DNA from: Planctomycetota bacterium | GTDB taxonomy: Bacteria; Planctomycetota; UBA1135; UBA2386 | DNA length: 64,000 bases | Assembly (NCBI GenBank): GCA_020848735.1 | Contig: JADLHO010000018.1 | Span: 1-64,000, forward strand | Reading direction: 5' to 3' | Shown: positions 1 to 64,000 of the stretch, in pieces | Position numbering within the stretch: the stretch's first letter is position 1 | Layout of the letters: every line of letters begins with the position of its first letter | Translations under genes and position numbers: made by a program | Notes under the pieces: model-generated | What the model was told of the DNA's origin: nothing | What the model saw: only the letters and a program-made list of their open reading frames with translations | The model's database searches: none

Positions 1-463
1 GATCCGCCGCGAAGGCCGGGACGAGGCCGAGGATGCGGCCCGAGCGGTCGATGTCGGCGCAGGGCGCGCTCGGGTCGGCGAGGTCCTGCGGAACGAGCGC
101 GATCGTGATCACGGCCGGGCTCTGGTGGTGATCGGCGATCAGGGCGCGCAGGTCGAAGCCGAGCGGGGCGCGCGCATCGATCGTGACGACGACTCCGGAG
201 TCGAAGCAGCCGCGGGCCGCCGCCAGCGCGCCGCCGAGGTCACCGGGGGCCGGGGCGTCCACGACCGCGATGATCCGCGGGAGGCCGGTCTCGTGGAGCA
301 GAGCCTCCGCCGCCGCCGCCGGCACCGCGAGCACGACGGCCTCGACGCCATGCGTCGTCGCCCAGCCCAGGGCGCGCCGGACCCGGTCGACGAGGTCGTG
401 GGTCGAGTTCGGACTGGCGGGAACGTGGTCCGCGTCGGCGCGGTGATGGACGAACGCGATCAT
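1..463 (-). CDS. Nucleotidyltransferase-like protein, N-terminal part (runs off the window)
   Basis: An open frame starts at ATG 463 on the minus strand and stays open to base 1, giving about 154 residues of the N-terminal part. Hydrophobic strands (EAVVLAVP, RIIAVVDAP, GVVVTIDAR) alternate with helices. A segment reading DLRALIADHH, then ALVPQDLADP, then DIDRSGRILGLVP resembles the part of sugar-nucleotide transferases where the sugar-phosphate is handled (usually a DxDGR-type turn before a hydrophobic strand). The usual glycine-rich nucleotide-binding motif is not visible at the N-terminus, so this may be a degenerate or regulatory member. The gene lies divergent from ppk1 across 172 bp. 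The family call is tentative; the reading frame is better supported than the function. Confidence 0.45.
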   Translation of the reverse strand, partial: MIAFVHHRADADHVPASPNSTHDLVDRVRRALGWATTHGVEAVVLAVPAAAAEALLHETGLPRIIAVVDAPAPGDLGGALAAARGCFDSGVVVTIDARAPLGFDLRALIADHHQSPAVITIALVPQDLADPSAPCADIDRSGRILGLVPAFAAD

Positions 464-635
464 CGTCGGGTGAGTGCGAAGGTAGCTATGACGTGAACCG
501 TGTCGACCAAGGGCGCGAGCCGCGGGGCGACGGGGAGGATAGCGGTCGGCTTGACGGTCTCTTCATCGTCCAGCCGGGGGGGAGTCCCTGACCCGTGGTG
601 CTATCGTCGGCGCGGCGGACCGGTCCGCGACCCAG

Positions 636-2826
<2,191 letters not shown>

Positions 2827-2831
<5 letters not shown>

Positions 2832-2938
2832 GACTGCGGCGCTGGGAATGCGGCGCTGGGAATGCGGCGCTGGGAATGCGGCGCTGGGAATGCGGCGCTG
2901 GGAATGCGGCGCTGGGACTGCGGCGCTGGGACCGGGCC
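2827..2938. repeat. 14-bp tandem repeat, 8 copies, overlapping the ppk1 stop codon
   Basis: The unit is gctgggaatgcggc, with copies starting at 2827, 2841, 2855, 2869, 2883, 2897, 2911 and 2925. The five copies from 2841 to 2910 are identical; the first, seventh and eighth differ at one to four positions. A 14-bp period is not a multiple of three, and the array begins on the ppk1 stop codon (2829-2831), so it is non-coding. There are no spacers, so it is not a CRISPR array. Confidence 0.95.
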
Positions 2939-2968
2939 GCCGCGAAGCGCGAGCGACACGGAGACGAC

Positions 2969-3004
2969 AAGGCCCGACAGCAACTTGCGCTGCTGCCGGG
3001 CCTT
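2969..3004 (-). terminator. Probable terminator hairpin downstream of tRNA-Asp
   Basis: A nearly perfect inverted repeat (aaggcccg-acagca, loop, tgctgc-cgggcctt) begins four bases beyond the encoded CCA of the minus-strand tRNA. The stem is about 14 bp, with a mismatch around the middle. The following bases contain only a short T-rich trace, so termination may be weak or assisted. On the plus strand it would also sit after ppk1 and its repeat. Confidence 0.6.
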
Positions 3005-3007
3005 GCA

Positions 3008-3084
<77 letters not shown>

Positions 3085-3172
3085 ATGTGAGGGGTCGCGA
3101 AAGCTAGCCATCGCGCGACCCGATGCAAGGTGCGGGATCGAATTCCTCGTCGCGCGCTCTCTTGGCAGGACC

Positions 3173-4195
3173 GTGGCAGCGGACGACGCTTCCGGCATGG
3201 CGCAGCGAGAGCTCGCGATCGGCTTCCTCGGCGCACCCGGTTGCGCGCGCCCGCACCTCTCGGTCGATGGCATGACCGAGTCGGGCCCGAACCTCTCGCA
3301 CTGGCCGGGGAACCGCACGCCGCCCGAGTGGAAGGCCGACCTCTCGACGGGCATCGCGCTGAACTTCGCGCGCGCGCCCGCGGCGCGGCGCGAGGACTTC
3401 CTCGGCGACGCGGAGCTCGTGCTCAACGACCACTACGACACCGACGGTGTCCTCTCGATGCTCGCGGTCGTCCGTCCGGACTTCGCGCTCGCGCGGGAGG
3501 AGCTCTGCCTCGCGGCGGCAGCGACCGGGGACTTCGGCGCCTGGCACGGACGCCACGCCTTCGCGATCGACCGCATCGTGGCGAACCTCGCCGCCCCGCG
3601 CTCACCGGTCGCCGCGGAGTTCGCCGGCGTCCGCGGTCCCGAACGCTCGCTGGCACGCTACCGCTGGCTGATCGAGAACGCCGAACGCGTGCTCGACGAG
3701 CCGGACTCGCTGGCCGCGTGCTGGCGGGACGAGTGTGAGCTCGTCTACGACGAACTCGCGCGGGCCCGCGCCGGCGCGCTGCGACGCCAGGTGGTGCCGG
3801 AGCTCGGACTCGCCGTGGTCGAGACCGATGGTCCGGTGCGACGCATGACCCTGAACTCGCTGGCCGGGGCATTCCGCGTGCTCCATGCCGAGCACGGCCC
3901 CGACGGCTGCCGCTATCGGTTCCACGACCGCACCGAGAGCTGGTTCGAGGTCGTCAGCTTCACGCCCCAGCCACGCATCGATCTGCGGCCGCTCGCCGCA
4001 CGGCTGGAGGAGCAGGAGGCACCGCGCCAGGATGGACTCGGCTGGTTCGCCGACCCGCCGGACGCACCGATCCCCGAACTGTGGTTCGGAGAGGACGCGA
4101 GTCAGGAATACGGCGAGGTCTCGAGGAAGCTCGGCGTCAGCGCGTTGCCGCTCGCCTGCGTCGTCGAACTCGTGCGCGACGCGCTCGAGGCCTGA
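3173..4195 (+). CDS. Uncharacterised protein resembling the DUF6687 family
   Basis: A 340-residue soluble protein without signal peptide or membrane segment. Its start resembles an uncharacterised bacterial family in which a conserved 'HLSVDGM....LSHWPGN.TP' segment is followed by 'LNDHYDTDGVLSMLAVVRPDFAL' and 'GDFGAWHGR'; all are visible here in the first 130 residues. The clustered His and Asp residues in the NDHYDTDG segment could bind a metal, but this is conjecture. The GTG at 3173 gives the longest frame; ATG 3197 (MAQRELAIGF) is an equally good start. It is not obviously in an operon: 65 bp separate it from the HD-GYP gene downstream. Function unknown. Confidence 0.7.
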   Translation: MAADDASGMAQRELAIGFLGAPGCARPHLSVDGMTESGPNLSHWPGNRTPPEWKADLSTGIALNFARAPAARREDFLGDAELVLNDHYDTDGVLSMLAVVRPDFALAREELCLAAAATGDFGAWHGRHAFAIDRIVANLAAPRSPVAAEFAGVRGPERSLARYRWLIENAERVLDEPDSLAACWRDECELVYDELARARAGALRRQVVPELGLAVVETDGPVRRMTLNSLAGAFRVLHAEHGPDGCRYRFHDRTESWFEVVSFTPQPRIDLRPLAARLEEQEAPRQDGLGWFADPPDAPIPELWFGEDASQEYGEVSRKLGVSALPLACVVELVRDALEA

Positions 4196-4260
4196 TCTCG
4201 GGGGATGGGCTCCTGCGCCTGGCGTCGCGCTGCCGATGCAGTGCGAGGTCCCATCGCGCG

Positions 4261-5202
4261 ATGCCGTTCCGCCAGCACACGAAGATCACGATCGCCTACC
4301 TCGCTGCGGGGGCGCTCTGGATCCTCTCGTCGGACGCCGCTGCCCACGCGGTCTTCGGCGACCTCTCGCGCCTGACCTGGGCGCAGTCGGCGAAGGGCAT
4401 CGTGTTCGTGCTCGTCACCGGCGTGTTGCTCCATGCGCTCAGCGCGCGCTCCTTCCGCCGCCTCGAGCGCGCGCATGCGGCCCTGCTCGAGAGCTACGAC
4501 CAGACGATCCGCGGCTGGGTCCGCGCCCTGGACCTGCGACATCGCGAGACGAAGGACCACTCGATCCGGGTCACGCGGATGACCGTGGCGATGGCACGCC
4601 TGCTCGGGATCCGCGGCGACGCGCTCGTCCAGGTCGAGCGTGGCGCACTGCTGCACGACATCGGCAAGCTCGGCATCCCGGACGCCATCCTGGTCAAGCA
4701 GGGACCGCTCGACGACGAGGAGCGCCGTTGCGTCGAGCGACATCCGTCGATCGCCCACGCGTTCCTCGCGGACATCGAGTTCCTGCGTCCCTGCCTCGAC
4801 ATCCCGTTCTGCCATCACGAGCGCTGGGACGGCGGCGGCTACCCGCGTGGACTGCGCGGCGAGGCGATCCCGCTCGCGGCGCGGATCTTCGCGATCGTCG
4901 ACGTGTGGGACGCGCTGAGCTTCGACCGCGTCTACCGCGGCGCGTGGACCCAGGACGAGGTCGTGGCGCACCTCGAGCGCGAGGCGGGTCGCCACTTCGA
5001 CCCGCGGGTCGTGCGCGTGTTCCTCGCGCACCGGGAAGCCCTCGTGGAGATCGGAAGGGGCGAGGGCCCCGTGCCGGAGCTCGGCCGCACCTCGCTCGTG
5101 CGTGCCGAGGCGACCGCCGTCCTCAGCGCGCGCGCAACGTCGACGCCGGCACCGGCTCCCGATCCTTCGGCGCGGATTCGATCGACGCCAGCAGCGCCTT
5201 GA
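4261..5202 (+). CDS. Membrane-anchored HD-GYP domain phosphodiesterase
   Basis: HD-GYP proteins usually hydrolyse cyclic di-GMP to GMP or pGpG. The 313-residue product has two predicted membrane segments (about residues 10-28 and 46-61) followed by a cytoplasmic HD-GYP domain. Visible motifs are the metal-binding HD pair His132-Asp133 in LLHDIGKLGIP, HPSIAHAFLADI, and the signature HHERWDGGGYPRGL (residues 185-198). No receiver or PAS domain is present, so the input is probably the short membrane region. ATG 4261 is chosen because it precedes the membrane segment; the open frame extends further upstream. The last 26 codons run antisense into the 3' end of the tricorn-like gene (80 bp convergent overlap) and encode a low-complexity Ala/Pro/Arg tail. 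Confidence 0.9.
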   Translation: MPFRQHTKITIAYLAAGALWILSSDAAAHAVFGDLSRLTWAQSAKGIVFVLVTGVLLHALSARSFRRLERAHAALLESYDQTIRGWVRALDLRHRETKDHSIRVTRMTVAMARLLGIRGDALVQVERGALLHDIGKLGIPDAILVKQGPLDDEERRCVERHPSIAHAFLADIEFLRPCLDIPFCHHERWDGGGYPRGLRGEAIPLAARIFAIVDVWDALSFDRVYRGAWTQDEVVAHLEREAGRHFDPRVVRVFLAHREALVEIGRGEGPVPELGRTSLVRAEATAVLSARATSTPAPAPDPSARIRSTPAAP

Positions 5203-8200
5203 CCGCTTCGGCGAGCTGCGCATCCGGACCGCCGGGGGTGTTCCAGAGCGCGACGTCGGGCATGCAGCCGTTGAGCTCCATGTCCGCGCCGTCGCCCACG
5301 AGATACCAGCCGCGGAACGGCATGCGCACCATCGAGCCATCGAGCAGTCCCGCGCCGCCCGTGCTGATCACGCCGCCCGCCGTGCGCATGCCGACCACCG
5401 GCCCACGCCCCAAGGTCTTGACCGCGTGGCTCAAGATCTCGGCGTTGCTGAACGAACGCTCGTTGCACATCACCGCGACCGGCTTGAACCAGGTGGCGTA
5501 GACCTTGCGATCCTGTGGGTAGCCGGGACCCCCGCCGCGCGGCACCGCGATCGCGTGGCGCGGCTGCGTGAGCGCGGTGAGCACGTGATCCGCGGTGCTG
5601 CCGCCGCCATTCCAACGGACATCGACGATCAGTCCGTCCTTGCCCGCGCCGGCGTGGTACAGGTCTTCCTCGAAGCGGAGGAAGCTCGACATGTCCATCC
5701 CGCGGATGTGCAGGTAGCCGAGCCGCCCGCCGGAGAGCTCCTCGACCTTGCGGCGCGTGTCCTCGATCCACTCGTCGTACAGCAGGCCCGCGACGGAGGT
5801 GACCGGACGCAGCACGACCTTGCGCTCGGCGCCTTCGCCACCGCGCACGGTCAGCTCGACGTCACGCGCCTCGCGCATCGTCAACGCGACGTGGAACGCG
5901 GTGGCGTGTGCGACCGCGCGACCGTCGACGGCGAGCACGCGCTCGCCCGCGCGGATGAGGCTGCGCGCCTGCGCCGCCGGACTGCCGGGGATCACGCTCG
6001 AGACCAGGAGGCCGGGGCCCGCCGCGGCATCGTCGAAGCGCAGCCCCGCGTGGTAGGTCTGCTCGGTCCACGCGCCGTCCTCGCGAGCGCGAGGCAACGG
6101 ATCGCTGCCGCCCGAATGCCCCATATGCGACGCGTTGAGCTCGCCGAGCATGTGGTTCATCAGGCGCGAGAACTCCGCGCGCCCGAGGAGCTGCGCGGCG
6201 ACGTCGCGGTACTTCGCGCGGATGGCCGCCCAGTCCCGGTTGTTGAGGTTGCCGTCGTAGAAGCGATCCCGCATCGCGCGCCAGCCCTGATCGAACGCGA
6301 GCTTGCGGATCTCGCGCCAGTCGCGCTCCTCGAGGATCGTGAACCCGAAGGTCTCGAGCTTGCCGGACTTCGCGTCGAGGGATGCCGGGGCGCTGCCACC
6401 GCCGCCGCCGCGCCCGAACCCGCCACCGCGTGGCCCAGGGCCGGGCCCCGCCGCCGGTATGGCCGAGGCGGCTGAGCCGCGACCGACGATCTGATCGCCC
6501 TCCTTCAACCAACGCGCATCCGCGAGCCCCGACGACGCGAGCTTCTTCGGCGTGAGCTCGTCGGGGAAGGTCACCGTGAAGAAGCCGGACTCCGCCCCGA
6601 CGCGGGTGTTGAACGCGAGCTTCTTGCCATCGGGTGACCAGAGCAGCCCACTCTCCCCGGAGTCGGGATTCGCGAGGCGCGCGATGCGCTCGTGGATGCC
6701 GTCGAAGTCGATGACGACGTCCTTCGTCTTCTCGCCGGGTTTCTCACCGGGCTTGCTCTCGGGCTTCGCGTCGGACGGCGGATCCTGGTCCGGCTTCGCA
6801 TCGGCGGAGCGGCCCTCCCCCGAGCGGGGCCCCTTGCCCTTCTTCATCGCCTCGATCGCCTTCTCGAGCCGGCGATCGCGGTCGGTCTCCTCGGCGGCCT
6901 GCTTCGCGAGGGTCACGTACCAGATGTCGCTCTCCTCGCCATCGCGGCGACCCACCCACGCGATGCGCTGGCCGTCGCCCGACCAGACCGGGCGGGAGTC
7001 GTCGTCGGGATGGCGCGAGAGGTTGAAGGGCGGACGCGTGCCATCGAGCGGGACGATCCACACATCGTCGTTGAAGTCGTCGTCCTCGCGCGAATAGCAG
7101 AGCCACGTGCCGTCGGGTGACCAGTCGAAGACCGGTGCGTCCCAGCCCGCGACGATGCGGCGATGGTCGGTGCCGTCGGCGTCCATGACGAACAGGTCGC
7201 CGCCCTTCGCGTACGCGACGTGCGCGCCGGTCGGACTGAGCGCGAGGCGCGCTTCCACGGCGGCGTCGTCGGTGACCTTACGGAGCGCGAACGAGAGCGG
7301 TGCGGCACGCCACCAGATGCCGTCGTCGCGGGAGCAGCTCGCCTCCCACAGGTCGACCTCACCACCGTGCTCGCTGACGAAGAAGAGCCGCTTGCCGTCC
7401 TTCGTGAACGCGAGGTCGCCTTCGATCGCGGGCGTGTCGGTGACCTGGACGGGCTCCTTCAGCACGCGATCCATGACGAACACGTCGTGCCCGGCGACGA
7501 ACGCGAACTGCTTGCCGTCGTCGGTGAACGCGACGTTGTCCGCGGTGCCGACGCGGCGGCGCTCCACCGTCTCACCGAGCGCGTCCCCCGAAGCGCGGAG
7601 ATCGATCGCGCGCACCACGCCACTCGCGACGTCGAGGAGCGCGAGGTCGAAACGCCGCTGGAAGAGGATGCGCTTGCCGTCGGCCGAGGCGCTCGGGAAG
7701 AGCACGCCGTCGTCGCTGCCATCGGCGCCGAGTCGCGTGATCGCCCGCGCCTCGCCTCCGGTCGTCGCCCGCCAGAACAGCTCGGCGGTGCCGTCCGGAT
7801 CGCTGACGAACCAGTAGCCGCTGCCGTCCGGCGACCAGAGCGGCGCGCGCTCGGCGATGTTCTGGTACGCCGGTCGATCGGCGCTCAGGCGCGTGGCCTT
7901 GGCCTCGGCGGGGCTGTTCCCGAGCTCGATGAGCCAGAGCTGGCTCGCGGCCGAGCCGCGGTACCCTTTGCGCCAGGGCTCGACCCCCAGCCGCGTGGCG
8001 AGCAGGCGCTTGCCGTCGGGGGAGAGCGCCGCCTCGCCGACGGCGAAATCGACGAGCATGCGCTCGGGCTCGCTCGTCGCGGACACGATGCGGTCTGACG
8101 GAACCCGACCCGGCGCGGTCCGGTCCGCCGGCAGCGGCCTCGCGAAGAGACGCCGCGCCTCGGCGCCGAAGGGCGAGCGATCCGTGCTGCGCAACACGAG

Positions 8201-8575
8201 CAGGGACCTGCCATCGGCGCTGAAGCCGAGCGCCGTGCGCGAGAGGCCGTCGAAGGTGAGCTGGCGCGCCTCGCCCCCGTCGATCGGCATCAGGAAGAGC
8301 TGTTCGCCGCCGGCGCGGTCGCTCGAGAAGAGCACGTGCTTGCCGTCGGGGCTCGGGATGGGCGAGCCGTCCTCGCCGACGTGCGTCGTGAGCCGGCGCG
8401 CGACCGCCGTGCCGTCGAGCGGGGCGATCCAGATGTCGGATTGCCAGGCGAAGACCACCGCGCGCCCGTCGGGGAGGATCCGCGGTTCGAGCGGCATCCG
8501 GATCGGACGGTCCTGCGCGAGCAGGCCTGCGGTGGAGACGAGGAGGAGCGACGCAACCTTGATCGAGGTTCCCAT
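5123..8575 (-). CDS. Secreted tricorn-type protease (beta-propeller, PDZ, S41 peptidase)
   Basis: A 1150-residue relative of the tricorn protease, which trims oligopeptides. The N-terminus has a signal peptide ending near LLAQ (residue 21). There follow many WD/TolB-like blades with the phrases SPDGKHVLFSSDR, FSADGRSLLVL, SPDGSGYWFVSDPDG and SPDGTWLCYSREDDD, over roughly residues 25-690. A Lys/Pro/Glu-rich linker interrupts them near residues 585-615. The core domain, a PDZ domain (near GERVLAVDGRAVAHA) and the S41 peptidase core follow. The peptidase has IVDVRWNGGGS and NERSFSNAEILSHA, where the serine of SFSNAE is the expected nucleophile, then VGMRTAGGVIST. The signal peptide argues for a periplasmic location. 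It is convergent with the HD-GYP gene, overlapping by 80 bp. Confidence 0.93.
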   Translation of the reverse strand: MGTSIKVASLLLVSTAGLLAQDRPIRMPLEPRILPDGRAVVFAWQSDIWIAPLDGTAVARRLTTHVGEDGSPIPSPDGKHVLFSSDRAGGEQLFLMPIDGGEARQLTFDGLSRTALGFSADGRSLLVLRSTDRSPFGAEARRLFARPLPADRTAPGRVPSDRIVSATSEPERMLVDFAVGEAALSPDGKRLLATRLGVEPWRKGYRGSAASQLWLIELGNSPAEAKATRLSADRPAYQNIAERAPLWSPDGSGYWFVSDPDGTAELFWRATTGGEARAITRLGADGSDDGVLFPSASADGKRILFQRRFDLALLDVASGVVRAIDLRASGDALGETVERRRVGTADNVAFTDDGKQFAFVAGHDVFVMDRVLKEPVQVTDTPAIEGDLAFTKDGKRLFFVSEHGGEVDLWEASCSRDDGIWWRAAPLSFALRKVTDDAAVEARLALSPTGAHVAYAKGGDLFVMDADGTDHRRIVAGWDAPVFDWSPDGTWLCYSREDDDFNDDVWIVPLDGTRPPFNLSRHPDDDSRPVWSGDGQRIAWVGRRDGEESDIWYVTLAKQAAEETDRDRRLEKAIEAMKKGKGPRSGEGRSADAKPDQDPPSDAKPESKPGEKPGEKTKDVVIDFDGIHERIARLANPDSGESGLLWSPDGKKLAFNTRVGAESGFFTVTFPDELTPKKLASSGLADARWLKEGDQIVGRGSAASAIPAAGPGPGPRGGGFGRGGGGGSAPASLDAKSGKLETFGFTILEERDWREIRKLAFDQGWRAMRDRFYDGNLNNRDWAAIRAKYRDVAAQLLGRAEFSRLMNHMLGELNASHMGHSGGSDPLPRAREDGAWTEQTYHAGLRFDDAAAGPGLLVSSVIPGSPAAQARSLIRAGERVLAVDGRAVAHATAFHVALTMREARDVELTVRGGEGAERKVVLRPVTSVAGLLYDEWIEDTRRKVEELSGGRLGYLHIRGMDMSSFLRFEEDLYHAGAGKDGLIVDVRWNGGGSTADHVLTALTQPRHAIAVPRGGGPGYPQDRKVYATWFKPVAVMCNERSFSNAEILSHAVKTLGRGPVVGMRTAGGVISTGGAGLLDGSMVRMPFRGWYLVGDGADMELNGCMPDVALWNTPGGPDAQLAEAVKALLASIESAPKDREPVPASTLRAR

Positions 8576-8799
8576 GGCGCAGAGTGAGGGCGCAGGAATA
8601 ATGCGCGGGCGGGCGTCTACGCGCGCCCCTTCGACGCCGCGAGCCGCGGATCGGTACGAACGTGCGGCACACCGGGCTTCCGGCCCGGACGCACGACGGA
8701 CCGCGACGCGGCTCGGCCACGATCGCGCGCCCGATCCTCACACGACCCCGCCGCTCGACCGAACGAGCGCGACCTCCCGGCCGCCGTGCCGCTCCCAAC

Positions 8800-10068
8800 A
8801 TGTCTCCGCGTCAATCCAGCCTGCTCCTCCCCCTCTCGGTCCTCCTCGCCTGCGGCCACGCGTTCGCACAGGACGCCACGACGACCTCGGCGGCTTCACC
8901 GCTGGTGATCACGACCACCGATCCGATGGTCGCCATGGGTGTCAATCGGATGTTCAAGGGCGCGGCCGGCATGCCCGAGATCGGCGAGGGCAAGGCGCTG
9001 GTCCTGAGCCTCGACGACGGCGGCAAGCTCTCGAGCCGCGATGCGGCCGCGAGCGACTGGCTCCGCATCGAGGCCAATCCCGCGGCCATGATGAAGATCT
9101 TCAAGAAGGAGGTCACCCAGGGCCGCATGACCGCCGGCATGTTCGGCGGCATGGCGCTGGCCCAGTCCGGGCTCGACGCCGAGGCGATCGATGTGATCCT
9201 CGACGCCGTCTTCGACTTCCCGAACCAGCTCGACGGGCTCGTCGTGTCGATCCCCAAGCCCTACGCGGCGGGAGAGCAGATGGACATCGCCGTCGACCTC
9301 GCGCCGAAGGCCGAGACCTGGTTCGCACAGCTCGTCACCGGCCTCCGGCCGCACGCCAAGGGCCTACGCAACCTCTCTCCGTGGGGCGCGATGATGCACG
9401 CGGCCTTCGACATGGACTTCGCGGCCGTGTCGCCCCTCCTGATGCCGATGGTCGAGCTCTTCACGGGCTTCATGATCCAGGACGACGACCTGAAGGCGAA
9501 GGCGAAGACCCTCTACGCGACCTACATGTCCGGCTATGCGGGCCCGATGAGCATGACCTTCGACATGGAAGACGGCATGCGCGTCCTCGTGGAGGCGAGC
9601 GATGGCGACGCCATCACGGCGGCGATGAAGGACCCCGCCTGGCTCGAGATCTCGAAGGCGAGCGCCGACATGGCCGGGGGCGTGGTGGACGTGAACCTCG
9701 ATGCCCTCCAGCACCGTGACGTCACGGTCATCGAGTCGACCGTCGAGCTCGACGATCCGGCTTCCAACCCGCTCGCGAAGGACGGCAAGATGAGCACGAT
9801 GGTCGCGGTCGGCGGCGATGCGATGCTCATGTCGATGATGGGTGACGCGAAGTCGTCCATCAAGTCGCTGATCGACCTCGCCCTCGACGCGAAGAACGTC
9901 CGGAAGCCGCTCGGCAAGCTGATGACGATGCACTTCGACGTGGTGCGCTTCGGCGCGTTCATGTCCTCGCAGACCGGTCAGGACCTGGGCGACGACGCCC
10001 CCGAGAACATCGACGTCAGCCTCGCGAAGAACGACAAGGGCCTCCACCTCGAGGTGAAGATCAAGTGA
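8800..10068 (+). CDS. Secreted protein of unknown function coupled to the deoxyhypusine-synthase-like gene
   Basis: A 422-residue product beginning with a clear signal peptide (MSPRQSSLLLPLSVLLACGHAFAQ, described by its positively charged start, hydrophobic core and AFAQ cleavage region at about residue 24). The mature part is rich in Met, Asp and Ala and predicted mixed alpha/beta, with no catalytic motif I recognise. Phrases such as GMRVLVEASDGDAI and LEVKIK at the end look like paired beta strands of a lipoprotein-like fold. ATG 8800 is chosen over upstream in-frame starts because it places the signal peptide at the N-terminus. The stop codon overlaps the GTG start of the next gene (GTGA), implying co-translation. 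Function unknown. Confidence 0.8.
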   Translation: MSPRQSSLLLPLSVLLACGHAFAQDATTTSAASPLVITTTDPMVAMGVNRMFKGAAGMPEIGEGKALVLSLDDGGKLSSRDAAASDWLRIEANPAAMMKIFKKEVTQGRMTAGMFGGMALAQSGLDAEAIDVILDAVFDFPNQLDGLVVSIPKPYAAGEQMDIAVDLAPKAETWFAQLVTGLRPHAKGLRNLSPWGAMMHAAFDMDFAAVSPLLMPMVELFTGFMIQDDDLKAKAKTLYATYMSGYAGPMSMTFDMEDGMRVLVEASDGDAITAAMKDPAWLEISKASADMAGGVVDVNLDALQHRDVTVIESTVELDDPASNPLAKDGKMSTMVAVGGDAMLMSMMGDAKSSIKSLIDLALDAKNVRKPLGKLMTMHFDVVRFGAFMSSQTGQDLGDDAPENIDVSLAKNDKGLHLEVKIK

Positions 10069-11120
10069 CCGCCGCAAGCCACGACGCCAACTGGCGCAAG
10101 CGCCGCATCGAGCACATCACGCTCGACACGTTCAATCCCGTCCCCCTGATCGACGCCATGGACAAGATGGCGTTCCAGGCCCGCAACACGGCGCGCGCCG
10201 CGCACATCGTCGACATGATGGTGCGCGATCGCGATTGCAGCGTGTGGCTCTGCCTCGCGGGTTCCCTGGTCAGCGCGGGACTCAAGCGCGTCATCGTCGA
10301 CATGATCCGCGCGAACATGATCGACGCGATCGTGTCGACCGGTGCGAACATCGTCGATCAGGACTTCTTCGAGGCGCTCGGCTTCCACCACTGGCACGGC
10401 AGCCAGTTCGCGGACGACAACGAGCTCCGCGAGGCGATGATCGATCGCATCTACGACACGTACATCGACGAGAACGAGCTGCGCGCCTGTGACGACACGA
10501 TGGGCCAGCTCGCCGATGCGCTGCCGCCCAAGCCGCACAGCTCGCGCGAGTTCATCCGCGAGATGGGGCGCTGGCTCACGACCAACGCGAAGAACCGGGA
10601 CTCGATCGTGCTGTCGTGCTTCGAGCGCGGGATCCCGATCTTCTGCCCGGCCTTCAGCGACTGCAGCGCCGGCTTCGGCCTGGTGAAGCACCAGTGGGAG
10701 CGCGGCCTGCGCGGGAGCGAGATGCTGAGCATCGACTCCGCGAAGGACTTCCTCGAGCTGACGAAGATCAAGATCGAGGCCGGCACCACCGGCCTGTTCA
10801 TGATCGGCGGCGGCGTGCCGAAGAACTTCGCGCAGGACACCGTCGTGGCGGCGGAGCTGCTCGGCATCGATGCCGAGATGCACAAGTACGCGGTGCAGAT
10901 CACCGTCGCCGACGAACGCGACGGCGCGCTCTCGGGCTCGACGCTCAAGGAGGCGAGCTCCTGGGGCAAGGTGGCGACCACGCACGAACAGATGGTGTTC
11001 GGCGAGGCGACCATCGTGATGCCCCTGGTCGCGGGCTACGCGTACCACAAGAAGGCGTCCGCGGGCCGCAAGGTCGCGAACTGGAACGCCTTCCTCGACG
11101 CGCCGATCGCGGCGAAGTGA
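10065..11120 (+). CDS. Deoxyhypusine-synthase-like protein (possible homospermidine synthase)
   Basis: The 351-residue product belongs to the deoxyhypusine synthase family, NAD-dependent enzymes that move the aminobutyl group of spermidine. Bacteria lack eIF5A; bacterial members that have been studied act on free polyamines, so a homospermidine-type reaction is the likely role. Visible features are the NAD-binding STGANIVDQD (91-100), the acidic pocket near HSSREFIREMGRW, GGGVPKNF (248-255), and the catalytic lysine Lys302 in EASSWGKVATTHEQ. The length is close to the family norm. The start is a GTG at 10065 that overlaps the stop of the preceding secreted-protein gene by 4 bp; no ATG nearby fits. 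Cytoplasmic. The pairing with a secreted protein is unexplained. Confidence 0.88.
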   Translation: MTAASHDANWRKRRIEHITLDTFNPVPLIDAMDKMAFQARNTARAAHIVDMMVRDRDCSVWLCLAGSLVSAGLKRVIVDMIRANMIDAIVSTGANIVDQDFFEALGFHHWHGSQFADDNELREAMIDRIYDTYIDENELRACDDTMGQLADALPPKPHSSREFIREMGRWLTTNAKNRDSIVLSCFERGIPIFCPAFSDCSAGFGLVKHQWERGLRGSEMLSIDSAKDFLELTKIKIEAGTTGLFMIGGGVPKNFAQDTVVAAELLGIDAEMHKYAVQITVADERDGALSGSTLKEASSWGKVATTHEQMVFGEATIVMPLVAGYAYHKKASAGRKVANWNAFLDAPIAAK

Positions 11121-11219
11121 GCCGTGTCGGCGCGGCGCTCGACAGCGAGCGCCTGCCGCCGGCCACCCAGGCGCCCGCCCGCGTGCACACCCCGTGTCGC
11201 GGGCGGACCAAGCCCGCCC

Positions 11220-14200
11220 ATGAACCGGTCGCTCGTCGCGCTCGCCGTCCTCGTCGCCGCGCTCGCGGCCTGGTTCATCCTCCGCGGCGCCCAGGAACCG
11301 GCGCCCGAGCCCACACCGGCGACGCCGCTCACCGCGGCCGCAGGTCCGCGCGAGACCGGCGAGGCGCGCCGCGCCGAACTCGAGCGCGAGGCGGTCCCCG
11401 CGCCGGACCCGGCCCGCGCGACGGTCCCGCAGCCGATGCCGATGCGGGCGACGGACGGCCCCTGGACCCTCGTGGGCCGCGTCCAGCCGCACGCGGCCGC
11501 CTCCCTCACGCGCGCGAGGTTGCGGGTGTATCCGGGCCGCGCGAACGATCGACGGGCGAGCTTCTCGCGGCTGATGGACATGAGCGTGCCGGGCCGTGAA
11601 CCCTCCACCCGCGACCTGAGCCTCGCCCTGGAGAGCGAGCCGCTCGCGAGCGCGGAACTCGCGGGTGACGGGACCTTCACCGTCGAGGGGCTCACGATCC
11701 GCGACGTCCGGCTCGCGCTCGACGACGATCACTACGCCCTCGACCAGGTGCTACCCGTGCACGTCGCCGCCGATGCCACGCGGCACGACGCGGGCACGCT
11801 CGCCGCCTATTGCGGAGCGCTCGTCGTCGGCCGCGTCACGGGCCTCACCGTCTTCACCGACTGTCGGATCGAGCTCGCCTCCGATCCCGACCCGATGGAG
11901 GTCATGCGCGACCCGAAGGGTTTCATGGCCCGGGTGATGCGCGGCGGCGGGCAGAGCGTCGAGCTCGATGGCGAAGGGCGCTTCCGCATCCGCGCCGTGC
12001 CACCCGCCGGGCGCACCACGCTGGCGCTGCGCGCCCCCGAGCACGTCGCGAACGAACAGATCCTCGCGCTCGGCCCGGGCGAGACCCATGAACTCGTCTT
12101 CGTCGCCCGACGCGGCGCGCAGCTCACCGTGCACGTCGTCGACGAGTCCGGTGCCGGGCTCGCGGACGTGCGCGTCGAGGTGGCACCGAAGGACGTGAAG
12201 GGTGACTTCGCGCGGGCCCGTCTCGACCACGACGGCACGACCGACCGGGATGGCCACGCCGTCATCCGCGGCCTGCGCGACGGCACCTGGACGATCTCCG
12301 CGGATCCGGTCGGCTTCCTCTTCGCCACCGCGCCGATCACGATCGCCGGCGAAGAGCCGCTCGAGGCGACGCTGCGCCTGCTCCGCGGTGCGAGCGTCCG
12401 CGGGCGCGTGATCGACCGCGAGGGTCAGCCGGTGCCGGACGCGCGTCTCGCCCTGTTCCCCGACTTCGAGGTGCCGGTCATGGGACGCGTGAGTGAGATG
12501 ACGGGGCGCGCGACCATCGCGCGCATCGCCGAACGATCGCCCCTGCGCAGCGCGGCCGACGGCAGTTTCTCGATCAGCGGGCTGAATCCCGAGGGCGAGG
12601 CGGCGGTGGCCGTCTGGCACGCCGCGTTCGTGGGCACCGTCTCCGAGACCGTTCGCGCGGATGCCGCGCCCCTCGAGATCGTGCTCGACCGGCCGGGCAT
12701 CATCCGGGGCCGCGCGGTCGCCGCGCAGGACCGGCAACCCCTGGCCGAGTGCGAGGTCCGCACCGTCGAGTCGATGGCGATGGTCATGGAGCGACCGACC
12801 GCCATCGCGCACGTGGGCGCCGCCGACGAGGGGCGCTTCGAGCTCGCGGGGCTGCCACCCGGGCGCACGACCCTCCGCCTCGAAGCCGAGGGCCTCTCAC
12901 GCCTCGAGCGCACCGTCGATGTGCCGGCCGGCGCGGTGGTCGAACTCGGCGACCTCGAACTGAACGCCGCCGCGACCGTCCGGGGGCGCGTCGTCGATCA
13001 CGCGGGAATCGGCATCGCGCGCGCCGAGGTCGGCCAGAGCCGTCGTGGCTTCGCCGACAACCCGATGCTCGCCGCGATGACCGACGACACGCGCGTGATG
13101 TCGGCCGCGGATGGCAGCTTCGAGATCACGGGCCTGCCTCCCGGGCGGATCGAGCTCAAGGCGAACCACCGCGATCACGCGAGTGCGCGCAGCAAGCGCC
13201 TCGAGCTGAGCGCGGGCCAGGTGCTCGAGGGCGTCGAGATCCAGATGAGCGAGGGCGGGGTGTTGACGGGCCGCGTCCGGTTGAACCCGGGTCAGGACCC
13301 GAAGGGCTGGCAGATCATCGCCAACCTCGAGATGCAGGCGGCGACGTACGCGACGGAGCTGGATGCCGACGCCCGTTTCCGGATCGAGCACGTCGATGCG
13401 GGGCGCTACGACGTGCAGGCCATGGAGATCGCGGCGATCGAGTCGTCGCAGTCCGACTCGCGCGACGAGCTCCGCAGCGGCAAGTCCCTCGACATCGGCA
13501 AGCTGATGCGGGAGATGCAGGATCACGTCGTGACGGCACGCGCCCAGGTGCGCGATGGCGAGACGACCGAGGTCGACCTCGATGCCACCGATCTCGACAC
13601 GGGCGAAGGCGAACTGGTCCTCGCGATCGACGTGGGCGGTGAAGCGCTCGCCGAGGGCATGGTCGAGTTGACGCAGCAGGACGACGTGCGCGGCGAGGGC
13701 GTGAAGATCGGCTTCGTGAACGGCGGCGAGGTCGGTTTCCGCGGCCTGCGCTCGGGGCTCGTGCGGCTGCAGCTGCGTTCCGGCATCGCCTTCGACCCGG
13801 TCGGGGACCCGACGAGCTTCGAGATCGACACGTCGAAGGGCCCGCTGCGGCGGACCTGGAGCCTGCCCGGCGGCCGCATCGCCGGTCGCGTCGTCGACGA
13901 CGCGCAGGGTGAGCCGCTCGCCGGCGCGGTCGTGCGCCTCGTGTCCGCCGACGCAGGCAAGGAGGGCCGTGGCCGCGACGCCGGCTTCGCCCTCACGCAG
14001 AAGGACGGGAGCTTCGCATTCCGCGGCCTCGGCGAGGGCACGTTCACCGTCTTCGCCGACGACCTGCTCCTGCGCGCCGGGCGCGAGCAGATGACCGGCC
14101 GCATCGACGGGATCCGGCTCGCCGGCGGTGAGTCCCGCACCGGGCTCGAGCTGCGGGCACGCCGCGGCTCGGGGATCCGCATCGAGGTCGTCGACGAGTC

Positions 14201-14684
14201 CGGTCGCCCGGTCGCGCACGCCCGCGTGCTCGCCGTCGGCAAGGACGGCGAGCCGATCGGCACGCTGCCGTTCGCGATCACCGACGACGACGGCAGCGCG
14301 GAGCTCGCGAGCCTCCCCGCGGGACCGGCGCGGGTCGTCGCGTGGGTCCGCGAACTCGCGCCCGGCGCATCCGAGCTCCAGACCCTCGCGGAGGACGCGC
14401 GCGCGGAGTTCCGCGTCGTGCTGTCCCAGGGCACCGCGACCTCGGTGCAGATCCTCGATGCCGAGGGCAAACCGCTGCAGGGTGCCGCGGTGAGCGTCCG
14501 CTTCGCCGCCGGGCCCTGGCTGCCGGCGCAGCTCTTCGGGCGCGCCGTCGATGCGGCGGGTCGCCTCGAACTCGGGCCCATGCCCCGCGGCAGGGTCGAG
14601 TTCAGCGTGACGCACCCGCGGGCGCGATTCACCGCGCAGCGCGAGGTCTCGGGCTCACGCGCGGCCTTCGTGCTGCAACCCTGA
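11220..14684 (+). CDS. Large carboxypeptidase-regulatory-like repeat protein, membrane anchored
   Basis: A 1154-residue protein with one N-terminal hydrophobic segment (residues 5-21, ALAVLVAALAAWFIL) followed by a Pro/Ala linker and many tandem beta-sandwich repeats of the carboxypeptidase regulatory-like (CPR) type. Repeat signatures recur: VRGRVIDREGQPVPDARLAL, IRGRAVAAQDRQPLAECEV, VRGRVVDHAGIGIARAEV, IAGRVVDDAQGEPLAGAVV, each followed by 'DGSFSISGL' or 'DGSFAFRGLGEGTF'. This family forms extracytoplasmic scaffolds or adhesion modules; no catalytic domain is seen. ATG 11220 places the anchor at the N-terminus; the frame is open further upstream. It lies 99 bp after the deoxyhypusine-synthase-like gene. 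Two other CPR proteins occur at 25126-27774 and 52626-54959. Confidence 0.88.
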   Translation: MNRSLVALAVLVAALAAWFILRGAQEPAPEPTPATPLTAAAGPRETGEARRAELEREAVPAPDPARATVPQPMPMRATDGPWTLVGRVQPHAAASLTRARLRVYPGRANDRRASFSRLMDMSVPGREPSTRDLSLALESEPLASAELAGDGTFTVEGLTIRDVRLALDDDHYALDQVLPVHVAADATRHDAGTLAAYCGALVVGRVTGLTVFTDCRIELASDPDPMEVMRDPKGFMARVMRGGGQSVELDGEGRFRIRAVPPAGRTTLALRAPEHVANEQILALGPGETHELVFVARRGAQLTVHVVDESGAGLADVRVEVAPKDVKGDFARARLDHDGTTDRDGHAVIRGLRDGTWTISADPVGFLFATAPITIAGEEPLEATLRLLRGASVRGRVIDREGQPVPDARLALFPDFEVPVMGRVSEMTGRATIARIAERSPLRSAADGSFSISGLNPEGEAAVAVWHAAFVGTVSETVRADAAPLEIVLDRPGIIRGRAVAAQDRQPLAECEVRTVESMAMVMERPTAIAHVGAADEGRFELAGLPPGRTTLRLEAEGLSRLERTVDVPAGAVVELGDLELNAAATVRGRVVDHAGIGIARAEVGQSRRGFADNPMLAAMTDDTRVMSAADGSFEITGLPPGRIELKANHRDHASARSKRLELSAGQVLEGVEIQMSEGGVLTGRVRLNPGQDPKGWQIIANLEMQAATYATELDADARFRIEHVDAGRYDVQAMEIAAIESSQSDSRDELRSGKSLDIGKLMREMQDHVVTARAQVRDGETTEVDLDATDLDTGEGELVLAIDVGGEALAEGMVELTQQDDVRGEGVKIGFVNGGEVGFRGLRSGLVRLQLRSGIAFDPVGDPTSFEIDTSKGPLRRTWSLPGGRIAGRVVDDAQGEPLAGAVVRLVSADAGKEGRGRDAGFALTQKDGSFAFRGLGEGTFTVFADDLLLRAGREQMTGRIDGIRLAGGESRTGLELRARRGSGIRIEVVDESGRPVAHARVLAVGKDGEPIGTLPFAITDDDGSAELASLPAGPARVVAWVRELAPGASELQTLAEDARAEFRVVLSQGTATSVQILDAEGKPLQGAAVSVRFAAGPWLPAQLFGRAVDAAGRLELGPMPRGRVEFSVTHPRARFTAQREVSGSRAAFVLQP

Positions 14685-14810
14685 TCGCGCGGAGAGTCCG
14701 GCGCGAGCGCGGCGCTGGGGCCGGCGTCCCGCGACGGTACGCCGACGACGACCTCGTCCTGGCCGCGCCGCGGAACGGGCAGCAGAATCACGCGCTGAGT
14801 CCGCGTCACC

Positions 14811-15692
14811 GTGAACCCCCTGACCGTCACGAAGTTGATCCTGCTGGGCCGATTGCTGGCAGGCATCGGCCTCATGACGCTGGGCTTCTGGCTCTCGCGC
14901 GGCTTCGGCGCGCTCGTCGGCGTGCCGCTCGCGTTCCTCGGGATGACGAAGGCGATCGCCGAGGTGGGCCGCCTGCTGCGGGTGCACGACCTCGAGCGCA
15001 GCTTCGGCCCGCGCCGGGGCGAGGGTCCACGACGCGCGGGCGAACTCGACGTGAGCTCCGCGGCGGAGGCGATCGCGCGCATCCTCTACGCGATCGCCGA
15101 GATCGACGGACCCGCGAGCGCGGCGGAGCGCGTCGCGGCGATCCGGCTCGTCGTCGAGAACTTCCCCGAGCCGCAGCTCGCCGAGGCGATGAACCGCTGG
15201 GAACTCGGCCGCGTCGACGCTGCGACGTTGCGCGAGCTCCTGCGCGCCGTGCGCCGCGCGCTCGACGACCAGAACCGCATGCGCTTCTTCCGCTGGTGCA
15301 CGCGCGTGGCACTCGCCGACGAGCGCTTCAACGCCGACGAGCACGAGGTCCTGCAGACCGTGGCACGCGAGCTCGGTCTCGCCGCCGAGGTCGCGCGTCA
15401 TCTCTTCCACGACGAGAAGGGCCGCATCCTCGCCGAGCGTGCGTCGGGCGGCGGCGGGCAACGCAGCCAGGGCTCGCCGCACTCCTCACCCGCGCGGCGG
15501 AGCGAGGCGCTCAGCGTGCTCGGACTCGACGACGGCGCGAGCGAGGAGGACATCCGTCGACGCCATCGCGAGCTCGTGAAGGTCCACCACCCCGACGCGA
15601 ATCGCCACCTGGGCGCCGCCGAACTCGCGGCCAGCACCGAGCGCTTCCAGCGGATCCAGAAGGCCTACGAGGTCCTCACGGCAGCGGAGTGA
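14811..15692 (+). CDS. TerB-like and DnaJ domain membrane protein (DjlA-like)
   Basis: A 293-residue product with two closely spaced hydrophobic segments (about residues 8-24 and 30-46). A helical TerB/DjlA-like domain follows (residues about 80-200; IAEIDGPASAAERVAAIRLV, CTRVALADERFNADEHEVLQ), then a Gly/Ser-rich linker, then a C-terminal J domain (about 230-293) with the diagnostic HPD in KVHHPDANRHL. The order TM-TerB-linker-J domain is that of DjlA, a membrane-bound DnaK co-chaperone, so it probably recruits DnaK to the membrane. The start is the GTG at 14811; there is no better upstream start. It converges on the gene at 15704 with an 11-bp gap. Confidence 0.87.
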   Translation: MNPLTVTKLILLGRLLAGIGLMTLGFWLSRGFGALVGVPLAFLGMTKAIAEVGRLLRVHDLERSFGPRRGEGPRRAGELDVSSAAEAIARILYAIAEIDGPASAAERVAAIRLVVENFPEPQLAEAMNRWELGRVDAATLRELLRAVRRALDDQNRMRFFRWCTRVALADERFNADEHEVLQTVARELGLAAEVARHLFHDEKGRILAERASGGGGQRSQGSPHSSPARRSEALSVLGLDDGASEEDIRRRHRELVKVHHPDANRHLGAAELAASTERFQRIQKAYEVLTAAE

Positions 15693-15703
15693 GCGCACGA
15701 AGC

Positions 15704-16129
15704 TCAGCCGTAGATGATCCCCGGCTCGATCGCGGCGACGGCCTCGTCCTCGTCCTCCAGGCGCTCCTTCTGCGGCGCCGGCTCCGGCTTCTTCTCCGGG
15801 CGTGGCCAGACGTGGAAGCCACCGCGCTTGCCGCGGTTCTCCCACACGCCCCAGATGCCGTTGATCTCGCGGTAGCCGCGATAGCCGACGCTGTAGGCGC
15901 CGAAGTAGGCCTTCTCCCACGCGACCTCGCGCGACTCGATGTCGTAGGTGCCCGTGATCTTGAAGCGGCCGACGGTGTCGATGCCCTCGCCCTCGACGCA
16001 GCCCTTCCGGAACTGCAGGCCGAGGTCCTGGCGGAAGCGGCATCCACCTTCGAGCCAATAGCCGGTCCAAGGGCCCGACGGGAAGTCGGGGTCGTCCTCG
16101 CACTCGGGTCGATCGGCCGGTTCGGGCAT
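15704..16129 (-). CDS. Hypothetical protein, 141 residues
   Basis: A short soluble protein starting at ATG 16129 (MPEPADRPECEDD). The first 110 residues are rich in Gly, Trp, Tyr and Phe and predicted mostly beta: GPWTGYWLEGG, GEGIDTVGRFKITGTYD, YFGAYSVGYRGYREINGIWGVW, GGFHVWP. The regularly spaced aromatic-glycine strands look like an eight- or ten-stranded barrel such as those binding lipids or reporting cell-envelope state, but no family was identified. The C-terminus is acidic and low complexity. The longer open frame upstream of ATG 16129 is antisense to OsmC and the MATE gene and was not used. It is divergent from OsmC across 66 bp. Function unknown. Confidence 0.65.
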   Translation of the reverse strand: MPEPADRPECEDDPDFPSGPWTGYWLEGGCRFRQDLGLQFRKGCVEGEGIDTVGRFKITGTYDIESREVAWEKAYFGAYSVGYRGYREINGIWGVWENRGKRGGFHVWPRPEKKPEPAPQKERLEDEDEAVAAIEPGIIYG

Positions 16130-16195
16130 GCGCAGTGGCCGAGCATTCAAGGGCGTCGAGGCGTTCGGGACAACGCCGCCCGCTATGGTGCGTCC

Positions 16196-16612
16196 ATGAT
16201 CAAGATCAGCGCCCGCTACGAGGGCGACCTGCGCTGTGTCGCAACCCATGAGCCGTCCGGGGCGACGCTGCGGACCGACGCTCCCAAGGACAACGAAGGC
16301 CTCGGCCAGTCCTTCTCGCCGACCGATCTCGTCGCGACCGGACTCGCGAGCTGCATCATGACGATCCTCGGGATCATCGGTCGGCGCGACGGCATCGACC
16401 TCCGCGGCATGACCGCGGTCGTCGAGAAGCACATGGTCGCCGACCCGCATCGGCGCATCGGCCGCCTGCCGGTGCTCGTGACGATCCCCGGCAAGCTCGA
16501 CGACGCCCAGAAGCGCAAGCTCGAGCGCGCCGCGCACACCTGCCCGGTGCACCAGAGCATCAAGGCGGAGATCGAGTCGCCGATCTCCTTCGTCTACTCC
16601 GACGACTCGTGA
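16196..16612 (+). CDS. OsmC/Ohr family peroxide-detoxifying protein
   Basis: OsmC-family proteins reduce organic hydroperoxides through a redox-active cysteine pair in a dimeric alpha/beta fold. The 138-residue product has both cysteines: Cys53 in GLASCIMTILG and Cys116 in AAHTCPVHQSI. SFSPTDLVATGL precedes the first, as in the family. The length is normal. ATG 16196 is the only sensible start. Its stop overlaps the GTG start of the MATE gene (GTGA), so the two are probably co-translated. Whether it is OsmC (osmotic stress) or Ohr (organic peroxide) type cannot be told from the motifs alone; the long spacing and TCPVHQS favour the OsmC/YhfA branch. Confidence 0.9.
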   Translation: MIKISARYEGDLRCVATHEPSGATLRTDAPKDNEGLGQSFSPTDLVATGLASCIMTILGIIGRRDGIDLRGMTAVVEKHMVADPHRRIGRLPVLVTIPGKLDDAQKRKLERAAHTCPVHQSIKAEIESPISFVYSDDS

Positions 16613-17964
16613 CGGGGTCGGCCCCGATACCCGGCCCCATGCAGGTTCCTTCCGAACTGCGGAGCCTGCTGCGCCTTGCCGCGCCGATCCTGCTCGTCCA
16701 GCTCGGCCAGTTCGCGATGGCCTTCGTCGACGCCGCGATGGTCGGTCGGGTCTCGCAACAGGCCCTGGCCGGGATCGCGCTCGGGAACATGCTGGTCTGG
16801 GGACTCTTCGTCTTCGGCCAGGGCGTCCTCGCGGTGCTCGACGCGCGGGTGGCTCACGCGCTCGGGCGCGGTGACGGCGCCAGGGCACGCGCGACCATCC
16901 AGCAGGGCCTCGCGCTCGCGAGCTTCGTGTCGCTGCCCCTGATGGGGATCGGGTTCTTCGCGGAGCCCATCTTCCGCGCACTCGATCAGCCGAACGACGT
17001 GCTGCCGCTCGCCGTCGACTACGCGCGCTGGGCGGTGCCGAGCCTGCTCCCCGCACTCCTGTTCGTCGCACTGCGGCAGAGCCTGCAGGCCATGACGACC
17101 GTGCGGCCGATCGTCGTCGCCGTGCTGCTGACGAACCTGCTCAACTTCGCCCTCGATGCGTGGCTGATCTTCGGCGGTCTCGGGCTGCCCCCGCTCGGCG
17201 TGGAGGGTGCGGCGATCGCGACCCTCGTCAGCCGCATCGCGATGACCGTCCTTCTGGCGGCCATCGCCTGGCCGCTCCTCCGCCCCCTGCTGCGACCCTT
17301 CGACTGGCGCATGGCGACGCCACGCACACTGCTGCCACTCGCGCTGGCAGGACTGCCGGTCGGGTGTCAGTACGCGCTCGAGCTCGGCGCCTTCTCCGGC
17401 TCGACGACCTTCCTCGGCTGGATCGGGAGCGAGGCGCAGGCCGCGCACACCGTCGCGCTCAAGCTCGCGACGGCGTCGTTCATGGTCCCGCTCTCGATCT
17501 CGCTCGCGGCAGCGGTGCGGGTCGGACATGCCCTGGGCCGCGGGGACGCCCCGGCGGCACGACGTGCCGGGCTCGCCGCGATCGTCGCCGGCGCCGTGGT
17601 CATGGCGGGCTTCGGACTGGCCTTCCTGCTGCTCCCGCAGGCGCTGGCGCGGACGATCACCGACGTCGCTGCCGTGGTCACGGCGGCCGCGACCCTGACG
17701 ATGATCGCCGGCGTCTTCCAGGTCTTCGACGGCATCCAGGTCGTCTGCGTCGGCGTGCTGCGCGGGCTCGGCGACACGCGCACGCCGTTCTTCGTCAACG
17801 TCCTCGGGTTCTGGGTGCTCGGCATCCCCGTCGGACTCCTGCTCGCCTTCCCCGCGGGCCTCGGTGCGGCGGGCTTCTGGTGGGGACTCGTGCTGGGTCT
17901 CGCGACCGTCGCGGCGATCCTCGGGCTGCGCGTGCGGCGCCTCTTCGCGGCGCATCGCACCTGA
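16609..17964 (+). CDS. MATE family multidrug efflux transporter (NorM-like)
   Basis: A 451-residue inner-membrane protein with 12 predicted membrane segments in two related halves, the length and layout of MATE transporters that export cationic drugs in exchange for Na+ or H+. Typical features are the N-terminal RLAAPILLVQLGQFAMAFVDAAMVGR, LAGIALGNMLVW, and the later repeat LPLALAGLPVGCQYALELGAF with AQAAHTVALKLAT. The frame starts at GTG 16609, overlapping the OsmC stop by 4 bp. ATG 16639 (MQVPSELRSLL) is an alternative that removes ten residues of unstructured leader and may be the true start. Substrate unknown. Confidence 0.93.
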   Translation: MTGSAPIPGPMQVPSELRSLLRLAAPILLVQLGQFAMAFVDAAMVGRVSQQALAGIALGNMLVWGLFVFGQGVLAVLDARVAHALGRGDGARARATIQQGLALASFVSLPLMGIGFFAEPIFRALDQPNDVLPLAVDYARWAVPSLLPALLFVALRQSLQAMTTVRPIVVAVLLTNLLNFALDAWLIFGGLGLPPLGVEGAAIATLVSRIAMTVLLAAIAWPLLRPLLRPFDWRMATPRTLLPLALAGLPVGCQYALELGAFSGSTTFLGWIGSEAQAAHTVALKLATASFMVPLSISLAAAVRVGHALGRGDAPAARRAGLAAIVAGAVVMAGFGLAFLLLPQALARTITDVAAVVTAAATLTMIAGVFQVFDGIQVVCVGVLRGLGDTRTPFFVNVLGFWVLGIPVGLLLAFPAGLGAAGFWWGLVLGLATVAAILGLRVRRLFAAHRT

Positions 17965-17994
17965 TCGACCACTCCCGAGGATGCGCGGGTCGCG

Positions 17995-19173
17995 TCAGTG
18001 CCCCGGCAAGCGCTTCTTCGCCGGCATCGGCGCAGGCTCGCGATCCGCGTCGATCTCGTAGCGCAGGAAGCGGCAATCGATGGGGCCGTTGCGCACGACG
18101 AGCTTCCGGCTCGCCGAGAGACGGAGGAAGCGCGTCGTCTCGGGATTGCCCGAGAGCACCCAGGCGGTCAGCCCCGGCCAGCGGCGGAAGAACTCGCCGA
18201 GCGACCGCCAGCTCGCTTCGAGATCGTCGCCTTCGCCGATGCGCTCGCCGTAGGGCGGATTGGTGACGACCATGCGCGGCGCGATCCCGGGCACGTAGGT
18301 CGCGACGTCGCTCTCGACGAGACGGATGGCCCGCTCGACGCCCGCCGCGCGGACGCTGCGCCGTGCGATCCCGATCGCCCCCCCATGCCGATCGGCACCT
18401 TCCAGCGGTGGGATCGCGGCCGCTCCTCGCTGGGCGCGCGCCTTCGCCTCGGCGAGGAGCGACTGCCACGTCGCGGAGTCGAAGTCGCGCCAGCGCTCGA
18501 AGGCGAAGCGACGGTTCAGGCCCGGCGCGCGATCTCCGGCGAGCCAGGCCGCTTCGATCAGGATGGTGGCGGAGCCGCACATGGGATCGCAGAGCGGACT
18601 CCTGCGATCCCAATCGCTCGCGAGCAGCAGGCCCGCGGCGAGCGACTCGTTCAGCGGGCTCTTCACCTGCACGTCGCGGTAGCCGCGCTTGTGGAGCGAC
18701 TCCCCGCCGAGATCGACGTAGAGCGTCGCCGAGTTGCGGGCGAGGTGGAGGAAGACCGGCAACACGGGGTCGGCGGTGTCGACGCTCGGCCGACGTCCGT
18801 CGCGATCGCGGAAGCGGTCGACGATCGCATCCTTCACGAGCTGGGCCGCATAGCGCGAGTGCGTGAGGAAGCTGTCGCGCAGCGCGGCGTCGACGGCCAG
18901 GGTGTCGTCGCAACCGAGGAAGCGCTCCCAGCGCACGGCGCGGACGAGCTGGTAGAGCTGCTCCTCGCTGTGCACCTCGTCGATGGTGATCTCCTCCTGC
19001 ACGCGGATCGCGGAGCGCAGCCAGAGACAGGCCGCCATCGCGATCCGCGTGTCGCCCGCGAAGCGCACACCCCCGCGACCGGGCTCGAAAGCCGTGGCGC
19101 CGAGCGCCGCGAGTTCGGATTGCAGGACCTCTTCGAGTCCGAGCGTGCAGGCGGCGAAGTAGCGACGGCTCAC
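17995..19173 (-). CDS. THUMP-domain rRNA (guanine-N2)-methyltransferase, RlmL N-half type
   Basis: A 392-residue SAM-dependent methyltransferase of the RlmL/UPF0020 type, which modifies guanine N2 in 23S rRNA (G2445 in E. coli). The N-terminal part (about 1-160) carries a ferredoxin-like plus THUMP RNA-binding region (YFAACTLGLEEVLQSELAALG). The methyltransferase part has LCDPMCGSATILIEAAWLA (motif I) and the catalytic NPPY of VVTNPPYGERIG. E. coli RlmL is a fusion with RlmK; here only the RlmL half is present. The start is a GTG at 19173, backed by a strong AAGGGGG ribosome site six bases upstream; the longer frame upstream has no such site. It is divergent from the EamA gene with 64 bp between. 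Confidence 0.92.
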   Translation of the reverse strand: MSRRYFAACTLGLEEVLQSELAALGATAFEPGRGGVRFAGDTRIAMAACLWLRSAIRVQEEITIDEVHSEEQLYQLVRAVRWERFLGCDDTLAVDAALRDSFLTHSRYAAQLVKDAIVDRFRDRDGRRPSVDTADPVLPVFLHLARNSATLYVDLGGESLHKRGYRDVQVKSPLNESLAAGLLLASDWDRRSPLCDPMCGSATILIEAAWLAGDRAPGLNRRFAFERWRDFDSATWQSLLAEAKARAQRGAAAIPPLEGADRHGGAIGIARRSVRAAGVERAIRLVESDVATYVPGIAPRMVVTNPPYGERIGEGDDLEASWRSLGEFFRRWPGLTAWVLSGNPETTRFLRLSASRKLVVRNGPIDCRFLRYEIDADREPAPMPAKKRLPGH

Positions 19174-19237
19174 GCGCCCCCTTGTCGCCGCTGCGACGCG
19201 CGCGTGCAACGTCGAGTCGCTACGCTCCGCCGCCCCG

Positions 19238-20167
19238 ATGCCCGCCCACACCGACCGGGTGCACGTGCCGCCGGCGCAGGACGCCCGCCGCGGCGTGCTC
19301 CTGATGGTGGCCTCGGCCGCCTGGTTCGCGCTCATGGCGGCGATCGCGAAGCGCTGGCTGCCCGACACGCCGCCGCAGGCGGTCGTCCTCTCGCGCGGTC
19401 TGCTGATGTCGACGGTGCTCGTGGTCCTCGCGCGACGACGACGCGTGCCGATCGTCGGCCGCCAGCGCGCGATGCTCGTCGTGCGGGGGCTCCTCGGATA
19501 CGGCGCGCTGTCCTGCTACTTCTGGTCGGTGCAGCAGCTGCCGCTCGGCGATGCGGTGCTCCTGCAGTACGCGCATCCGATCTTCGTCGCCGCGCTCGCA
19601 CCCTGGCTGCTCGCGGAGCGCACGAGCCGCGGGCACTGGCTCGTCGTCTCGATCGCGGTCCTGGGCGTCGGACTCGTCGTGGGACCGAGCGGCGAGCTGC
19701 GCGGCGCGGCGGTGATCGCGCTCTGCGGAGCGATGTGCTCGGGTCTCGCCTACCTGGCGATCCGCAAGCTCTCCGCGACGGAACACCCGCTGACCATCAT
19801 GGTCTGGTTCCCGCTCCTCACGGTGCCGGGATCCCTCGTCGGCGCCTGGCTCGGCGGCGTGGACTCGATCCCGCGCAACGGCGCGGAGGTCACGGCCCAC
19901 GTGGCGGTGGCGCTCACCGCACTCGGTGGGCAGATCACGCTGACCCGCGGCCTCGCGCGGGTCGACGCCGCCCGGGGCACGGCTGCGACGATGACGGGCC
20001 CCGTTTTCGGCGTGCTCTTCGGATTGCTGCTCTTCGGCACGGTGCCCAGTCCGACGAGCCTGATCGGGATGCTCGTCGTGGGCGCGTGTGCGGTGCGCCT
20101 CGCGCAGGGCAAGCAGAGCCCGGCGCCGACGCCCCTGCCCTTGCCCGCTGACGCGCCGCGGGACTGA
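19238..20167 (+). CDS. EamA/DMT family transporter
   Basis: A 309-residue inner-membrane protein with ten predicted membrane helices in two EamA repeats, as in the drug/metabolite transporter superfamily. The first repeat includes WFALMAAIAKRW and YFWSVQQLPLGDAVLLQYAHPIF; the second includes TAATMTGPVFGVLFGLLLFG. This is the RhaT/S-adenosylmethionine-transporter-like branch. The end is a short Pro-rich tail. ATG 19238 gives an 18-residue soluble leader. It is divergent from the rRNA methyltransferase. Substrate cannot be predicted. Confidence 0.9.
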   Translation: MPAHTDRVHVPPAQDARRGVLLMVASAAWFALMAAIAKRWLPDTPPQAVVLSRGLLMSTVLVVLARRRRVPIVGRQRAMLVVRGLLGYGALSCYFWSVQQLPLGDAVLLQYAHPIFVAALAPWLLAERTSRGHWLVVSIAVLGVGLVVGPSGELRGAAVIALCGAMCSGLAYLAIRKLSATEHPLTIMVWFPLLTVPGSLVGAWLGGVDSIPRNGAEVTAHVAVALTALGGQITLTRGLARVDAARGTAATMTGPVFGVLFGLLLFGTVPSPTSLIGMLVVGACAVRLAQGKQSPAPTPLPLPADAPRD

Positions 20168-20250
20168 GGGTCGGCCGCCTGCGGCAATTGCGAAACCGCA
20201 TGGCAGGTCGGGGACGTGTCCGTGTCGTCCAGACCGACCACGACAATCCC

Positions 20251-20793
20251 ATGATCCAGCAGATCTTCGCCATCCTCGCCACGACCCTCTCGCTCTCGCT
20301 GCCGTTCTCGGCAACGGCATTGCCCCATGACGTCGACGTCTGCGAGTGCAAGAACGTCCAGATCGGGCGGAACGACGAGCAGCGCTCCATCACCGTCATC
20401 GGGGTCAACTCGGCCAACCAGCCGACCCTGTATTTCGTCGCGTCGATGCGCGCTGCGATCGAACCCAAGCCCGGCGCCTGCCAGACGCAGGCCTGCACCT
20501 CGCCCAAGGAATGCACCACCACGATCGATGGGTCGGTGACCGTGCACAGCGACGCGCTCCTCGCCGACCTCTACCAGAGCAACGTCCTCATGGTCGACGG
20601 CAACCCCGTCTCGCAGGCCAGCGGTCCAACCGCGGTCTCCGACACGAAGTCGACGGAGTGCGGACTCCTGATGACGGCGCGCATCGAGGCGACGAGTCCC
20701 CCCGCCAAGGAGGGGGTGCCCGGGACGCCGCGGCTCTGGGTCCAGGCGACCTTCCACTGCCAGTCGTGCCTGGGGATCGGCGCTCAGCACTGA
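20251..20793 (+). CDS. Small secreted cysteine-containing protein, function unknown
   Basis: A 180-residue product with a signal peptide (MIQQIFAILATTLSLSLPFS, cleavage near SATALP at about residue 24). The mature part carries eight cysteines (CECKN, CQTQACTSPKEC, TECGLL, FHCQSCLG), enough for several disulphides in the cell envelope, with no recognised motif. ATG 20251 is preferred over the longer frame because it starts the signal peptide. It precedes the gene at 20857 by 63 bp on the same strand. Probably a lineage-specific envelope protein. Confidence 0.7.
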   Translation: MIQQIFAILATTLSLSLPFSATALPHDVDVCECKNVQIGRNDEQRSITVIGVNSANQPTLYFVASMRAAIEPKPGACQTQACTSPKECTTTIDGSVTVHSDALLADLYQSNVLMVDGNPVSQASGPTAVSDTKSTECGLLMTARIEATSPPAKEGVPGTPRLWVQATFHCQSCLGIGAQH

Positions 20794-20856
20794 GCTCGCG
20801 AGCCCGTCGCAACCCCATCACCCGATCCGTCCCACCCTCCGAGCCGAAGTCCTGCC

Positions 20857-21693
20857 ATGAGCTCTCGCCTCATCCTCGTCCCGAGCCTCGCCCTCGCGCT
20901 GATCTTCGGGCTGGCCTGCCTGGTCCTCGAACTCGAGTCGACGACGAGCCCGCAAGGTGACGCGCACCGGGCATCACGCCCGGCCCGAGTGGTTCCGCGC
21001 GCCGAGGACGCCGCCGCGGAGCCCGCGTCGCGGGTGCCGGCCGTCACCGACGCGGGAGGATCGCGGCTTGGGAACGGGAGCGCAAAGGGCCAGGCGGGGC
21101 CCGGCCCCGATGCGCAGCTCCGCGGCCTGGGCTCGTTGTCCGACGAGGACCGGAGCTACTTCGCAGGTCTGCTGAGCGCCGAACTCGCCGCGCTCGAACG
21201 GCGGCTCGATCTCGAAGTCCCGCGCGACGCCGAGGAGTACCTCGTCCAGGCGGAGCGCATGGTCGAGGCGGCGCGCGTGCGCGGGATGACCCAGGAGCTG
21301 GAATCCGGCCGCTACACGCTGGTGCCCGCGGGCGAGGGCCTGTCCCACGCCCGCGACGCCCGCGACTCCCGCGGCGCCAAGGCCACGATCCTGGTGCAGC
21401 CGGCACGGCGCGGGCTCGAGGTCGTCGATGCCGTCTTCGTGCTCGAACACGACGAGCACGGGGAACTCCGCGACGCGATCGAGTACCGCGAGCGGCTCGC
21501 GCACGAGCGACTGCTCGCCGCACACGAGGAGTTCAATCGTCTGCCGATCGAGGAGCGCGAGCGGCTCGCCGGGCTCGCGAAGCGACCGACCGAACTCGCC
21601 TCGGCATCCCGCGAGGACCGCGCGCTCATCCGTCGCTGCTTCGCCGACGGGGCACGCCTCGGCCGCAACCACGTGCTGCACGTCGACTGGTGA
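20857..21693 (+). CDS. Membrane-anchored hypothetical protein with a helical, charged C-terminus
   Basis: A 278-residue product with one N-terminal hydrophobic segment (about residues 5-25), then a disordered Ala/Arg/Pro/Gly linker to about residue 90, then a predominantly helical acidic/basic region (EELxxxL-type spacing, DEEDRSYFAGLLSAELAALERRLDL, HERLLAAHEEFNRLPIEERERLAGL). No catalytic motif or family was recognised. The charged helices could mediate protein contacts in the periplasm. It ends 7 bp before the convergent NuoF-like gene. Function unknown. Confidence 0.65.
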   Translation: MSSRLILVPSLALALIFGLACLVLELESTTSPQGDAHRASRPARVVPRAEDAAAEPASRVPAVTDAGGSRLGNGSAKGQAGPGPDAQLRGLGSLSDEDRSYFAGLLSAELAALERRLDLEVPRDAEEYLVQAERMVEAARVRGMTQELESGRYTLVPAGEGLSHARDARDSRGAKATILVQPARRGLEVVDAVFVLEHDEHGELRDAIEYRERLAHERLLAAHEEFNRLPIEERERLAGLAKRPTELASASREDRALIRRCFADGARLGRNHVLHVDW

Positions 21694-21700
21694 CGGGGGA

Positions 21701-22942
21701 TCAGACCCCGCCACGCGCCGCGCGCGCGAGGTCGTCCGCGAAGAGCTCGAGCGCGCTGAGGATCGGCGCCGCCGCCATCTCGATGAGCGAGCAGAGGCCC
21801 TTCTTGCGCGCGAAATCCGCGACCTTGCGGATCGGCGCGGCGAAGTCGCCACCCTTGCCCGCGCGCACGGCCTGGAGCACGTGCACGAATTGGTTCGTCT
21901 CCATGCGACACGGCGGACACTGACCGCACTGCTCGCGCATGAAGAACTGCGCGATCTCGAGCAGGCGCGCGACGACGTCGTCGCCCTCGAGCACGAGCCG
22001 CAGGCCACCGCATCCCGGTGCCGTGCCCAGCGGACGCAACGTCTCGTGCGCGATCCCCACGTCGAGGTGGCGCGCGTCGAGGAAGCCGCAGGACAGCGCC
22101 GGATGGATCGCGCGGAGCTTGCGGCCGTCGCGCACGCCGCCGCCGATCGACTCGAGGAGCGTGCGCCAGGTGGTGCCGAAGGGGACCTCCACCACACCGG
22201 GTCGACGCAGTTCCTCCGGCAGCGTGAAGAGCATCGTGCCCGGTGATTCGCCGGTGCCGATCGCGCGGTAGGCGGCCGCGCCGTAGCGCACGATCCAGGG
22301 CACGTTCGCCAGGGTCTCCACGTTGTTCACCGTGGTCGGCTCCGCGCGCACGCCGCTCTCGCCCGGATAGGGTGGCTTCTTGCGCGGCTTGCCGGCGCCG
22401 CCCTCGATCGCGTCGATCGCAGCGGTTTCCTCACCGGCGACATAGGTTGGCGGCGCTCGGTGCAGCGTCACGTCGAAGGTGAAGCCGCTGCCGAGGACCG
22501 AGCTCCCGAGCAGGCCAGCCGCACGGGCTTCCGCGATCGCGTGTTCGGCCGACTCGATCTGGGGAACCATGTCCTCGATCAGATACAGCCAGCCATGCGA
22601 AGCCCCGGTCGCCAGGCCGCAGAGCAACATGCCCTCGATCACGCGATGCGGGTGGTGCTCCACGAGGTACTTGTCCTTCGCACTGCCCGGCTCGTGCTCG
22701 CCGCCATTCGCGACCACGTGCTTGCTGGCCGCCGCGCGCGCGCCCGCGAGTCGCCACTTGCGGCCCACCGGGAAGGCCGCGCCGCCGTGACCGCGCAGTC
22801 CCGATTCCTCGACGACCGAGAGGATCGCGGAACCGCCGCTGCGCAACGCAGCGTCCAACGCGGAGTAACCACCGGCCGCGCGGTACCCCTTGAGGTCTTC
22901 GCGTGAACCGGTCGCGCCCGCCAACACGATCGTGCCTGTCAT
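21701..22942 (-). CDS. Stand-alone NuoF-like NADH:quinone oxidoreductase 51 kDa flavoprotein
   Basis: A 413-residue relative of NuoF, the complex I subunit that holds FMN and the N3 [4Fe-4S] cluster and oxidises NADH. Seen: an FMN/NADH glycine-rich motif (GLRGHGGAAFPVGRKW, residues 49-63), GGEHEPGSAKDKYLVEHHPH, EPTTVNNVETLANVPW, and four cluster cysteines, Cys339, Cys342, Cys345 and Cys384 (REQCGQCPPC and KGLCSL). No other nuo gene is nearby; NuoE and NuoG are absent. Such lone NuoF proteins are usually diaphorase subunits of formate dehydrogenases, hydrogenases or electron-bifurcating enzymes, or feed ferredoxins. The FMN loop differs from classical NuoF (H and A in place of R and G). Partner unknown. 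Confidence 0.88.
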   Translation of the reverse strand: MTGTIVLAGATGSREDLKGYRAAGGYSALDAALRSGGSAILSVVEESGLRGHGGAAFPVGRKWRLAGARAAASKHVVANGGEHEPGSAKDKYLVEHHPHRVIEGMLLCGLATGASHGWLYLIEDMVPQIESAEHAIAEARAAGLLGSSVLGSGFTFDVTLHRAPPTYVAGEETAAIDAIEGGAGKPRKKPPYPGESGVRAEPTTVNNVETLANVPWIVRYGAAAYRAIGTGESPGTMLFTLPEELRRPGVVEVPFGTTWRTLLESIGGGVRDGRKLRAIHPALSCGFLDARHLDVGIAHETLRPLGTAPGCGGLRLVLEGDDVVARLLEIAQFFMREQCGQCPPCRMETNQFVHVLQAVRAGKGGDFAAPIRKVADFARKKGLCSLIEMAAAPILSALELFADDLARAARGGV

Positions 22943-23086
22943 CGTCTCGACTCGCCGCCTCGTCTTCGTTGCTGCCGGTAGCTATCGTGCGCCCGCCTGC
23001 CGAGCGCTCGATGCGACGGGATCATCGAGCGTGGTGGCAGCCTGCGCCAACCATCCCGTCTCTCTCTTCGACCTCGAGGTGCGACC

Positions 23087-24163
23087 TTGAAATCCGCTCT
23101 CTCCGCCCTGCTCCTCGCCTCTGCCGCAGCCGCCCAGCTCCCCTTCATCTCGCCGATCACGGCGAACGGCAACGAGGGCGCCGGAAGCAACCTCTTCCCG
23201 TTCAACTCGACGACGGTGCGTCGCTACCAGCAGATCCACGGCGACCTGCCCCAGCTCCCGTTGACCATCTCGTCGTTGGCCTTCCGGTACACGACGCCGA
23301 CCGCCGTGACGACGTACAGCGGCACGCGCGCCCTGGACATCGAGATGGACATGGGCAACGGCCCGACGAGCTACGCCGACTACTCGCGGACGATGTCCGC
23401 GAACTGCTCGGGGCCCGTCTCGGCCGTCGTCGCCCGCCGCATCGTGAACTGGGGTCCGCAGGGGACCTCGATCGCCGGCGGCCCGCAGTCCTTCGCGTCG
23501 AACATGGTCATCCCGCTCGACGCCCCCTACACCTGGATCCCGATCAGCCCGACCCTGACCTGGGAAGTCCGGATGTTCGCGAACCCGCTGACCGGCACCT
23601 TCGCGACCGTCGACGCCGACAACGGCAGCGCGACGACCGCCACCGCCACGACGGTCGGCGCCGGCTGCGTGTGCACCGGCCGCACCGCCGCGCAGACCGC
23701 GAGCGTGGTGATGGCCGACATGCAGGGCTATCTCGGCTTCGGCATCGGGACGTCGAACGGCACGCCGAACTCGCAGGTCTACTCGGCGATCGGCTTCAGC
23801 AACCCCGCGCTCGGCATCCCGGGGCTCTGCGCGCCGTCGTACACCGACCTCGCGTTCCTCTTCCCGAACGGCACCACCAGCTCGACGGGAGCGCTCGCCA
23901 ACAGCGCGGGCTTCGGGCTGCACATCCCGAACTCGTTCGCGGGCGCCGCGATCTACTTCCAGAACTTCACGCTCGACCTCTCGCTCCCGGGCATCCCGCT
24001 CTGCGCATCGAGCGGCGTGTCGTTCACGGTGCCGACCTCGAACCTCTCGAAGATCGTCCAGGTGACGCGCGTCTTCGACAGCTCGGGTACCACCACCGCG
24101 ACCGAAGGCCTCTTCTTCACGACCTCGGTGCTCGGCTACGGCCTGCCGGTCGAGTTCAACTGA
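23087..24163 (+). CDS. Secreted planctomycete-type beta-rich protein
   Basis: A 358-residue secreted protein. The start is a TTG at 23087 with a good GAGGTG ribosome site six bases upstream (23076-23081), which decides the start. A short signal peptide (KSALSALLLASAAAAQ) precedes a Thr/Ser/Asn/Gly-rich beta-rich body: RYQQIHGDLPQLPLTISSLAFR, TTYSGTRALDIEMDM, AVVARRIVNWGPQG, VIPLDAPYTWIP. This composition and the 'xFR' strand pattern are shared by large secreted families in some Planctomycetota, whose functions are unknown. It has several cysteine pairs (CVC, GLCAP, LCASS). It overlaps the convergent hydrolase by 28 bp. Confidence 0.75.
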   Translation: MKSALSALLLASAAAAQLPFISPITANGNEGAGSNLFPFNSTTVRRYQQIHGDLPQLPLTISSLAFRYTTPTAVTTYSGTRALDIEMDMGNGPTSYADYSRTMSANCSGPVSAVVARRIVNWGPQGTSIAGGPQSFASNMVIPLDAPYTWIPISPTLTWEVRMFANPLTGTFATVDADNGSATTATATTVGAGCVCTGRTAAQTASVVMADMQGYLGFGIGTSNGTPNSQVYSAIGFSNPALGIPGLCAPSYTDLAFLFPNGTTSSTGALANSAGFGLHIPNSFAGAAIYFQNFTLDLSLPGIPLCASSGVSFTVPTSNLSKIVQVTRVFDSSGTTTATEGLFFTTSVLGYGLPVEFN

Positions 24164-25047
24164 TCCGCGCTCGCGCCGAAGAGCGCGCGCGCGCAGGACG
24201 GGTGGTCGAACATCTTCGTGTGGTCGTGTTCGACCCCCTCGGCGAGGACGAGCGTCCAGCCGAAGGACCAACCGCGCGCGGCCGCCAGGGCCTGCGCGCG
24301 CGCGAAGCACTCGCGGCCGCGCTGCAGGCGCCCAGGGCCCTGCTTCATCGCGGTCTCGCTGTCGTCGAAGTACTCGTCGGGATGGTCGTCGGCCGTCCCG
24401 AGATAGATCGTCAGGGGCTGGGAGAGATAGCACCGCAGACGCTCGTCGCCGCGCAGGGACTCGGGCAGCTCGCCGAAGCCGTAGCCGAAGGGCAGGTCCT
24501 CGGTGGGGAAAAGGTGTGACCCGGCGTTGGCCGCGACCAGCCGCTCCGCACCGGTGTCCTGGAATGCGCTCATGCGCGCGACGAACTGCCCGCCGGCCGA
24601 GTGGCCGATGATCCAGTGCCGCAGGGCGGGACGTCCCTCGATCGCGCGGAACCGCGCCGCGAGCTTCGGCACGAAGGCATAGGTCCACTGCTCGGGCGGC
24701 AGCGCCTGACCGGACTCGTCGCGCAGTCCGCCGAACTGGTAGCGGCGCGACGGAAAGCGCTCCTTGTCGAAGCGCGGCGCGACCACGAGCACGCCGAAGC
24801 GTTCGGCCATCGCGATGGCGTCGTCGCGGTACTCATCCGCATTGCGAAGGGTGCCGTGCATGACGAACAACATGCGCTCGCCACGCCATCCCTCCGGCTT
24901 GTAGGTGAAGACCTCGATCGGCGTGCCGTCGCAGTCGATCGTCACGACCGACTTGCCGACCGGGAGCGTCGGCGCCGGCGCAACGCAGGCGGAGAGCACG
25001 AGGGCGAGAGCCGCCCATGCGGCGCGAGCGGGAAGCGTGGCGATCAC
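24136..25047 (-). CDS. Alpha/beta hydrolase lipoprotein
   Basis: A 303-residue alpha/beta hydrolase, probably anchored by lipid: the N-terminus has a signal sequence ending in the lipobox LSAC (Cys21). The core shows the oxyanion-loop strand MLFVMHGTLRNADEYRDDA, the nucleophile elbow GHSAGGQF, and a late Asp/His pair region (GTADDHPDEYFDD and EGVEHDHTKMF). This gives a Ser-Asp-His triad consistent with an esterase or peptidase. The substrate cannot be inferred. It overlaps the convergent secreted-protein gene by 28 bp at its 3' end. ATG 25047 starts the lipoprotein signal. It is in tandem with the CPR gene upstream (78-bp gap). Confidence 0.85.
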   Translation of the reverse strand: MIATLPARAAWAALALVLSACVAPAPTLPVGKSVVTIDCDGTPIEVFTYKPEGWRGERMLFVMHGTLRNADEYRDDAIAMAERFGVLVVAPRFDKERFPSRRYQFGGLRDESGQALPPEQWTYAFVPKLAARFRAIEGRPALRHWIIGHSAGGQFVARMSAFQDTGAERLVAANAGSHLFPTEDLPFGYGFGELPESLRGDERLRCYLSQPLTIYLGTADDHPDEYFDDSETAMKQGPGRLQRGRECFARAQALAAARGWSFGWTLVLAEGVEHDHTKMFDHPSCARALFGASADQLNSTGRP

Positions 25048-25088
25048 GCCGCCGACGGTAACCGTCGCCCGCTCCGATCGCCCGTCCT

Positions 25089-25106
25089 CGCGGGCCGTGG
25101 CCCGCG
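25089..25106. terminator. Hairpin between two minus-strand genes, possible terminator
   Basis: A perfect inverted repeat, cgcgggcc-gt-ggcccgcg, lies 20 bp beyond the stop of the CPR gene (25126) on the minus strand and 42 bp before the hydrolase start. The 8-bp GC-only stem has a 2-base spacer, so the actual loop must open some pairs. No run of T follows it. It may attenuate or terminate, or be chance in GC-rich DNA. Confidence 0.35.
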
Positions 25107-25125
25107 CACGCTCGCGACTCGCCGA

Positions 25126-27774
25126 TCAACGCCCGAGCCCGCCGACCGCCGCGGCGACGGCGGCGGGGTCGATCGCCAGATCGAGCTGCTGTTCGGCCGC
25201 GAGTTCCGGGAAGACGAACTCCGCGGGCGCGATGCCGGGCACGAGCACGTTGCCGGCCTGCTCGTCACCGGAACGAACCGCCGCACAGACGATGCGGAGG
25301 CGCCCGGAGACCGCGAGGCGCAGCGCGACGGTGCCGTCCCCGCCGACGATCCCGCTCGCCCCCGCCGGATAGGGCCAGCCGCCGCTGGTCGCTCGCGTCG
25401 ATCGATCGCCGCGGAACACGAAGCGCCCCGTGCGCGGCACGACGGGCTCGGCGGTCTCCACCGTGACCCGCAACGCGAACCCGCTCGGTGGCAGCACCGC
25501 GGGCGGGACCCTCACCTGCAGGACATGCGCTCCTCGCAACGTGATCAGTTGGCCGTCACGCAATCCGCGCACGAGCTCCGCGCGACATGACGGCGCGAAG
25601 ACCAGCAGGTCGACGAGCGGATCGGCGGTCACGACCACGCCCTTGCCGCCCTGCACGAGGACACCATCGAAGTTCGGTGCGCCCGCGGTTCCCGTGTCGG
25701 CGACGATCAGGGCACTCGCCTCGGCGATCGGCGCGCCCCCTTCGTCGACGACGTGGAAGCCGAGCGTGCGGAGTCGCCCGCCGAGTTCGAAGGGCGACAG
25801 CGTCGTCGTGGCGCCGCTCGTCACGGCGACGTCCGCGATGTGCGCGAGCGGCTCTGCGCGGCCCGCGAGCTGAAGGCCGACGTCGTATCGACCGGGAGCC
25901 AGCGACGGGATCTCGAACTGCCGGCCCCAGATCGGCACCACGCGGCGAGTCCCGGTTCCGCGCTCGACGCACGCGATGGAGAAGTGCGCGCGTACGACGA
26001 GGGGATCGTGATCCAGCGCGCCGGCGATGGCACCCGCCGCAGCGAGGCGCACGATGAGGTCCGCGGTGCCGGGGCGGAACGGGATCGCCGCGGCGGGCAG
26101 GTGGCTCCGCGAGCTGACGTCGAGAGCGGCCTCGTCCGGCGCGTTGCGCACGCGGATCGCGAAGCGACCCTCGGCATCGCTGCGGTACGGCCGCTCGTCG
26201 ACGCCCGAGATGCGCAACTCGGCGCCGACGATCGGCGCACCGGCGTCGTCGAGCACCACGCCGCCGACGAGCAGCGGCGCGGCGAGGAGACGGAGATCCC
26301 CGAGATCCGTTTCGCCCTTGCGCCACGGCTGCGGCAAGGGGAGCCCCGCCTCGAGATCCTCGCCTTCGTCGCGGATCACGAAGCTCCGCACCGCCATCTC
26401 ACCGAGTTCGTCGTTCTGCACGATCCGCACGCGTGCGTCGCGGTCGCTCGTCACGGTGGTGCTCGACTCGATCGAGGACTGGCCCGACTCCGCACGGATG
26501 CGCAGATCGAAACGACGCCCGGGCAGGCCCTGGCCGCTCGCGTCGAGCAACCGCACCACGACCAGGGATGTGTCGGCGAAGGGCGAGACCACCACGCGCC
26601 GCTCCTCGTCGGGTGCGGTGGGGCCATCGACCTCCACCGCATGGGCGAGCGACGCGTTGCCGATCCACACGTGGACGCGCAGGCGGAGTCCGAGCGCCAC
26701 CGGCGCGAAGCGGACGATGCCCTCGCGGAACTCGCGCGCACCCCCACCGAGCAGCACGCGCTCCGCGGCCTCGAGGGCGAGTTCCTCGACGCTCGCCGAG
26801 GCGTCGTGGACCGGTGCCCGGAGCGAGGGTGCGAACTCCACCAGCAACGCCCCCGTCGCCGGCATGACGAAGTCGATCGCTTCGCGCGGTGGATCATCCG
26901 CCGCGAACTCGAACCGCGGCCTCGCGCCCAGCGGCGCATCGACGAACGCGATTCCGCGCACGCCCGCGAGCTCGGTGCGCTCGGCGCGGGGGCGCGTGCG
27001 CTGGAGCAGGTCCGTCACGATCGCCTGGCCCTCTGCGTCGCTCTGCCCCCGCCAGATCGCCTCGACCCAGGCATCCCGCAGGATGCCGACGCGGAGGGGA
27101 ACGCCCGCGCAGGCGCGCCCATGCGCATCGCGCACGCGGATGCTCAGGCTGCGACGCGCATCGATCGTCACGACGACGGGCGCCGTGGCGTCCGGTTCGC
27201 CGACACCCACGATGCACCAGCCGACGCGCCCGGCATCGGCAGGCACCGGCGCGTCGCTCGCGACGAGCAGCAGTCGAGAGCCGGGCGAGCGGGGGATCTG
27301 CAGCTCACCTGAGTCGTCCGCGATCGCGGCGCGATGAGCGGCGCACCACGACGAGAGCGAAGCCAGGGACTCGTCGCCACCCTGCGCCGCCTCGGCGAGC
27401 TCCGCGGTGAGTGCCTCGCCACTCGCGATCCAGAGCCGCGCTCCGGGAACGGCGAGGCGACCGACACCGTCGACGACGCGCACGAGGCACGAAGCGTCGG
27501 CCGACGGCTCGCCGGAACCAGCGCCCGGCTCGACCGTGCGCGCGCCCACCGCCGCGACGTCGGCCTCCTCTCGCGCGTGACCGCCATGGTTCGCCACGGT
27601 CGGCACCACCGCGCCACGCGGCGAGACCATGGGGTCCGCGGACTCCGGAACTCCGGACTGCGGAACTCCGCCGGGCCCGACCGAACCCTGAGTCCGAAGC
27701 GCGAGGACCACCGCGGCGATCGCCGCGATCACGGCGAGGGAGGCCACCACGACACGTGTCACGTCCCGCTTCAT
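25126..27774 (-). CDS. Carboxypeptidase-regulatory-like repeat protein, membrane anchored
   Basis: An 882-residue protein with an N-terminal membrane segment (about residues 7-26, VVVASLAVIAAIAAVVLAL), a low-complexity Gly/Pro/Val linker (GVPQSGVPESADP), and a long extracytoplasmic part made of beta-sandwich repeats of the CPR type. Phrases such as VGGVVLDDAGAPIVGAELRI, LSIRVRDAHGRACAGVPLRV and FHVVDEGGAPIAEASALIV mark individual repeats. Each is followed by a DxEGRF-type turn (SDAEGRFAIRV). No catalytic residues were found. It resembles the protein at 11220-14684 in design but not in close sequence. ATG 27774 is used because upstream frame codes for no sensible domain. It lies 46 bp downstream of the HpnC-like gene on the same strand. 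Confidence 0.85.
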   Translation of the reverse strand: MKRDVTRVVVASLAVIAAIAAVVLALRTQGSVGPGGVPQSGVPESADPMVSPRGAVVPTVANHGGHAREEADVAAVGARTVEPGAGSGEPSADASCLVRVVDGVGRLAVPGARLWIASGEALTAELAEAAQGGDESLASLSSWCAAHRAAIADDSGELQIPRSPGSRLLLVASDAPVPADAGRVGWCIVGVGEPDATAPVVVTIDARRSLSIRVRDAHGRACAGVPLRVGILRDAWVEAIWRGQSDAEGQAIVTDLLQRTRPRAERTELAGVRGIAFVDAPLGARPRFEFAADDPPREAIDFVMPATGALLVEFAPSLRAPVHDASASVEELALEAAERVLLGGGAREFREGIVRFAPVALGLRLRVHVWIGNASLAHAVEVDGPTAPDEERRVVVSPFADTSLVVVRLLDASGQGLPGRRFDLRIRAESGQSSIESSTTVTSDRDARVRIVQNDELGEMAVRSFVIRDEGEDLEAGLPLPQPWRKGETDLGDLRLLAAPLLVGGVVLDDAGAPIVGAELRISGVDERPYRSDAEGRFAIRVRNAPDEAALDVSSRSHLPAAAIPFRPGTADLIVRLAAAGAIAGALDHDPLVVRAHFSIACVERGTGTRRVVPIWGRQFEIPSLAPGRYDVGLQLAGRAEPLAHIADVAVTSGATTTLSPFELGGRLRTLGFHVVDEGGAPIAEASALIVADTGTAGAPNFDGVLVQGGKGVVVTADPLVDLLVFAPSCRAELVRGLRDGQLITLRGAHVLQVRVPPAVLPPSGFALRVTVETAEPVVPRTGRFVFRGDRSTRATSGGWPYPAGASGIVGGDGTVALRLAVSGRLRIVCAAVRSGDEQAGNVLVPGIAPAEFVFPELAAEQQLDLAIDPAAVAAAVGGLGR

Positions 27775-27820
27775 GTCCGCAGCCGTATCCGACTCCGACC
27801 ACCCTGGCAAATCAGCGTCC

Positions 27821-28690
27821 TCAGCGGAGCGCGCGCGGCGGGCCGGAGGCGAGCATCGCGCCGAGCAGGGCCCCGATCCTGCGCAGTCCGTGCAGCTTCG
27901 TGTCGTGCCCGAGCACATCGTGGTCGACGGCCCGGATCGCCCGCACACATCCCGCGGCCCCGCCGACGATCGCGCGCAGCTCGTAGCGCAGGCGACCGCG
28001 CACACGCTGCGTGAGCGGCCAACCCTCGCGGAACAAGGCCGTCGTGCGCGTCAGCCATTCCGCGACCAATGCCCTCGTCGCGGCATTCGCGTGGGGCGCG
28101 CGGAGGTCGTCGACCGTCACGCCGTGGCGCGCGAGGTCGCCGAGCGGGAAGTAGATCCGATCGCGCGTGCGCAGATCGTCGCCGAGGTCCTGGAGGTGAT
28201 TGAGGAGCTGCAGCGCCGTGCAGATCCGATCGGAGAGCAGATCGAGCTGTGGGTCGTCGTGACCGAAGACGCGCAGCACGAGACGACCGACCGGATCCGC
28301 GGAGCGCCGGCAATAGTCGAAGAGCTGCTCGGCGTCGGCATAGCGCGTGATCCGCAGGTCCTGTGCGAAGGCGTCGAGCAGATCGAGGAAGAGCTGCTCT
28401 TGGAGCCCGAGCTCGGCGATGGTCGCGCGCAGATCGACGAAGAGCGGCACGTCGGCCGCCGTTCCGCGCTGGTGTGCGAGGAAGGCCTCCCGATAGGCCG
28501 CGAGGGCCGCCGCATCCCGGAGCTCGTCGGCGAGGTCGTCGGCGACGCGCGCGAACGCGTAGATGCGGTGCACGTGACGGCGCAGGTGCCTCGGGACGAG
28601 GAACGAGCCGACCGGGAAGTTCTCGTAATGGGTGGCCGCCAGGGTGCCGAAGTCGGAGGCGGCGGGCGTCGGCGCGAGGCGTCTCTTCAT
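27821..28690 (-). CDS. hpnC: Squalene/phytoene synthase family protein, HpnC-like
   Basis: A 289-residue trans-isoprenyl diphosphate synthase. HpnC-type enzymes act on presqualene diphosphate to make hydroxysqualene on the way to squalene and hopanoids. Two Asp-rich magnesium motifs are visible: DDLADE at residues 51-56, and a second in LLNHLQDLGDDLRTRDRIYFP. YCRRSADPVGRLVLRVFG is also typical. hpnD and hpnE, usually adjacent, are not in the window, so hydroxysqualene synthase versus phytoene synthase remains open; the phrase NFPVGSFLVPRHLRRHV favours HpnC. ATG 28690 matches the usual N-terminus. It is divergent from the gene at 28797 across 106 bp. Confidence 0.82.
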   Translation of the reverse strand: MKRRLAPTPAASDFGTLAATHYENFPVGSFLVPRHLRRHVHRIYAFARVADDLADELRDAAALAAYREAFLAHQRGTAADVPLFVDLRATIAELGLQEQLFLDLLDAFAQDLRITRYADAEQLFDYCRRSADPVGRLVLRVFGHDDPQLDLLSDRICTALQLLNHLQDLGDDLRTRDRIYFPLGDLARHGVTVDDLRAPHANAATRALVAEWLTRTTALFREGWPLTQRVRGRLRYELRAIVGGAAGCVRAIRAVDHDVLGHDTKLHGLRRIGALLGAMLASGPPRALR

Positions 28691-28796
28691 CGGCGCGACG
28701 ACGGCATTCGGATCTCGGCGACGGGCATCCGGCGCGCACGTTAGCGGACGACCAACCTCAGGGAAGGCAACGGCGTCGGGCACGTCCAACGCCGCC

Positions 28797-30083
28797 ATGA
28801 GCAGCGAACACCCCGGCAGCCGCATCCCGTCCTGGTGGATCTGGTCGCTCGGTGCCCTCGTCCTGGTCGCCCTCGCCGCCGCCGGCCTCGGGACCTGGGC
28901 CACGGCACGCTTCGAAGCGGTTCGCGCCGCCGCGCAACGCGATCTCGCCGCACGCCTCGCCACACCACCTCCGACGAGACCGGGAGTCTTCGGTGCGGTC
29001 GTCGACGGCGAGGTCTGGGCGGAGTGGTTGCCTGCCCTCGCCGCGCTCGACAAGACCGCGCTCGACGGCCTCGATCCCTGGCTGGATGACGAACCCGGTG
29101 CCGCGGTGCCGAGCGCGGAGGACCTCGCCCGCCTGGACGCCACGATCGCGGCGCACGAGGCCTCGTTGCGCGCGCTGCGCAGCGGCGCCTTGCGGGCGAT
29201 CGGTCGATTCCCGGCTGATCCCGCGAAGGCCACGGCGATCCTCGACGACGTGTTCCGCCCCTTGCGCCTCGCGCAGCTCGCCGCGGTCGCCGCCGAGCGT
29301 CGAGCCGCGCAGGGCGATCTGCCGGGCGCCGTCGAGCTCGCCCTCGCCGCCGCGCAGTTCGGCCGCGATCTCGCCGATCACGGGCCGACCCTGGCTGCGG
29401 CGGTCGGTGCCTCCGCCGTACGCCGTGCGACGCGCGTGCTCGCGCGTCTCGCACTCGCCGCACAGCTCGAAGGGGAGCTGCTCGCACGGGTCGAGGCCGG
29501 GGCGCGCGTGCTCGACGAGTCCTGGCCTTCCAGCGCCTCCACGCTCGCCGCGGAGCACGAGTTCATGCTCCGCGAGATCGTCCTCGACGGCGCCCGCGCC
29601 GGGTCCGGCTCCACCGACCTCGGGTTCGGGATCCCGCTGCTCTCGTTCTGGCAGCATGGCTTCTCTCCCAAGGCCGCGATCGCGAGCTTCTGGGAACTGA
29701 CCCCACGCCTGCAGACGAGCGCCGCACACGCGGCGACCCTGCCCTGGGACGCCGCGCTCGCCGTGTACCGGGGCATGGCCGCGATGGCCGACACCGCCCC
29801 GCTCCGGATGCTCGTGGCGGACCCCTCGCATGCCGACCGCGTGATCAGGGACGGACTGGCCACGGTGCGGCTGCTGCGCGAGGCGCTCACGCTGGCCCGC
29901 GGTCGCGGATTGGAGGGCCTCCTCGACCCCTTCACGCACGCGCCCTTCACCAGGAGCGAGCTGAACGGAGTCCTGCGCGTGCATTCGGCCGGCGGTGATG
30001 GCGTCGACTCGGGCGGCGCGGGTTGGCTCGTGACCCCGATCGACGGCGATGACCTCGGCTTCGAATTCCGTCTCGCCCGCTGA
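28797..30083 (+). CDS. Single-pass membrane protein, function unknown
   Basis: A 428-residue product with one strong N-terminal membrane segment (about residues 13-33, WWIWSLGALVLVALAAAGL) and a large mostly helical Ala-rich periplasmic body. Tandem helical hairpins (ALAAAQFGRDLADHGPTL, RATRVLARLALAAQLEGELL) suggest an alpha-solenoid. No motif was recognised. The C-terminal 50 residues (DPFTHAPFTRSELNGVLRVHSAGGDGVDSGG) carry the 'PFTGxPFxYxxxGxxxxxYSxGxDGxDDGG' pattern. That pattern recurs at the end of planctomycete and gammaproteobacterial proteins with an unknown secretion-related C-terminal module and is the best lead. ATG 28797 precedes the membrane segment. Confidence 0.7.
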   Translation: MSSEHPGSRIPSWWIWSLGALVLVALAAAGLGTWATARFEAVRAAAQRDLAARLATPPPTRPGVFGAVVDGEVWAEWLPALAALDKTALDGLDPWLDDEPGAAVPSAEDLARLDATIAAHEASLRALRSGALRAIGRFPADPAKATAILDDVFRPLRLAQLAAVAAERRAAQGDLPGAVELALAAAQFGRDLADHGPTLAAAVGASAVRRATRVLARLALAAQLEGELLARVEAGARVLDESWPSSASTLAAEHEFMLREIVLDGARAGSGSTDLGFGIPLLSFWQHGFSPKAAIASFWELTPRLQTSAAHAATLPWDAALAVYRGMAAMADTAPLRMLVADPSHADRVIRDGLATVRLLREALTLARGRGLEGLLDPFTHAPFTRSELNGVLRVHSAGGDGVDSGGAGWLVTPIDGDDLGFEFRLAR

Positions 30084-30165
30084 AGCCGGCTCCCGGAAGC
30101 CGACCCTCGGAACCCGAGGCTCGCGGCGAAGCGGGGCACTCCGCGGTCGACGGACGACGGACGCC

Positions 30166-31230
30166 CTACCGGGCCCTCACGCGCGCGAGGTGGATCGCGG
30201 CGGTACCGCGATGGCTCGTGTAATAGGCGACCAGCAGCTCGTCGCCGTCGAGGGCCAGACCCGGATAACCGGTGTCGCCGCCGCTCGGGAGCGTGACGAG
30301 ATCGGACACGGCGCCTTCACGCGCCACTTCGAACAGCACCGTGCTGCGGCCGTCGTCGACCCGCCCCGGCCCGGCCACGGGTGTGGTGGGGAAGCCGCGT
30401 GTGCCGACGATCACGCGATCGTCCTCGAGCACGATGACGTCGGGCCCTCCGAGCCGTCTGCCGATCACCTGCCACTCGAATCGCTCGTACGGCGGCTTCG
30501 CGTAGCCGACGAAGCTGCCGACCGTCGGGCCATCGCAGCGGACCACCGCGACCATCGTCTCGTCGGACAGGAACGCGAGGCTGGCCTCGTTCGGGGCCGA
30601 GGGAAGGTCCCCGCCGAGCGGCAATGCGAGCGTCGCGAGCAGTTCGTAGACGAGCCCGTCGGTGCTCCGCACCAGATGGAGCGCGCCGCTCTCGCTGCGC
30701 GGGTGATAGACGACGCCGTAGCCCGTCTCCCCGTGCCAGGTCACGCGCCAGAGCCAATCGGCGCCGGTGACGATCGACGCAGGCAGCGTCACCGGAACCA
30801 GCGCACCGAAGCGGCCGGTCGCGGCGTCGCCGAAGGCGACCCGCGGAGAATGCCCTCGCAGCTCGTTGCCGACGTAGCGCGACGCGCCGACGTTGAGCAT
30901 CAGGCGGCCGTCGGGCAGGAGTTCGAGCTTCGGGTCGCGCAGATCGCTGCCGTCCTCGGCGATGCGCGCGACGCTTCGCCACTCGCCGTCGCCCGCATTG
31001 CCGAGCACGCGGATCAGCCCCGGGCTGCCGAACACGTGGCGCGTGCCCTCGCGGAAGCTCACGTAGCGGCGCTCCCCGACCACGACGAGGTCGGTGAACG
31101 CGCAGTGCTCGGCGCGGTCCCAGATCCGCTCGACGGCGAGCAGCGGGGTCGGCGCGGGTGTGGCCTGTCCCCTCGGTGCCGCGACGGGCACGAGCGCGAG
31201 GGCAGCGCCGAGCAGGAGCCGCGGGTTCAC
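30166..31230 (-). CDS. Secreted sialidase-like (BNR-type) beta-propeller protein
   Basis: A 354-residue secreted protein with a signal peptide (NPRLLLGAALALVPVAAPRGQ) and a sialidase-like propeller. Recurrent blades include YVSFREGTRH, LELLPDGRLMLNVGA, WLWRVTWHGETGYGVVYHP and SLAFLSDETMVAVVR. Near the end DTGYPGLALDGDELLVAYYTSHRG matches the 'YPGL...YYSSH.G.T.I' phrase common in exo-alpha-sialidase homologues. Whether the catalytic Arg triad and Asp are intact cannot be judged here. The start is a GTG at 31230 that overlaps the stop of the upstream 69-residue gene (GTGA), so the two are co-translated. Likely periplasmic; the substrate is unknown. Confidence 0.8.
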   Translation of the reverse strand: MNPRLLLGAALALVPVAAPRGQATPAPTPLLAVERIWDRAEHCAFTDLVVVGERRYVSFREGTRHVFGSPGLIRVLGNAGDGEWRSVARIAEDGSDLRDPKLELLPDGRLMLNVGASRYVGNELRGHSPRVAFGDAATGRFGALVPVTLPASIVTGADWLWRVTWHGETGYGVVYHPRSESGALHLVRSTDGLVYELLATLALPLGGDLPSAPNEASLAFLSDETMVAVVRCDGPTVGSFVGYAKPPYERFEWQVIGRRLGGPDVIVLEDDRVIVGTRGFPTTPVAGPGRVDDGRSTVLFEVAREGAVSDLVTLPSGGDTGYPGLALDGDELLVAYYTSHRGTAAIHLARVRAR

Positions 31231-31436
31231 CACATCTCTCCGTAGAACACCATCGTGTAGCAGGTGCCGATCCCGAACGCGATGAGGAGCAAGGCGCCGA
31301 TGCCGATCCAGCGCATGACCTGCGAACCGCCTTCGGCCGGCCGATGGACGATCAACATCCACGCGCCGATCAATGCCCCGATGCCGACGAGCGCGGGCGC
31401 GAAGACCATCAGCATCAACGGGAGATCAGATCCCAT
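31227..31436 (-). CDS. Small two-helix membrane protein
   Basis: A 69-residue protein with two hydrophobic segments (about residues 6-28, LMLMVFAPALVGIGALIGAWMLI, and 42-62, RWIGIGALLLIAFGIGTC). It matches no family I can name. Its stop codon overlaps the GTG start of the sialidase-like protein on the same strand, and ATG 31436 is the only start. It is divergent from the radical SAM gene across about 120 bp. The coupling suggests a small anchor or chaperone for the secreted protein, which is only a guess. Confidence 0.6.
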   Translation of the reverse strand: MGSDLPLMLMVFAPALVGIGALIGAWMLIVHRPAEGGSQVMRWIGIGALLLIAFGIGTCYTMVFYGEMW

Positions 31437-31557
31437 GTCGAGGGAACCTCGCGGGGCGACCGGCAGCGGTCAGGGAAGGGCTCGGCTTCGACACGGCGGG
31501 GGATTGGAGCACGCCCGTCGGGAAGCGCAACGGGCACGACCGATGGCGACACCGACG

Positions 31558-33024
31558 ATGAGCCGTCATGCTCGGGGAATGGTGCATCGCGTCCGCCCGT
31601 GGCTCTATCACGCCGAGACGACGGCGCTGTGCTCGACCTGCCTGCGCCGCGTCGAGGCGAAGGAGCTCCTCGAGGACGGCCGCGTCTTCCTGCAGAAGCG
31701 CTGCCCGCGGCACGGCACCCAGCGCGTGCTGATCGCCGACGATGCGGCGTATTGGCTCGACGCCCGCGCCCGCTTCCGCAAGCCCGGCGAGCAGGTCGCT
31801 CGCGCGAACACGGGCTTCGAACACGGCTGCCCCTACGACTGCGGGATCTGCACGGAGCACGAACAACACGGCTGCCTGACGATCCTCGAGGTCACCGACC
31901 GCTGCAATCTGCGCTGCCCGACCTGCTATGCGAGCAGCGGCCCGGAACGCACGACGCACCGCGACCTCCCCACCCTGGAGCGCATGCTCGATCGCATCGT
32001 CGCGAACGAAGTCGAGCCCGACGTCGTGCAGATCTCCGGTGGCGAGCCGACCGAACATCCCGAGTTCTTCGCGATCCTCGACGCGTGCAAGCGCCGCCCG
32101 ATCCGTCACCTGATGCTGAACACGAACGGCATCCGCATCGCGCAGGACCGGGCCTTCGCCGAGCGCCTCGCGAGCCATGCGCCCGGCTTCGAGGTCTACC
32201 TGCAATTCGACGGGCTGCGTGAGGCGACGCACCGCGAGCTGCGCGGTGCCGACCTGCGGGAGATCCGCAGCCGCGCGCTCGACCACCTCGACGCGCTCGG
32301 GCTGTCGACGACGCTCGTCGTCACGTTGAAGGCCGGGCTCAACGACGACGAGCTCGGGGACATCATCCGATTCGCGGTGTCGCGTCCGGCGGTGCGCGGC
32401 GTCACGTTCCAACCGGTGCAGGACGCGGGCCGCTGCGAGGGCTTCGATCCCGCCGTGCATCGCCTGACGCTGACCGAGGTCCGCCGCCGCATCCTCGAGC
32501 AGTGCGACTGGTTCCGGCCCGCGGACATCGTGCCCGTGCCCTGCCATCCCGATTGCCTCGCGATGGCCTACGCGCTCCGGCGACCGTCCGGCTCCGCGCC
32601 GATCACGCCGCTGACCGGGCTCGTGCCGCCGGAGGTCCTCGTCGCCGGCACGCGGAGCACGATCGCCATCGAGCGCGACGAAGCGCTGCGCGACGCGGTC
32701 TTCGCGACCTTCAGCACGGCGCACGGTCCGGAGTCCGCGGCCGGCGCCTTTGCCCGGCTGCTCTGCTGCCTGCCCGACGTGAAGCTCGGCGCCGGTCCAC
32801 CGGGCGGAGGCCTGCTCGACTACCGCGACGTGTTCCGCATCGTGATCATGCGCTTCCTGGACCGCCACGACCTCGACGTCGCGAACGCGCGGCGCTCCTG
32901 CGTGCACGTCGCACACCAGGACGGGCGGCGCATCATTCCCTTCGACACCTTCAACGTCCTCTACCGCGACGGCCTCGAGCGGGAGGTCCTCGAACCCCTG
33001 CGGCAACGGGGAGAGTTCCGCTGA
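31558..33024 (+). CDS. Tes-like radical SAM enzyme
   Basis: A 488-residue radical SAM protein with the layout of the tetraether lipid synthase (Tes) family. The N-terminus has a Cys pair (CSTC) and later RCPRHG, as in the Tes zinc region. HGCPYDCGICTEHEQHGC follows, then the radical SAM signature CX3CX2C in EVTDRCNLRCPTCYAS, which binds the catalytic [4Fe-4S] cluster; ISGGEPTEHPEF is the SAM-binding GGE motif. Additional Cys pairs (CHPDC, LLCCLP) and the C-terminal SCVHVAHQDGRRIIPF also fit, except that the usual Cys of 'IPFC' is Asp here. Archaeal Tes joins phytanyl tails of lipids; bacterial relatives are implicated in membrane-spanning lipids. The start is uncertain: ATG 31558, ATG 31543 and ATG 31579 are all in frame, none with a good ribosome site. 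It overlaps the Lgt-like gene by 4 bp. Confidence 0.85.
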   Translation: MSRHARGMVHRVRPWLYHAETTALCSTCLRRVEAKELLEDGRVFLQKRCPRHGTQRVLIADDAAYWLDARARFRKPGEQVARANTGFEHGCPYDCGICTEHEQHGCLTILEVTDRCNLRCPTCYASSGPERTTHRDLPTLERMLDRIVANEVEPDVVQISGGEPTEHPEFFAILDACKRRPIRHLMLNTNGIRIAQDRAFAERLASHAPGFEVYLQFDGLREATHRELRGADLREIRSRALDHLDALGLSTTLVVTLKAGLNDDELGDIIRFAVSRPAVRGVTFQPVQDAGRCEGFDPAVHRLTLTEVRRRILEQCDWFRPADIVPVPCHPDCLAMAYALRRPSGSAPITPLTGLVPPEVLVAGTRSTIAIERDEALRDAVFATFSTAHGPESAAGAFARLLCCLPDVKLGAGPPGGGLLDYRDVFRIVIMRFLDRHDLDVANARRSCVHVAHQDGRRIIPFDTFNVLYRDGLEREVLEPLRQRGEFR

Positions 33025-33734
33025 TCGCGTACTTCGTGTGCGTCGCGCTGGGCATCGTCGCGGCGGGCATCGCCGCCCGACTGCAACCCGACGGATCCGA
33101 CACGCCTCGCGAAGCGCGTCTCCCGCTCGCCCTCGCCGCGTGCGGTGGCGCCGTGCTCGGTGCCTACCTCCTGGAACTGCCGGCCGATCTCCTCGGCTGG
33201 ACCGCGGCGCCACCCGCCGGCGCCGCCGGGGACGCGTTGCCGCTCGGGGGACGCACCGTGCTCGGCGGGATCCTCGGCGGCTGGCTGGCGGTCGAGAGCG
33301 CCAAGCCGCGGCTCGGGATCCGCACGCCGACCGGCGATGCCTTCGCGCTCCCCCTCGCGGTCGCGCTCTGCTGCGGTCGTTTCGGCTGCCTCTTCGCCGG
33401 TTGCTGCGTGGGCGTCGAGTGTGCCCCGTCGCCCTTCGCCCTCGTGGACGCCGCCGGCACGCCGCGCGTGCCGGTGCCCGTGATCGAGATCGCATTCCAC
33501 GCGGCCGCCGCGCTCGCGATCGCGGTCGCCACACGCCTGGGTCGCGCGCGCGGCCGGCGCCTCGCGGTCTACGTCGCCACCTATGCCGCGCTGCGCTTCG
33601 TGCTCGAGGAGTGGCGCCCCCACCCCGAGCTGCTGCTCGGGATGAGCTGGTACCAGTTCCTCGCGATCGCCCTCGCTGCGCTCGGCGCGACGACGGCCTG
33701 GCGGCGCACTCGCCGCGCGCGGCAGGATCAGTAG
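33021..33734 (+). CDS. Lgt-like membrane protein (prolipoprotein diacylglyceryl transferase family)
   Basis: A 237-residue polytopic membrane protein of the Lgt fold, about seven hydrophobic segments. The Lgt-type signature appears as CCGRFGCLFAGCCVG, followed by the family phrase VPVIEIAFHAAAALAIA and the late LAVYVATYAALRFVLEEWR. Lgt transfers diacylglyceryl from phosphatidylglycerol to a lipoprotein cysteine; canonical Lgt has GRxGNF with Asn and Glu, whereas here Cys residues fill those places, so it may act on another lipid substrate. The start is unusual: CTG 33021 overlaps the TGA of the Tes-like gene (CTGA) with GGGGAGA five bases upstream; the alternative is GTG 33036. The pair is probably one translational unit. 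Confidence 0.75.
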   Translation: MIAYFVCVALGIVAAGIAARLQPDGSDTPREARLPLALAACGGAVLGAYLLELPADLLGWTAAPPAGAAGDALPLGGRTVLGGILGGWLAVESAKPRLGIRTPTGDAFALPLAVALCCGRFGCLFAGCCVGVECAPSPFALVDAAGTPRVPVPVIEIAFHAAAALAIAVATRLGRARGRRLAVYVATYAALRFVLEEWRPHPELLLGMSWYQFLAIALAALGATTAWRRTRRARQDQ

Positions 33735-34065
33735 GGCGAGTCGAGCAAGGACCAGACCATCTCCTCGACGTCCGGCTTGGCCTGTCCGCGCAGGCGCTGC
33801 ACCGGGCAACCGCCCTTCAGCAGGTTCTCGACGAGCTCGGGCAGGTCGGCCTTGCCGACCCGGCTGTAGAAGAGCCGGTCGGGCCAGACGGTGACGTTGA
33901 TGCCGCACTCACACGCGCCGAAGCACGGGTAGCGCCGCACGCGGACGCGCGCCTCGTCGGGATCGATCGCCTTCACCATCTCCTTGAGGGAGTCGTGGAC
34001 GTCGCCCGAACCGCGCTCGGTGCAGTCACCGCCCTCGCAGACGTAGACGAGCTTGGCGTCGGACA

Positions 34066-34066
<1 letters not shown>
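33728..34066 (-). CDS. Thioredoxin-fold [2Fe-2S] ferredoxin downstream of boxB
   Basis: A 112-residue protein of the thioredoxin-like [2Fe-2S] ferredoxin (NuoE C-terminal) type. Cysteines in VCEGGDCTERG and RRYPCFGACECGINVTVWPD give the four-Cys cluster pattern; LPELVENLLKGGCPV is the usual terminal helix. It starts at ATG 34066, overlapping the boxB stop by one base (TGATG), so the two are co-expressed. It is placed where a redox partner of BoxB is needed, which suggests it delivers electrons to the di-iron site, replacing part of BoxA. Its tail overlaps the convergent Lgt-like gene by 7 bp. Confidence 0.85.
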
Positions 34067-35477
<1,411 letters not shown>

Positions 35478-35481
<4 letters not shown>

Positions 35482-37118
35482 GTTCTCCTCCAGTCGAAGG
35501 ATGCGGATTCAGGCTTGCCGTAGGAGACGAGCGCTCCGCGCTCGCCGGTGGCGTTCGGTCGCGTGAAGATCCAGTTCTGCCACGCACTCAGACGCCCGAA
35601 GATCTTGGAGTCGCAGGTCTCGGCGCCGCCGAAACGCAGGCTCGCCTCCATGCCGGTGAGGGCATCGGGGCTGAGCGACGCGCGCTCTTCGACCGCGATG
35701 CGCAGGTCGTCCTCCCAGTCGACGTCCTCGACGAGGAAGGTGACCAGTCCTTCGCCATCCGCGTCGGCCGCGCGCAGGCGCGGCTGCTCGGCGGCGAGGC
35801 GCGCGGCGCGCTCGGGCTCCGCGAGGAAGCGGCTCTGCAGACGCGTGAGACCGTGCGTCATGGGCAGCAGCCCGTTCGAGAGGGGTCCGATCGCGATCTC
35901 GACGCCGTCGACGTCGAGCGCATAGATGCGGTCGCCGGCCAGCGCGAGCTCGAAGAACACCCCGCCGAAGGCCGAGCCCTTGTCGACGACGGCGAAGAAG
36001 CTGCGCGCCGTGAGCTCGTAACGCCGGAGCACGCGCGCGACGAGCGCGACGATCTCGCGCGCGAGCCAATCCGACCTCGCACACTCGACCAGCGCGGCCT
36101 CCGCCGCGAGCACCGCGTCGATGCTGCCGCGCGTGTGCAGGAGCACCAGCGAGACGTCCTCGTGTTCGAAGCGGAGCTGGCAGAGCGCGTCGTCGAGCTC
36201 GCGGAACGCGCGGATGAACCAGGCCTCGGCGCCCGCGCGATGGAACTCCGCGGCGGTGCGCGGCTGGCCCGCGTCGGGTGCGCGCATCGTCAGGGTCGCC
36301 GCGCGCGTCTCCGTCTCGATCGTGAGTTCGACGAAGCGATAGGCATAGGTCGTCGTCGAGCCTTCCTGGGTCACCTTGCGCTCGACGGGAGTCCACGCGA
36401 TGCCCCGACGACCGCTGCGGTCCTCGCCGCTCGCCGCGATCTCCTTGGCGCGCTGCGCGACCTTGTCACCGAACTGACTCCGCGCCCAGCTCGCATCGAC
36501 GAGCCGCCACTTCTTCGCCTTCTTCCCGCGCACGCCCTCGGCGAGCGTCGAGAACACGTCGGCGAGGTCGCGGCGGACCTTGCGCTTGTCGACGAGCCTC
36601 GTGAGGCCTCCGGTGCCCGGCAGCACGCCGAGCAGCGCGACCTCCGGGAGCGAGACCGCCGAGCTGTTGTCGTCGACGAGGTGGATCTCGTCGCACGCGA
36701 TGGCGAGCTCATAGCCACCGCCGGCGCAGGGACCGTTCACCGCGGCGAGGAAGCGCAGGCCGGCGCTCCTGCTCGCGTCCTCGATCGAGAGCCGCGTCTC
36801 GTTGGTGAACTTGCAGAAGTTCACTTTGAAGGGGTGCGTCGACGCCGCGAGCATCCCGATGTTCGCACCCGCGCAGAAGACCCGGTCGATCGCCGAGGTC
36901 ACGACGACGACCTTCACCTGGGGATGTTCGAAGCGGACGCGGTTGACGGCGTCGGCGAGCTCGATGTCGACGCCGAGGTCGTAGCTGTTGAGCTTCAGCT
37001 CGTAGCCGGCACGGAAAGGGTGCTCGGGGTCGACCCGCAGCTCGAGCCGGGCGAGCGGCCCCTCGACGCGCAGGGTCCAGTGCCGGTACCGGTCGGGGTG
37101 GGTGTTGAACTCGATCAT
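35478..37118 (-). CDS. boxC: 2,3-epoxybenzoyl-CoA dihydrolase
   Basis: BoxC hydrolyses the ring of 2,3-epoxybenzoyl-CoA with loss of formate to give 3,4-dehydroadipyl-CoA semialdehyde. The 546-residue protein is a double-length enoyl-CoA hydratase/crotonase fold: the N-terminal half carries VFCAGANIGMLAAS and AAVNGPCAGGGYELAIAC, the oxyanion-hole strands typical of crotonases. The second half (FFAVVDKGSAFGGVFFELAL) is a second crotonase-like module. The length matches BoxC. ATG 37118 (MIEFNTHPD) is the family start; longer in-frame extensions run into the promoter. It is transcribed away from boxR and is followed by boxB with a 4-bp overlap. Confidence 0.95.
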
Positions 37119-37257
37119 CGATGCTCCGCCAGATTGCGAGGGGAGCAGGGTAGCCAGGGCCCAGGGGCGAAGCAAGCATCATAGAGCATGAAGTAAGCGG
37201 CGGCTTCGCGGCGTTGACGCTATAAAGTGCATCATGCTTCCTCGTCGGAGCCAAGCG
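37119..37257. promoter_or_regulatory. Divergent boxC/boxR control region with candidate operators
   Basis: This is one of the most AT-rich pockets nearby. On the minus strand TATGAT (37183-37178) could be a -10 box for boxC. On the plus strand TATAAA (37221-37226) could be one for boxR, with its transcript starting just before the ATG chosen. A direct repeat gcatcat occurs at 37176 and 37229; aagcat at 37174 and atgctt at 37234 form an inverted pair. TGCA occurs at 37228, echoing the TGCA-containing operators described for BoxR/BzdR regulators. No -35 with good spacing was found for either promoter. Functional assignment is tentative. Confidence 0.4.
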
Positions 37258-38094
37258 ATGACCACCGATGCGATTCCCAGTCCGCTGCGCAAGATCCCCC
37301 AACCCAGCGGCGTTGCCCAACCCATCGTTCCTGCCATGAGGGATGCACGCACCGTTCTCAGCAGGCTGGGCGTCGAAGTGCGGTCGCGACGGAAACAGCG
37401 AGGCTGGTCCCGGCGCGTCCTCGCCGAGCGCACCGGCATCTCCGAGCGCTTCCTGGCCGACGTCGAGTCCGGCAAGGCCAACCCTTCCGTGGGCACGCTC
37501 TGCGACGTCGCCTCCGCCTTCGAGATCGATGCGACCGAGCTGCTGGGTGCGCGCTTCGACGCGGCGCAGAACAACCAGCGGATCGTGCTCCTGGGACTGC
37601 GCGGCGCCGGCAAGAGCAGCGTCGCACGGTCCCTGGCGGCCTCGCTCGGCTGGCCCGTCATCGAACTCGACGCGGAGGTCGAGCGCAGCGCCGGCATGAA
37701 GGTCGGCCAGATCTTCGAGCTCAACGGGGAGCCGTTCTTCCGCCGCCTCGAGCGTGAGGCCCTGCGCAAGGTGCTCGACAGCGGCCCCAACCCCTGCATC
37801 ATCGCGACGGGCGGCGGGATCGTGACCGAACCGGAGACGCTGGCCTTGATCCAGCTCCGCACCTGGAGCGTCTGGCTGCGGGCGAAGCCCGAGGATCACT
37901 GGGCGCGCGTGGTCGCACAGGGTGACACGCGGCCGATGAAGAACAGCGAGACGGCGTTCGAAGGGCTGGTCTCGATCCTGCGGGAGCGGGAGAGGCTCTA
38001 CCGGCAGGCGCACGTGATCGTGGACACCTCGGGGCGGGAGATCGGAGCGATCGCGCAAGACGTGCTCGGGGCCTGGAAGCGCGAGCACGCCTGA
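37258..38094 (+). CDS. boxR: BoxR-type regulator: helix-turn-helix plus shikimate-kinase-like domain
   Basis: BoxR and its relative BzdR repress benzoyl-CoA degradation genes and release when benzoyl-CoA binds. The 278-residue protein has an XRE-type helix-turn-helix (about residues 33-95; RRVLAERTGISERFLADVESGKANPSV) and a C-terminal domain built on a shikimate kinase fold. A Walker A motif, GLRGAGKSS, lies at about 113-121, followed by GWPVIELDAEVE. This combination is diagnostic of BoxR. ATG 37258 is chosen because GGAG lies seven bases upstream (37247-37250); ATG 37234 is in frame but has no ribosome site and sits inside the putative -10 region. It faces boxC head-to-head, as expected for an autoregulated repressor. 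Confidence 0.93.
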   Translation: MTTDAIPSPLRKIPQPSGVAQPIVPAMRDARTVLSRLGVEVRSRRKQRGWSRRVLAERTGISERFLADVESGKANPSVGTLCDVASAFEIDATELLGARFDAAQNNQRIVLLGLRGAGKSSVARSLAASLGWPVIELDAEVERSAGMKVGQIFELNGEPFFRRLEREALRKVLDSGPNPCIIATGGGIVTEPETLALIQLRTWSVWLRAKPEDHWARVVAQGDTRPMKNSETAFEGLVSILRERERLYRQAHVIVDTSGREIGAIAQDVLGAWKREHA

Positions 38095-38235
38095 ACCCGG
38101 GCCCGGGCCCGATCCCGCGGGTCGCGACTGAGCGGCGGTGTTCCGGCCCATGGGATCGGCCTTCTGATCGAGCGCGATGGCCCGCAGCGCTCCCGGGCCG
38201 ATGACCGACGGGACTGCAAGCCCCCCGCCGGCGCG

Positions 38236-40101
38236 ATGACGAGTTCTCCGGATCGCAATCCCTTCGCCGACCAGCTGCTCGGCCGCCTCGCAGACTTCCT
38301 GCGATTGCGCGCGATCTACCCGGCCAACAACCAGCGCGTCCAGGGCGCCGGCCGCGAGTTCTCCCAGCTCGTCGCGGACCAGGCGCGTGGTCCGCAGGTC
38401 ATCCGGATCCGCTTCGCCGGGGACACCGCGAAGATCGACGGACACGCCATCCCGCTCGATCGCCCGATCACCCGCTGGGTCGCCGACACCTTCCGCCGCG
38501 TCTCGCTCGAAGGGCTCGACCTCAGCGGCGGGATCGACGGTGCCACCCTCGAGCAGTTCGCGGTCGAGCTGCAACGCTGTGCGACGGGCACGCCGCAGCC
38601 CCTCGCCTCCCGCTGGCCGGCGGAGCAGACGCTGCTCCGGCCGATCCCGCTCGTGATCCGCGGCCATCACGTCGCCGGTGCGCGGCCGGCCGGCCCGCGC
38701 GCGGAACCGGGCACCGAGGGCAGCGGCGAACACGGCGCGGAACGCGTCGACGAGTTGCTCGCCAGACTGGCGACCGAGCCGAGGATCAGCGAGCGCATCG
38801 CGAAGCTGCAGTCCGCGATCGACAACCAGTTCGGCACCGGCGGGGAGCGCGAGGAGATCGACCTGCTCGATCGCATCGTGGAGCTCGTCGGGGAGTCGAA
38901 GGACATCGACCAGGCGCAGGTCGCGACGCTCATCGATCAGGTCCTCGACGGCTTCGATCAGCGGATCGTCACCTCGCTCGGCCAGTCCGCGGACACGATC
39001 GACCCCGCGATCTCCGAGGTCGCGCGGCGCGTGGCAGGACGCTTCTTCGCGCGGTCCGACGCGGTCGTGCAGTCCAACGAGAACGAGTTGCCGAGCGGGC
39101 GGCCCGAGGACGAGCGCGTCACCGATGATCTCGCCGAGCTGGTCGCGGATCTGCAGAAGCTCCCCTGGGAGCCCGTTCCGCCGCGCTTCGAGAGCGAGGC
39201 CGAAGTCATGCGCCACGCGTTGAGCGTGTGCACGAATCTCCTCGCCGCGCCGCTCCTGGATGCCACGCCGACCCACGCCGCGTCGCGCGTCGGTGCGATC
39301 CTGTCCGCGATGCCGACGCTCGACGTCAGCGCGCTCGATCCGGTGCTCGCCGGTTCGAGCGTCGGTTCGAGCGTCGACCGCGCGCGTGTGCTCCGGGCCT
39401 TCCAGGACGCGAAGCAGGTCCCCGTGCTGTTCCGCCGTCGTTGCCTCGACGACGCGACCATCGCCGGGATCTTCCCGCAGTGGTTCCCCGAGTGGCTCGA
39501 CTCGCTCGACCCGGCCCTGGCCGAGGACGCCGCGAGCGTGCGCCGCTGCCTGGAAGCACTCCCGGTCGCGCAGTTCGAGGCGGGTTGCCGCGACCTCGTG
39601 CGCTCGCGCGAGTTCGTCGATCCGGGGCGCATCCGTCGACTCACCGCACTCGGTGGGCGCTTCTCGGGCCGCCTGCTCGCGGCGCTCTGTGCCGCGGGGA
39701 TCCACGAAGCGGTCCAGGCCGCGCTCGACATGCTCCGCGAGACCGACCTGCCCTCGATCGCCGCGCTGGCGCTCCGCGTCCTGCCGCCGAGCTTCCTGCC
39801 CAAGGACCATGTGGTCGCGCTCTGTCGCCTGGCCGGCGGTGACACGGCCGGTGCCGAGCGCCTGAAGGGCGACTCCGCGGCGCTCATCCGCCGCTTCGTC
39901 CAGGAGAGCGAAGGCGACGCACAGAACGCCGAGCGGCGACTGCGCGCCATCCGCGCGCTCGCCCACGTGCCGTCGCCCCAGTCGCGCGCGTTGCTGTCGG
40001 ACCTCGCGCGCGGCTGGCCCTTCGGCAGCGGCGAGCGCAAGGAGATCCGGCGTGCGGCGTCCGACGCCCTGCGGGACATGGAACGAGGAGGTCGCGGATG
40101 A
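38236..40101 (+). CDS. Uncharacterised protein sharing an N-terminal domain with the downstream HD-GYP protein
   Basis: A 621-residue protein, soluble and mostly helical, with no signal peptide. Residues about 15-115 (RAIYPANNQRVQGAGREFS, IRFAGDTAKIDGHAIPLD, GIDGATLEQFAVELQR) match in pattern the N-terminus of the gene immediately downstream. The remainder is a long helical region, with acidic segments and repeats of short helices suggesting an armadillo/HEAT-like array (for example LPSIAALALRVLPPSFL). No catalytic motif was seen. Its stop overlaps the ATG of the next gene (ATGA), so they form an operon. Perhaps a partner or decoy of the HD-GYP enzyme; function unknown. Confidence 0.72.
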   Translation: MTSSPDRNPFADQLLGRLADFLRLRAIYPANNQRVQGAGREFSQLVADQARGPQVIRIRFAGDTAKIDGHAIPLDRPITRWVADTFRRVSLEGLDLSGGIDGATLEQFAVELQRCATGTPQPLASRWPAEQTLLRPIPLVIRGHHVAGARPAGPRAEPGTEGSGEHGAERVDELLARLATEPRISERIAKLQSAIDNQFGTGGEREEIDLLDRIVELVGESKDIDQAQVATLIDQVLDGFDQRIVTSLGQSADTIDPAISEVARRVAGRFFARSDAVVQSNENELPSGRPEDERVTDDLAELVADLQKLPWEPVPPRFESEAEVMRHALSVCTNLLAAPLLDATPTHAASRVGAILSAMPTLDVSALDPVLAGSSVGSSVDRARVLRAFQDAKQVPVLFRRRCLDDATIAGIFPQWFPEWLDSLDPALAEDAASVRRCLEALPVAQFEAGCRDLVRSREFVDPGRIRRLTALGGRFSGRLLAALCAAGIHEAVQAALDMLRETDLPSIAALALRVLPPSFLPKDHVVALCRLAGGDTAGAERLKGDSAALIRRFVQESEGDAQNAERRLRAIRALAHVPSPQSRALLSDLARGWPFGSGERKEIRRAASDALRDMERGGRG

Positions 40102-41549
40102 GCCTGAAGCCGCGTGAACCGCTGCCCGAGTCGCGCTCCACCCAGGACCTCGTCGTCGAGATGGTCGACGACCTCGCGGCGGCACTGGTCAACGCGCGCA
40201 TCTATCGGCCCGATCACCCGCGCGTGATCGAGTCCGCCCGCTCGACGGCGCGCTTCGTGCGCGAGCTCACACCCGTCGAGGGCGAGCGCGGCCTGCGGCT
40301 CTCGGTCGCGAACGATCTCCTCGTCCACCGCGGCCATCCGCTCGTCGGGGCGAGCATCGCGGCGTCCCGTCTGATCGGAGCGATCACGGCCCGGGGCGGG
40401 GGCGGACTCGAGATCGACGACGACGCCTCGAACGACGATGTCGCGCGTCTGCTCGGGGGCCTCGCCGCCCGTCCGAACGAAGGTGAGGACTGGCAGGCCT
40501 TCAACACGCAGCTCGCGAACCTCGGCACGCGCAGCGTCCGGATGCTCCCGCCGTTCGTCGTCGGCGTGCGTGGAACGGCACTCGGCGGCCGCACGACCAT
40601 CGTCACGCCCGTGAAGTTCTACCAGTCCTGCATCGACGTCCTGCAGGAGGTCACCGTCTCGATCTGCCACGGCGGGCGCATCGAGTTCGCCGACGTGCAA
40701 TCGCACGCGGAGGCGGTGCTGCGTCGACTCGAGGGCGACGAGGGTCCCCTGATGAACCTCGCGCGCCAGGACCAGTACGACGCGTTCACGTTCGGGCATT
40801 CCGTGCGCGTCGCCGTCCTGGCGATGAACTTCGCGCGCACGCTGACGAGCGATCACGAGCTCCTGATCCGCATCGGCACCGCCGCGCTCCTCCACGACTG
40901 CGGCAAGTCCCTCGTCCCGTTCGAGATCCTCCACTCGCGCAAGCAGCTCAGCGCCGAGGAGAAGCGGGAGATGAGCAAGCACCCGTCGTACGGCGCGGAG
41001 ATCCTCCTCGACCACGACGCCGCCGACCCGCTGACCATCGCCGCGGCGTTCGGCCACCACCGCTCCTGCGACGGCAAGGGGTATCCGAACACGCTGCAGG
41101 AGCACCACAACCTGCTCGTCACCGAGATCGTGAAGATCTGCGACGTGTACGAGGCCCTCACCGCGGCGCGGCCCTACAAGCGCCCGATGAGTCCCGTGCG
41201 CGCCTATCGCGTGATGATGTCGATGGGCGAGCATCTCGATCGGAAGCTCCTCCGCCGCTTCATCGAGAACAACGGCATCTTCCCCATCGGTCAGCTCGTG
41301 CTCCTCACGACCGGCGAGCGCGCGCGCGTGATCGCCCAGACGAACCGCATCGTGTTCCCGCGCGTGAAGCTCGAGACCGATCCTCACGGCAGTCCGCTGC
41401 TCGATCCGGACGCGCTGACCATCGACCTGAGCCTGCCCCAGACGCATCCCCACCGAGGGATCGTCGAGGCGATCACCGATCTGGCGCCGACGGTGGTCAA
41501 GCCCCGCGCCGAGCCCGATCTCACGACGTTTCCGCTGCCGAGCGTCTGA
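40098..41549 (+). CDS. HD-GYP domain protein with a novel N-terminal sensor-like domain
   Basis: A 483-residue cytoplasmic protein. Residues 1-130 form a domain (ARIYRPDHPRVIESARSTARF, LSVANDLLVHRGHPLVG, EIDDDASNDDVARLLGGLA) shared with the gene upstream. The middle carries an HD-GYP domain: LLHDCGKSLVPFEIL provides the HD pair, and HHRSCDGKGYPNTLQ (residues about 316-330) the GYP motif, with Ser-Cys replacing the usual Glu-Arg. Cyclic di-GMP hydrolysis is likely, but the altered GYP signature (HHRSCDGKGYP) may change activity. The C-terminal tail (residues about 400-483) is a small beta-rich segment. It overlaps the upstream gene by 4 bp. Confidence 0.88.
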   Translation: MSLKPREPLPESRSTQDLVVEMVDDLAAALVNARIYRPDHPRVIESARSTARFVRELTPVEGERGLRLSVANDLLVHRGHPLVGASIAASRLIGAITARGGGGLEIDDDASNDDVARLLGGLAARPNEGEDWQAFNTQLANLGTRSVRMLPPFVVGVRGTALGGRTTIVTPVKFYQSCIDVLQEVTVSICHGGRIEFADVQSHAEAVLRRLEGDEGPLMNLARQDQYDAFTFGHSVRVAVLAMNFARTLTSDHELLIRIGTAALLHDCGKSLVPFEILHSRKQLSAEEKREMSKHPSYGAEILLDHDAADPLTIAAAFGHHRSCDGKGYPNTLQEHHNLLVTEIVKICDVYEALTAARPYKRPMSPVRAYRVMMSMGEHLDRKLLRRFIENNGIFPIGQLVLLTTGERARVIAQTNRIVFPRVKLETDPHGSPLLDPDALTIDLSLPQTHPHRGIVEAITDLAPTVVKPRAEPDLTTFPLPSV

Positions 41550-41567
41550 GGGCGCGAGCGGGCGCGC

Positions 41568-42389
41568 TCAGGAGCGGGCGAGCCACGCCGCACGCGACGC
41601 GAGCAGCTCCTCCGCACGCGCCCGGACGGGCTCCAGTCCCGACGCGGAGAAGAGGTAGCGCGGGTGGAAGAGCTTCGTGCCCACCGCCACCGCGTGGACG
41701 CCGGCGCGCGCGTAGTCGTCGACGTCGCTCGGAGAACGCACGCCGCCGCCGCCGACGATGCGCAGCGCATCGCGCTGCGGCGCCTGCACGAGCTCGAGGA
41801 TGCGACGGATGCACTGCAGGGCGACCGGCTTCAGGGGGCGGCCGCTGAGGCCGCCGGCCGGGATGGGGAGCGTGTTGCAGCAGTGGAATCTGCAGAGGCC
41901 GGCCGCGAGCGCCTCGCGCAACAGGAGCTCGAACTGCACCGGCGGCAGCTTCACGACGACCGGCACGCCGGTCGCGCGCGCCCGCTCGAAGAGCGTCGGT
42001 GGCCAGTCGATCTCCCCGACGTTGGGGCAGCTCATGTTGAGCTCCACGCCGAGCGGCCGCAGCGCCGCCACGGCGTCGAGGAGCCGCCACCAGTCGTCCG
42101 GCACGAATCCGTGGATGCTGACGAGCTTGTCGCTCGCGTCGATGCGGCCTGCGCGCACGCGCGCGGCGAGCCAGTCGATGCCCGGATTGCGCAATCCGAT
42201 CTTGTTCACCCAGGCACCGAGGCGCGGGTACCAGCGCACCGTCTTGAGGATGCGCCACAGCCGACCCGGTCGCTGCGCCGCGGTGAAGGTGCCGAGCGTC
42301 GCGACGGCACCCTTCGGCTGGACGTAGTTGCCGAAGGGCGCGGAGATCACGAGCCGCGGGAGGTCGGTCGTCATGCGCGCGACGATCAT
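41568..42389 (-). CDS. Dihydroorotate-dehydrogenase-like FMN oxidoreductase
   Basis: A TIM-barrel FMN enzyme of the class 1 dihydroorotate dehydrogenase family, about 273 residues. Seen: VISAPFGNYVQ at the N-terminus, VSIHGFVPDDWW, GVELNMSCPNVGEIDWP (the substrate loop that carries the Asn and Cys in PyrD), VPVVVKLPP (catalytic Lys region) and the phosphate-binding IVGGGGVRSP with VAVGTKLF. PyrD of class 1B needs PyrK, absent here; dihydropyrimidine dehydrogenase or tRNA-Dus-type roles are alternatives. The start is uncertain: ATG 42389 (MIVARMTTD) or ATG 42374 (MTTDLPRL); the longer frame overlaps the nitroreductase promoter. It is divergent from the nitroreductase. Confidence 0.75.
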   Translation of the reverse strand: MIVARMTTDLPRLVISAPFGNYVQPKGAVATLGTFTAAQRPGRLWRILKTVRWYPRLGAWVNKIGLRNPGIDWLAARVRAGRIDASDKLVSIHGFVPDDWWRLLDAVAALRPLGVELNMSCPNVGEIDWPPTLFERARATGVPVVVKLPPVQFELLLREALAAGLCRFHCCNTLPIPAGGLSGRPLKPVALQCIRRILELVQAPQRDALRIVGGGGVRSPSDVDDYARAGVHAVAVGTKLFHPRYLFSASGLEPVRARAEELLASRAAWLARS

Positions 42390-42446
42390 GGCGCGAAGCG
42401 ACGCGCTCTTCACCTGCGGCGGCGCGCGGCGCATGCTCCGCCCGCC

Positions 42447-43028
42447 ATGCAGCCGCCCGCCAACTCCGCCGAACCGGTGCTGAACACCCTTCTCCAGCGC
42501 CGCACGATCCACGCCTACCGGCGCGACCCCGTGGACTCCCGCGCGGTCGAGCGCGCGCTCGAGGCGGCGATCCACGCGCCGAACCACCGGATGACGATCC
42601 CCTGGCGCTTCGTCCGCGTGGGCCGCACGACGCGCGCCCGCATCGCCGAGATCGCGGTCCGCCTCCGCACGAAGCCGGGGATCCCCCTGGCCGGACCGAT
42701 CGCCGACGAGATCCGCAGCAAGCTCCTCGACCCGCCGGAACTGATCGTCGTCGCCGTGGTGCGGCAGCCGGATCCGGCGATCGCGCGCGAGGACTACGCG
42801 AGCGCCGCCTGCGCGATCCAGAACCTCTCGCTGGCGCTCTTCGCCCAGGGCATCGGCAGCAAGTGGAGCACCACGAAGGTCGCGAGCGATGCCGAGACCT
42901 ACGCGGTGCTCGGCATCGATCCCGCGCAGCAGGAGATCATCGGCTTCGTGACGGCGGGGCTCCCGGCAGCGGTGCCCGCGACCCCACCCCGCCCGGCGCT
43001 CGACACGCTCGTGCGCGTGCTGCCCTGA
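42447..43028 (+). CDS. Nitroreductase family FMN protein
   Basis: A 193-residue nitroreductase, an FMN-dependent enzyme that reduces nitro compounds, quinones or flavins. Typical features are LLQRRTIHAYRRDPVDSRAVERALEAAIHAPNHRMTIPWRF near the N-terminus, and AACAIQNLSLALFAQGIGSKWST near residue 120. The latter helix and 'GIGSKW' loop contact FMN. The length is at the short end of the family (single domain). ATG 42447 is the natural start; the frame remains open far upstream but encodes no domain. The substrate is unknown. Its stop codon lies inside an 8-bp tandem repeat. Confidence 0.88.
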   Translation: MQPPANSAEPVLNTLLQRRTIHAYRRDPVDSRAVERALEAAIHAPNHRMTIPWRFVRVGRTTRARIAEIAVRLRTKPGIPLAGPIADEIRSKLLDPPELIVVAVVRQPDPAIAREDYASAACAIQNLSLALFAQGIGSKWSTTKVASDAETYAVLGIDPAQQEIIGFVTAGLPAAVPATPPRPALDTLVRVLP

Positions 43029-43064
43029 TGCCCCGATGCCCTGATGCCCTGATGCCCCGAAGCC
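43025..43064. repeat. 8-bp tandem repeat overlapping the nitroreductase stop
   Basis: Five consecutive 8-bp units: ctgatgcc, ccgatgcc, ctgatgcc, ctgatgcc, ccgaagcc. The first contains the nitroreductase TGA stop at 43026-43028. Units vary at one position (t/c), and the last has a second change. It forms part of the 63-bp gap before the V-ATPase K gene stop. It lacks spacers and hairpin symmetry. Confidence 0.9.
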
Positions 43065-43091
43065 CAGAGCCGGGCGAGGGCCGCGACGCGA

Positions 43092-43577
43092 TCAGAGCAG
43101 TCCGCCGATGAAGACCATCACGAAGAGCGCGACGGTCTCGACGATGCCCAGCGCCATCAGGTAGTTGCCGAAGCCCTTGCCGGTCTCGGCCATCGCGTCG
43201 GACGCCGATGCGCCGATGCGGCCCTGGTACCAGGCGGAGAGCCCGATCGCGACGCCGCCGAAGAGGCCGATGCCGAGCATCGCGGGCCAGTTCGACACCG
43301 CCGCGGCGAAGTCCTCGGGCTTCTGGCCGGCCTGCAGCGTGCACTTCGCGGCCATCTGGTTCATCAGGATCATCCCGTAGATGGTCTGCGAGAGCGGGGC
43401 GCCGACGAACGTCACGAGGACGAACGGCGCCGCCTTGTTCTGCGCGTAGCACTTCTTCCAGCTGCCGACCGCGGCCGGTCCGGCCGCGCCCACGCCGAGG
43501 CTCGAGCCCACAGCGCCGAAGGAGAGCGCCATCGCCCCGCCGAGCTTGCCCAACGATGCCATCGTTTCGACGTCCAC
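43092..43577 (-). CDS. V-type ATPase membrane rotor subunit K (proteolipid)
   Basis: Subunit K forms the ion-carrying rotor ring of the V-ATPase. The 161-residue protein is a doubled hairpin of four membrane helices. The second helix lacks a carboxylate and has Ser63-Gln64 (PLSQTIYGM); the fourth carries Glu147 (GIVETVALFVMVF) with Gln118 (YQGRIG) between. Ser/Thr, Gln, Gln and Glu are the ligand types used for Na+ in the Enterococcus hirae ring. The GTG at 43577 is preferred because GAGGA lies seven bases upstream; ATG 43562 has none. It is the last gene of the operon and 48 bp downstream of subunit I. One carboxylate per K subunit implies fewer ions per turn than in F-type rings. Confidence 0.93.
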   Translation of the reverse strand: MDVETMASLGKLGGAMALSFGAVGSSLGVGAAGPAAVGSWKKCYAQNKAAPFVLVTFVGAPLSQTIYGMILMNQMAAKCTLQAGQKPEDFAAAVSNWPAMLGIGLFGGVAIGLSAWYQGRIGASASDAMAETGKGFGNYLMALGIVETVALFVMVFIGGLL

Positions 43578-43625
43578 GTGTTCGTCCTCTGTGTCAGGGT
43601 GTGCCGACCGCAGTCGCACTGCGGG

Positions 43626-45464
43626 TCAGGTGATCGGGTCATCGGTCGCGGACGGAGTCGGACCACCCGACACCCCATCCGCGCCCAGGGGCGCAGGCCC
43701 GCGGTCCCGCAGCGGCCGGTAGGGAACACCGCTCCACTGCATGCCGAGGTGCGCCGAGAACTCCAAGGTGTTGAGGCGGACGCCGTGCACCAGCACGCCC
43801 ATCGCGCACAACAGGAGATTGAGGGTGTGGCCGAAGATCGCGACCAACGCCGCGACGACGAGGTCCGCCCCGCCGCCGGCGCCGATGCGCGCCGCCATGT
43901 CGTTGAAGGAACTCGCGACCGCGACGCCCGCGGTGCCGACCGCGAACAGTCTCAGGTAGGAGACCACGTCGACGAAGTTCGAGACGAGGCTGAGCGGCAG
44001 CATGACGTGGTTGAACCACTCGTCCTTGAGCTGCCGCACCGGCGTCATGAACAGCACGATCGCGGCGATCCCCGCGATGGTGATCGGCATCATCACGCCC
44101 GGGAACGGGTCGCCGAGGACCATCGTGCGGGCGACGAAGAACATGCACCACGTCGTCGCGATCCATCCGAACTGCGCGAGCGCGGTGAGGCTGCGCCCGG
44201 CGCGCATCGCCGCCCAGACGTGGGCGATCGTCAGGTGTGCCGCGCCGAGGAAGAAGCACAGCAGCATGACGTGCTTCGTCGTCGCGAGCTTGTCCGCGCC
44301 CGCGAGCCACTCGACGCGGAACACGTCGAGGGCGGCGGGGACCGCGGGGATCGCGAACCAGGTCCCGGTGACGGCGCCCCACGCGATCGTCGCGAGCGCG
44401 ATCGTGCGCAGCAGGTGGAAGGGCTGCGCCGGCGCCGTGCGGTACTTCCGCCGCGCCGCCAGCACACCGACCAACATCAGCGCGCCGTAGCCCGCGTCGC
44501 CGATCAGCATCGCGGCGAAGAGCACGAGGAAGATCAGGAAGAGCGGGCTCACATCGGGCTCCGCGTAACCGGGTGTGATCCCGATCATCTCGAGCACGGC
44601 GTGGACCTGCCGGATCCAGGGACGGCTCTCGAGCAGGGTCGGCACGGGCTCGTCCTTCGACGGTTCGGCGACGACGAGTGCCCAGCCGGCCGAACGCGCG
44701 TGCTCCGTCAGTCGCGGGACCGCGGACGCCGGGCAGTAGCCGGAGAGCCACGCGATGCCGTCGTGGGAGCCCATCGCGGCCTTCGCCTCGGCGAACTGCA
44801 CCTCGTCCTCGAGTCGCCCGATCCGTCCGACCAGCGCGTCGCGTGAGGTCGCGAGCCCCGCGAGCTCGCGTTCGATCGCCGCACGGCGTTCGCGCCGCTC
44901 GCCGAGTTCGCGCTCGCACGCGCCGAGCGAGCGCTCGGGCAGGGGCACCTCACGCGCGGCGAGTGCGACCGAGGGCGGTCCGAGCAGGACGGCGGCACGG
45001 CTGCCCCCGCCTTCGCCGACGACCTGCAACGAGGCACCCGCCGGCACCGGCGGCAACTCACCCTTGGCGGGGAACTGATACAGGCGCAGCACGAGACCGT
45101 GCGCGGCGAGCTCGCGCGCCTGGTCGGGATCGAAGTCGCCGAACGGGGCGATCGCCGCGCGCTCCGCGCCGAGCTGCGCGAGGGTGCCGTCGAGTTCGCG
45201 GCGTTCGTGGACGAGGCGGAGCACGTCGTCGACGAGGGACGCGGCGCCGCGCGGCGCCGGTGTCGCGCCGTCGCTTCCCGCCGGCAGACCCGCGAGCGCC
45301 GTGCGCGCGCGCTCGAGCTGCCGGCGCGCATCCTCGAGCTCCTCGCCGCCCGCGACGCGCTCCGCCGCGACGTGCAACATGCCGAGGGCACGCAGCCTCG
45401 TCACCGCGTCGTTCCGGTCGCCGGCGACGCAGAGCACGGTCACGCGCTTCATCGGGACGATCAC
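43626..45464 (-). CDS. V-type ATPase stator/ion channel subunit I
   Basis: Subunit I (NtpI; a-subunit of V/A-ATPase) provides the ion half-channels and the outer stalk attachment. The 612-residue protein starts IVPMKRVTVLCV as in family members, has an N-terminal soluble coiled-coil part to about residue 310 (RERRAAIERELAGLATSRDAL), and a C-terminal half with about seven membrane helices (LFLIFLVLFAAMLIGDAGYG, MLPLSLVSNFVDVVSYLRLFAVGTAG). VSYLRLFAVG contains the essential arginine of this subunit. The last 40 residues are a Gly/Pro tail. The start is the GTG at 45464, overlapping the subunit D stop (GTGA). Confidence 0.94.
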   Translation of the reverse strand: MIVPMKRVTVLCVAGDRNDAVTRLRALGMLHVAAERVAGGEELEDARRQLERARTALAGLPAGSDGATPAPRGAASLVDDVLRLVHERRELDGTLAQLGAERAAIAPFGDFDPDQARELAAHGLVLRLYQFPAKGELPPVPAGASLQVVGEGGGSRAAVLLGPPSVALAAREVPLPERSLGACERELGERRERRAAIERELAGLATSRDALVGRIGRLEDEVQFAEAKAAMGSHDGIAWLSGYCPASAVPRLTEHARSAGWALVVAEPSKDEPVPTLLESRPWIRQVHAVLEMIGITPGYAEPDVSPLFLIFLVLFAAMLIGDAGYGALMLVGVLAARRKYRTAPAQPFHLLRTIALATIAWGAVTGTWFAIPAVPAALDVFRVEWLAGADKLATTKHVMLLCFFLGAAHLTIAHVWAAMRAGRSLTALAQFGWIATTWCMFFVARTMVLGDPFPGVMMPITIAGIAAIVLFMTPVRQLKDEWFNHVMLPLSLVSNFVDVVSYLRLFAVGTAGVAVASSFNDMAARIGAGGGADLVVAALVAIFGHTLNLLLCAMGVLVHGVRLNTLEFSAHLGMQWSGVPYRPLRDRGPAPLGADGVSGGPTPSATDDPIT

Positions 45465-46066
45465 GAGCCCGTCTCCCGCTCCAGGGACTTCTGCTTGGCG
45501 ATCTTGCCGCGCGCGACCTCGAGCACCTGGATGTCGCCCAGCGAGATGCGGATCTTGCGGATCGCGTCCCGGCACTCGGGGATCTTCACGCGCTCGAAGA
45601 GATTGACGCGCTGGTTCGTGGTGCGCAGCTCGTCCACGAGCAGCTCACGCTGTTCCTCGAGCACCCGGCGCTCGATCCGCAGCCGCGCGAGTTCGGCGAG
45701 CGCATCGATGCCGTCGTCGATCCAGGGCGGTGTCGACCAGAGGTCCGGCGCGTGCCGGTCGAACACGACCTCGCGCAGCACCGGGATGTTGACGCCTGCG
45801 ACGTTGGTCTCGTCGCGCACGATCCGGCGGATCGCGATCCACTCCGCGAAGACGGTGCCATCGCCGAAGAGCGCGACCCAGTTCGCCATCCCCGCGACGC
45901 GCTGCTCCTCGCGCTGCCGGCACTCCTCGAGCCGATGCTCCACCTGGCGCACCTCGAGCTGGAGCTGCTGCTTCTTGAGCTGCAACGTGGGCAGGTAGCG
46001 CTCGTAGCGCCGCAGCGAGTCCCGCTGCGCCTTGAGTTCGTTCTTGGTGTTCTTGACCTTCGCCAT
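45461..46066 (-). CDS. V-type ATPase central rotor stalk subunit D
   Basis: Subunit D forms the central shaft that turns inside the A3B3 head. The 201-residue product has the two long antiparallel helices expected: an N-terminal one from residue 1 (KVKNTKNELKAQRDSLRRYERYLPTLQLKKQQLQ) and a C-terminal one (LVDELRTTNQRVNLFERVKIPECRDAIRKIRISLGD), with a small mixed middle. NTKxELxxxRxxLxxxxRYLPTLQLKKQQL is close to NtpD. It is 22 bp downstream of subunit B and overlaps subunit I. No F subunit gene, its usual partner, follows in this operon. Confidence 0.93.
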   Translation of the reverse strand: MAKVKNTKNELKAQRDSLRRYERYLPTLQLKKQQLQLEVRQVEHRLEECRQREEQRVAGMANWVALFGDGTVFAEWIAIRRIVRDETNVAGVNIPVLREVVFDRHAPDLWSTPPWIDDGIDALAELARLRIERRVLEEQRELLVDELRTTNQRVNLFERVKIPECRDAIRKIRISLGDIQVLEVARGKIAKQKSLERETGS

Positions 46067-46088
46067 GGCCTGGTCTCAGGACCCGCGT

Positions 46089-47429
46089 TCAGGCCTCCGC
46101 CGCGACCGGCCGCGGCGCGGCCTCGGTCGGGTTCGGGGCCTTCGGCCAGAACTTCTCGATCAGCTTCGTCGAGATGCCGGTCTCCGCCGGCTCGAAGCAA
46201 TCCGCGAGGATGCGCCAGCCGAGATCGAGCGCCTGCTCGAGCGGGATGTTGACGGACAGGTCCATCATCCCGCGCTCGAAGCGATCGCCGTACTCGAGGA
46301 GCTTCTTGTCCCACGCGCTCGTGCGGAAGCCCATGGAGCGCTTCTCCCGCGCCTCCTTGCACGCCGCGTAGAGCTGGATCATCACGTTCATCAGCGTGCG
46401 GTGGTCGTCCCGCGTGCGGCCGTTGACGAACTGCTTGAGGCGCGACAGCGAGCCGAACGGCTCGATGCGACCCGTGCGGAGATAGAACTGGCCTTCCGTG
46501 ATGTAGCCGGTGTTGTCCGGCACGGGGTGCGTGACGTCGTCACCCGGCATCGTGGTGACCGCGAGGATCGTGATCGATCCCGCCTGGTCGAAGTCCACCG
46601 CCTTCTCGTACCGCGCCGCGAGCTGGCTGTAGAGGTCGCCCGGATAGCCGCGGTTGCTGGGGATCTGCTCCATCGTGATGGCGATCTCCTTCAGCGCGTC
46701 GGAGAAGTTCGTCATGTCGGTGAGCAGCACCAGCACGCGCTTGCCCTCGAGTGCGAACTTCTCCGCGACCGCGAGCGCGAGGTCGGGCACCATCAGGCAC
46801 TCGACGACCGGGTCCGAGGCCGTGTGCACGAACATCACGGTGCGGCTGAGCGAGCCCTGCTGTTCCAGGGTGTCGCGGAAGAACAGGTAGTCGTCGTGCT
46901 TGAGGCCCATCCCGCCGAGCACGATCACGTCGACCTCGGCCTGCAACGCGATGCGCGCGAGGAGCTGGTTGTACGGCTCACCGGCCACCGAGAAGATCGG
47001 CAGCTTCTGCGACTCGACGAGCGAGTTGAACACGTCGATCATCGGGATGCCGGTGCGCACCATCCGCCGCGGGATGATGCGCTTGCTCGGATTCACCGAG
47101 GGCCCCGCGATCTCGATCATGCCCTGCTGGAGCATCGGGCCGGAATCGCGCGGCGTTCCGCTGCCCGTGAAGATCCGCCCGAGGAGCGCCTCGGAGAACG
47201 GCACCTGCATCGGGTGTCCGAGGAAGCGCACCTGCGCATCGGTGGAGATGCCGCGCGAGCCCGAGAAGACCTGCAGGAACACGCGTCCACCCTCGAGGCG
47301 GATCACCTGCGCGAGCGAGGTGCCGAGCGATGAGGTGACCTGCGCGAGCTCGCGATAACCGACGCCGCTCGCGTTCACCGTGATCACGTTGCCGACGATC
47401 TGCTCCACCCGCGTGTAGACGGTGTTCAT
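46089..47429 (-). CDS. V-type ATPase non-catalytic subunit B
   Basis: Subunit B (446 residues) alternates with A in the hexameric head. It has a beta-barrel start ([25 protein letters not shown]), the nucleotide-binding core ([35 protein letters not shown]) without a true Walker A, and the ion-coupling region [18 protein letters not shown] with [24 protein letters not shown]; both are near-identical to bacterial V-ATPase B. The end is Ala/Pro-rich. ATG 47429 overlaps the subunit A stop by 4 bp (ATGA). It supplies part of the catalytic interface, including an arginine finger. Confidence 0.96.
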
Positions 47430-49201
47430 CGCACTCCCTCCTTCGTCGCGGCCCCAACCGCCGAACCGGCCGCGGCGACCGCAACCTCCGCGACGAGTGC
47501 CTCGATCCGCCGCTCGCCGGCCGCGAACTCGGTCGAGCCGAAGGCCATGCGGTTCCAGTCGTTGGTCGCCTGGGTCAGCCGTTGGAAGAAGCGGCGCGCG
47601 CCGTCCTTGTCGGAGAAGCGCATCGGCGTCCGGAGGATGCGGTGGATGCGCGCATAGACGTGCGCCTGCCGATCGGCAGGCGTCGCCGCGTCGATGTCGT
47701 GATAGGCATCCTGCTGGAGGTAGCTCGCGTCGAGGTATTCGGCCTTCAGGTGGACGACGAAGTCGTCGATCGACGTGCCCTCCTCGCCGACGACCTTCAT
47801 CATCTGGCCCACGTCGTTGCCGCGCCGCAGCATGCGTCGCCCGAACTCGACGTCCGCCGCGGGCACCAACGACGGGTACTTGCTCCAGCTCTCCAGGGGA
47901 TGGATCGCGGGGTAGCGGCGCGCATCGGAGCGCTCGCGCGAGAGGCCATGGAACGCGCCGACGACCTTCAGGGTCGCCTGCGTGACCGGCTCCTCGAAGT
48001 TGCCGCCCGCGGGGCTCACCGTGCCGCCGATCGTGACCGAGCCCGAACCGCCGTCGCGCAGCCGCACCGCGCCACCGCGCTCGTAGAACGCGGCGATCAC
48101 CGACTCCAGATAGGCCGGGAACGCCTCCTCGCCCGGGATCTCCTCGAGGCGGCCGGAGACCTCGCGCAGCGCCTGCGCCCAGCGCGAGGTCGAATCCGCG
48201 AGCAGGAGCACGTTCAGCCCCATCTGCCGGTAGTACTCGGCGATCGTCACCGCGAGGTACACCGAGGCCTCGCGCGCGGCGACGGGCATCGAACTCGTGT
48301 TGCAGATGATGAGCGTGCGCTCCATCAGGCTGCGACCGGTGCGCGGATCGGTGAGCTCCGGGAACTCACGCAGCGTCTCCACGACCTCGCCGGCGCGCTC
48401 ACCGCACGCGGCGACGATCACGATGTCGACGTCGGCGTTGCGGCTCGTGATCTGCTGGAGCACCGTCTTGCCGGCGCCGAAGGGCCCCGGGATGCAGTAC
48501 GTGCCGCCGCGCGCCACCGGGAAGAACGTGTCGACGATGCGCACCTGGGTGATCAGGGGTTCGGACGGACGCAGGCGCTCGGCATAGGCGCGGATCGGCA
48601 CCTTCACCGGCCAACGCTGCATGACCCGCGCCTCGCGCTCCTCGCCGTTCGCGTCGCGCAGCCGCGCGATCACCGATTCGACGGTGACCTCGGAGCCCCG
48701 CGCGATCCACGACACGGTCAGGGGACCATGCAGACCGAACGGCACCATGATGCGGTGCTGGAAGATGCCCTCGGGGATCGTGCCGAGCGTGTCGCCGGGC
48801 TGGACGCTGGCCCCTTCGGCGACGCGCGGCGTGAACGGCCAATGCCGCTTCCGATCGAGCGAGTCGAGGTAGCGACCGCGTTGGAGGAAGAAGCCGCAGG
48901 CCTCCGCGAGCTGCGGCAGCGGGTTCTGGAGACCGTCGAAGACCTGGCCGAGCAGCCCCGGTCCGAGCTCCGCGGAGAGGAGTTCGCCCGTGAACTCGAC
49001 CGGGTCGCCGGCCTTCAGTCCGGTGGTGTCCTCGAAGACCTGCATCTCGGCGTGGCGCCCGCGCACGCGGATCAGCTCGGACTTGAGACGGAACTCGCCG
49101 ACGCAGACATACGTCACCTCGTTCTGCTTGACCGGCTGCTCGAATTCGGCGGTGACGAGGTTGCCGTTGACGCCGACGACTTTGCCCGAATGGAGGGTCA
49201 T
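47426..49201 (-). CDS. V-type ATPase catalytic subunit A
   Basis: Subunit A hydrolyses (or makes) ATP at the A-B interfaces. The 591-residue product shows the Walker [13 protein letters not shown] (GPFGSGKT in most homologues; Ser to Ala here), the non-homologous insertion region preceding it, the catalytic Glu region [16 protein letters not shown], the Walker [21 protein letters not shown], and [15 protein letters not shown] with the adjacent nucleotide-binding loop. ATG 49201 overlaps the stop of the DUF2764 gene by 4 bp. The length is normal for the A subunit with its bulge domain. Confidence 0.96.
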
Positions 49202-49758
49202 GGCTGCGGGACGGTCACGGAGGAGGAGGCGGTTTCGGAGGACGCGACGAGCCCGTCGACCAGGCTCGCGAGCGCGACCCGCCCGCGCTCGGCGTCACGC
49301 GCGTGCTGGCGTGCCGCGATCGCGAGCTCGAGGCCGTAGGCGAGCAACACGGAGACCGCGAAGGGCTCGGGACGGGCGAGCTCGTGCAGGATCTCGCGGC
49401 GGAGTTCGTCGAGCGCGCGTTCGCACTCGCCCGGATCGGCAGCGCCCAGGGCGTCCTGCACACGCCGGGCGAGCGCGAGGTCCAACGCGTCGGTCGATCG
49501 CACGAAGCGCTCGGCGTCGACGCCGTGACGTGCCGCGCGCGCGCGGGCGATGGCATTGCGGATCTGCACGTCGGCATCCCGCCAGGCGCGGGCGAACGCG
49601 CTCGTTCCCGCGCCGGCGAGCACGGCATCGAGTTCCGCCAGGTCGGCGGGCAGGAGGTGCTCGGAGCACAGCGTGCGGAACCGCCGCGCGTCGAGCGGCG
49701 GGGGCGCGCCCTTCACCAGTGCCGGCAGGCTCGCGACGAGATACCAGTAGCGGGTCAC
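49198..49758 (-). CDS. DUF2764 V-ATPase-associated subunit
   Basis: A 186-residue helical protein whose start, YWYLVASLPALVKGAPPPLD, is that of DUF2764 proteins. These are found only next to subunit A in V-ATPase operons of spirochaetes, chlamydiae, bacteroidetes and planctomycetes. Its location between E and A, and its helical C-terminus (REILHELARPEPFAVSVLLAYGLEL), suggest a counterpart of subunit C, which links the central stalk or the stator to the membrane. No experimental role is known to me. ATG 49758 overlaps the stop of subunit E by 4 bp. Confidence 0.85.
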   Translation of the reverse strand: MTRYWYLVASLPALVKGAPPPLDARRFRTLCSEHLLPADLAELDAVLAGAGTSAFARAWRDADVQIRNAIARARAARHGVDAERFVRSTDALDLALARRVQDALGAADPGECERALDELRREILHELARPEPFAVSVLLAYGLELAIAARQHARDAERGRVALASLVDGLVASSETASSSVTVPQP

Positions 49759-50417
49759 GAGGAGCCGCCGGCGGCGGGCGCCGGGCGCTGCGGGGCCGTC
49801 TGCTGAAGGGCCGCCTTCATCACGATCTCGGCGAGCTGCGGGCCGACGAAGCGCACGAGGACGTCCGCGACCGCCTGCGGCGTGAAGTCGTGGTGGATCG
49901 AGCCGCGCGCGTACGCGATGCGGAAGCCGCGGTCGAGCCGCGGGTCCACCCGGATGTCCAGTCCCTGCTCGAGCCGCTTGCGCAGCTCGGCGATCGCGAA
50001 GTGGACGAGACGTTCGCGGTCCGCGGGCCCGATCATCACGTCGATCTGGCCCTCGGCGATGCCATTGCGGGAGAAGCCGTCGGCGAGACGGAGCAGCATC
50101 TGCTCGACGACATCCGGCCGCAGCGCCTCGCCGGCGCGCTCGATCATCAGGCCGCGCAGGACCTGCTCGAGCTGTTGGCCCACGGCGATCAGGATGTCCC
50201 GCGACGCCTGCTGCAACGCGCGCTGGCCGCGCTCGAGCAGCTCCTTCGCCTGGATCCCCGCCTGTCGCTCGGCGGCGGCGGCCTTGGCCTCCGCCTCCGC
50301 GACGATGCGCTCGGCGCGGGCGCGCGCCTCCGCGACGAGTTCATTGGCCTGCCGTTCGGCGGCGGCGACCGCGTCCTTGCGGATGCGGTCGATGAGATGC
50401 TGGACCTGGTCGGACAT
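49755..50417 (-). CDS. V-type ATPase peripheral stalk subunit E
   Basis: Subunit E (220 residues) forms the peripheral stalk. Residues 1-95 are a long amphipathic coiled coil rich in Ala, Arg, Glu and Gln (VQHLIDRIRKDAVAAAERQANELVAEARARAERIV). The C-terminal part from about 100 is an alpha/beta head (GLDIRVDPRLDRGFRIAYARGSIHHDFT) that binds the A3B3 crown. The terminal Pro/Ala tail is short. ATG 50417 is preceded by a pyrimidine-rich 17-bp tandem repeat rather than a clear ribosome site. It is the first gene of the operon, so its promoter must lie in 50418-50698. Confidence 0.92.
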   Translation of the reverse strand: MSDQVQHLIDRIRKDAVAAAERQANELVAEARARAERIVAEAEAKAAAAERQAGIQAKELLERGQRALQQASRDILIAVGQQLEQVLRGLMIERAGEALRPDVVEQMLLRLADGFSRNGIAEGQIDVMIGPADRERLVHFAIAELRKRLEQGLDIRVDPRLDRGFRIAYARGSIHHDFTPQAVADVLVRFVGPQLAEIVMKAALQQTAPQRPAPAAGGSS

Positions 50418-50425
50418 GGGCGACC

Positions 50426-50459
50426 GGCGATCTGGAGGGAGAGGCGATCTGGAGGGAGC
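50426..50459. repeat. 17-bp tandem duplication upstream of the V-ATPase operon
   Basis: ggcgatctggagggag-a (50426-50442) is followed directly by ggcgatctggagggag-c (50443-50459); the two units differ only at the last base. A third partial copy, gatctgg, occurs at 50510-50516. It lies 9-42 bases upstream of the subunit E start, within the 5' leader if the promoter is further upstream, and reads as pyrimidine-rich on the coding strand. Confidence 0.85.
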
Positions 50460-50488
50460 GAGGGGAGCCCGTCCGTCGGGTCCGCCGA

Positions 50489-50510
50489 CCCCACCGGCCA
50501 GCCGGTGGGG
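50489..50510. other. Perfect inverted repeat upstream of the V-ATPase operon
   Basis: A perfect 10-bp inverted repeat, ccccaccggc-ca-gccggtgggg, lies in the 227 bp between subunit E and the symporter accessory gene. There is no adjacent run of T on either strand, so a regulator-binding site or mRNA leader hairpin is as likely as a terminator. Further out, on the minus strand, TTGCGT and TAGACT (about 50625-50596, 18-bp spacing) could be a weak promoter for the operon. Confidence 0.5.
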
Positions 50511-50698
50511 ATCTGGTGTGCAGGAATCGACGACGCGAGCCGCTCCGGCGCGATCGGAAGAGAGGGCTGAATGGCCGCTCGCGCCGGGAATTGCGAGTCT
50601 AGACGCGGCAGCTTCGACAACGCAAAGCTCCGGACTTGAGCGACATGTCCGCGCCGCGCTCCCCGGGCGCGGGAGACCGCAGTAAGGTCCCGCCCCCC

Positions 50699-50818
50699 AT
50701 GCCCGACGACTCCACGCCTGCGCCGCCGAACTGGGGAAGGGTCTACGTGATCACCGTCGCCTGGGGCGTGCTCTGCATCGCCGCCCTCTGGATCTTCACC
50801 GCGGCCTTCACCTACTGA
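50699..50818 (+). CDS. Small single-helix partner of the downstream symporter
   Basis: A 39-residue protein, MPDDSTPAPPNWGRVYVITV at its start, then one hydrophobic helix (about residues 16-36, ITVAWGVLCIAALWIFTAAF). Tiny membrane proteins with an N-terminal disordered stretch and one helix precede SSS family symporters in several bacterial phyla and are annotated as symporter small accessory proteins. It stands 3 bp before the symporter start, so the two are co-translated. The start could also be at ATG 50645 with 18 extra residues; 50699 leaves a plausible small protein. Confidence 0.6.
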   Translation: MPDDSTPAPPNWGRVYVITVAWGVLCIAALWIFTAAFTY

Positions 50819-50821
50819 CCC

Positions 50822-52558
50822 ATGCACGCGATCGACTGGGTCCTGGTGCTCGTGCTGCCCGCCCTCGTGATCTGGGACGGGGTGCGCCGTGGCTCGGAGG
50901 CGAAGACCCTCGAGGGCTTCCTGCTCGCGGGTCGCAACGTCCGCTGGTGGGCCATCGGCCTCTCGGTGATGGCGACGCAGGCCAGTGCCACGACGATGAT
51001 CTCGATCACCGGGCACGGCTTCGAGCACGGCCTGCGGTGGCTGCACGTCTACCTGGCGCTGCCGTTCGCGATGGTGATCCTCTGCGCGACGATCGTGCCG
51101 TGGTTCACGCGCGCCCGGGTGTTCACGGCGTACGAGTATCTCGAGCACCGCTTCGACGGCTCGACCCGCGTGCTGGCGAGCGTGCTCTTCCTGATCTCGC
51201 GCGGCCTCGCGGTCGGCACGGCGCTCTATGCGCCGAGCATCGTGCTCGACGTCGTGCTCGGCATCCCGCAGTGGATCGCGATCCTCGCGATGGGCGGCTT
51301 CTCGATCGCCTACACGATGTTCGGCGGCAACGCCGCGGTGATCTTCACCGACGTCAAGCAGATGACGGTGATGTTCCTCGCGATCGGCGTGAGCCTCTGG
51401 ATCGTGATCACCCGTCTGCCCGAGGGCGTGGGTTTCGTCGACGCCCTGTCCATCGCCGGCGCATCCAACCGCCTCGAGGCGATCCACGTCGCACCCGACG
51501 TCCAACACACGCTCGCCGACAAGTACAACCTCGTCACCGCGCTCTTCGCCGGGCTCTTCTTCTTCCTCGGCTATTTCGGCGCCGATCAGAGCCAGGTCCA
51601 GCGCTACCTGGCCGGCAAGAACGTCGACCACAGCCGCGCGAGCCTGCTGCTCTCGGCCTTCGTGAAGGTGCCGATGCAGTTCGCCATCCTGCTGCTCGGC
51701 GCGCTGATCTACGTGTTCTGCATGTTCGAGGACACGCCGGTCTTCTTCCGCGCGGAGGCGATGGAGACCGCGGTCGCGGACGCACCGCCCGAGACGCGCG
51801 CCCGCTGGGAGGAGCTGAAGTCCGGGTTCGCCGTCGCCCACGCGGAGCGTCGTGGGGCCGCACTCGCGTTCGTCGCGGCGGACGGCACGCCGCGGGTCGA
51901 CGAGGCCGTCACCGCGCTGCGCGAGGGCAACGCCGAGCTCGCGGAGATCAAGCGTGAAGCGGTGAAGCTGCACAAGGACCTCACGGGCACGCAAGGTGGC
52001 GACGGCGACTTCATCTACCCGTGGTTCTTCCGCCGGATGTTCCCGGCCGGCCTGCTCGGTCTCGTCGTCGCCGCGATCTTCATCGCCGCGATGTCGAGCC
52101 TCGACGCCCAGCTCAACTCCCTCGCGACCTCGAGCGTGATGGACCTCTGGGCCCGTCGCCGCAAGGACGTGCAGCCGCAACGGGTGCTCATGCTCACGCG
52201 CTGGGCGACGCTCTTCTGGGGCCTCTTCGCCACGGTCAGTGCGTACTACGTCGCCTCGCTCGGACCGATGATCGAGGCCGTCAACATCATCGGCTCGATG
52301 TTCTACGGCTCGCTCTTCGGGGTCTTCCTGCTCGGGTGGATCTGCCCCTTCGCGCGCGGCGTCACCGGCCTCGTCGCCTTGGCCGGCGGTTTCGCCTGCA
52401 CGATGTTCACGCACTTCGTGATCAACCGCACGAAGGTCGTCATCGACGGCGCCGAGCAGTGGCCGGTCGGGTTCCTCTGGTACAACGCGATCGGTTGTCT
52501 CGGCGTGCTCGCGATCGGCGCCGGCTACGCGCTCGTGTTCCGTTCGCGACGCGCGTGA
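50822..52558 (+). CDS. Sodium/solute symporter (SSS family)
   Basis: A 578-residue inner-membrane protein with about 13 helices, of the SSS family that couples uptake of sugars, vitamins or osmolytes to Na+. The SSS signature is seen in TLEGFLLAGRNVRWWAIGLSVMATQASATTMI, FGGNAAVIFTDVKQM, YNLVTALFAGLFFFLGYFGADQSQVQRYLAGK, and the late FIAAMSSLDAQLNSLATSS. The conserved Ser pair and Ala-Gly in TM1 and TM8 typical of the Na+ site are present. The cytoplasmic loop around 300-380 is unusually long and acidic. The substrate is not clear. ATG 50822 follows the small accessory gene by 3 bp. Confidence 0.93.
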   Translation: MHAIDWVLVLVLPALVIWDGVRRGSEAKTLEGFLLAGRNVRWWAIGLSVMATQASATTMISITGHGFEHGLRWLHVYLALPFAMVILCATIVPWFTRARVFTAYEYLEHRFDGSTRVLASVLFLISRGLAVGTALYAPSIVLDVVLGIPQWIAILAMGGFSIAYTMFGGNAAVIFTDVKQMTVMFLAIGVSLWIVITRLPEGVGFVDALSIAGASNRLEAIHVAPDVQHTLADKYNLVTALFAGLFFFLGYFGADQSQVQRYLAGKNVDHSRASLLLSAFVKVPMQFAILLLGALIYVFCMFEDTPVFFRAEAMETAVADAPPETRARWEELKSGFAVAHAERRGAALAFVAADGTPRVDEAVTALREGNAELAEIKREAVKLHKDLTGTQGGDGDFIYPWFFRRMFPAGLLGLVVAAIFIAAMSSLDAQLNSLATSSVMDLWARRRKDVQPQRVLMLTRWATLFWGLFATVSAYYVASLGPMIEAVNIIGSMFYGSLFGVFLLGWICPFARGVTGLVALAGGFACTMFTHFVINRTKVVIDGAEQWPVGFLWYNAIGCLGVLAIGAGYALVFRSRRA

Positions 52559-52625
52559 GGTCTCAGTCGCGGCGGAGCACGATCGCGATCCGGCGCTCGC
52601 CACCCTCGCCGCCGAGCGTGAGGGC

Positions 52626-54959
52626 CTAGCTGCCCCCGCGGAGACGCGAGCGGTGTGCGGCGTGCACGGCGAGCGCCAGGCGGTCGGGCACGTGTTCGAA
52701 CGCCACGCGACCCTCGACGTCGCTCCGCTCGCCCCGGCCGTACGGCTCCGGCTGACCCGCGGCGATTGCGTCGGCGAGTTCCGCCGCACGCCGCGCACGC
52801 TCGGCCACCGCGCCCGCGGCGCCGATCCAGACCCACGCATCCGCGACCGGCCGGCCCGCGTCGTCACGGACCTCGACGACGAGGCGCGTGCCGCGGCCGA
52901 GCGTGATCGACACATCGCGCACCAAGGCTCCCGCCGCGAGTTCGAAGGGCCCGGCGCCCGCGATCGCGAAGCCGGGCACCTCGGCGATCAGCGCGTAGCG
53001 CGCGGGTTCCAGCGCGGTCAGGTGGAACTCCGCCGAGGGCGGCGGTGGGTCGTGGCCGATCGAGGTCTGGAAGGGTCCAGGCGTGATCGCGTTCCGCAGC
53101 AGCTCTTCGAGCGTCTGCGAGGAGTCCGCCGGCAACCACCAGGTGCGCACGCAGCCGTGCTCGGCGACGACGGGAGCACCGGTCGCCGCATCGACGAGGC
53201 GGCCGTGGATCTCCGCACCGTGCAGGCCGATCGACTCGGGATCGTCCTCGCGCTTGAGGCGCAAGGTCGCGACGCCGTGCGCGGGCAGGACGTCGTCGAG
53301 CGCGAAGCGCGACCAGGGCGAGCCGCCGCCGCGCAGCGTCACGGGACCGCCGTCGAGGCCGCGCAGGAGCACGCGACCCGCGGCATCGGTGTTGCCCACC
53401 GCGTGGCTGTCGTCGCCGCGCTCGGCGCTCACCATCGCCCCCGGGATGGGCATGCCCTCGCGCGCCGACACGACGCGGACCTCGAGCGGCACATCTTGGT
53501 TCAGCGTGACGGCGATCGGCGCGTTCGTCGCGTGCGAGATGACGAGCGGCAGCTCGTGACGGGCGAAGGGCTTGCCCCACGGGATCACGCGCACGAGCTT
53601 CTCGCCGAGATGATCGCCCTCGAGCGCGAGGCGACCTTCGACACCGCTCGTGCCGCCGGTCTCACGCGTGAGGCGCTCGACGCCACCTTCGCCGCGCTGG
53701 CGGCGGAAGACGGCGAGGTGCACACCCGGCACCGCGCGCCCCGCGCCATCGGCGACGACGAACTCCGCGCGCCACTCGCCCGCGACGTCCTGAGCCCATC
53801 GCCGCAGGCGCGCCTGGAGTCCACGGCGCGTCTCGTTCGGGCGCAGATGCACGACGTCCTGGGTGAAGCCGCCGACCCAATCGTCGCGCCGCGTCAGCAT
53901 CAGCCACTGCATGCCGTCGGGGTTGGTGATCGGCAGTTCGAGGGAGAAGCGACCCTGCGCGTCGCTCACGGCACGCACCTCGAACGGATCGGCCTTCCGG
54001 CTCAGCTCGCGGCTGTGGGCGGCGACGACCACGCCTTCGAGCGGGGCCTCGGAATCGTCGAGCACGAGACCTTCGAGCGTCGCGCGCGGCGCGGTCGCGA
54101 CGGCCTCGCGCGGATCGACGAGCCGCCGCACGGGTGGCGGGCTCGCGGGCGCAGGCAAGGGCGTACGCACGGGGTCCTGCTCGCCGACGGGCGCGTCGAC
54201 TCGAGACGACTCGACGGCAACGAGGACGGCGGCACGCGCATCGACTCGCTCGGCGGGGCCGGGCCCGCCACCCGTTTCGAAGGCGAGCCCCGCCCCGATC
54301 ACGGCCAGGACGAGCACGCCCACGGCCGCGAACTTTGCCATCGCAAGTCCGCCCGCGATCGAACCCGACAGGGCGAGCAGGGTCGCCTGCAGCGCGCCGG
54401 GCACCGCGCTCGCGACGGCCGTCGCGGGCAGCAGGCTCTCGAGCCGCGCACCCGCGGCGGCGAAGCCAACCTCGCGCAATCGATGGCGGAGGCGATCGAG
54501 CGCCGCGCGAACGCGGCCGGGCACCGTCGACTCGGCACAGCCGGTCAGGCCGGCGATCTCCGCCAGGGTCATGCCCTCGTGGAAGCGCAGCACGATCGCG
54601 GTGCGCTGGGACTCCTCCAGGCCCTCGACTCCCGCACGCAGGGCGGCGAGTTCGTCGGAGGCCATCGGTCTCTCACTCGGTTCTCGGTTCATCCTCGCGG
54701 TCTCCGTCTCGTGGTGACGACGGCGACGACCGGCCCGCAGTAGCGTGAGGGCCGTGCGGCTCGCGAGCCAGCGCAGGACGCGTTGCGCATCCTCCGACTC
54801 GGCAGGCAAGGGCTGCCTGCCACGCAACACGCACAGGAACACCTGCTGCGACACGTCCTCTGCGTCCGCGTCGCTGCGCACGATGCGCCGCGCCGCGCGG
54901 TAGACGGCCGCATGGTGTCGGCGCACCAGTTCCTCGAAGGTCTCGCGTTCGATCCGCAT
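52626..54959 (-). CDS. ECF sigma factor fused through a membrane helix to carboxypeptidase-regulatory-like domains
   Basis: A 777-residue fusion. Residues 1-75 are sigma region 2 (HHAAVYRAARRIVRSDADAEDVSQQVFL), and about 110-165 are sigma region 4 with a helix-turn-helix (QRTAIVLRFHEGMTLAEIAGLTGCAESTVPGRVR), both with ECF family patterns. A membrane segment (about 206-226) separates them from a Pro/Ala linker and some 520 residues of CPR beta-sandwich repeats (LEGLVLDDSEAPLEGVVV, ADGAGRAVPGVHLAVF, IHGRLVDAATGAPVVAEHG). The sigma part would lie in the cytoplasm and the repeats outside. ATG 54959 gives a complete region 2. A stop TAG ends it at 52626; the frame then stays open for 20 codons. 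It lies 108 bp from the divergent App1 gene. Confidence 0.88.
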   Translation of the reverse strand: MRIERETFEELVRRHHAAVYRAARRIVRSDADAEDVSQQVFLCVLRGRQPLPAESEDAQRVLRWLASRTALTLLRAGRRRRHHETETARMNREPSERPMASDELAALRAGVEGLEESQRTAIVLRFHEGMTLAEIAGLTGCAESTVPGRVRAALDRLRHRLREVGFAAAGARLESLLPATAVASAVPGALQATLLALSGSIAGGLAMAKFAAVGVLVLAVIGAGLAFETGGGPGPAERVDARAAVLVAVESSRVDAPVGEQDPVRTPLPAPASPPPVRRLVDPREAVATAPRATLEGLVLDDSEAPLEGVVVAAHSRELSRKADPFEVRAVSDAQGRFSLELPITNPDGMQWLMLTRRDDWVGGFTQDVVHLRPNETRRGLQARLRRWAQDVAGEWRAEFVVADGAGRAVPGVHLAVFRRQRGEGGVERLTRETGGTSGVEGRLALEGDHLGEKLVRVIPWGKPFARHELPLVISHATNAPIAVTLNQDVPLEVRVVSAREGMPIPGAMVSAERGDDSHAVGNTDAAGRVLLRGLDGGPVTLRGGGSPWSRFALDDVLPAHGVATLRLKREDDPESIGLHGAEIHGRLVDAATGAPVVAEHGCVRTWWLPADSSQTLEELLRNAITPGPFQTSIGHDPPPPSAEFHLTALEPARYALIAEVPGFAIAGAGPFELAAGALVRDVSITLGRGTRLVVEVRDDAGRPVADAWVWIGAAGAVAERARRAAELADAIAAGQPEPYGRGERSDVEGRVAFEHVPDRLALAVHAAHRSRLRGGS

Positions 54960-55067
54960 GTCGTCGCTCGCGGACAGAGAGCCGCTCGCGGCGGGATCTT
55001 CGGGGAAATCCTGCCGCGCCACGAAGGCGGCGAAAGGTGCGGCCCGCGCGACGGCGACCCTGGGCCG

Positions 55068-56228
55068 ATGACCACGTCGTCCCGTGCGTCCCACCGTGTC
55101 GTGCCCGACACGGGTCGCCGAGCCGCGCCGACCCTCCTGGCACTGCTCCTGACGGCGACGGCCACCCTCACCGCGCAGCGCCCGCCGGCGTCCTCGATCG
55201 CCGACGACGAGACCGTCGTGCTCTTCCCCACCTGGGCGAGCCGGCCCGCGGGACGCGACGACGCGTGGCGCATCGCGGTCGTCGGTCAGGTCTTCGAACC
55301 CGAGACCGACTCGAAGCTCCGCGAGGCGCTCGTCGAGGCGGCGATCGTGAGCCTCGATGCGATCGGGCTCGATCCCACCGGCCGCGCCCGCGCGCGCGCC
55401 CGCGAGCGACTCGCCGCGTTCGTCGTCGACGACGAGAGCGGCGAGCGCATCGTCGTCGCGGTCGGCGACACGCGCGCGGCGATGCCGCGCTCTTCGCTCG
55501 ACGGCAGCTTCGCCGGCGAGCTCCTCGTGACCGGAGACGACGCCCGCGCGCTCGGCGGCACCCTGACCCTCCGCGTCGTGTTGCCGGACGGCGACGCGCG
55601 CGCGATGAGCACCCTCGTCCATTGCCATGAGTCAGAGGGCGTGATGATCGTCTCGGACATCGACGACACGGTGCGCATCGGCACCGGCGACGACGCGCGC
55701 TCGCGACTGCGCGACGCGATCGTCGCGGAATACCGCGCGGTGCCGGGTATGGCCGCGGCCTATCGCGCCCTCGCCGAGGACGGCGCCGCGTGCGCCTGGC
55801 TGACGGCCGCGCCCTGGCCCCTGCACGGGCCCTATGCGGAGTTCCTGCGGAGCGGGGGTTTCCCGGCCGGTTCGCTGCGGATGCGGACCATCCCTCTCGG
55901 TCGACCCGATTGGCTCGCGGCGCTCGCGCAGCCGACGCGCCACAAACGCCGCGCGCTCGACGAACTGCTCGCGGCCTTTCCCGACCGACGCTTCGTCCTG
56001 ATCGGCGACACGATCCAGGACGACCCCGAGATCTTCGCCGACGTCGCGCTCGCCCACGGCGATCGCGTCCTCGCGATCCTCCTCCGTGAAGATCCCGCGC
56101 GACCGCCCGACGCGGAGCGCCTCGCGCGGTGCTTCACGCGCATTCCCCGGGCGAAGCACGCGACCTTCCGCGAGGCCGACGAGATCGCGCACCGCATCGC
56201 CGCGGCGCGGCGCGACGGAGCCCCGTGA
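55068..56228 (+). CDS. Secreted App1-type phosphatidate phosphatase
   Basis: A 386-residue secreted HAD phosphatase of the App1 (DUF2183) family, which hydrolyses phosphatidic acid in yeast. The N-terminus carries a signal segment (about residues 19-37, RAAPTLLALLLTATATLTAQ). The N-terminal half has VVLFPTWASRPAGRDDAWRIAVVGQVF as in App1, and the C-terminal half the HAD motif DIDDT (Asp196 and Asp198). A later acid segment, FVLIGDTIQDDPEIFADVA, forms the second catalytic motif. ATG 55068 is the only start with a signal peptide. It ends directly against the convergent P-type ATPase. Confidence 0.87.
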   Translation: MTTSSRASHRVVPDTGRRAAPTLLALLLTATATLTAQRPPASSIADDETVVLFPTWASRPAGRDDAWRIAVVGQVFEPETDSKLREALVEAAIVSLDAIGLDPTGRARARARERLAAFVVDDESGERIVVAVGDTRAAMPRSSLDGSFAGELLVTGDDARALGGTLTLRVVLPDGDARAMSTLVHCHESEGVMIVSDIDDTVRIGTGDDARSRLRDAIVAEYRAVPGMAAAYRALAEDGAACAWLTAAPWPLHGPYAEFLRSGGFPAGSLRMRTIPLGRPDWLAALAQPTRHKRRALDELLAAFPDRRFVLIGDTIQDDPEIFADVALAHGDRVLAILLREDPARPPDAERLARCFTRIPRAKHATFREADEIAHRIAAARRDGAP

Positions 56229-58937
56229 TCACTCGCGGCCGGGCGTGAGGCGGACTGACCTGGTCGCCGCTTGGACGACCACGACTGCGAGGATCGCGAA
56301 CCCGGCAAGCGTCGCCCCCGCGGCAAGACTCACGGAACTCGTCCTGAGGATCGTCTGCAGCCAGCCCACCTGATGGATCGCGAACTGGAGTGCGACGGAG
56401 GCGAGCACGACGGCCGTCAGCCGGGGGTTCGAGGTGAAGCTCCGCCACCACGCGCCGTCGGTCGTTCCGCGCGCGACGAACGCGCGCAGCAGTTCGGCGA
56501 AGACCAGCGTGGTGAAGGCGTGGGTGCGCGCCGTCGCGAGGTCCGCATGCCGCAAAGCGAGCAGGAATGCCGCGAGGGCGACCGTCGTCGTCGCCACCGA
56601 ACTCGCCACGACGCTGACCACGAAGGCGCGGTCGATGAGCCGCGCATCGCGCGCCCGCGGCGGACATCTCATGGCGGTGGAGTCGATCGGATCCGTCGCG
56701 AGGCCGAGCGCGGGGAGGCCGTCGGTCACCAGGTTGATCCAGAGCAGATGCACCGGCAGCAAGGGCATGGGCAGTCCCGCCACGATGCACGTGGTCATGA
56801 ACAGGATCTCGCCGCAATTGCCGGCGAGCAGATAGAGCAGGGTCTTCTGGATGTTGATCCAGATCCCCCGCCCCTCCTCGGCGGCCGCCACGATGGTCGC
56901 GAAGTCGTCGTCGGCGATCACCATGTCCGCGGCCGACTTCGTCACTTCCGTGCCGCTGCCCATCGCGATCCCGATGTCGGCGCCTTCGAGCGCGGGTGCA
57001 TCGTTCACACCGTCGCCGGTCATCGCGACCACGGCGTCTCGTCCTTGCCAGGCCCGCACGATGCGCAGCTTGTGCTCCGCCGAGGTCCGCGCATAGACGC
57101 TGACCGTTGGGCAGAGCCGCGCAAGTTGGTCATCGTCGGTCGTCGCGAGTTCCGGGCCCGTGAGCACCCGCTCACCGGCGCGCAGGATCCCGAGCTCCTC
57201 GGCGATCGCGCCGGCGGTACGCGGGTGATCACCGGTGATCATCACGACGCGGATCCCAGCGACCTGGCAGCGTGCGACCGCGTCCCGAGCTCCGGCGCGC
57301 GGCGCGTCCTGCATCCCGACCAGGCCGTCGCAGCAGAGACCCCGCTCGGTGTGGTCCGCGTCGTCGAGCGGCTCTTCCCGGTCCACGGCGCGCGACGCGG
57401 CCGCGAGCACACGCAGCCCCTTGGCCGCAAATCGTTCGGCGAGCGCAAGCAACGCCTCGCGCCCGGCGGGGTCGAGTTCGCGCAGTCCACCCGCATCGCG
57501 CACGTGGGTGCAGCGCGGCAACACCGCCTCGGGCGCGCCTTTGCAGAGCAGACGTCGGCCGCCCGCGAAGGCGCGCGCGACGCTCATCCGCTTGCGATCG
57601 GAGTCGAAGGGCCATTCGGCCACCCGCGGCGCCTCCCGGTCGAGCGTCTCGCGCGTGACGCCCAACGCGAGTCCCAATGCGAGGAGTGCGCCCTCGGTGG
57701 GATCGCCGAGCAGGCGCATGCTGCCCTCGTCCGGAACGAGCCGTGCGTCACAGCATCCGACGAGCACGGTGGCGAACTCGCGCGCGAGCGCCGCGGTGAC
57801 GAACATGGCCTCCGATCCGGACGGTCCGCGCGCCGTGATCGCCAGCGTCGGGCCATAGCCCTCGCCGACGACCACGTGCTCGACGCCGCCGACCGCGAAG
57901 GCGCGCACGCTCATCTCGCCCCGTGTGAGCGTGCCGGTCTTGTCGGTGCAGATCACCGATGCCGCGCCGAGGGTCTCGACCGCGGGGAGATGGCGCACGA
58001 TCGCGCGGCGGCGCGCCATCCGCATCACGCCCACCGCGAGCGCGATCGTCACGACCGCCGGGAGTCCCTCGGGCACCGCCGCGACCGCGAGTCCCAGCGC
58101 GACGAGCAGCATCTCGCTCGCCGGAACGCCGCGCGCGAGCCCGAGCACGAAGAGCAGCGCGACGATGGCACTCGCCGCGATCACGAGGAGCCGACCGAAT
58201 GCCGCGAGCCGTTGCTGCAGCGGCGTCGCGTGGCCGCTCGCGGCGGCCTCGAGCAACCCGGCGATCGCGCCCACCTCGGTGTCCATCCCCGTCGCGATGA
58301 CGACACCGTGACCGGTGCCCGCCACGACGTGGGTGCCGGCGAACGCGAGCGTGCGGCGCTCCGCCAGCGGTGCCTCGAGCGCCGCCGGTGGCGCGCTGCG
58401 TTTCCCGACCGACTCCGACTCACCGGTCAATGCGGCCTCGGCACACCGCAGCGAGGCCGTGCCGAGCAGACGCAGATCGGCGGGCACGACGTCGCCGGCC
58501 TCGAGTTCGACCACGTCGCCCACCACCAGCTCCTCGGCATCGACCGCGCGCACGCCGCCATCGCGGCGCACGCGCGCCCGCGGCGCCGAGAGCCGACCGA
58601 GCTCCGCGATCGCGCGCTCGGCGTGTCGCTCCTGCGAGAAGCCGATCAGCGCATTGAGGACGACGATCACCGCGATGGTGCCGGCGTCGAGCCACTCGCG
58701 GAGCACCGCGGCGACGATGCCGGCCGCCAGCAGCAGCAGCACCAACGGACTGACGAGCTGACGGGCGAGGCTCTCGAGCGCCGACGGGCGCCGCTTGGGG
58801 CGCAACGTGTTCGGCCCGTCAGCCAGGAGACGCCGCGCGTGCTCCGGCGACGTGAGTCCGATCGCGTCGCTGCCGACCCGCTGGAGCACCGCCGCTTCCG
58901 ACAGGGCGTGCCACGCCTGCCGAGCCACGCCGCTCAC
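56229..58937 (-). CDS. P2A-type calcium-transporting P-type ATPase
   Basis: A 902-residue P-type ATPase with all motifs: TGES (171-174), the phosphorylated Asp332 in CTDKTGTLT, GDGVNDAPALEGADIGIAMG in the hinge, and an N-domain with KGAPEAVLPRCTHV. Ca2+ ligands of the SERCA class are visible: PEGLP at 289-293 (Glu290), the M5 segment LLYLLAGNCGEILF with Asn and Glu, and M6 PVHLLWINLVTDGLPALGL with Asn, Thr and Asp. These indicate Ca2+ (or Mn2+) export rather than Cu. There is no CPC motif or heavy-metal domain. The start is the GTG at 58937 overlapping the ccoG stop by 4 bp. Its place after the cco genes is unusual. Confidence 0.93.
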   Translation of the reverse strand: MSGVARQAWHALSEAAVLQRVGSDAIGLTSPEHARRLLADGPNTLRPKRRPSALESLARQLVSPLVLLLLAAGIVAAVLREWLDAGTIAVIVVLNALIGFSQERHAERAIAELGRLSAPRARVRRDGGVRAVDAEELVVGDVVELEAGDVVPADLRLLGTASLRCAEAALTGESESVGKRSAPPAALEAPLAERRTLAFAGTHVVAGTGHGVVIATGMDTEVGAIAGLLEAAASGHATPLQQRLAAFGRLLVIAASAIVALLFVLGLARGVPASEMLLVALGLAVAAVPEGLPAVVTIALAVGVMRMARRRAIVRHLPAVETLGAASVICTDKTGTLTRGEMSVRAFAVGGVEHVVVGEGYGPTLAITARGPSGSEAMFVTAALAREFATVLVGCCDARLVPDEGSMRLLGDPTEGALLALGLALGVTRETLDREAPRVAEWPFDSDRKRMSVARAFAGGRRLLCKGAPEAVLPRCTHVRDAGGLRELDPAGREALLALAERFAAKGLRVLAAASRAVDREEPLDDADHTERGLCCDGLVGMQDAPRAGARDAVARCQVAGIRVVMITGDHPRTAGAIAEELGILRAGERVLTGPELATTDDDQLARLCPTVSVYARTSAEHKLRIVRAWQGRDAVVAMTGDGVNDAPALEGADIGIAMGSGTEVTKSAADMVIADDDFATIVAAAEEGRGIWINIQKTLLYLLAGNCGEILFMTTCIVAGLPMPLLPVHLLWINLVTDGLPALGLATDPIDSTAMRCPPRARDARLIDRAFVVSVVASSVATTTVALAAFLLALRHADLATARTHAFTTLVFAELLRAFVARGTTDGAWWRSFTSNPRLTAVVLASVALQFAIHQVGWLQTILRTSSVSLAAGATLAGFAILAVVVVQAATRSVRLTPGRE

Positions 58938-60412
58938 CGCGGTCCGGCGAGCACGATCTCCGCGACGCGCGACAGGCTCCCGTCCTCGGTCCGCACGACG
59001 AGCTCGGCCTTCGTGCCCGGCTTCCAGAGGCTGCGATCGACCTCGATCCACAACGGGATGCGCACATCGCCCAGCGACGCCAGCTCGACGCGAGGCTGGG
59101 GAACCGTGAAGCGGAGCCCGGGCTGGGCCTTCGGCTCCAGCAGGAAGACGTGCGCCTCCGGCTGCTTGTTCACGAGGTGCAACTGGAGTCCGTTCTTCAC
59201 GATGCTGTCGGTGACCTCGTAGGGCGTGCCGAGCTGCCGGAGCAGGTTCGCCTCGAAGGGCGCGCGCCGGAACACGGCCACCGAGAACACGGACATGCCG
59301 ACCAGCACGAGGAAGGCATAGAAGTACAGCCGCGGCCGAAGGATGCGCCGCACGCCGTTCTCGATGCCGTTCTGCGAGTCGTAGCGCACGAGGCCCGTCG
59401 GTCGGCCGAGCTTCGTCATCACGTCGTCGCACGCGTCGATGCAGTTCGCGCAGCCGACGCACTCGAGCTGGGTGCCGTTGCGGATGTCGATGCCCGTCGG
59501 ACACACGGCCACGCAGCGCAGGCAGTCGATGCAATCGCCGTGGCCGCTGTCGGTGTACCGCCCCCGCGGCTCGCCACGCTTGCTGTCGTAGGCGACGTTG
59601 ATCGTGTCGCGGTCGTACAGCACGCCCTGCAATCGCCCATACGGGCAGATGACGATGCAGAGCTGCTCCCGGAACCAGGTGAAGTTCGCGAAGATGATCA
59701 CCGTCGCGATCACCACGAACGTGAACGCCGTCGGGTGCTTCGTCGGCGACCCGACGATCGCCGCGAGCACCTCGTGCGCACCCAGGAAGTAGCTCAGGAA
59801 GTTGTGCGAGAGGAAGAGCGAGACGGCCAGGAACAGCACGAGCTTGAGACCCCGCTTGCGCAGCTTCTCCGCGTTCCACGGCAGTTCCTTGAGGCGCTTG
59901 CGCTGTTGCGAGGTCCCCTCCACCCAGCGCTCGATCCGGCGATAGACGCCCTCGAGGAAGACCGTGTGCGGGCACGAATACCCGCACCAGATCCTGCCGA
60001 AGACCGAGCTCACCACGAAGAGCGTGATCCCGATGCCGGTGAGTAGGAAGAACGCGAGGTAGAAGTCCTGCGCGTTGAGCGTGGCGCCGAAGAGGTAGAA
60101 GCTGCGGTGCTCGATGTCGATGAGGATGGTCGGGTGTCCTCCCACCTTGACCCAGGGCAGGACAACCCAGATCGCGATCAGGATCGCCCAGACGATCTTC
60201 TTCCGCGTCTGGAAGCGACCGTGCACGTCCGCGGTGTGGATCGTGTTGCGGCTGCCGTCGGCGTTCAGACAGTAGAGACTGTCCAGGTCGGGTCGACGCC
60301 CCACGGCGGTTGCCGAGCCGCTGCGCTTCTCGGCCGGCCTCGGGGTGCCTCCGCCTTGGGCGACCGCCTTCGCGAAAGGGATGGGGGAAGGAGTCGTCGA
60401 TTCGGGGGTCAC
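58934..60412 (-). CDS. ccoG: Cytochrome cbb3 oxidase accessory protein CcoG (FixG/RdxA)
   Basis: CcoG is a membrane-bound iron-sulphur protein that reduces Cu(II) for assembly of the cbb3 oxidase Cu_B centre. The 492-residue protein has about five membrane helices, the WCGYSCPHTVF and CIVICPYGRLQ motifs, and two 4Fe-4S ferredoxin motifs (CIDCLRCVAVCP and CVGCANCIDACD). The C-terminal third is an IG-like periplasmic domain. The frame opens at GTG 60463, but GTG 60412 with AAGAG about nine bases upstream is preferred, since it avoids overlap with ccoP. It is followed by the P2A ATPase with a 4-bp overlap. Confidence 0.93.
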   Translation of the reverse strand: MTPESTTPSPIPFAKAVAQGGGTPRPAEKRSGSATAVGRRPDLDSLYCLNADGSRNTIHTADVHGRFQTRKKIVWAILIAIWVVLPWVKVGGHPTILIDIEHRSFYLFGATLNAQDFYLAFFLLTGIGITLFVVSSVFGRIWCGYSCPHTVFLEGVYRRIERWVEGTSQQRKRLKELPWNAEKLRKRGLKLVLFLAVSLFLSHNFLSYFLGAHEVLAAIVGSPTKHPTAFTFVVIATVIIFANFTWFREQLCIVICPYGRLQGVLYDRDTINVAYDSKRGEPRGRYTDSGHGDCIDCLRCVAVCPTGIDIRNGTQLECVGCANCIDACDDVMTKLGRPTGLVRYDSQNGIENGVRRILRPRLYFYAFLVLVGMSVFSVAVFRRAPFEANLLRQLGTPYEVTDSIVKNGLQLHLVNKQPEAHVFLLEPKAQPGLRFTVPQPRVELASLGDVRIPLWIEVDRSLWKPGTKAELVVRTEDGSLSRVAEIVLAGPR

Positions 60413-60440
60413 GGCTCGGCTCTTGGTAATCCCGACGGGC

Positions 60441-61028
60441 TCATTGGCCGTCGTAAACCGCACCCTCGGGCGCCTTGCCTCCAGGCACGTTGCTGTTGCG
60501 CAGCGTCAAGACGTAGGCAGTGACGCTCCGGATCCGGTCTTTCCCGAGCGTGGGACCCCAGGTCACCATGCCCTTCTCGGGCACGCCCTTGTAGATCGTG
60601 CTGAAGATCCCCATCGGGGCTCCGCCGTGAATCCACGCGGAGTCCGTGAGGTTCGGGCCGGGGAGCGGTGCCCCGCCAATCGTGCCGCCACCGTTCGCCG
60701 CGTGGCAGGCGACGCAATTGGCGGTGAAGACCTCTTTGCCAGCCGCAACCACGCTCGCGTCCTTGCTCGCGCCGCGGAGCTCGTCGTCGGTGAACATCGT
60801 CTCGACCGCCGATGCCTGCTGGGCATCCCACTCGACCTGGAAGGTCCGCTGGGAGGAATCGCCGAACGCGAAGCCGTGGTAATACAGCCAGTAGAAGAAG
60901 GCGAAGATGCAGGCCCCGTAGAAGGACCAGAGCCACCAGTTGGGGAGCTTGTTGTCGAACTCGCGGATGCCGTCGAACTCGTGCTCGCGCACTTCGACGA
61001 TACCGCCCATCTTGTCGTGCCGATCCAT
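60441..61028 (-). CDS. ccoP: Cytochrome cbb3 oxidase subunit CcoP, single heme c
   Basis: CcoP passes electrons from cytochrome c to the CcoO subunit. The 195-residue product begins VREHEFDGIREFDNKLPNWWLW as in family members, has one membrane helix (about residues 33-53), and one heme-binding CVACH motif with GPNLTD and a later Met ligand region (YKGVPEKGMVTWGP). Canonical CcoP has two heme c sites and about 300 residues; here only one is present, the C-terminal heme domain being absent. Similar short versions occur in some bacteria. It lies between ccoQ and ccoG. Confidence 0.93.
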   Translation of the reverse strand: MDRHDKMGGIVEVREHEFDGIREFDNKLPNWWLWSFYGACIFAFFYWLYYHGFAFGDSSQRTFQVEWDAQQASAVETMFTDDELRGASKDASVVAAGKEVFTANCVACHAANGGGTIGGAPLPGPNLTDSAWIHGGAPMGIFSTIYKGVPEKGMVTWGPTLGKDRIRSVTAYVLTLRNSNVPGGKAPEGAVYDGQ

Positions 61029-61091
61029 CGTGAGTGATCCTGGTATGCGGTGCGGGTGAGCCGGAGCCGCGCTCCGGCTCCGTCGTGGGGC

Positions 61092-61250
61092 TCAGTCATC
61101 CAGCGGGAGTCTCGACATCGCGTCGAAACGTGCGTGCCGACGCCGACTCATGGTCCAGCAGACGACCGCTACGAAGCTGACGATGAAGCCGAACATGGCG
61201 ACCATCGGAAGATCGAGCAAGCTCGCGCCCCGAAAGAACTCCCTGAACAT
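61092..61250 (-). CDS. ccoQ: CcoQ-like small subunit of cbb3 oxidase
   Basis: A 52-residue protein, MFREFFRGASLLDLP at its start, with one hydrophobic helix (about residues 15-35, PMVAMFGFIVSFVAVVCWTM) and a basic then acidic tail. CcoQ subunits are short single-helix proteins that stabilise cbb3 oxidase. Identity rests on size, the single helix and position: two bases after ccoNO and 63 bp before ccoP. The sequence itself is not distinctive. ATG 61250 is the only start in the gap. Confidence 0.7.
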   Translation of the reverse strand: MFREFFRGASLLDLPMVAMFGFIVSFVAVVCWTMSRRRHARFDAMSRLPLDD

Positions 61251-61252
61251 GG

Positions 61253-63604
61253 TCACTTGCCTCCTGCGACCTTGGGGTCGATCTGGTTGTCACCGAGTCG
61301 CTGCAGGTAAGCGATCAGGGCGACCATCTCGCTGTCGCCCTCGACCTTGACCGTGCCGCTGCTCAGCGCACTCAGGTTGTCGACCACCTTCTGCGCTTCG
61401 GCTCGGTAGGAGCTCTCCGCGGCGTCGAGTTCTGCGCTCGTGTACGGCACTCCGAGTCCTCTGAGCAAGGTCATCTTCGCACGCGTGCTCGCGACATCGA
61501 CCTTGTCGACGGCCAACCACGGGTATCGCGGCATGATCGACCCGGCCGCCATGGAGGTCGGGTCCATCATGTGGTTGTAGTGCCAGAGGTCGTTGTACTT
61601 GTCGCCGCCGTTGTAGTTGCCGATGCGGGCGAGGTCGGGACCCGTGCGCTTGCTGCCCCACTGGAAGGGGTGATCCCATTCCGACTCGGCGATGTGGCTC
61701 GGCGGACCATAACGACGTGCCTCGTCGACGAAGGGACGGATCATCTGCGAGTGGCAGACGTAGCAGCCTTCCCTCACGTAGATGTCGCGACCCTGGAGCT
61801 GCAGCGCCGAGTATGGCCTGACCGCAAGCTCACCGGACGCCGTGCGCGGAACCTCACGGTTGATGACGATGCCCGGCACGAGTTCAGCGGCACCACCGAC
61901 GAGGATGGCGAGAACGACCAGCACGGTGAAGGCGAACGGGCGCTGCTCGATCACATCGTGCCATTGGAACTTCGAGCGCGTCGCGGCAACCAAGTTGAAT
62001 CCCACCACTCCGGTCATGACGAGCACACCGGCCATGCCGATCACGGTCATCGCCGGCCTTTCGGGGTCCGCCATCAGGTAGAGAACCCCCATCCCGATCG
62101 CCGTGAGGATGGTGGGGACGCCGAAGATCAGGCGCGCCGACGACGGGCCAGCCACGGCGGTGCGCGCAAGCACCGGCACCTCGACTTCGGTCTCCACGGC
62201 TCGGCCGCTCTTGGCCGTCTTGAGCAAGTTCCAGATCATCATGATCCAACCCGAGATGTAGAGCGCGCCGCCGAGGGCCCGTCCCCAGTACATCGGCTGG
62301 ACCTTGTTCACGATCTCGACCCAGTTGGCGTACTGCAGCGCGCCATCGGGAGTCTGGGCTTGCGCCATCAGGCCTTGGGTGACGCCGCCAACCCAGAGGG
62401 AAGCCACATAGAAAAGAATGCCTGCGGTGCCGATCCAGAAGTGGAGGTCGGCCATCCTCGTCGAATGGAGCTTCGTTCCGAAGAGCTTGGGAACCAGCCA
62501 ATAGAACATGCCGGCAGCCATGAAGCCGTTCCAGCCAAGGCCGCCGCCGTGAACATGGGCGATGATCCACTCGGTGTAGTGACCCAAGGCGCTGACGCTC
62601 TTGATCGAGAGCAGCGGCCCTTCGAAGGTCGACATGCCGTAGAAGGTCACCGCCGCGACGAAGAACTTGAGCACCGGATCGGTGCGCACCTTGTGCCAGG
62701 CGCCACGCAGGGTGAGCAGGCCATTGAGCATGCCGCCCCAGGACGGCGCCCAGAGCATCAGGCTGAACACCATGCCGAGCGATTGCGCCCAGTCCGGCAA
62801 TGCCGTGTAGAGCAGGTGGTGCGGACCCGCCCAGATGTACAGGAAGACCAGCGCCCAGAAGTGCACGATCGAGAGCCGGTAGCTGAACACCGGTCGCTCG
62901 GCCGCCTTCGGGAGGAAGTAGTACATGATCCCGAGGATCGGCGTGGTGAGGAAGAACGCGACCGCATTGTGGCCGTACCACCACTGCGTCAACGCGTCCT
63001 GCGCACCGGAGAAGATGCCGTAGCTTTTCGTCGCCCCGACCGGCATCGCCAGGTTGTTGACGATGTAGAGGACCGGGATCGTCACGACCGTCGCGATGTA
63101 GAACCAGATCGCGACGTAGAGGTTCTTCTCGTTGCGGACGGCGAGCGTCCAGAAGAAGTTCACCGCGAAGGCCACCCAGATCAGCGCGACCAGGATGTCG
63201 AGGAACCACTCGAGCTCGGCGTATTCCTTGGACTGCGTGATGCCGAAGGGCAGCGTCAGTGCAGCGCCGAGGATGATGATCTGCCAGCCCCACAGGTGGA
63301 TGCGCGACAGCAGATCGGACGCCATGCGCGCCTTGAGCAGGCGTTGGGTCGAGTAGTAGATGCCGGCGAACATCATGTTGCCGACGAGGGCGAAGATGAC
63401 CGCGTTCGTGTGCAACGGCCGGATGCGGCCGAAGGTCAGGAACGGCAGGTCGAAGTTCAACGCGGGGATGCTGAGCTGCATTGCAGCGAGCAGACCCACG
63501 AGGAGCCCGATGAGGCCCCACGCGACGGACGCGAAGGTGAAGCCCCTGACGACAGCGTCGTCGTAGCGGATGCGGCACGTGCTGGCCGCGACTGGTCCGG
63601 TCAT
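61253..63604 (-). CDS. ccoNO: Cytochrome cbb3 oxidase fused catalytic and heme subunits CcoN-CcoO
   Basis: A 783-residue fusion. The N-terminal 500 residues are CcoN, the heme-copper catalytic subunit with about 12 helices: LHTNAVIFALVGN with a heme histidine, YGHNAVAFFLTTPILGIMYYF, and AHVHGGGLGWNGFMA with further heme/Cu_B histidines. After a linker and membrane segment the CcoO part (from about 555) has a single heme c motif CYVCHSQ and the conserved IRPFVDEARRYG. Proton-coupled O2 reduction in the inner membrane; high O2 affinity in this class. ATG 63604 overlaps the ccoS stop by 4 bp. Confidence 0.95.
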   Translation of the reverse strand: MTGPVAASTCRIRYDDAVVRGFTFASVAWGLIGLLVGLLAAMQLSIPALNFDLPFLTFGRIRPLHTNAVIFALVGNMMFAGIYYSTQRLLKARMASDLLSRIHLWGWQIIILGAALTLPFGITQSKEYAELEWFLDILVALIWVAFAVNFFWTLAVRNEKNLYVAIWFYIATVVTIPVLYIVNNLAMPVGATKSYGIFSGAQDALTQWWYGHNAVAFFLTTPILGIMYYFLPKAAERPVFSYRLSIVHFWALVFLYIWAGPHHLLYTALPDWAQSLGMVFSLMLWAPSWGGMLNGLLTLRGAWHKVRTDPVLKFFVAAVTFYGMSTFEGPLLSIKSVSALGHYTEWIIAHVHGGGLGWNGFMAAGMFYWLVPKLFGTKLHSTRMADLHFWIGTAGILFYVASLWVGGVTQGLMAQAQTPDGALQYANWVEIVNKVQPMYWGRALGGALYISGWIMMIWNLLKTAKSGRAVETEVEVPVLARTAVAGPSSARLIFGVPTILTAIGMGVLYLMADPERPAMTVIGMAGVLVMTGVVGFNLVAATRSKFQWHDVIEQRPFAFTVLVVLAILVGGAAELVPGIVINREVPRTASGELAVRPYSALQLQGRDIYVREGCYVCHSQMIRPFVDEARRYGPPSHIAESEWDHPFQWGSKRTGPDLARIGNYNGGDKYNDLWHYNHMMDPTSMAAGSIMPRYPWLAVDKVDVASTRAKMTLLRGLGVPYTSAELDAAESSYRAEAQKVVDNLSALSSGTVKVEGDSEMVALIAYLQRLGDNQIDPKVAGGK

Positions 63605-63789
63605 TCGATCACCTGATCGGGAACGTTCTTCTGGACGGGGGACGGCGCTTGGACGTCCTCCTCGAGTGGCAACAGGGAGAGACGGTCGGCGTGGTCGACG
63701 TCGCGATTGCGCGCCGACCACACGAACAAGAGGACGCTCAACGTGGCCAACGCGAGGCTGAACAGGACGAGCAGCGGGACGACGTTCAT
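63601..63789 (-). CDS. ccoS: cbb3 oxidase assembly protein CcoS
   Basis: CcoS is needed to insert heme b and Cu into cbb3 oxidases. The 62-residue protein has one membrane helix (about residues 4-25, VPLLVLFSLALATLSVLLFVW) and the cytoplasmic SARNRDVDHADRLSLLPLEED segment typical of CcoS, followed by a Pro/Gln tail. ATG 63789 overlaps the stop of the upstream ATPase gene by 4 bp, and its stop overlaps the ccoNO start. Placing it before ccoNO is a common planctomycete and bacteroidetes order. Confidence 0.9.
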   Translation of the reverse strand: MNVVPLLVLFSLALATLSVLLFVWSARNRDVDHADRLSLLPLEEDVQAPSPVQKNVPDQVIE

Positions 63790-64000
63790 GGACGCCCCCA
63801 GGCCTTGGCGACGCCGACGGTGTGCGCGATGAGCGCGATGGAGCTCGCCGGCATGAGCACCGCGCAGAGCAGCGGGGTCATCAATCCCGCGACCGCGAGC
63901 GAGACCGCAAGGACGTTGTAGGTCGTCGCGATCACGAGATTGCGGCGCACGAGCCCGTGGAATCCCCGGGCCGTGGCGAGCACGCGCGCGACCGCGCCGA
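63786..64000 (-). CDS. ccoI: Copper-exporting P-type ATPase CcoI, C-terminal end (runs off the window)
   Basis: The last 70 residues of a P1B ATPase that feeds copper to cbb3 oxidase. The frame is open at base 64000 and ends with a stop at 63786. It contains the end of the helical region LVRRNLVIATTYNVLAVSLAVAGLMTPLLCAVLMPASSI, which is the M7-M8 pair of CopA/CcoI pumps, followed by the normal short tail. Identification depends on this C-terminus plus its place before ccoS; the phosphorylation motif and the CPC metal site lie outside the window. Confidence 0.8.
   Translation of the reverse strand, partial: GAVARVLATARGFHGLVRRNLVIATTYNVLAVSLAVAGLMTPLLCAVLMPASSIALIAHTVGVAKAWGRP

Follow-up and report, generated by a model that had tools for sequence, protein, structure and literature searches.

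A fusion gene joining an ECF sigma factor to CPR repeats, encoded on the minus strand of a Planctomycetota contig, carries an in-frame TAG within its last 3%, and we consider it probable, at roughly two chances in three, that this TAG is a real nonsense substitution in the lineage of the genome, an ordinary event that involves no new decoding trick. The DNA analyzed, hereafter the window, is a stretch of 64,000 nucleotides from a metagenome-assembled genome. A first-pass annotation, made from the sequence letters, had offered a nonsense change, a sequencing error or readthrough to explain the stop; this proves to be the right short list with the nonsense change favored, and readthrough or recoding has no positive support.

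The sigma-CPR gene and its neighborhood

As it stands, the gene runs from an ATG at 54959 to the TAG (52626-54959, minus strand) and encodes 777 amino acids, with no other stop among the 777 codons ahead of the TAG. The ATG is common to a same-genus orthologue, which has the same MRIERETF start, and the 1000-aa frame given by a mechanical list of open reading frames was rejected as too long at its 5' end on this evidence. Counting the TAG as one position, the frame comprises 798 positions from the ATG to just before the next stop. The protein matches the Pfam families Sigma70_r2, Sigma70_r4 and CarboxypepD_reg. Sigma-70 region 2 (residues 11-79; 54723-54929, minus strand) and region 4 (residues 106-159, the union of two Pfam models; 54483-54644, minus strand) are confirmed by PF04542, PF04545, PF08281 and TIGR02937, all over cut-off, and the C-terminal CPR repeats by PF13620, over cut-off in two stretches; the top-scoring CarboxypepD_reg stretch covers residues 493-543 (53331-53483, minus strand). 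Between the sigma region and the CPR repeats lies a hydrophobic stretch that, by eye, resembles a membrane span.

The TAG occupies 52626-52628 on the minus strand and is followed in the same frame by 20 open codons (52566-52625; translation ALTLGGEGGERRIAIVLRRD) and a TGA at 52563-52565, presumed to be the ancestral stop, which confirms both stops as they were first annotated. The proximity of the TGA to the neighboring gene also holds, as four bases separate it from the end of a convergent sodium/solute symporter gene (50822-52558, plus strand; TIGR00813 over cut-off). A crude consensus scan of 52300-52900 detected no terminator hairpin that could let the TAG serve as the functional end of the gene (0.1 expected by chance). 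The arrangement differs in the sister genome, where a gene for a TerC-like membrane protein (named by eye; L010 3993-4706) follows the sigma-CPR gene, and an apparent symporter lies beyond it on the opposite strand. Because the TerC-like gene intervenes there and the corresponding gap in the window is the four bases 52559-52562, a gene seems to have been gained or lost at this junction.

Homologues read on past the TAG

Judged by comparison with relatives, the 20-codon tail is ancestral coding sequence, since the same-genus orthologue encodes an amino acid where the TAG stands and reads on, and all 16 aligned homologues likewise continue. The orthologue (G001:C32), from the one further genome in the genus that was compared, is 62% identical across query residues 1-803 and has no internal stop; its codon at the TAG column is GCG (Ala), and its TGA lies 21 codons further on. 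Further relatives were sought in 34 family genomes, counting that of the window; 25 of them had a match, and the search gave 30 loci (L059-L088). C-termini were inspected for 24 of these loci, one being the window itself; L079-L084 lie outside that set, and L084 is on the same gene as L073. The alignment was drawn from the other 23 loci, with 15 sequences at first and 16 once L068 was added; L061, L076, L078 and L085-L088 were excluded as short, partial or of other architecture.

The comparison of the codon in relatives that the first-pass annotation had proposed thus gives a sense codon in 16/16 homologues. All can be aligned beyond the TAG column and none stops there, so that neither kind of relative named beforehand as evidence against a truncation, one ending exactly at the TAG or one with unrelated sequence after it, occurs among these 16. 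Ends across the family vary by a few residues, with 14 of 15 homologues ending at the TGA column or about one residue from it, and the fifteenth extending a further 11 residues. A profile scan of genome contigs found 13 loci, every one continuing past the TAG column, with tails that are the same as those of 13 of the 16 aligned homologues; a single-sequence scan of genome contigs found no relative.

The tail itself also resembles coding sequence. Its ungapped score against the orthologue was equalled by a fraction of 0.0003 of 20,000 shuffles, and it retains an alternating hydrophobic pattern. When the 20 codons immediately beyond the stop were scored for coding potential in 655 predicted genes (864 kb of the genome), this gene ranked sixth, and by our reading of the translations the five genes above it extend into the next gene in the same frame. 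A chance open frame is ruled out by the homologues, the coding score and the shuffle test together.

Predicted structure of the tail

In an AlphaFold2 model of the read-through form, a single prediction from a shallow alignment of 13 homologues, model residues 290-296 (ERRIAIV; 52578-52598, minus strand) form a terminal beta strand. Mean pLDDT in this model is 90 for the last ten residues (291-300) and 79 for residues 281-290; for the last block before the TAG it is 69 in the truncated form versus 88 in the read-through form, with one prediction of each from a shallow alignment. The tail is therefore structural by prediction and would correspond to the usual last strand of a CPR repeat, a suggestion of the first-pass annotation on which the homologues and the model agree. 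The terminal strand found in homologues falls after the TAG in the sigma-CPR gene and so lies outside the encoded product. A Foldseek search of the PDB returned weak matches to multi-domain beta-sandwich proteins, with TM scores by query length of at most 0.29 in the best 50 of 720; carboxypeptidase D ranks 40 among those best 50.

Divergence of the tail and the origin of the stop

Six of the 20 tail residues are identical to those of the orthologue. The ends of 34 control orthologue pairs of similar body identity average 13.1 identities (SD 2.6), none of them as low, and among all orthologue pairs 1 of 195 has ends as low as this. Relative to the trend across the family's non-independent pairs, the tail lies about 2.8 residual SD low. 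Of the 17 tails it is also the most distant from the family, further than the orthologue's by 0.63 per column (95% bootstrap interval 0.04 to 1.41; 20 columns). For 20 codons only, tail dN is 0.84 and dS 0.52; dN/dS for the region before the TAG, against the same orthologue, is about 0.37 (0.29/0.79). Relaxed constraint after a real stop predicts such an excess of divergence and a base-call error does not, and the excess therefore mildly favors a real nonsense change over an error. Much of the divergence may nevertheless reflect a tail that is loose throughout the clade and not an effect of the stop, because the orthologue's tail, although uninterrupted by a stop, comes second in divergence among the 17. 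The full coding composition of the tail (GC3 19/20) and its hydrophobic pattern fit a very young stop or no stop.

Two details of the original proposal fare less well. The nonsense change had been called recent, which is not borne out, as the tail is unusually diverged. A route from TTG to TAG had also been suggested, and TTG is unsupported as the precursor codon: the orthologue has GCG, two changes from TAG, and among the one-step neighbors of TAG only TAT is rarer than TTG in the predicted genes (per 1000 codons, TTG 4, compared with GAG 52, CAG 26, AAG 21 and TCG 20).

Stop codon usage and decoding in the genome

The genome is a 277-contig assembly of 6.44 Mb, 89.3% complete with 6.92% contamination. 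Control genes were predicted in 864 kb of it, window included, with our own codon-score caller in place of a standard gene finder. The 659 predicted genes end in TGA (631), TAG (25) or TAA (3), an extreme usage at 71.5% GC. An extension could be measured for 24 TAG-ended genes, and by the threshold used it is not coding-like in 22; the median extension score of TAG genes is about that of TGA genes. The two TAG genes with coding-like extensions are the sigma-CPR gene and one other (C219), whose extension appears to be the next gene. Each of the three other TAG genes with orthologues ends near the orthologue's stop (offsets 0, -3 and -4), and one of these orthologue stops is also TAG.

Gene ends were also compared across 224 orthologue pairs, the sister-genome side of which covers 1.51 Mb. 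Ends lie no more than 5 residues apart in 201 pairs, and the sister frame is longer by at least 12 residues, the range of differences that was examined, in 10; the sigma-CPR gene is the one clear case among those 10 in which a short homologous tail has been left behind. Two genes with TGA stops, g69 and g542, also have extensions that score above shuffles (z 4.9 and 2.8; sigma-CPR z 3.7), with sister frames open for 192 and 384 residues more and with the best-scoring frame of each extension on the other strand. The pair of genes at G000:C126:7533-9602 and G000:C126:10525-11184, past whose TGA the sister frames are open for 192 and 384 residues, could represent 3' differences or antisense frames.

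No tRNA with a CTA anticodon was found among 41 tRNAs, a set with gaps (Cys and Ile, for example) from a genome that is 89.3% complete, and no pyrrolysyl-tRNA synthetase scored over cut-off in that same incomplete genome (best match to the PylS model 23.4 bits, cut-off 178.15). The RF1 gene prfA is present, over cut-off. RF1-like genes are found at G000:C50:472-1548 (513 bits) and G000:C24:40436-41506 (414 bits against a cut-off of 423), with a weaker third at 248 bits; the extra copies may reflect contamination of the bin or an additional release factor. The genetic code looks standard here, with TAG not reassigned, because there is no CTA tRNA among those found, RF1 is present, no PylS scored over cut-off and the other three TAG genes with orthologues end near the stops of those orthologues.

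Discussion

We favor a simple series of events in which a sense codon 21 codons ahead of the ancestral TGA would have mutated to TAG in the lineage of this genome, and translation would now be terminated there by RF1. The 777-aa product would keep sigma regions 2 and 4, the apparent membrane span and most of the CPR part, and would be without the last beta strand of its C-terminal, probably extracytoplasmic, domain. The TAG base is presumably real in the organism, and the truncated protein is presumably made, and either tolerated or partly impaired.

An error of base-calling, assembly or strain mixture, with the living gene reading on to the TGA, is unlikely but has to be taken seriously given the fragmentation and contamination of the assembly; the rest of the gene and the tail are intact, and errors at a low rate could produce a single clear clipping among 224 orthologue pairs. 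Arguing the other way, the divergence of the tail exceeds what a constrained C-terminus would lead one to expect, the site is far from a contig end (52.6 kb into 69.3 kb), and consensus errors that produce a stop are rare in general. The TAG could instead be the normal stop of the lineage in a protein whose end is variable, with nothing important lost, and it would leave a 67-bp convergent gap that is ordinary in this genome (75 of 91 convergent gaps are 70 bp or less); the position of the end does shift by a few residues within the family, and one homologue runs longer. This we consider very unlikely, as the final strand region is present in all 16 aligned homologues, nearly all of them stop at or right beside the TGA column, and the strand is confidently predicted, with confidence ahead of the TAG falling when the tail is removed.

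The remaining explanations have ribosomes passing the TAG. Regulated or low-level readthrough would yield one form that has the last strand and one that lacks it, and could account for a tail that still has the composition of coding sequence and its hydrophobic pattern; Belinky et al. (2021, PMC7918605) report that in-frame stops are widespread among bacterial genes under purifying selection and that most are short-lived. We nevertheless find it improbable, with no CTA-anticodon tRNA in the incomplete set recovered, no PylS over cut-off and RF1 present. A TAG in 0/16 aligned homologues means that stop and tail are not conserved together and gives no sign of a maintained device, and the 20 codons of the tail have no excess of silent changes. 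A leaky switch, giving mostly truncated product and a small readthrough fraction with the last CPR strand, is a somewhat longer shot still; if it were true, termination efficiency would determine how much of this membrane-anchored sigma factor has a fully folded sensor end outside the cytoplasm. Reassignment of TAG to an amino acid draws on the rarity of TAG as a terminator, and its likelihood is negligible: the tRNA set, the extension scores, the ends of orthologues, the PylS null and the presence of RF1 together rule out a genome-wide change.

With a nonsense substitution as the preferred reading, the biological weight of the case is small, and annotators would do well to mark the gene as shortened by a single stop, whether through loss of the C-terminal strand or through error. 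The case does illustrate how homology, tRNA content and a control on stops across the genome can distinguish nonsense at a 3' end from recoding within just one metagenome bin.

Among the titles and opening lines of abstracts listed, we recognized no published work on this sigma-CPR fusion. Its closest counterpart here is the ECF sigma/CPR protein of G001:C32, also from Planctomycetota, which is like the window gene in architecture, start and C-terminal pattern and differs in having a sense codon at the TAG column, a TGA 21 codons later and the TerC-like gene next downstream, rather than the symporter directly. The stops of Belinky et al. (2021, PMC7918605), reported to be widespread and in most cases short-lived, resemble ours in being single in-frame stops within a bacterial gene that is otherwise conserved, whereas that study focuses on stops at the same place in orthologues of more than one genome and the stop in the window is seen in one genome only; the sigma-CPR stop fits as one more case of the in-frame stops described there.

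Follow-up and report, generated by a model that had tools for sequence, protein, structure and literature searches.

A predicted one-protein transmembrane sigma factor with a carboxypeptidase-regulatory-like ectodomain, and the planctomycete family of sigma-membrane-ectodomain fusions to which it belongs

The gene examined here is located on the minus strand (coordinates 52626-54959) of the window, the 64000 nt stretch of planctomycete DNA that was analysed, and is an open frame of 777 aa that begins with an ATG at 54959 and ends with a TAG stop at 52626-52628. Pfam identified Sigma70_r2, Sigma70_r4 and, in two stretches, CarboxypepD_reg in the predicted product, all above the curated cut-offs. 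Sigma-70 region 2 (PF04542, 32-37 bits; residues 11-79, coordinates 54723-54929, minus strand as for all features of this gene) and region 4 (PF04545/PF08281; residues 113-159, coordinates 54483-54623) are both placed in the cytoplasm, and occur without regions 1 and 3, which is the architecture of an ECF (group 4) sigma factor. The NCBIfam model for the sigma70-ECF superfamily (TIGR02937) gave 66.8 bits against a cut-off of 42.9, and none of the specific NCBIfam sigma subfamilies scored above its own cut-off.

Region 4 is followed by short linker helices (residues 164-182, coordinates 54414-54470), modelled by AlphaFold2 (AF2) as helices 167-171 and 173-180 with pLDDT 92-95, and by a pre-membrane motif, AVPGALQATLLALSGS (residues 183-198, coordinates 54366-54413), recognised from its conservation across 16 orthologues. 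A single predicted transmembrane helix of N-in/C-out orientation (residues ~205-228, coordinates 54276-54347) comes next. Transmembrane calls were made from hydrophobicity, found here in 16/16 orthologues, and AF2 only. The most hydrophobic 21-residue stretch of the protein is 201-221 (KD 2.27; the maximum past residue 265 is 1.31), and sits where the original prediction had placed a helix, at residues ~206-226. An internal ATG, Met207 (coordinates 54339-54341, in the context GGCGGACTTGCG-ATG-GCA-AAG), is found at the position of an internal-start signature of relatives described below, which is weak here. The remainder of the protein consists of a Pro/Ala-rich stalk predicted to be disordered (residues 230-290, coordinates 54090-54272; pLDDT 30-35) and a predicted extracytoplasmic CPR/prealbumin-like ectodomain (residues 291-777, coordinates 52629-54089), identified using Pfam (PF13620, CarboxypepD_reg; E 9e-18), AF2 and Foldseek.

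Structure prediction, suggested together with the original prediction, returned a sigma part, a long helix, a disordered stalk and beta-sandwiches. In the AF2 model made with 16 orthologues, the sigma part is all-helical and confident, residues 198-282 are of low confidence, and beta-sandwiches occupy residues 292-768. In the model made with 53 N-terminal sequences, sigma region 2 reached a pLDDT of about 95-98, and a single long helix, residues 188-228, includes the pre-membrane motif together with the membrane segment. The sigma part was matched by Foldseek and phmmer to M. tuberculosis SigE and SigL of initiation complexes, and by sequence also to the solved M. tuberculosis SigK, E. coli RpoE and CnrH; the sigma-4 structures superpose at ~0.7-0.9 A over ~65 residues. 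The best Foldseek matches of the ectodomain were CnaB/SpaA-type pilin and adhesin domains (SpaA, BcpA, TIE). CPR/CnaB-type domains are typically found in exported proteins.

Past the TAG at 52626-52628, a further 20 codons in the same frame read ALTLGGEGGERRIAIVLRRD and are followed by a TGA (coordinates 52563-52565). Comparison with L055 and other orthologues found this continuation (coordinates 52563-52628 with both stops) to be homologous to the C-terminus, the last strand, of the orthologues, therefore the gene in this assembly is 21 residues shorter than the rest of the family. The in-frame TAG represents either a recent nonsense change or a sequencing error. The end of the extended frame at 52563 is 5 bases from the stop of a convergent symporter gene.

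Full-length orthologues (784-836 aa) were found in 15 other genomes of the family that includes the window genome, from about a dozen genera. All 15 begin at the equivalent Met and keep the domain order, and each has a hydrophobic helix at residues ~200-250. The hydrophobic stretch, of 19-21 residues, is at the same site in every orthologue. It is usually preceded by basic residues and followed by a stalk with few hydrophobic ones, and some of the helices are only moderately hydrophobic. The frame, Pfam, AF2 and the 15 orthologues agree on a single polypeptide that includes sigma regions 2 and 4, the helix and the CPR part, as was originally proposed. A sequence titled Candidatus Kuenenia stuttgartiensis (GenBank accession number CAMAUH010000306.1; L112) matches the orthologue from a genome of the window's family (L070), and its organism name looks wrong.

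In a comparison with the same-genus orthologue, pN/pS was 0.30 for sigma region 2, 0.49 for sigma region 4 and 0.47 for the ectodomain, with the linker, helix and stalk less constrained than these parts. The sigma half and the ectodomain half are both under purifying selection. Mean pairwise identity among the 16 orthologues was 0.57 for sigma region 2, 0.49 for sigma region 4 and 0.52 for residues 183-198, compared with 0.33 upstream and 0.16 downstream of the latter, and the stalk (residues 230-290) is poorly conserved, with a mean identity of 24%. The short helix between sigma region 4 and the membrane is therefore constrained nearly as strongly as the sigma domains. Its family consensus is P-x-G-L-x-x-R-L-L-A-L, and paralogues across the phylum often read R-G-L-x-A-V-R-x-A-V-L at this position. 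Residues 183-198 are a candidate autoinhibitory or protease-presenting helix.

The genes found beside the window gene encode a sodium:solute symporter, an APP1-like phosphatase and a P-type ATPase, and no anti-sigma gene was recognised among the neighbours examined. This neighbourhood is shared with a genome of the same genus only, and differs in other genera. From a reading of the sequences, the orthologue adjoins a RadC-like gene and a TPR gene in ~7 other genomes (L188, L189, L191, L193, L194, L196 and L197), where again no anti-sigma gene was seen nearby. As a clue to the regulon, synteny was also searched for a conserved target gene beside the orthologues, and none was found, the neighbourhoods varying between genera.

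Two other CPR proteins are encoded in the window, and the original prediction had considered domain swapping within the lineage likely. One matches the product of the window gene with 27% identity (E 9e-6), and the other has no significant match. The protein is orthologous as a whole, with its ectodomain, in 16 species and its similarity to these proteins is only generic, hence recent domain swapping is unsupported. That the other CPR proteins might have a sigma part hidden upstream was also rejected. Region 2 occurs once in the contig, Pfam matched nothing in the open reading frame upstream of 27774, and a gene of the deoxyhypusine-synthase family (PF01916, E 2e-96; coordinates 10065-11120, plus strand) directly precedes the CPR protein at 11124-14684. 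The window genome (G000) contains 145 CPR-domain matches, most of them in frames of 500-1500 aa, and CPR proteins, whether or not they carry a sigma part, are generally expanded in this genome.

The same genome contains 85 matches to sigma region 2. Examination of 41 of these, taken in long frames, identified at least 11 genes besides the window gene with the same layout, namely a helix at ~190-270 and hundreds of residues beyond it, this count of own-genome paralogues being a lower bound. A profile of fused N-termini found 12 fused genes in the window genome, and 11 of these 12 fusions have CPR matches in the same frame. In a near-complete relative assembled in two contigs, the N-terminal profile indicated that ~27 of 82 sigma matches are fused, several of them in a tandem cluster. 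Four consecutive same-strand genes of the sigma-membrane-ectodomain type are located at G186:C1:4806897-4816285 in a near-complete relative, a tandem expansion of the family.

An earlier search of contigs with an orthologue profile had found few orthologues and mostly ordinary ECF sigma factors, because one of its patterns lay in sigma region 2. When the N-terminal profile was applied to 294 genomes of the phylum, matches were found in all of them, the best crossing a membrane helix in frames of 800-1300 aa, and the helix was present in 80/80 fused genes fetched afterwards. Paralogues often have K-K directly before a strongly hydrophobic helix. The layout was seen in >100 genes overall. The fusion, for which a search across planctomycete genomes had been suggested, thus recurs throughout the phylum and is not peculiar to the window gene. 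Sigma-membrane-ectodomain fusions are a large, little-described planctomycete family; the literature searched was that in open PMC, so an earlier mention is possible. Two adjacent sigma genes in an Opitutaceae MAG (L152) encode a helix ~225 residues in, a further ~240-270 residues beyond it and Met-x-x-x-Lys before the helix, and the tethered sigma layout may extend to Verrucomicrobiota.

A sequence signature of a possible internal start was detected in many relatives. In the discovery set of 53 sequences, GGA-GGN is followed, after two or three codons, by ATG or GTG and a Lys just before the membrane helix, GGA being a minor glycine codon in the fused genes. The signature was seen at L157, L160, L163, L167, L170, L175, L176, L183 and L218-L270. 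A strict rule (a Shine-Dalgarno (SD) 5-mer, 3-10 nt, then an in-frame ATG/GTG/TTG), tested on 80 newly fetched genes, identified a candidate start adjoining the helix in 22/80, whereas synonymous shuffles averaged 4.5 and never exceeded 10. The rule was relaxed after inspection of those 80 genes and then gave 30/80 (shuffle mean 5.7) and, for 40 fresh genes of the family that includes the window genome, 7/40 (shuffle mean 1.4); 0/1000 shuffles reached the observed count in either set. Other windows of the same genes yielded only 0-3/80 and 0-1/40 under this rule. Met followed by Lys occurred in the junction window of 37/80 and 24/40 genes versus 0-3 elsewhere, and in 41 of the 67 junction cases GGAG lay 8 nt from the start, the distribution of distances being flat in other places. 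After redundancy removal the count was 34/105 against 6.3, with GGA accounting for 46% versus 14% of Gly codons (p 2e-25). Greedy representatives were used for this step, as single linkage at 45% had collapsed 120 genes to 12 groups and was uninformative. SD signal at the genes' own N-terminal starts was near background (17/50 and 2/28), and SD use in these genomes is therefore no simple positive control.

The signature, far above both synonymous-shuffle and positional controls in the 80- and 40-gene sets, raises the possibility, at rather less than an even chance, that genes of the wider family, excluding the window gene, have two products, the start before the helix adding an anchored ectodomain that lacks the sigma part. 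However, none of the window gene and its 15 orthologues (0/16) satisfies the SD rule, and 1/11 own-genome paralogues does. Met207 is preceded by a weak GGCGGA that fails the rule, and is absent from the 15 orthologues. The SD-like sequence could alternatively be a translational pause or the remnant of a gene fusion, but the fixed distance between GGAG and the start favours initiation over a pause or a fusion scar. A sigma-less product might titrate the ligand, enter into mixed oligomers or determine the threshold at which sigma is released. The fuller proposal, that the phylum-wide family makes two proteins per frame whose ratio tunes sigma release, and that the window subfamily lost or never had the start, is a step more tentative. 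Two products from one gene would be compatible with the explanation of the window protein as a one-protein transmembrane sigma factor.

For the window protein, it is on balance slightly favoured that this single chain is a transmembrane sigma factor that is held at the membrane and freed by regulated intramembrane proteolysis (RIP). The ECF sigma part would lie in the cytoplasm, held at the membrane by the short helical linker and the single N-in/C-out helix, and the flexible Pro-rich stalk would bear the CPR ectodomain outside, where it probably serves to bind or sense a ligand of the envelope or from outside the cell. When no signal is present, the tether and the conserved pre-membrane helix would hold the sigma part off RNA polymerase, and a signal would lead to a cut in the exposed stalk, after which a site-2 protease would cut the membrane helix, whose predicted topology is that of RseA and IutY, leaving the sigma part free for transcription. 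The analysis shows the anatomy, the orthology, selection on both halves, the expansion across the phylum and the lack of a recognised anti-sigma domain or adjacent anti-sigma gene, whereas the topology, an inactive tethered state, release by proteolysis and the sensing of a ligand are what we infer here. The original view of a sigma factor inside and a sensor-like domain outside, in one chain, is supported.

The claim that the system would operate without a separate anti-sigma factor was also supported, as Pfam found no anti-sigma domain between sigma region 4 and the helix and no anti-sigma gene was recognised among the adjacent genes. The linker between sigma region 4 and the helix is helical and ~42 residues long; it lacks a Cys/His cluster, and Pfam searched at E up to 0.1 matched no zinc-finger (ZAS-like) anti-sigma segment in it. 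Class I anti-sigma domains are longer than this linker. The short linker and the missing zinc-finger anti-sigma domain count against the proposal of inhibition in the tethered state. The predicted single-pass N-in/C-out topology, from hydrophobicity, fits RseA-like site-2 protease substrates. Site-2 protease genes are present in the window genome but also in 14/14 control genomes, and their presence therefore says little for RIP here.

The main rival to proteolytic release is a conformational one, in which the sigma factor acts while tethered and recruits RNA polymerase, in the style of ToxR or CadC, after ligand alters the state of the helix or oligomer. The linker helices are predicted to fold confidently beside sigma region 4 and the motif runs into the membrane helix as one, which could transmit a conformational change, and no specific protease is linked to the locus. 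However, a sigma factor must accompany RNA polymerase to promoters across the chromosome, and IutY, a membrane-fused ECF that has been characterised, is activated through proteolysis (PMC8999054). Tethered action is considered unlikely. It is less probable still that the hydrophobic stretch does not span the membrane and the protein is wholly cytoplasmic, with the CPR domains serving as protein-interaction modules. The planctomycete WD40-bearing ECF57 is thought to act via protein interaction (PMC8999054), and the helices of some orthologues are, as noted, only moderately hydrophobic, but the stretch of 19-21 residues recurs in every orthologue, usually with basic residues on its N-side, paralogues often have K-K there, and the ectodomain resembles pilins and adhesins and is of a type that is usually exported.

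Two further explanations concern the sigma part itself. The modest score for region 2 in the window gene (32-37 bits) might indicate a degenerate remnant that has lost sigma function, but few parts of the protein are as conserved and constrained as sigma regions 2 and 4, which clearly match ECF sigma factors of initiation complexes, making this very improbable. Translation from a true start downstream of the sigma part, or a fusion created by misassembly or a frameshift error, would be conceivable given that the sequence is from a MAG assembly and that an internal Met207 followed by Lys exists. However, the same frame is found in 16 genomes, the layout recurs in >100 genes, including those of a near-complete two-contig genome, and the sigma codons are under selection; a later start or a fusion artefact was thus rejected, with a probability that is close to negligible.

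ECF sigma factors are very numerous in planctomycetes, and in one relative as many as a third of the sigma matches (~27/82) appear to be their own membrane receptors. A one-gene switch from the outside to transcription, with no separate anti-sigma factor, would follow, with possible use in synthetic circuits. Should the internal starts be in use, the same gene would yield both a receptor with the sigma part and a decoy without it; no description of this kind of signal tuning among sigma factors was found in the open PMC literature searched.

Compared with known membrane-fused ECF sigma factors, the window protein differs in its ectodomain and in its linker, which is helical and only 42 residues long. 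ECF48, ECF52 (SCO4117) and ECF53 of Actinobacteria likewise combine an ECF sigma factor, one or more C-terminal transmembrane helices and an extracytoplasmic part, and their C-terminal extensions, which include a zinc-finger anti-sigma segment, are expected to act by proteolysis (PMC8999054). However, the zinc-finger (ZAS-like) segment was not found here, the ectodomain is different and the phylum is another one. Expanded ECF paralogues with large C-terminal extensions are known from planctomycetes (PMC8999054, PMC8567305), and ECF57 resembles the window protein in belonging to this expansion and in the size of its extension. However, the extension of ECF57 is made of WD40 repeats, none of which was detected by Pfam in the window protein, where CPR domains are present instead, and ECF57 has a cysteine pair linking sigma regions 2 and 4, whereas the alignment of 16 members shows no conservation of the cysteines that the window protein has in these two regions. 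The RpoE/RseA system shares an outside signal, a single N-in/C-out helix, possible RIP and sigma release, but involves two proteins where the window system would have one. In IutY of Pseudomonas putida (ECF243), the ECF sigma factor is joined to a membrane anti-sigma part, from which Prc and RseP release it through RIP (PMC8999054). IutY differs in having an anti-sigma segment and a role in iron-starvation cell-surface signalling, whereas the window protein has a large CPR/prealbumin-like array, and no IutY-type receptor gene was recognised among the neighbours examined. IutY also has an ECF sigma factor, a C-terminal membrane helix and an outside part in one chain. It is the nearest characterised system, and RIP provides the best analogy for how the window protein may work.
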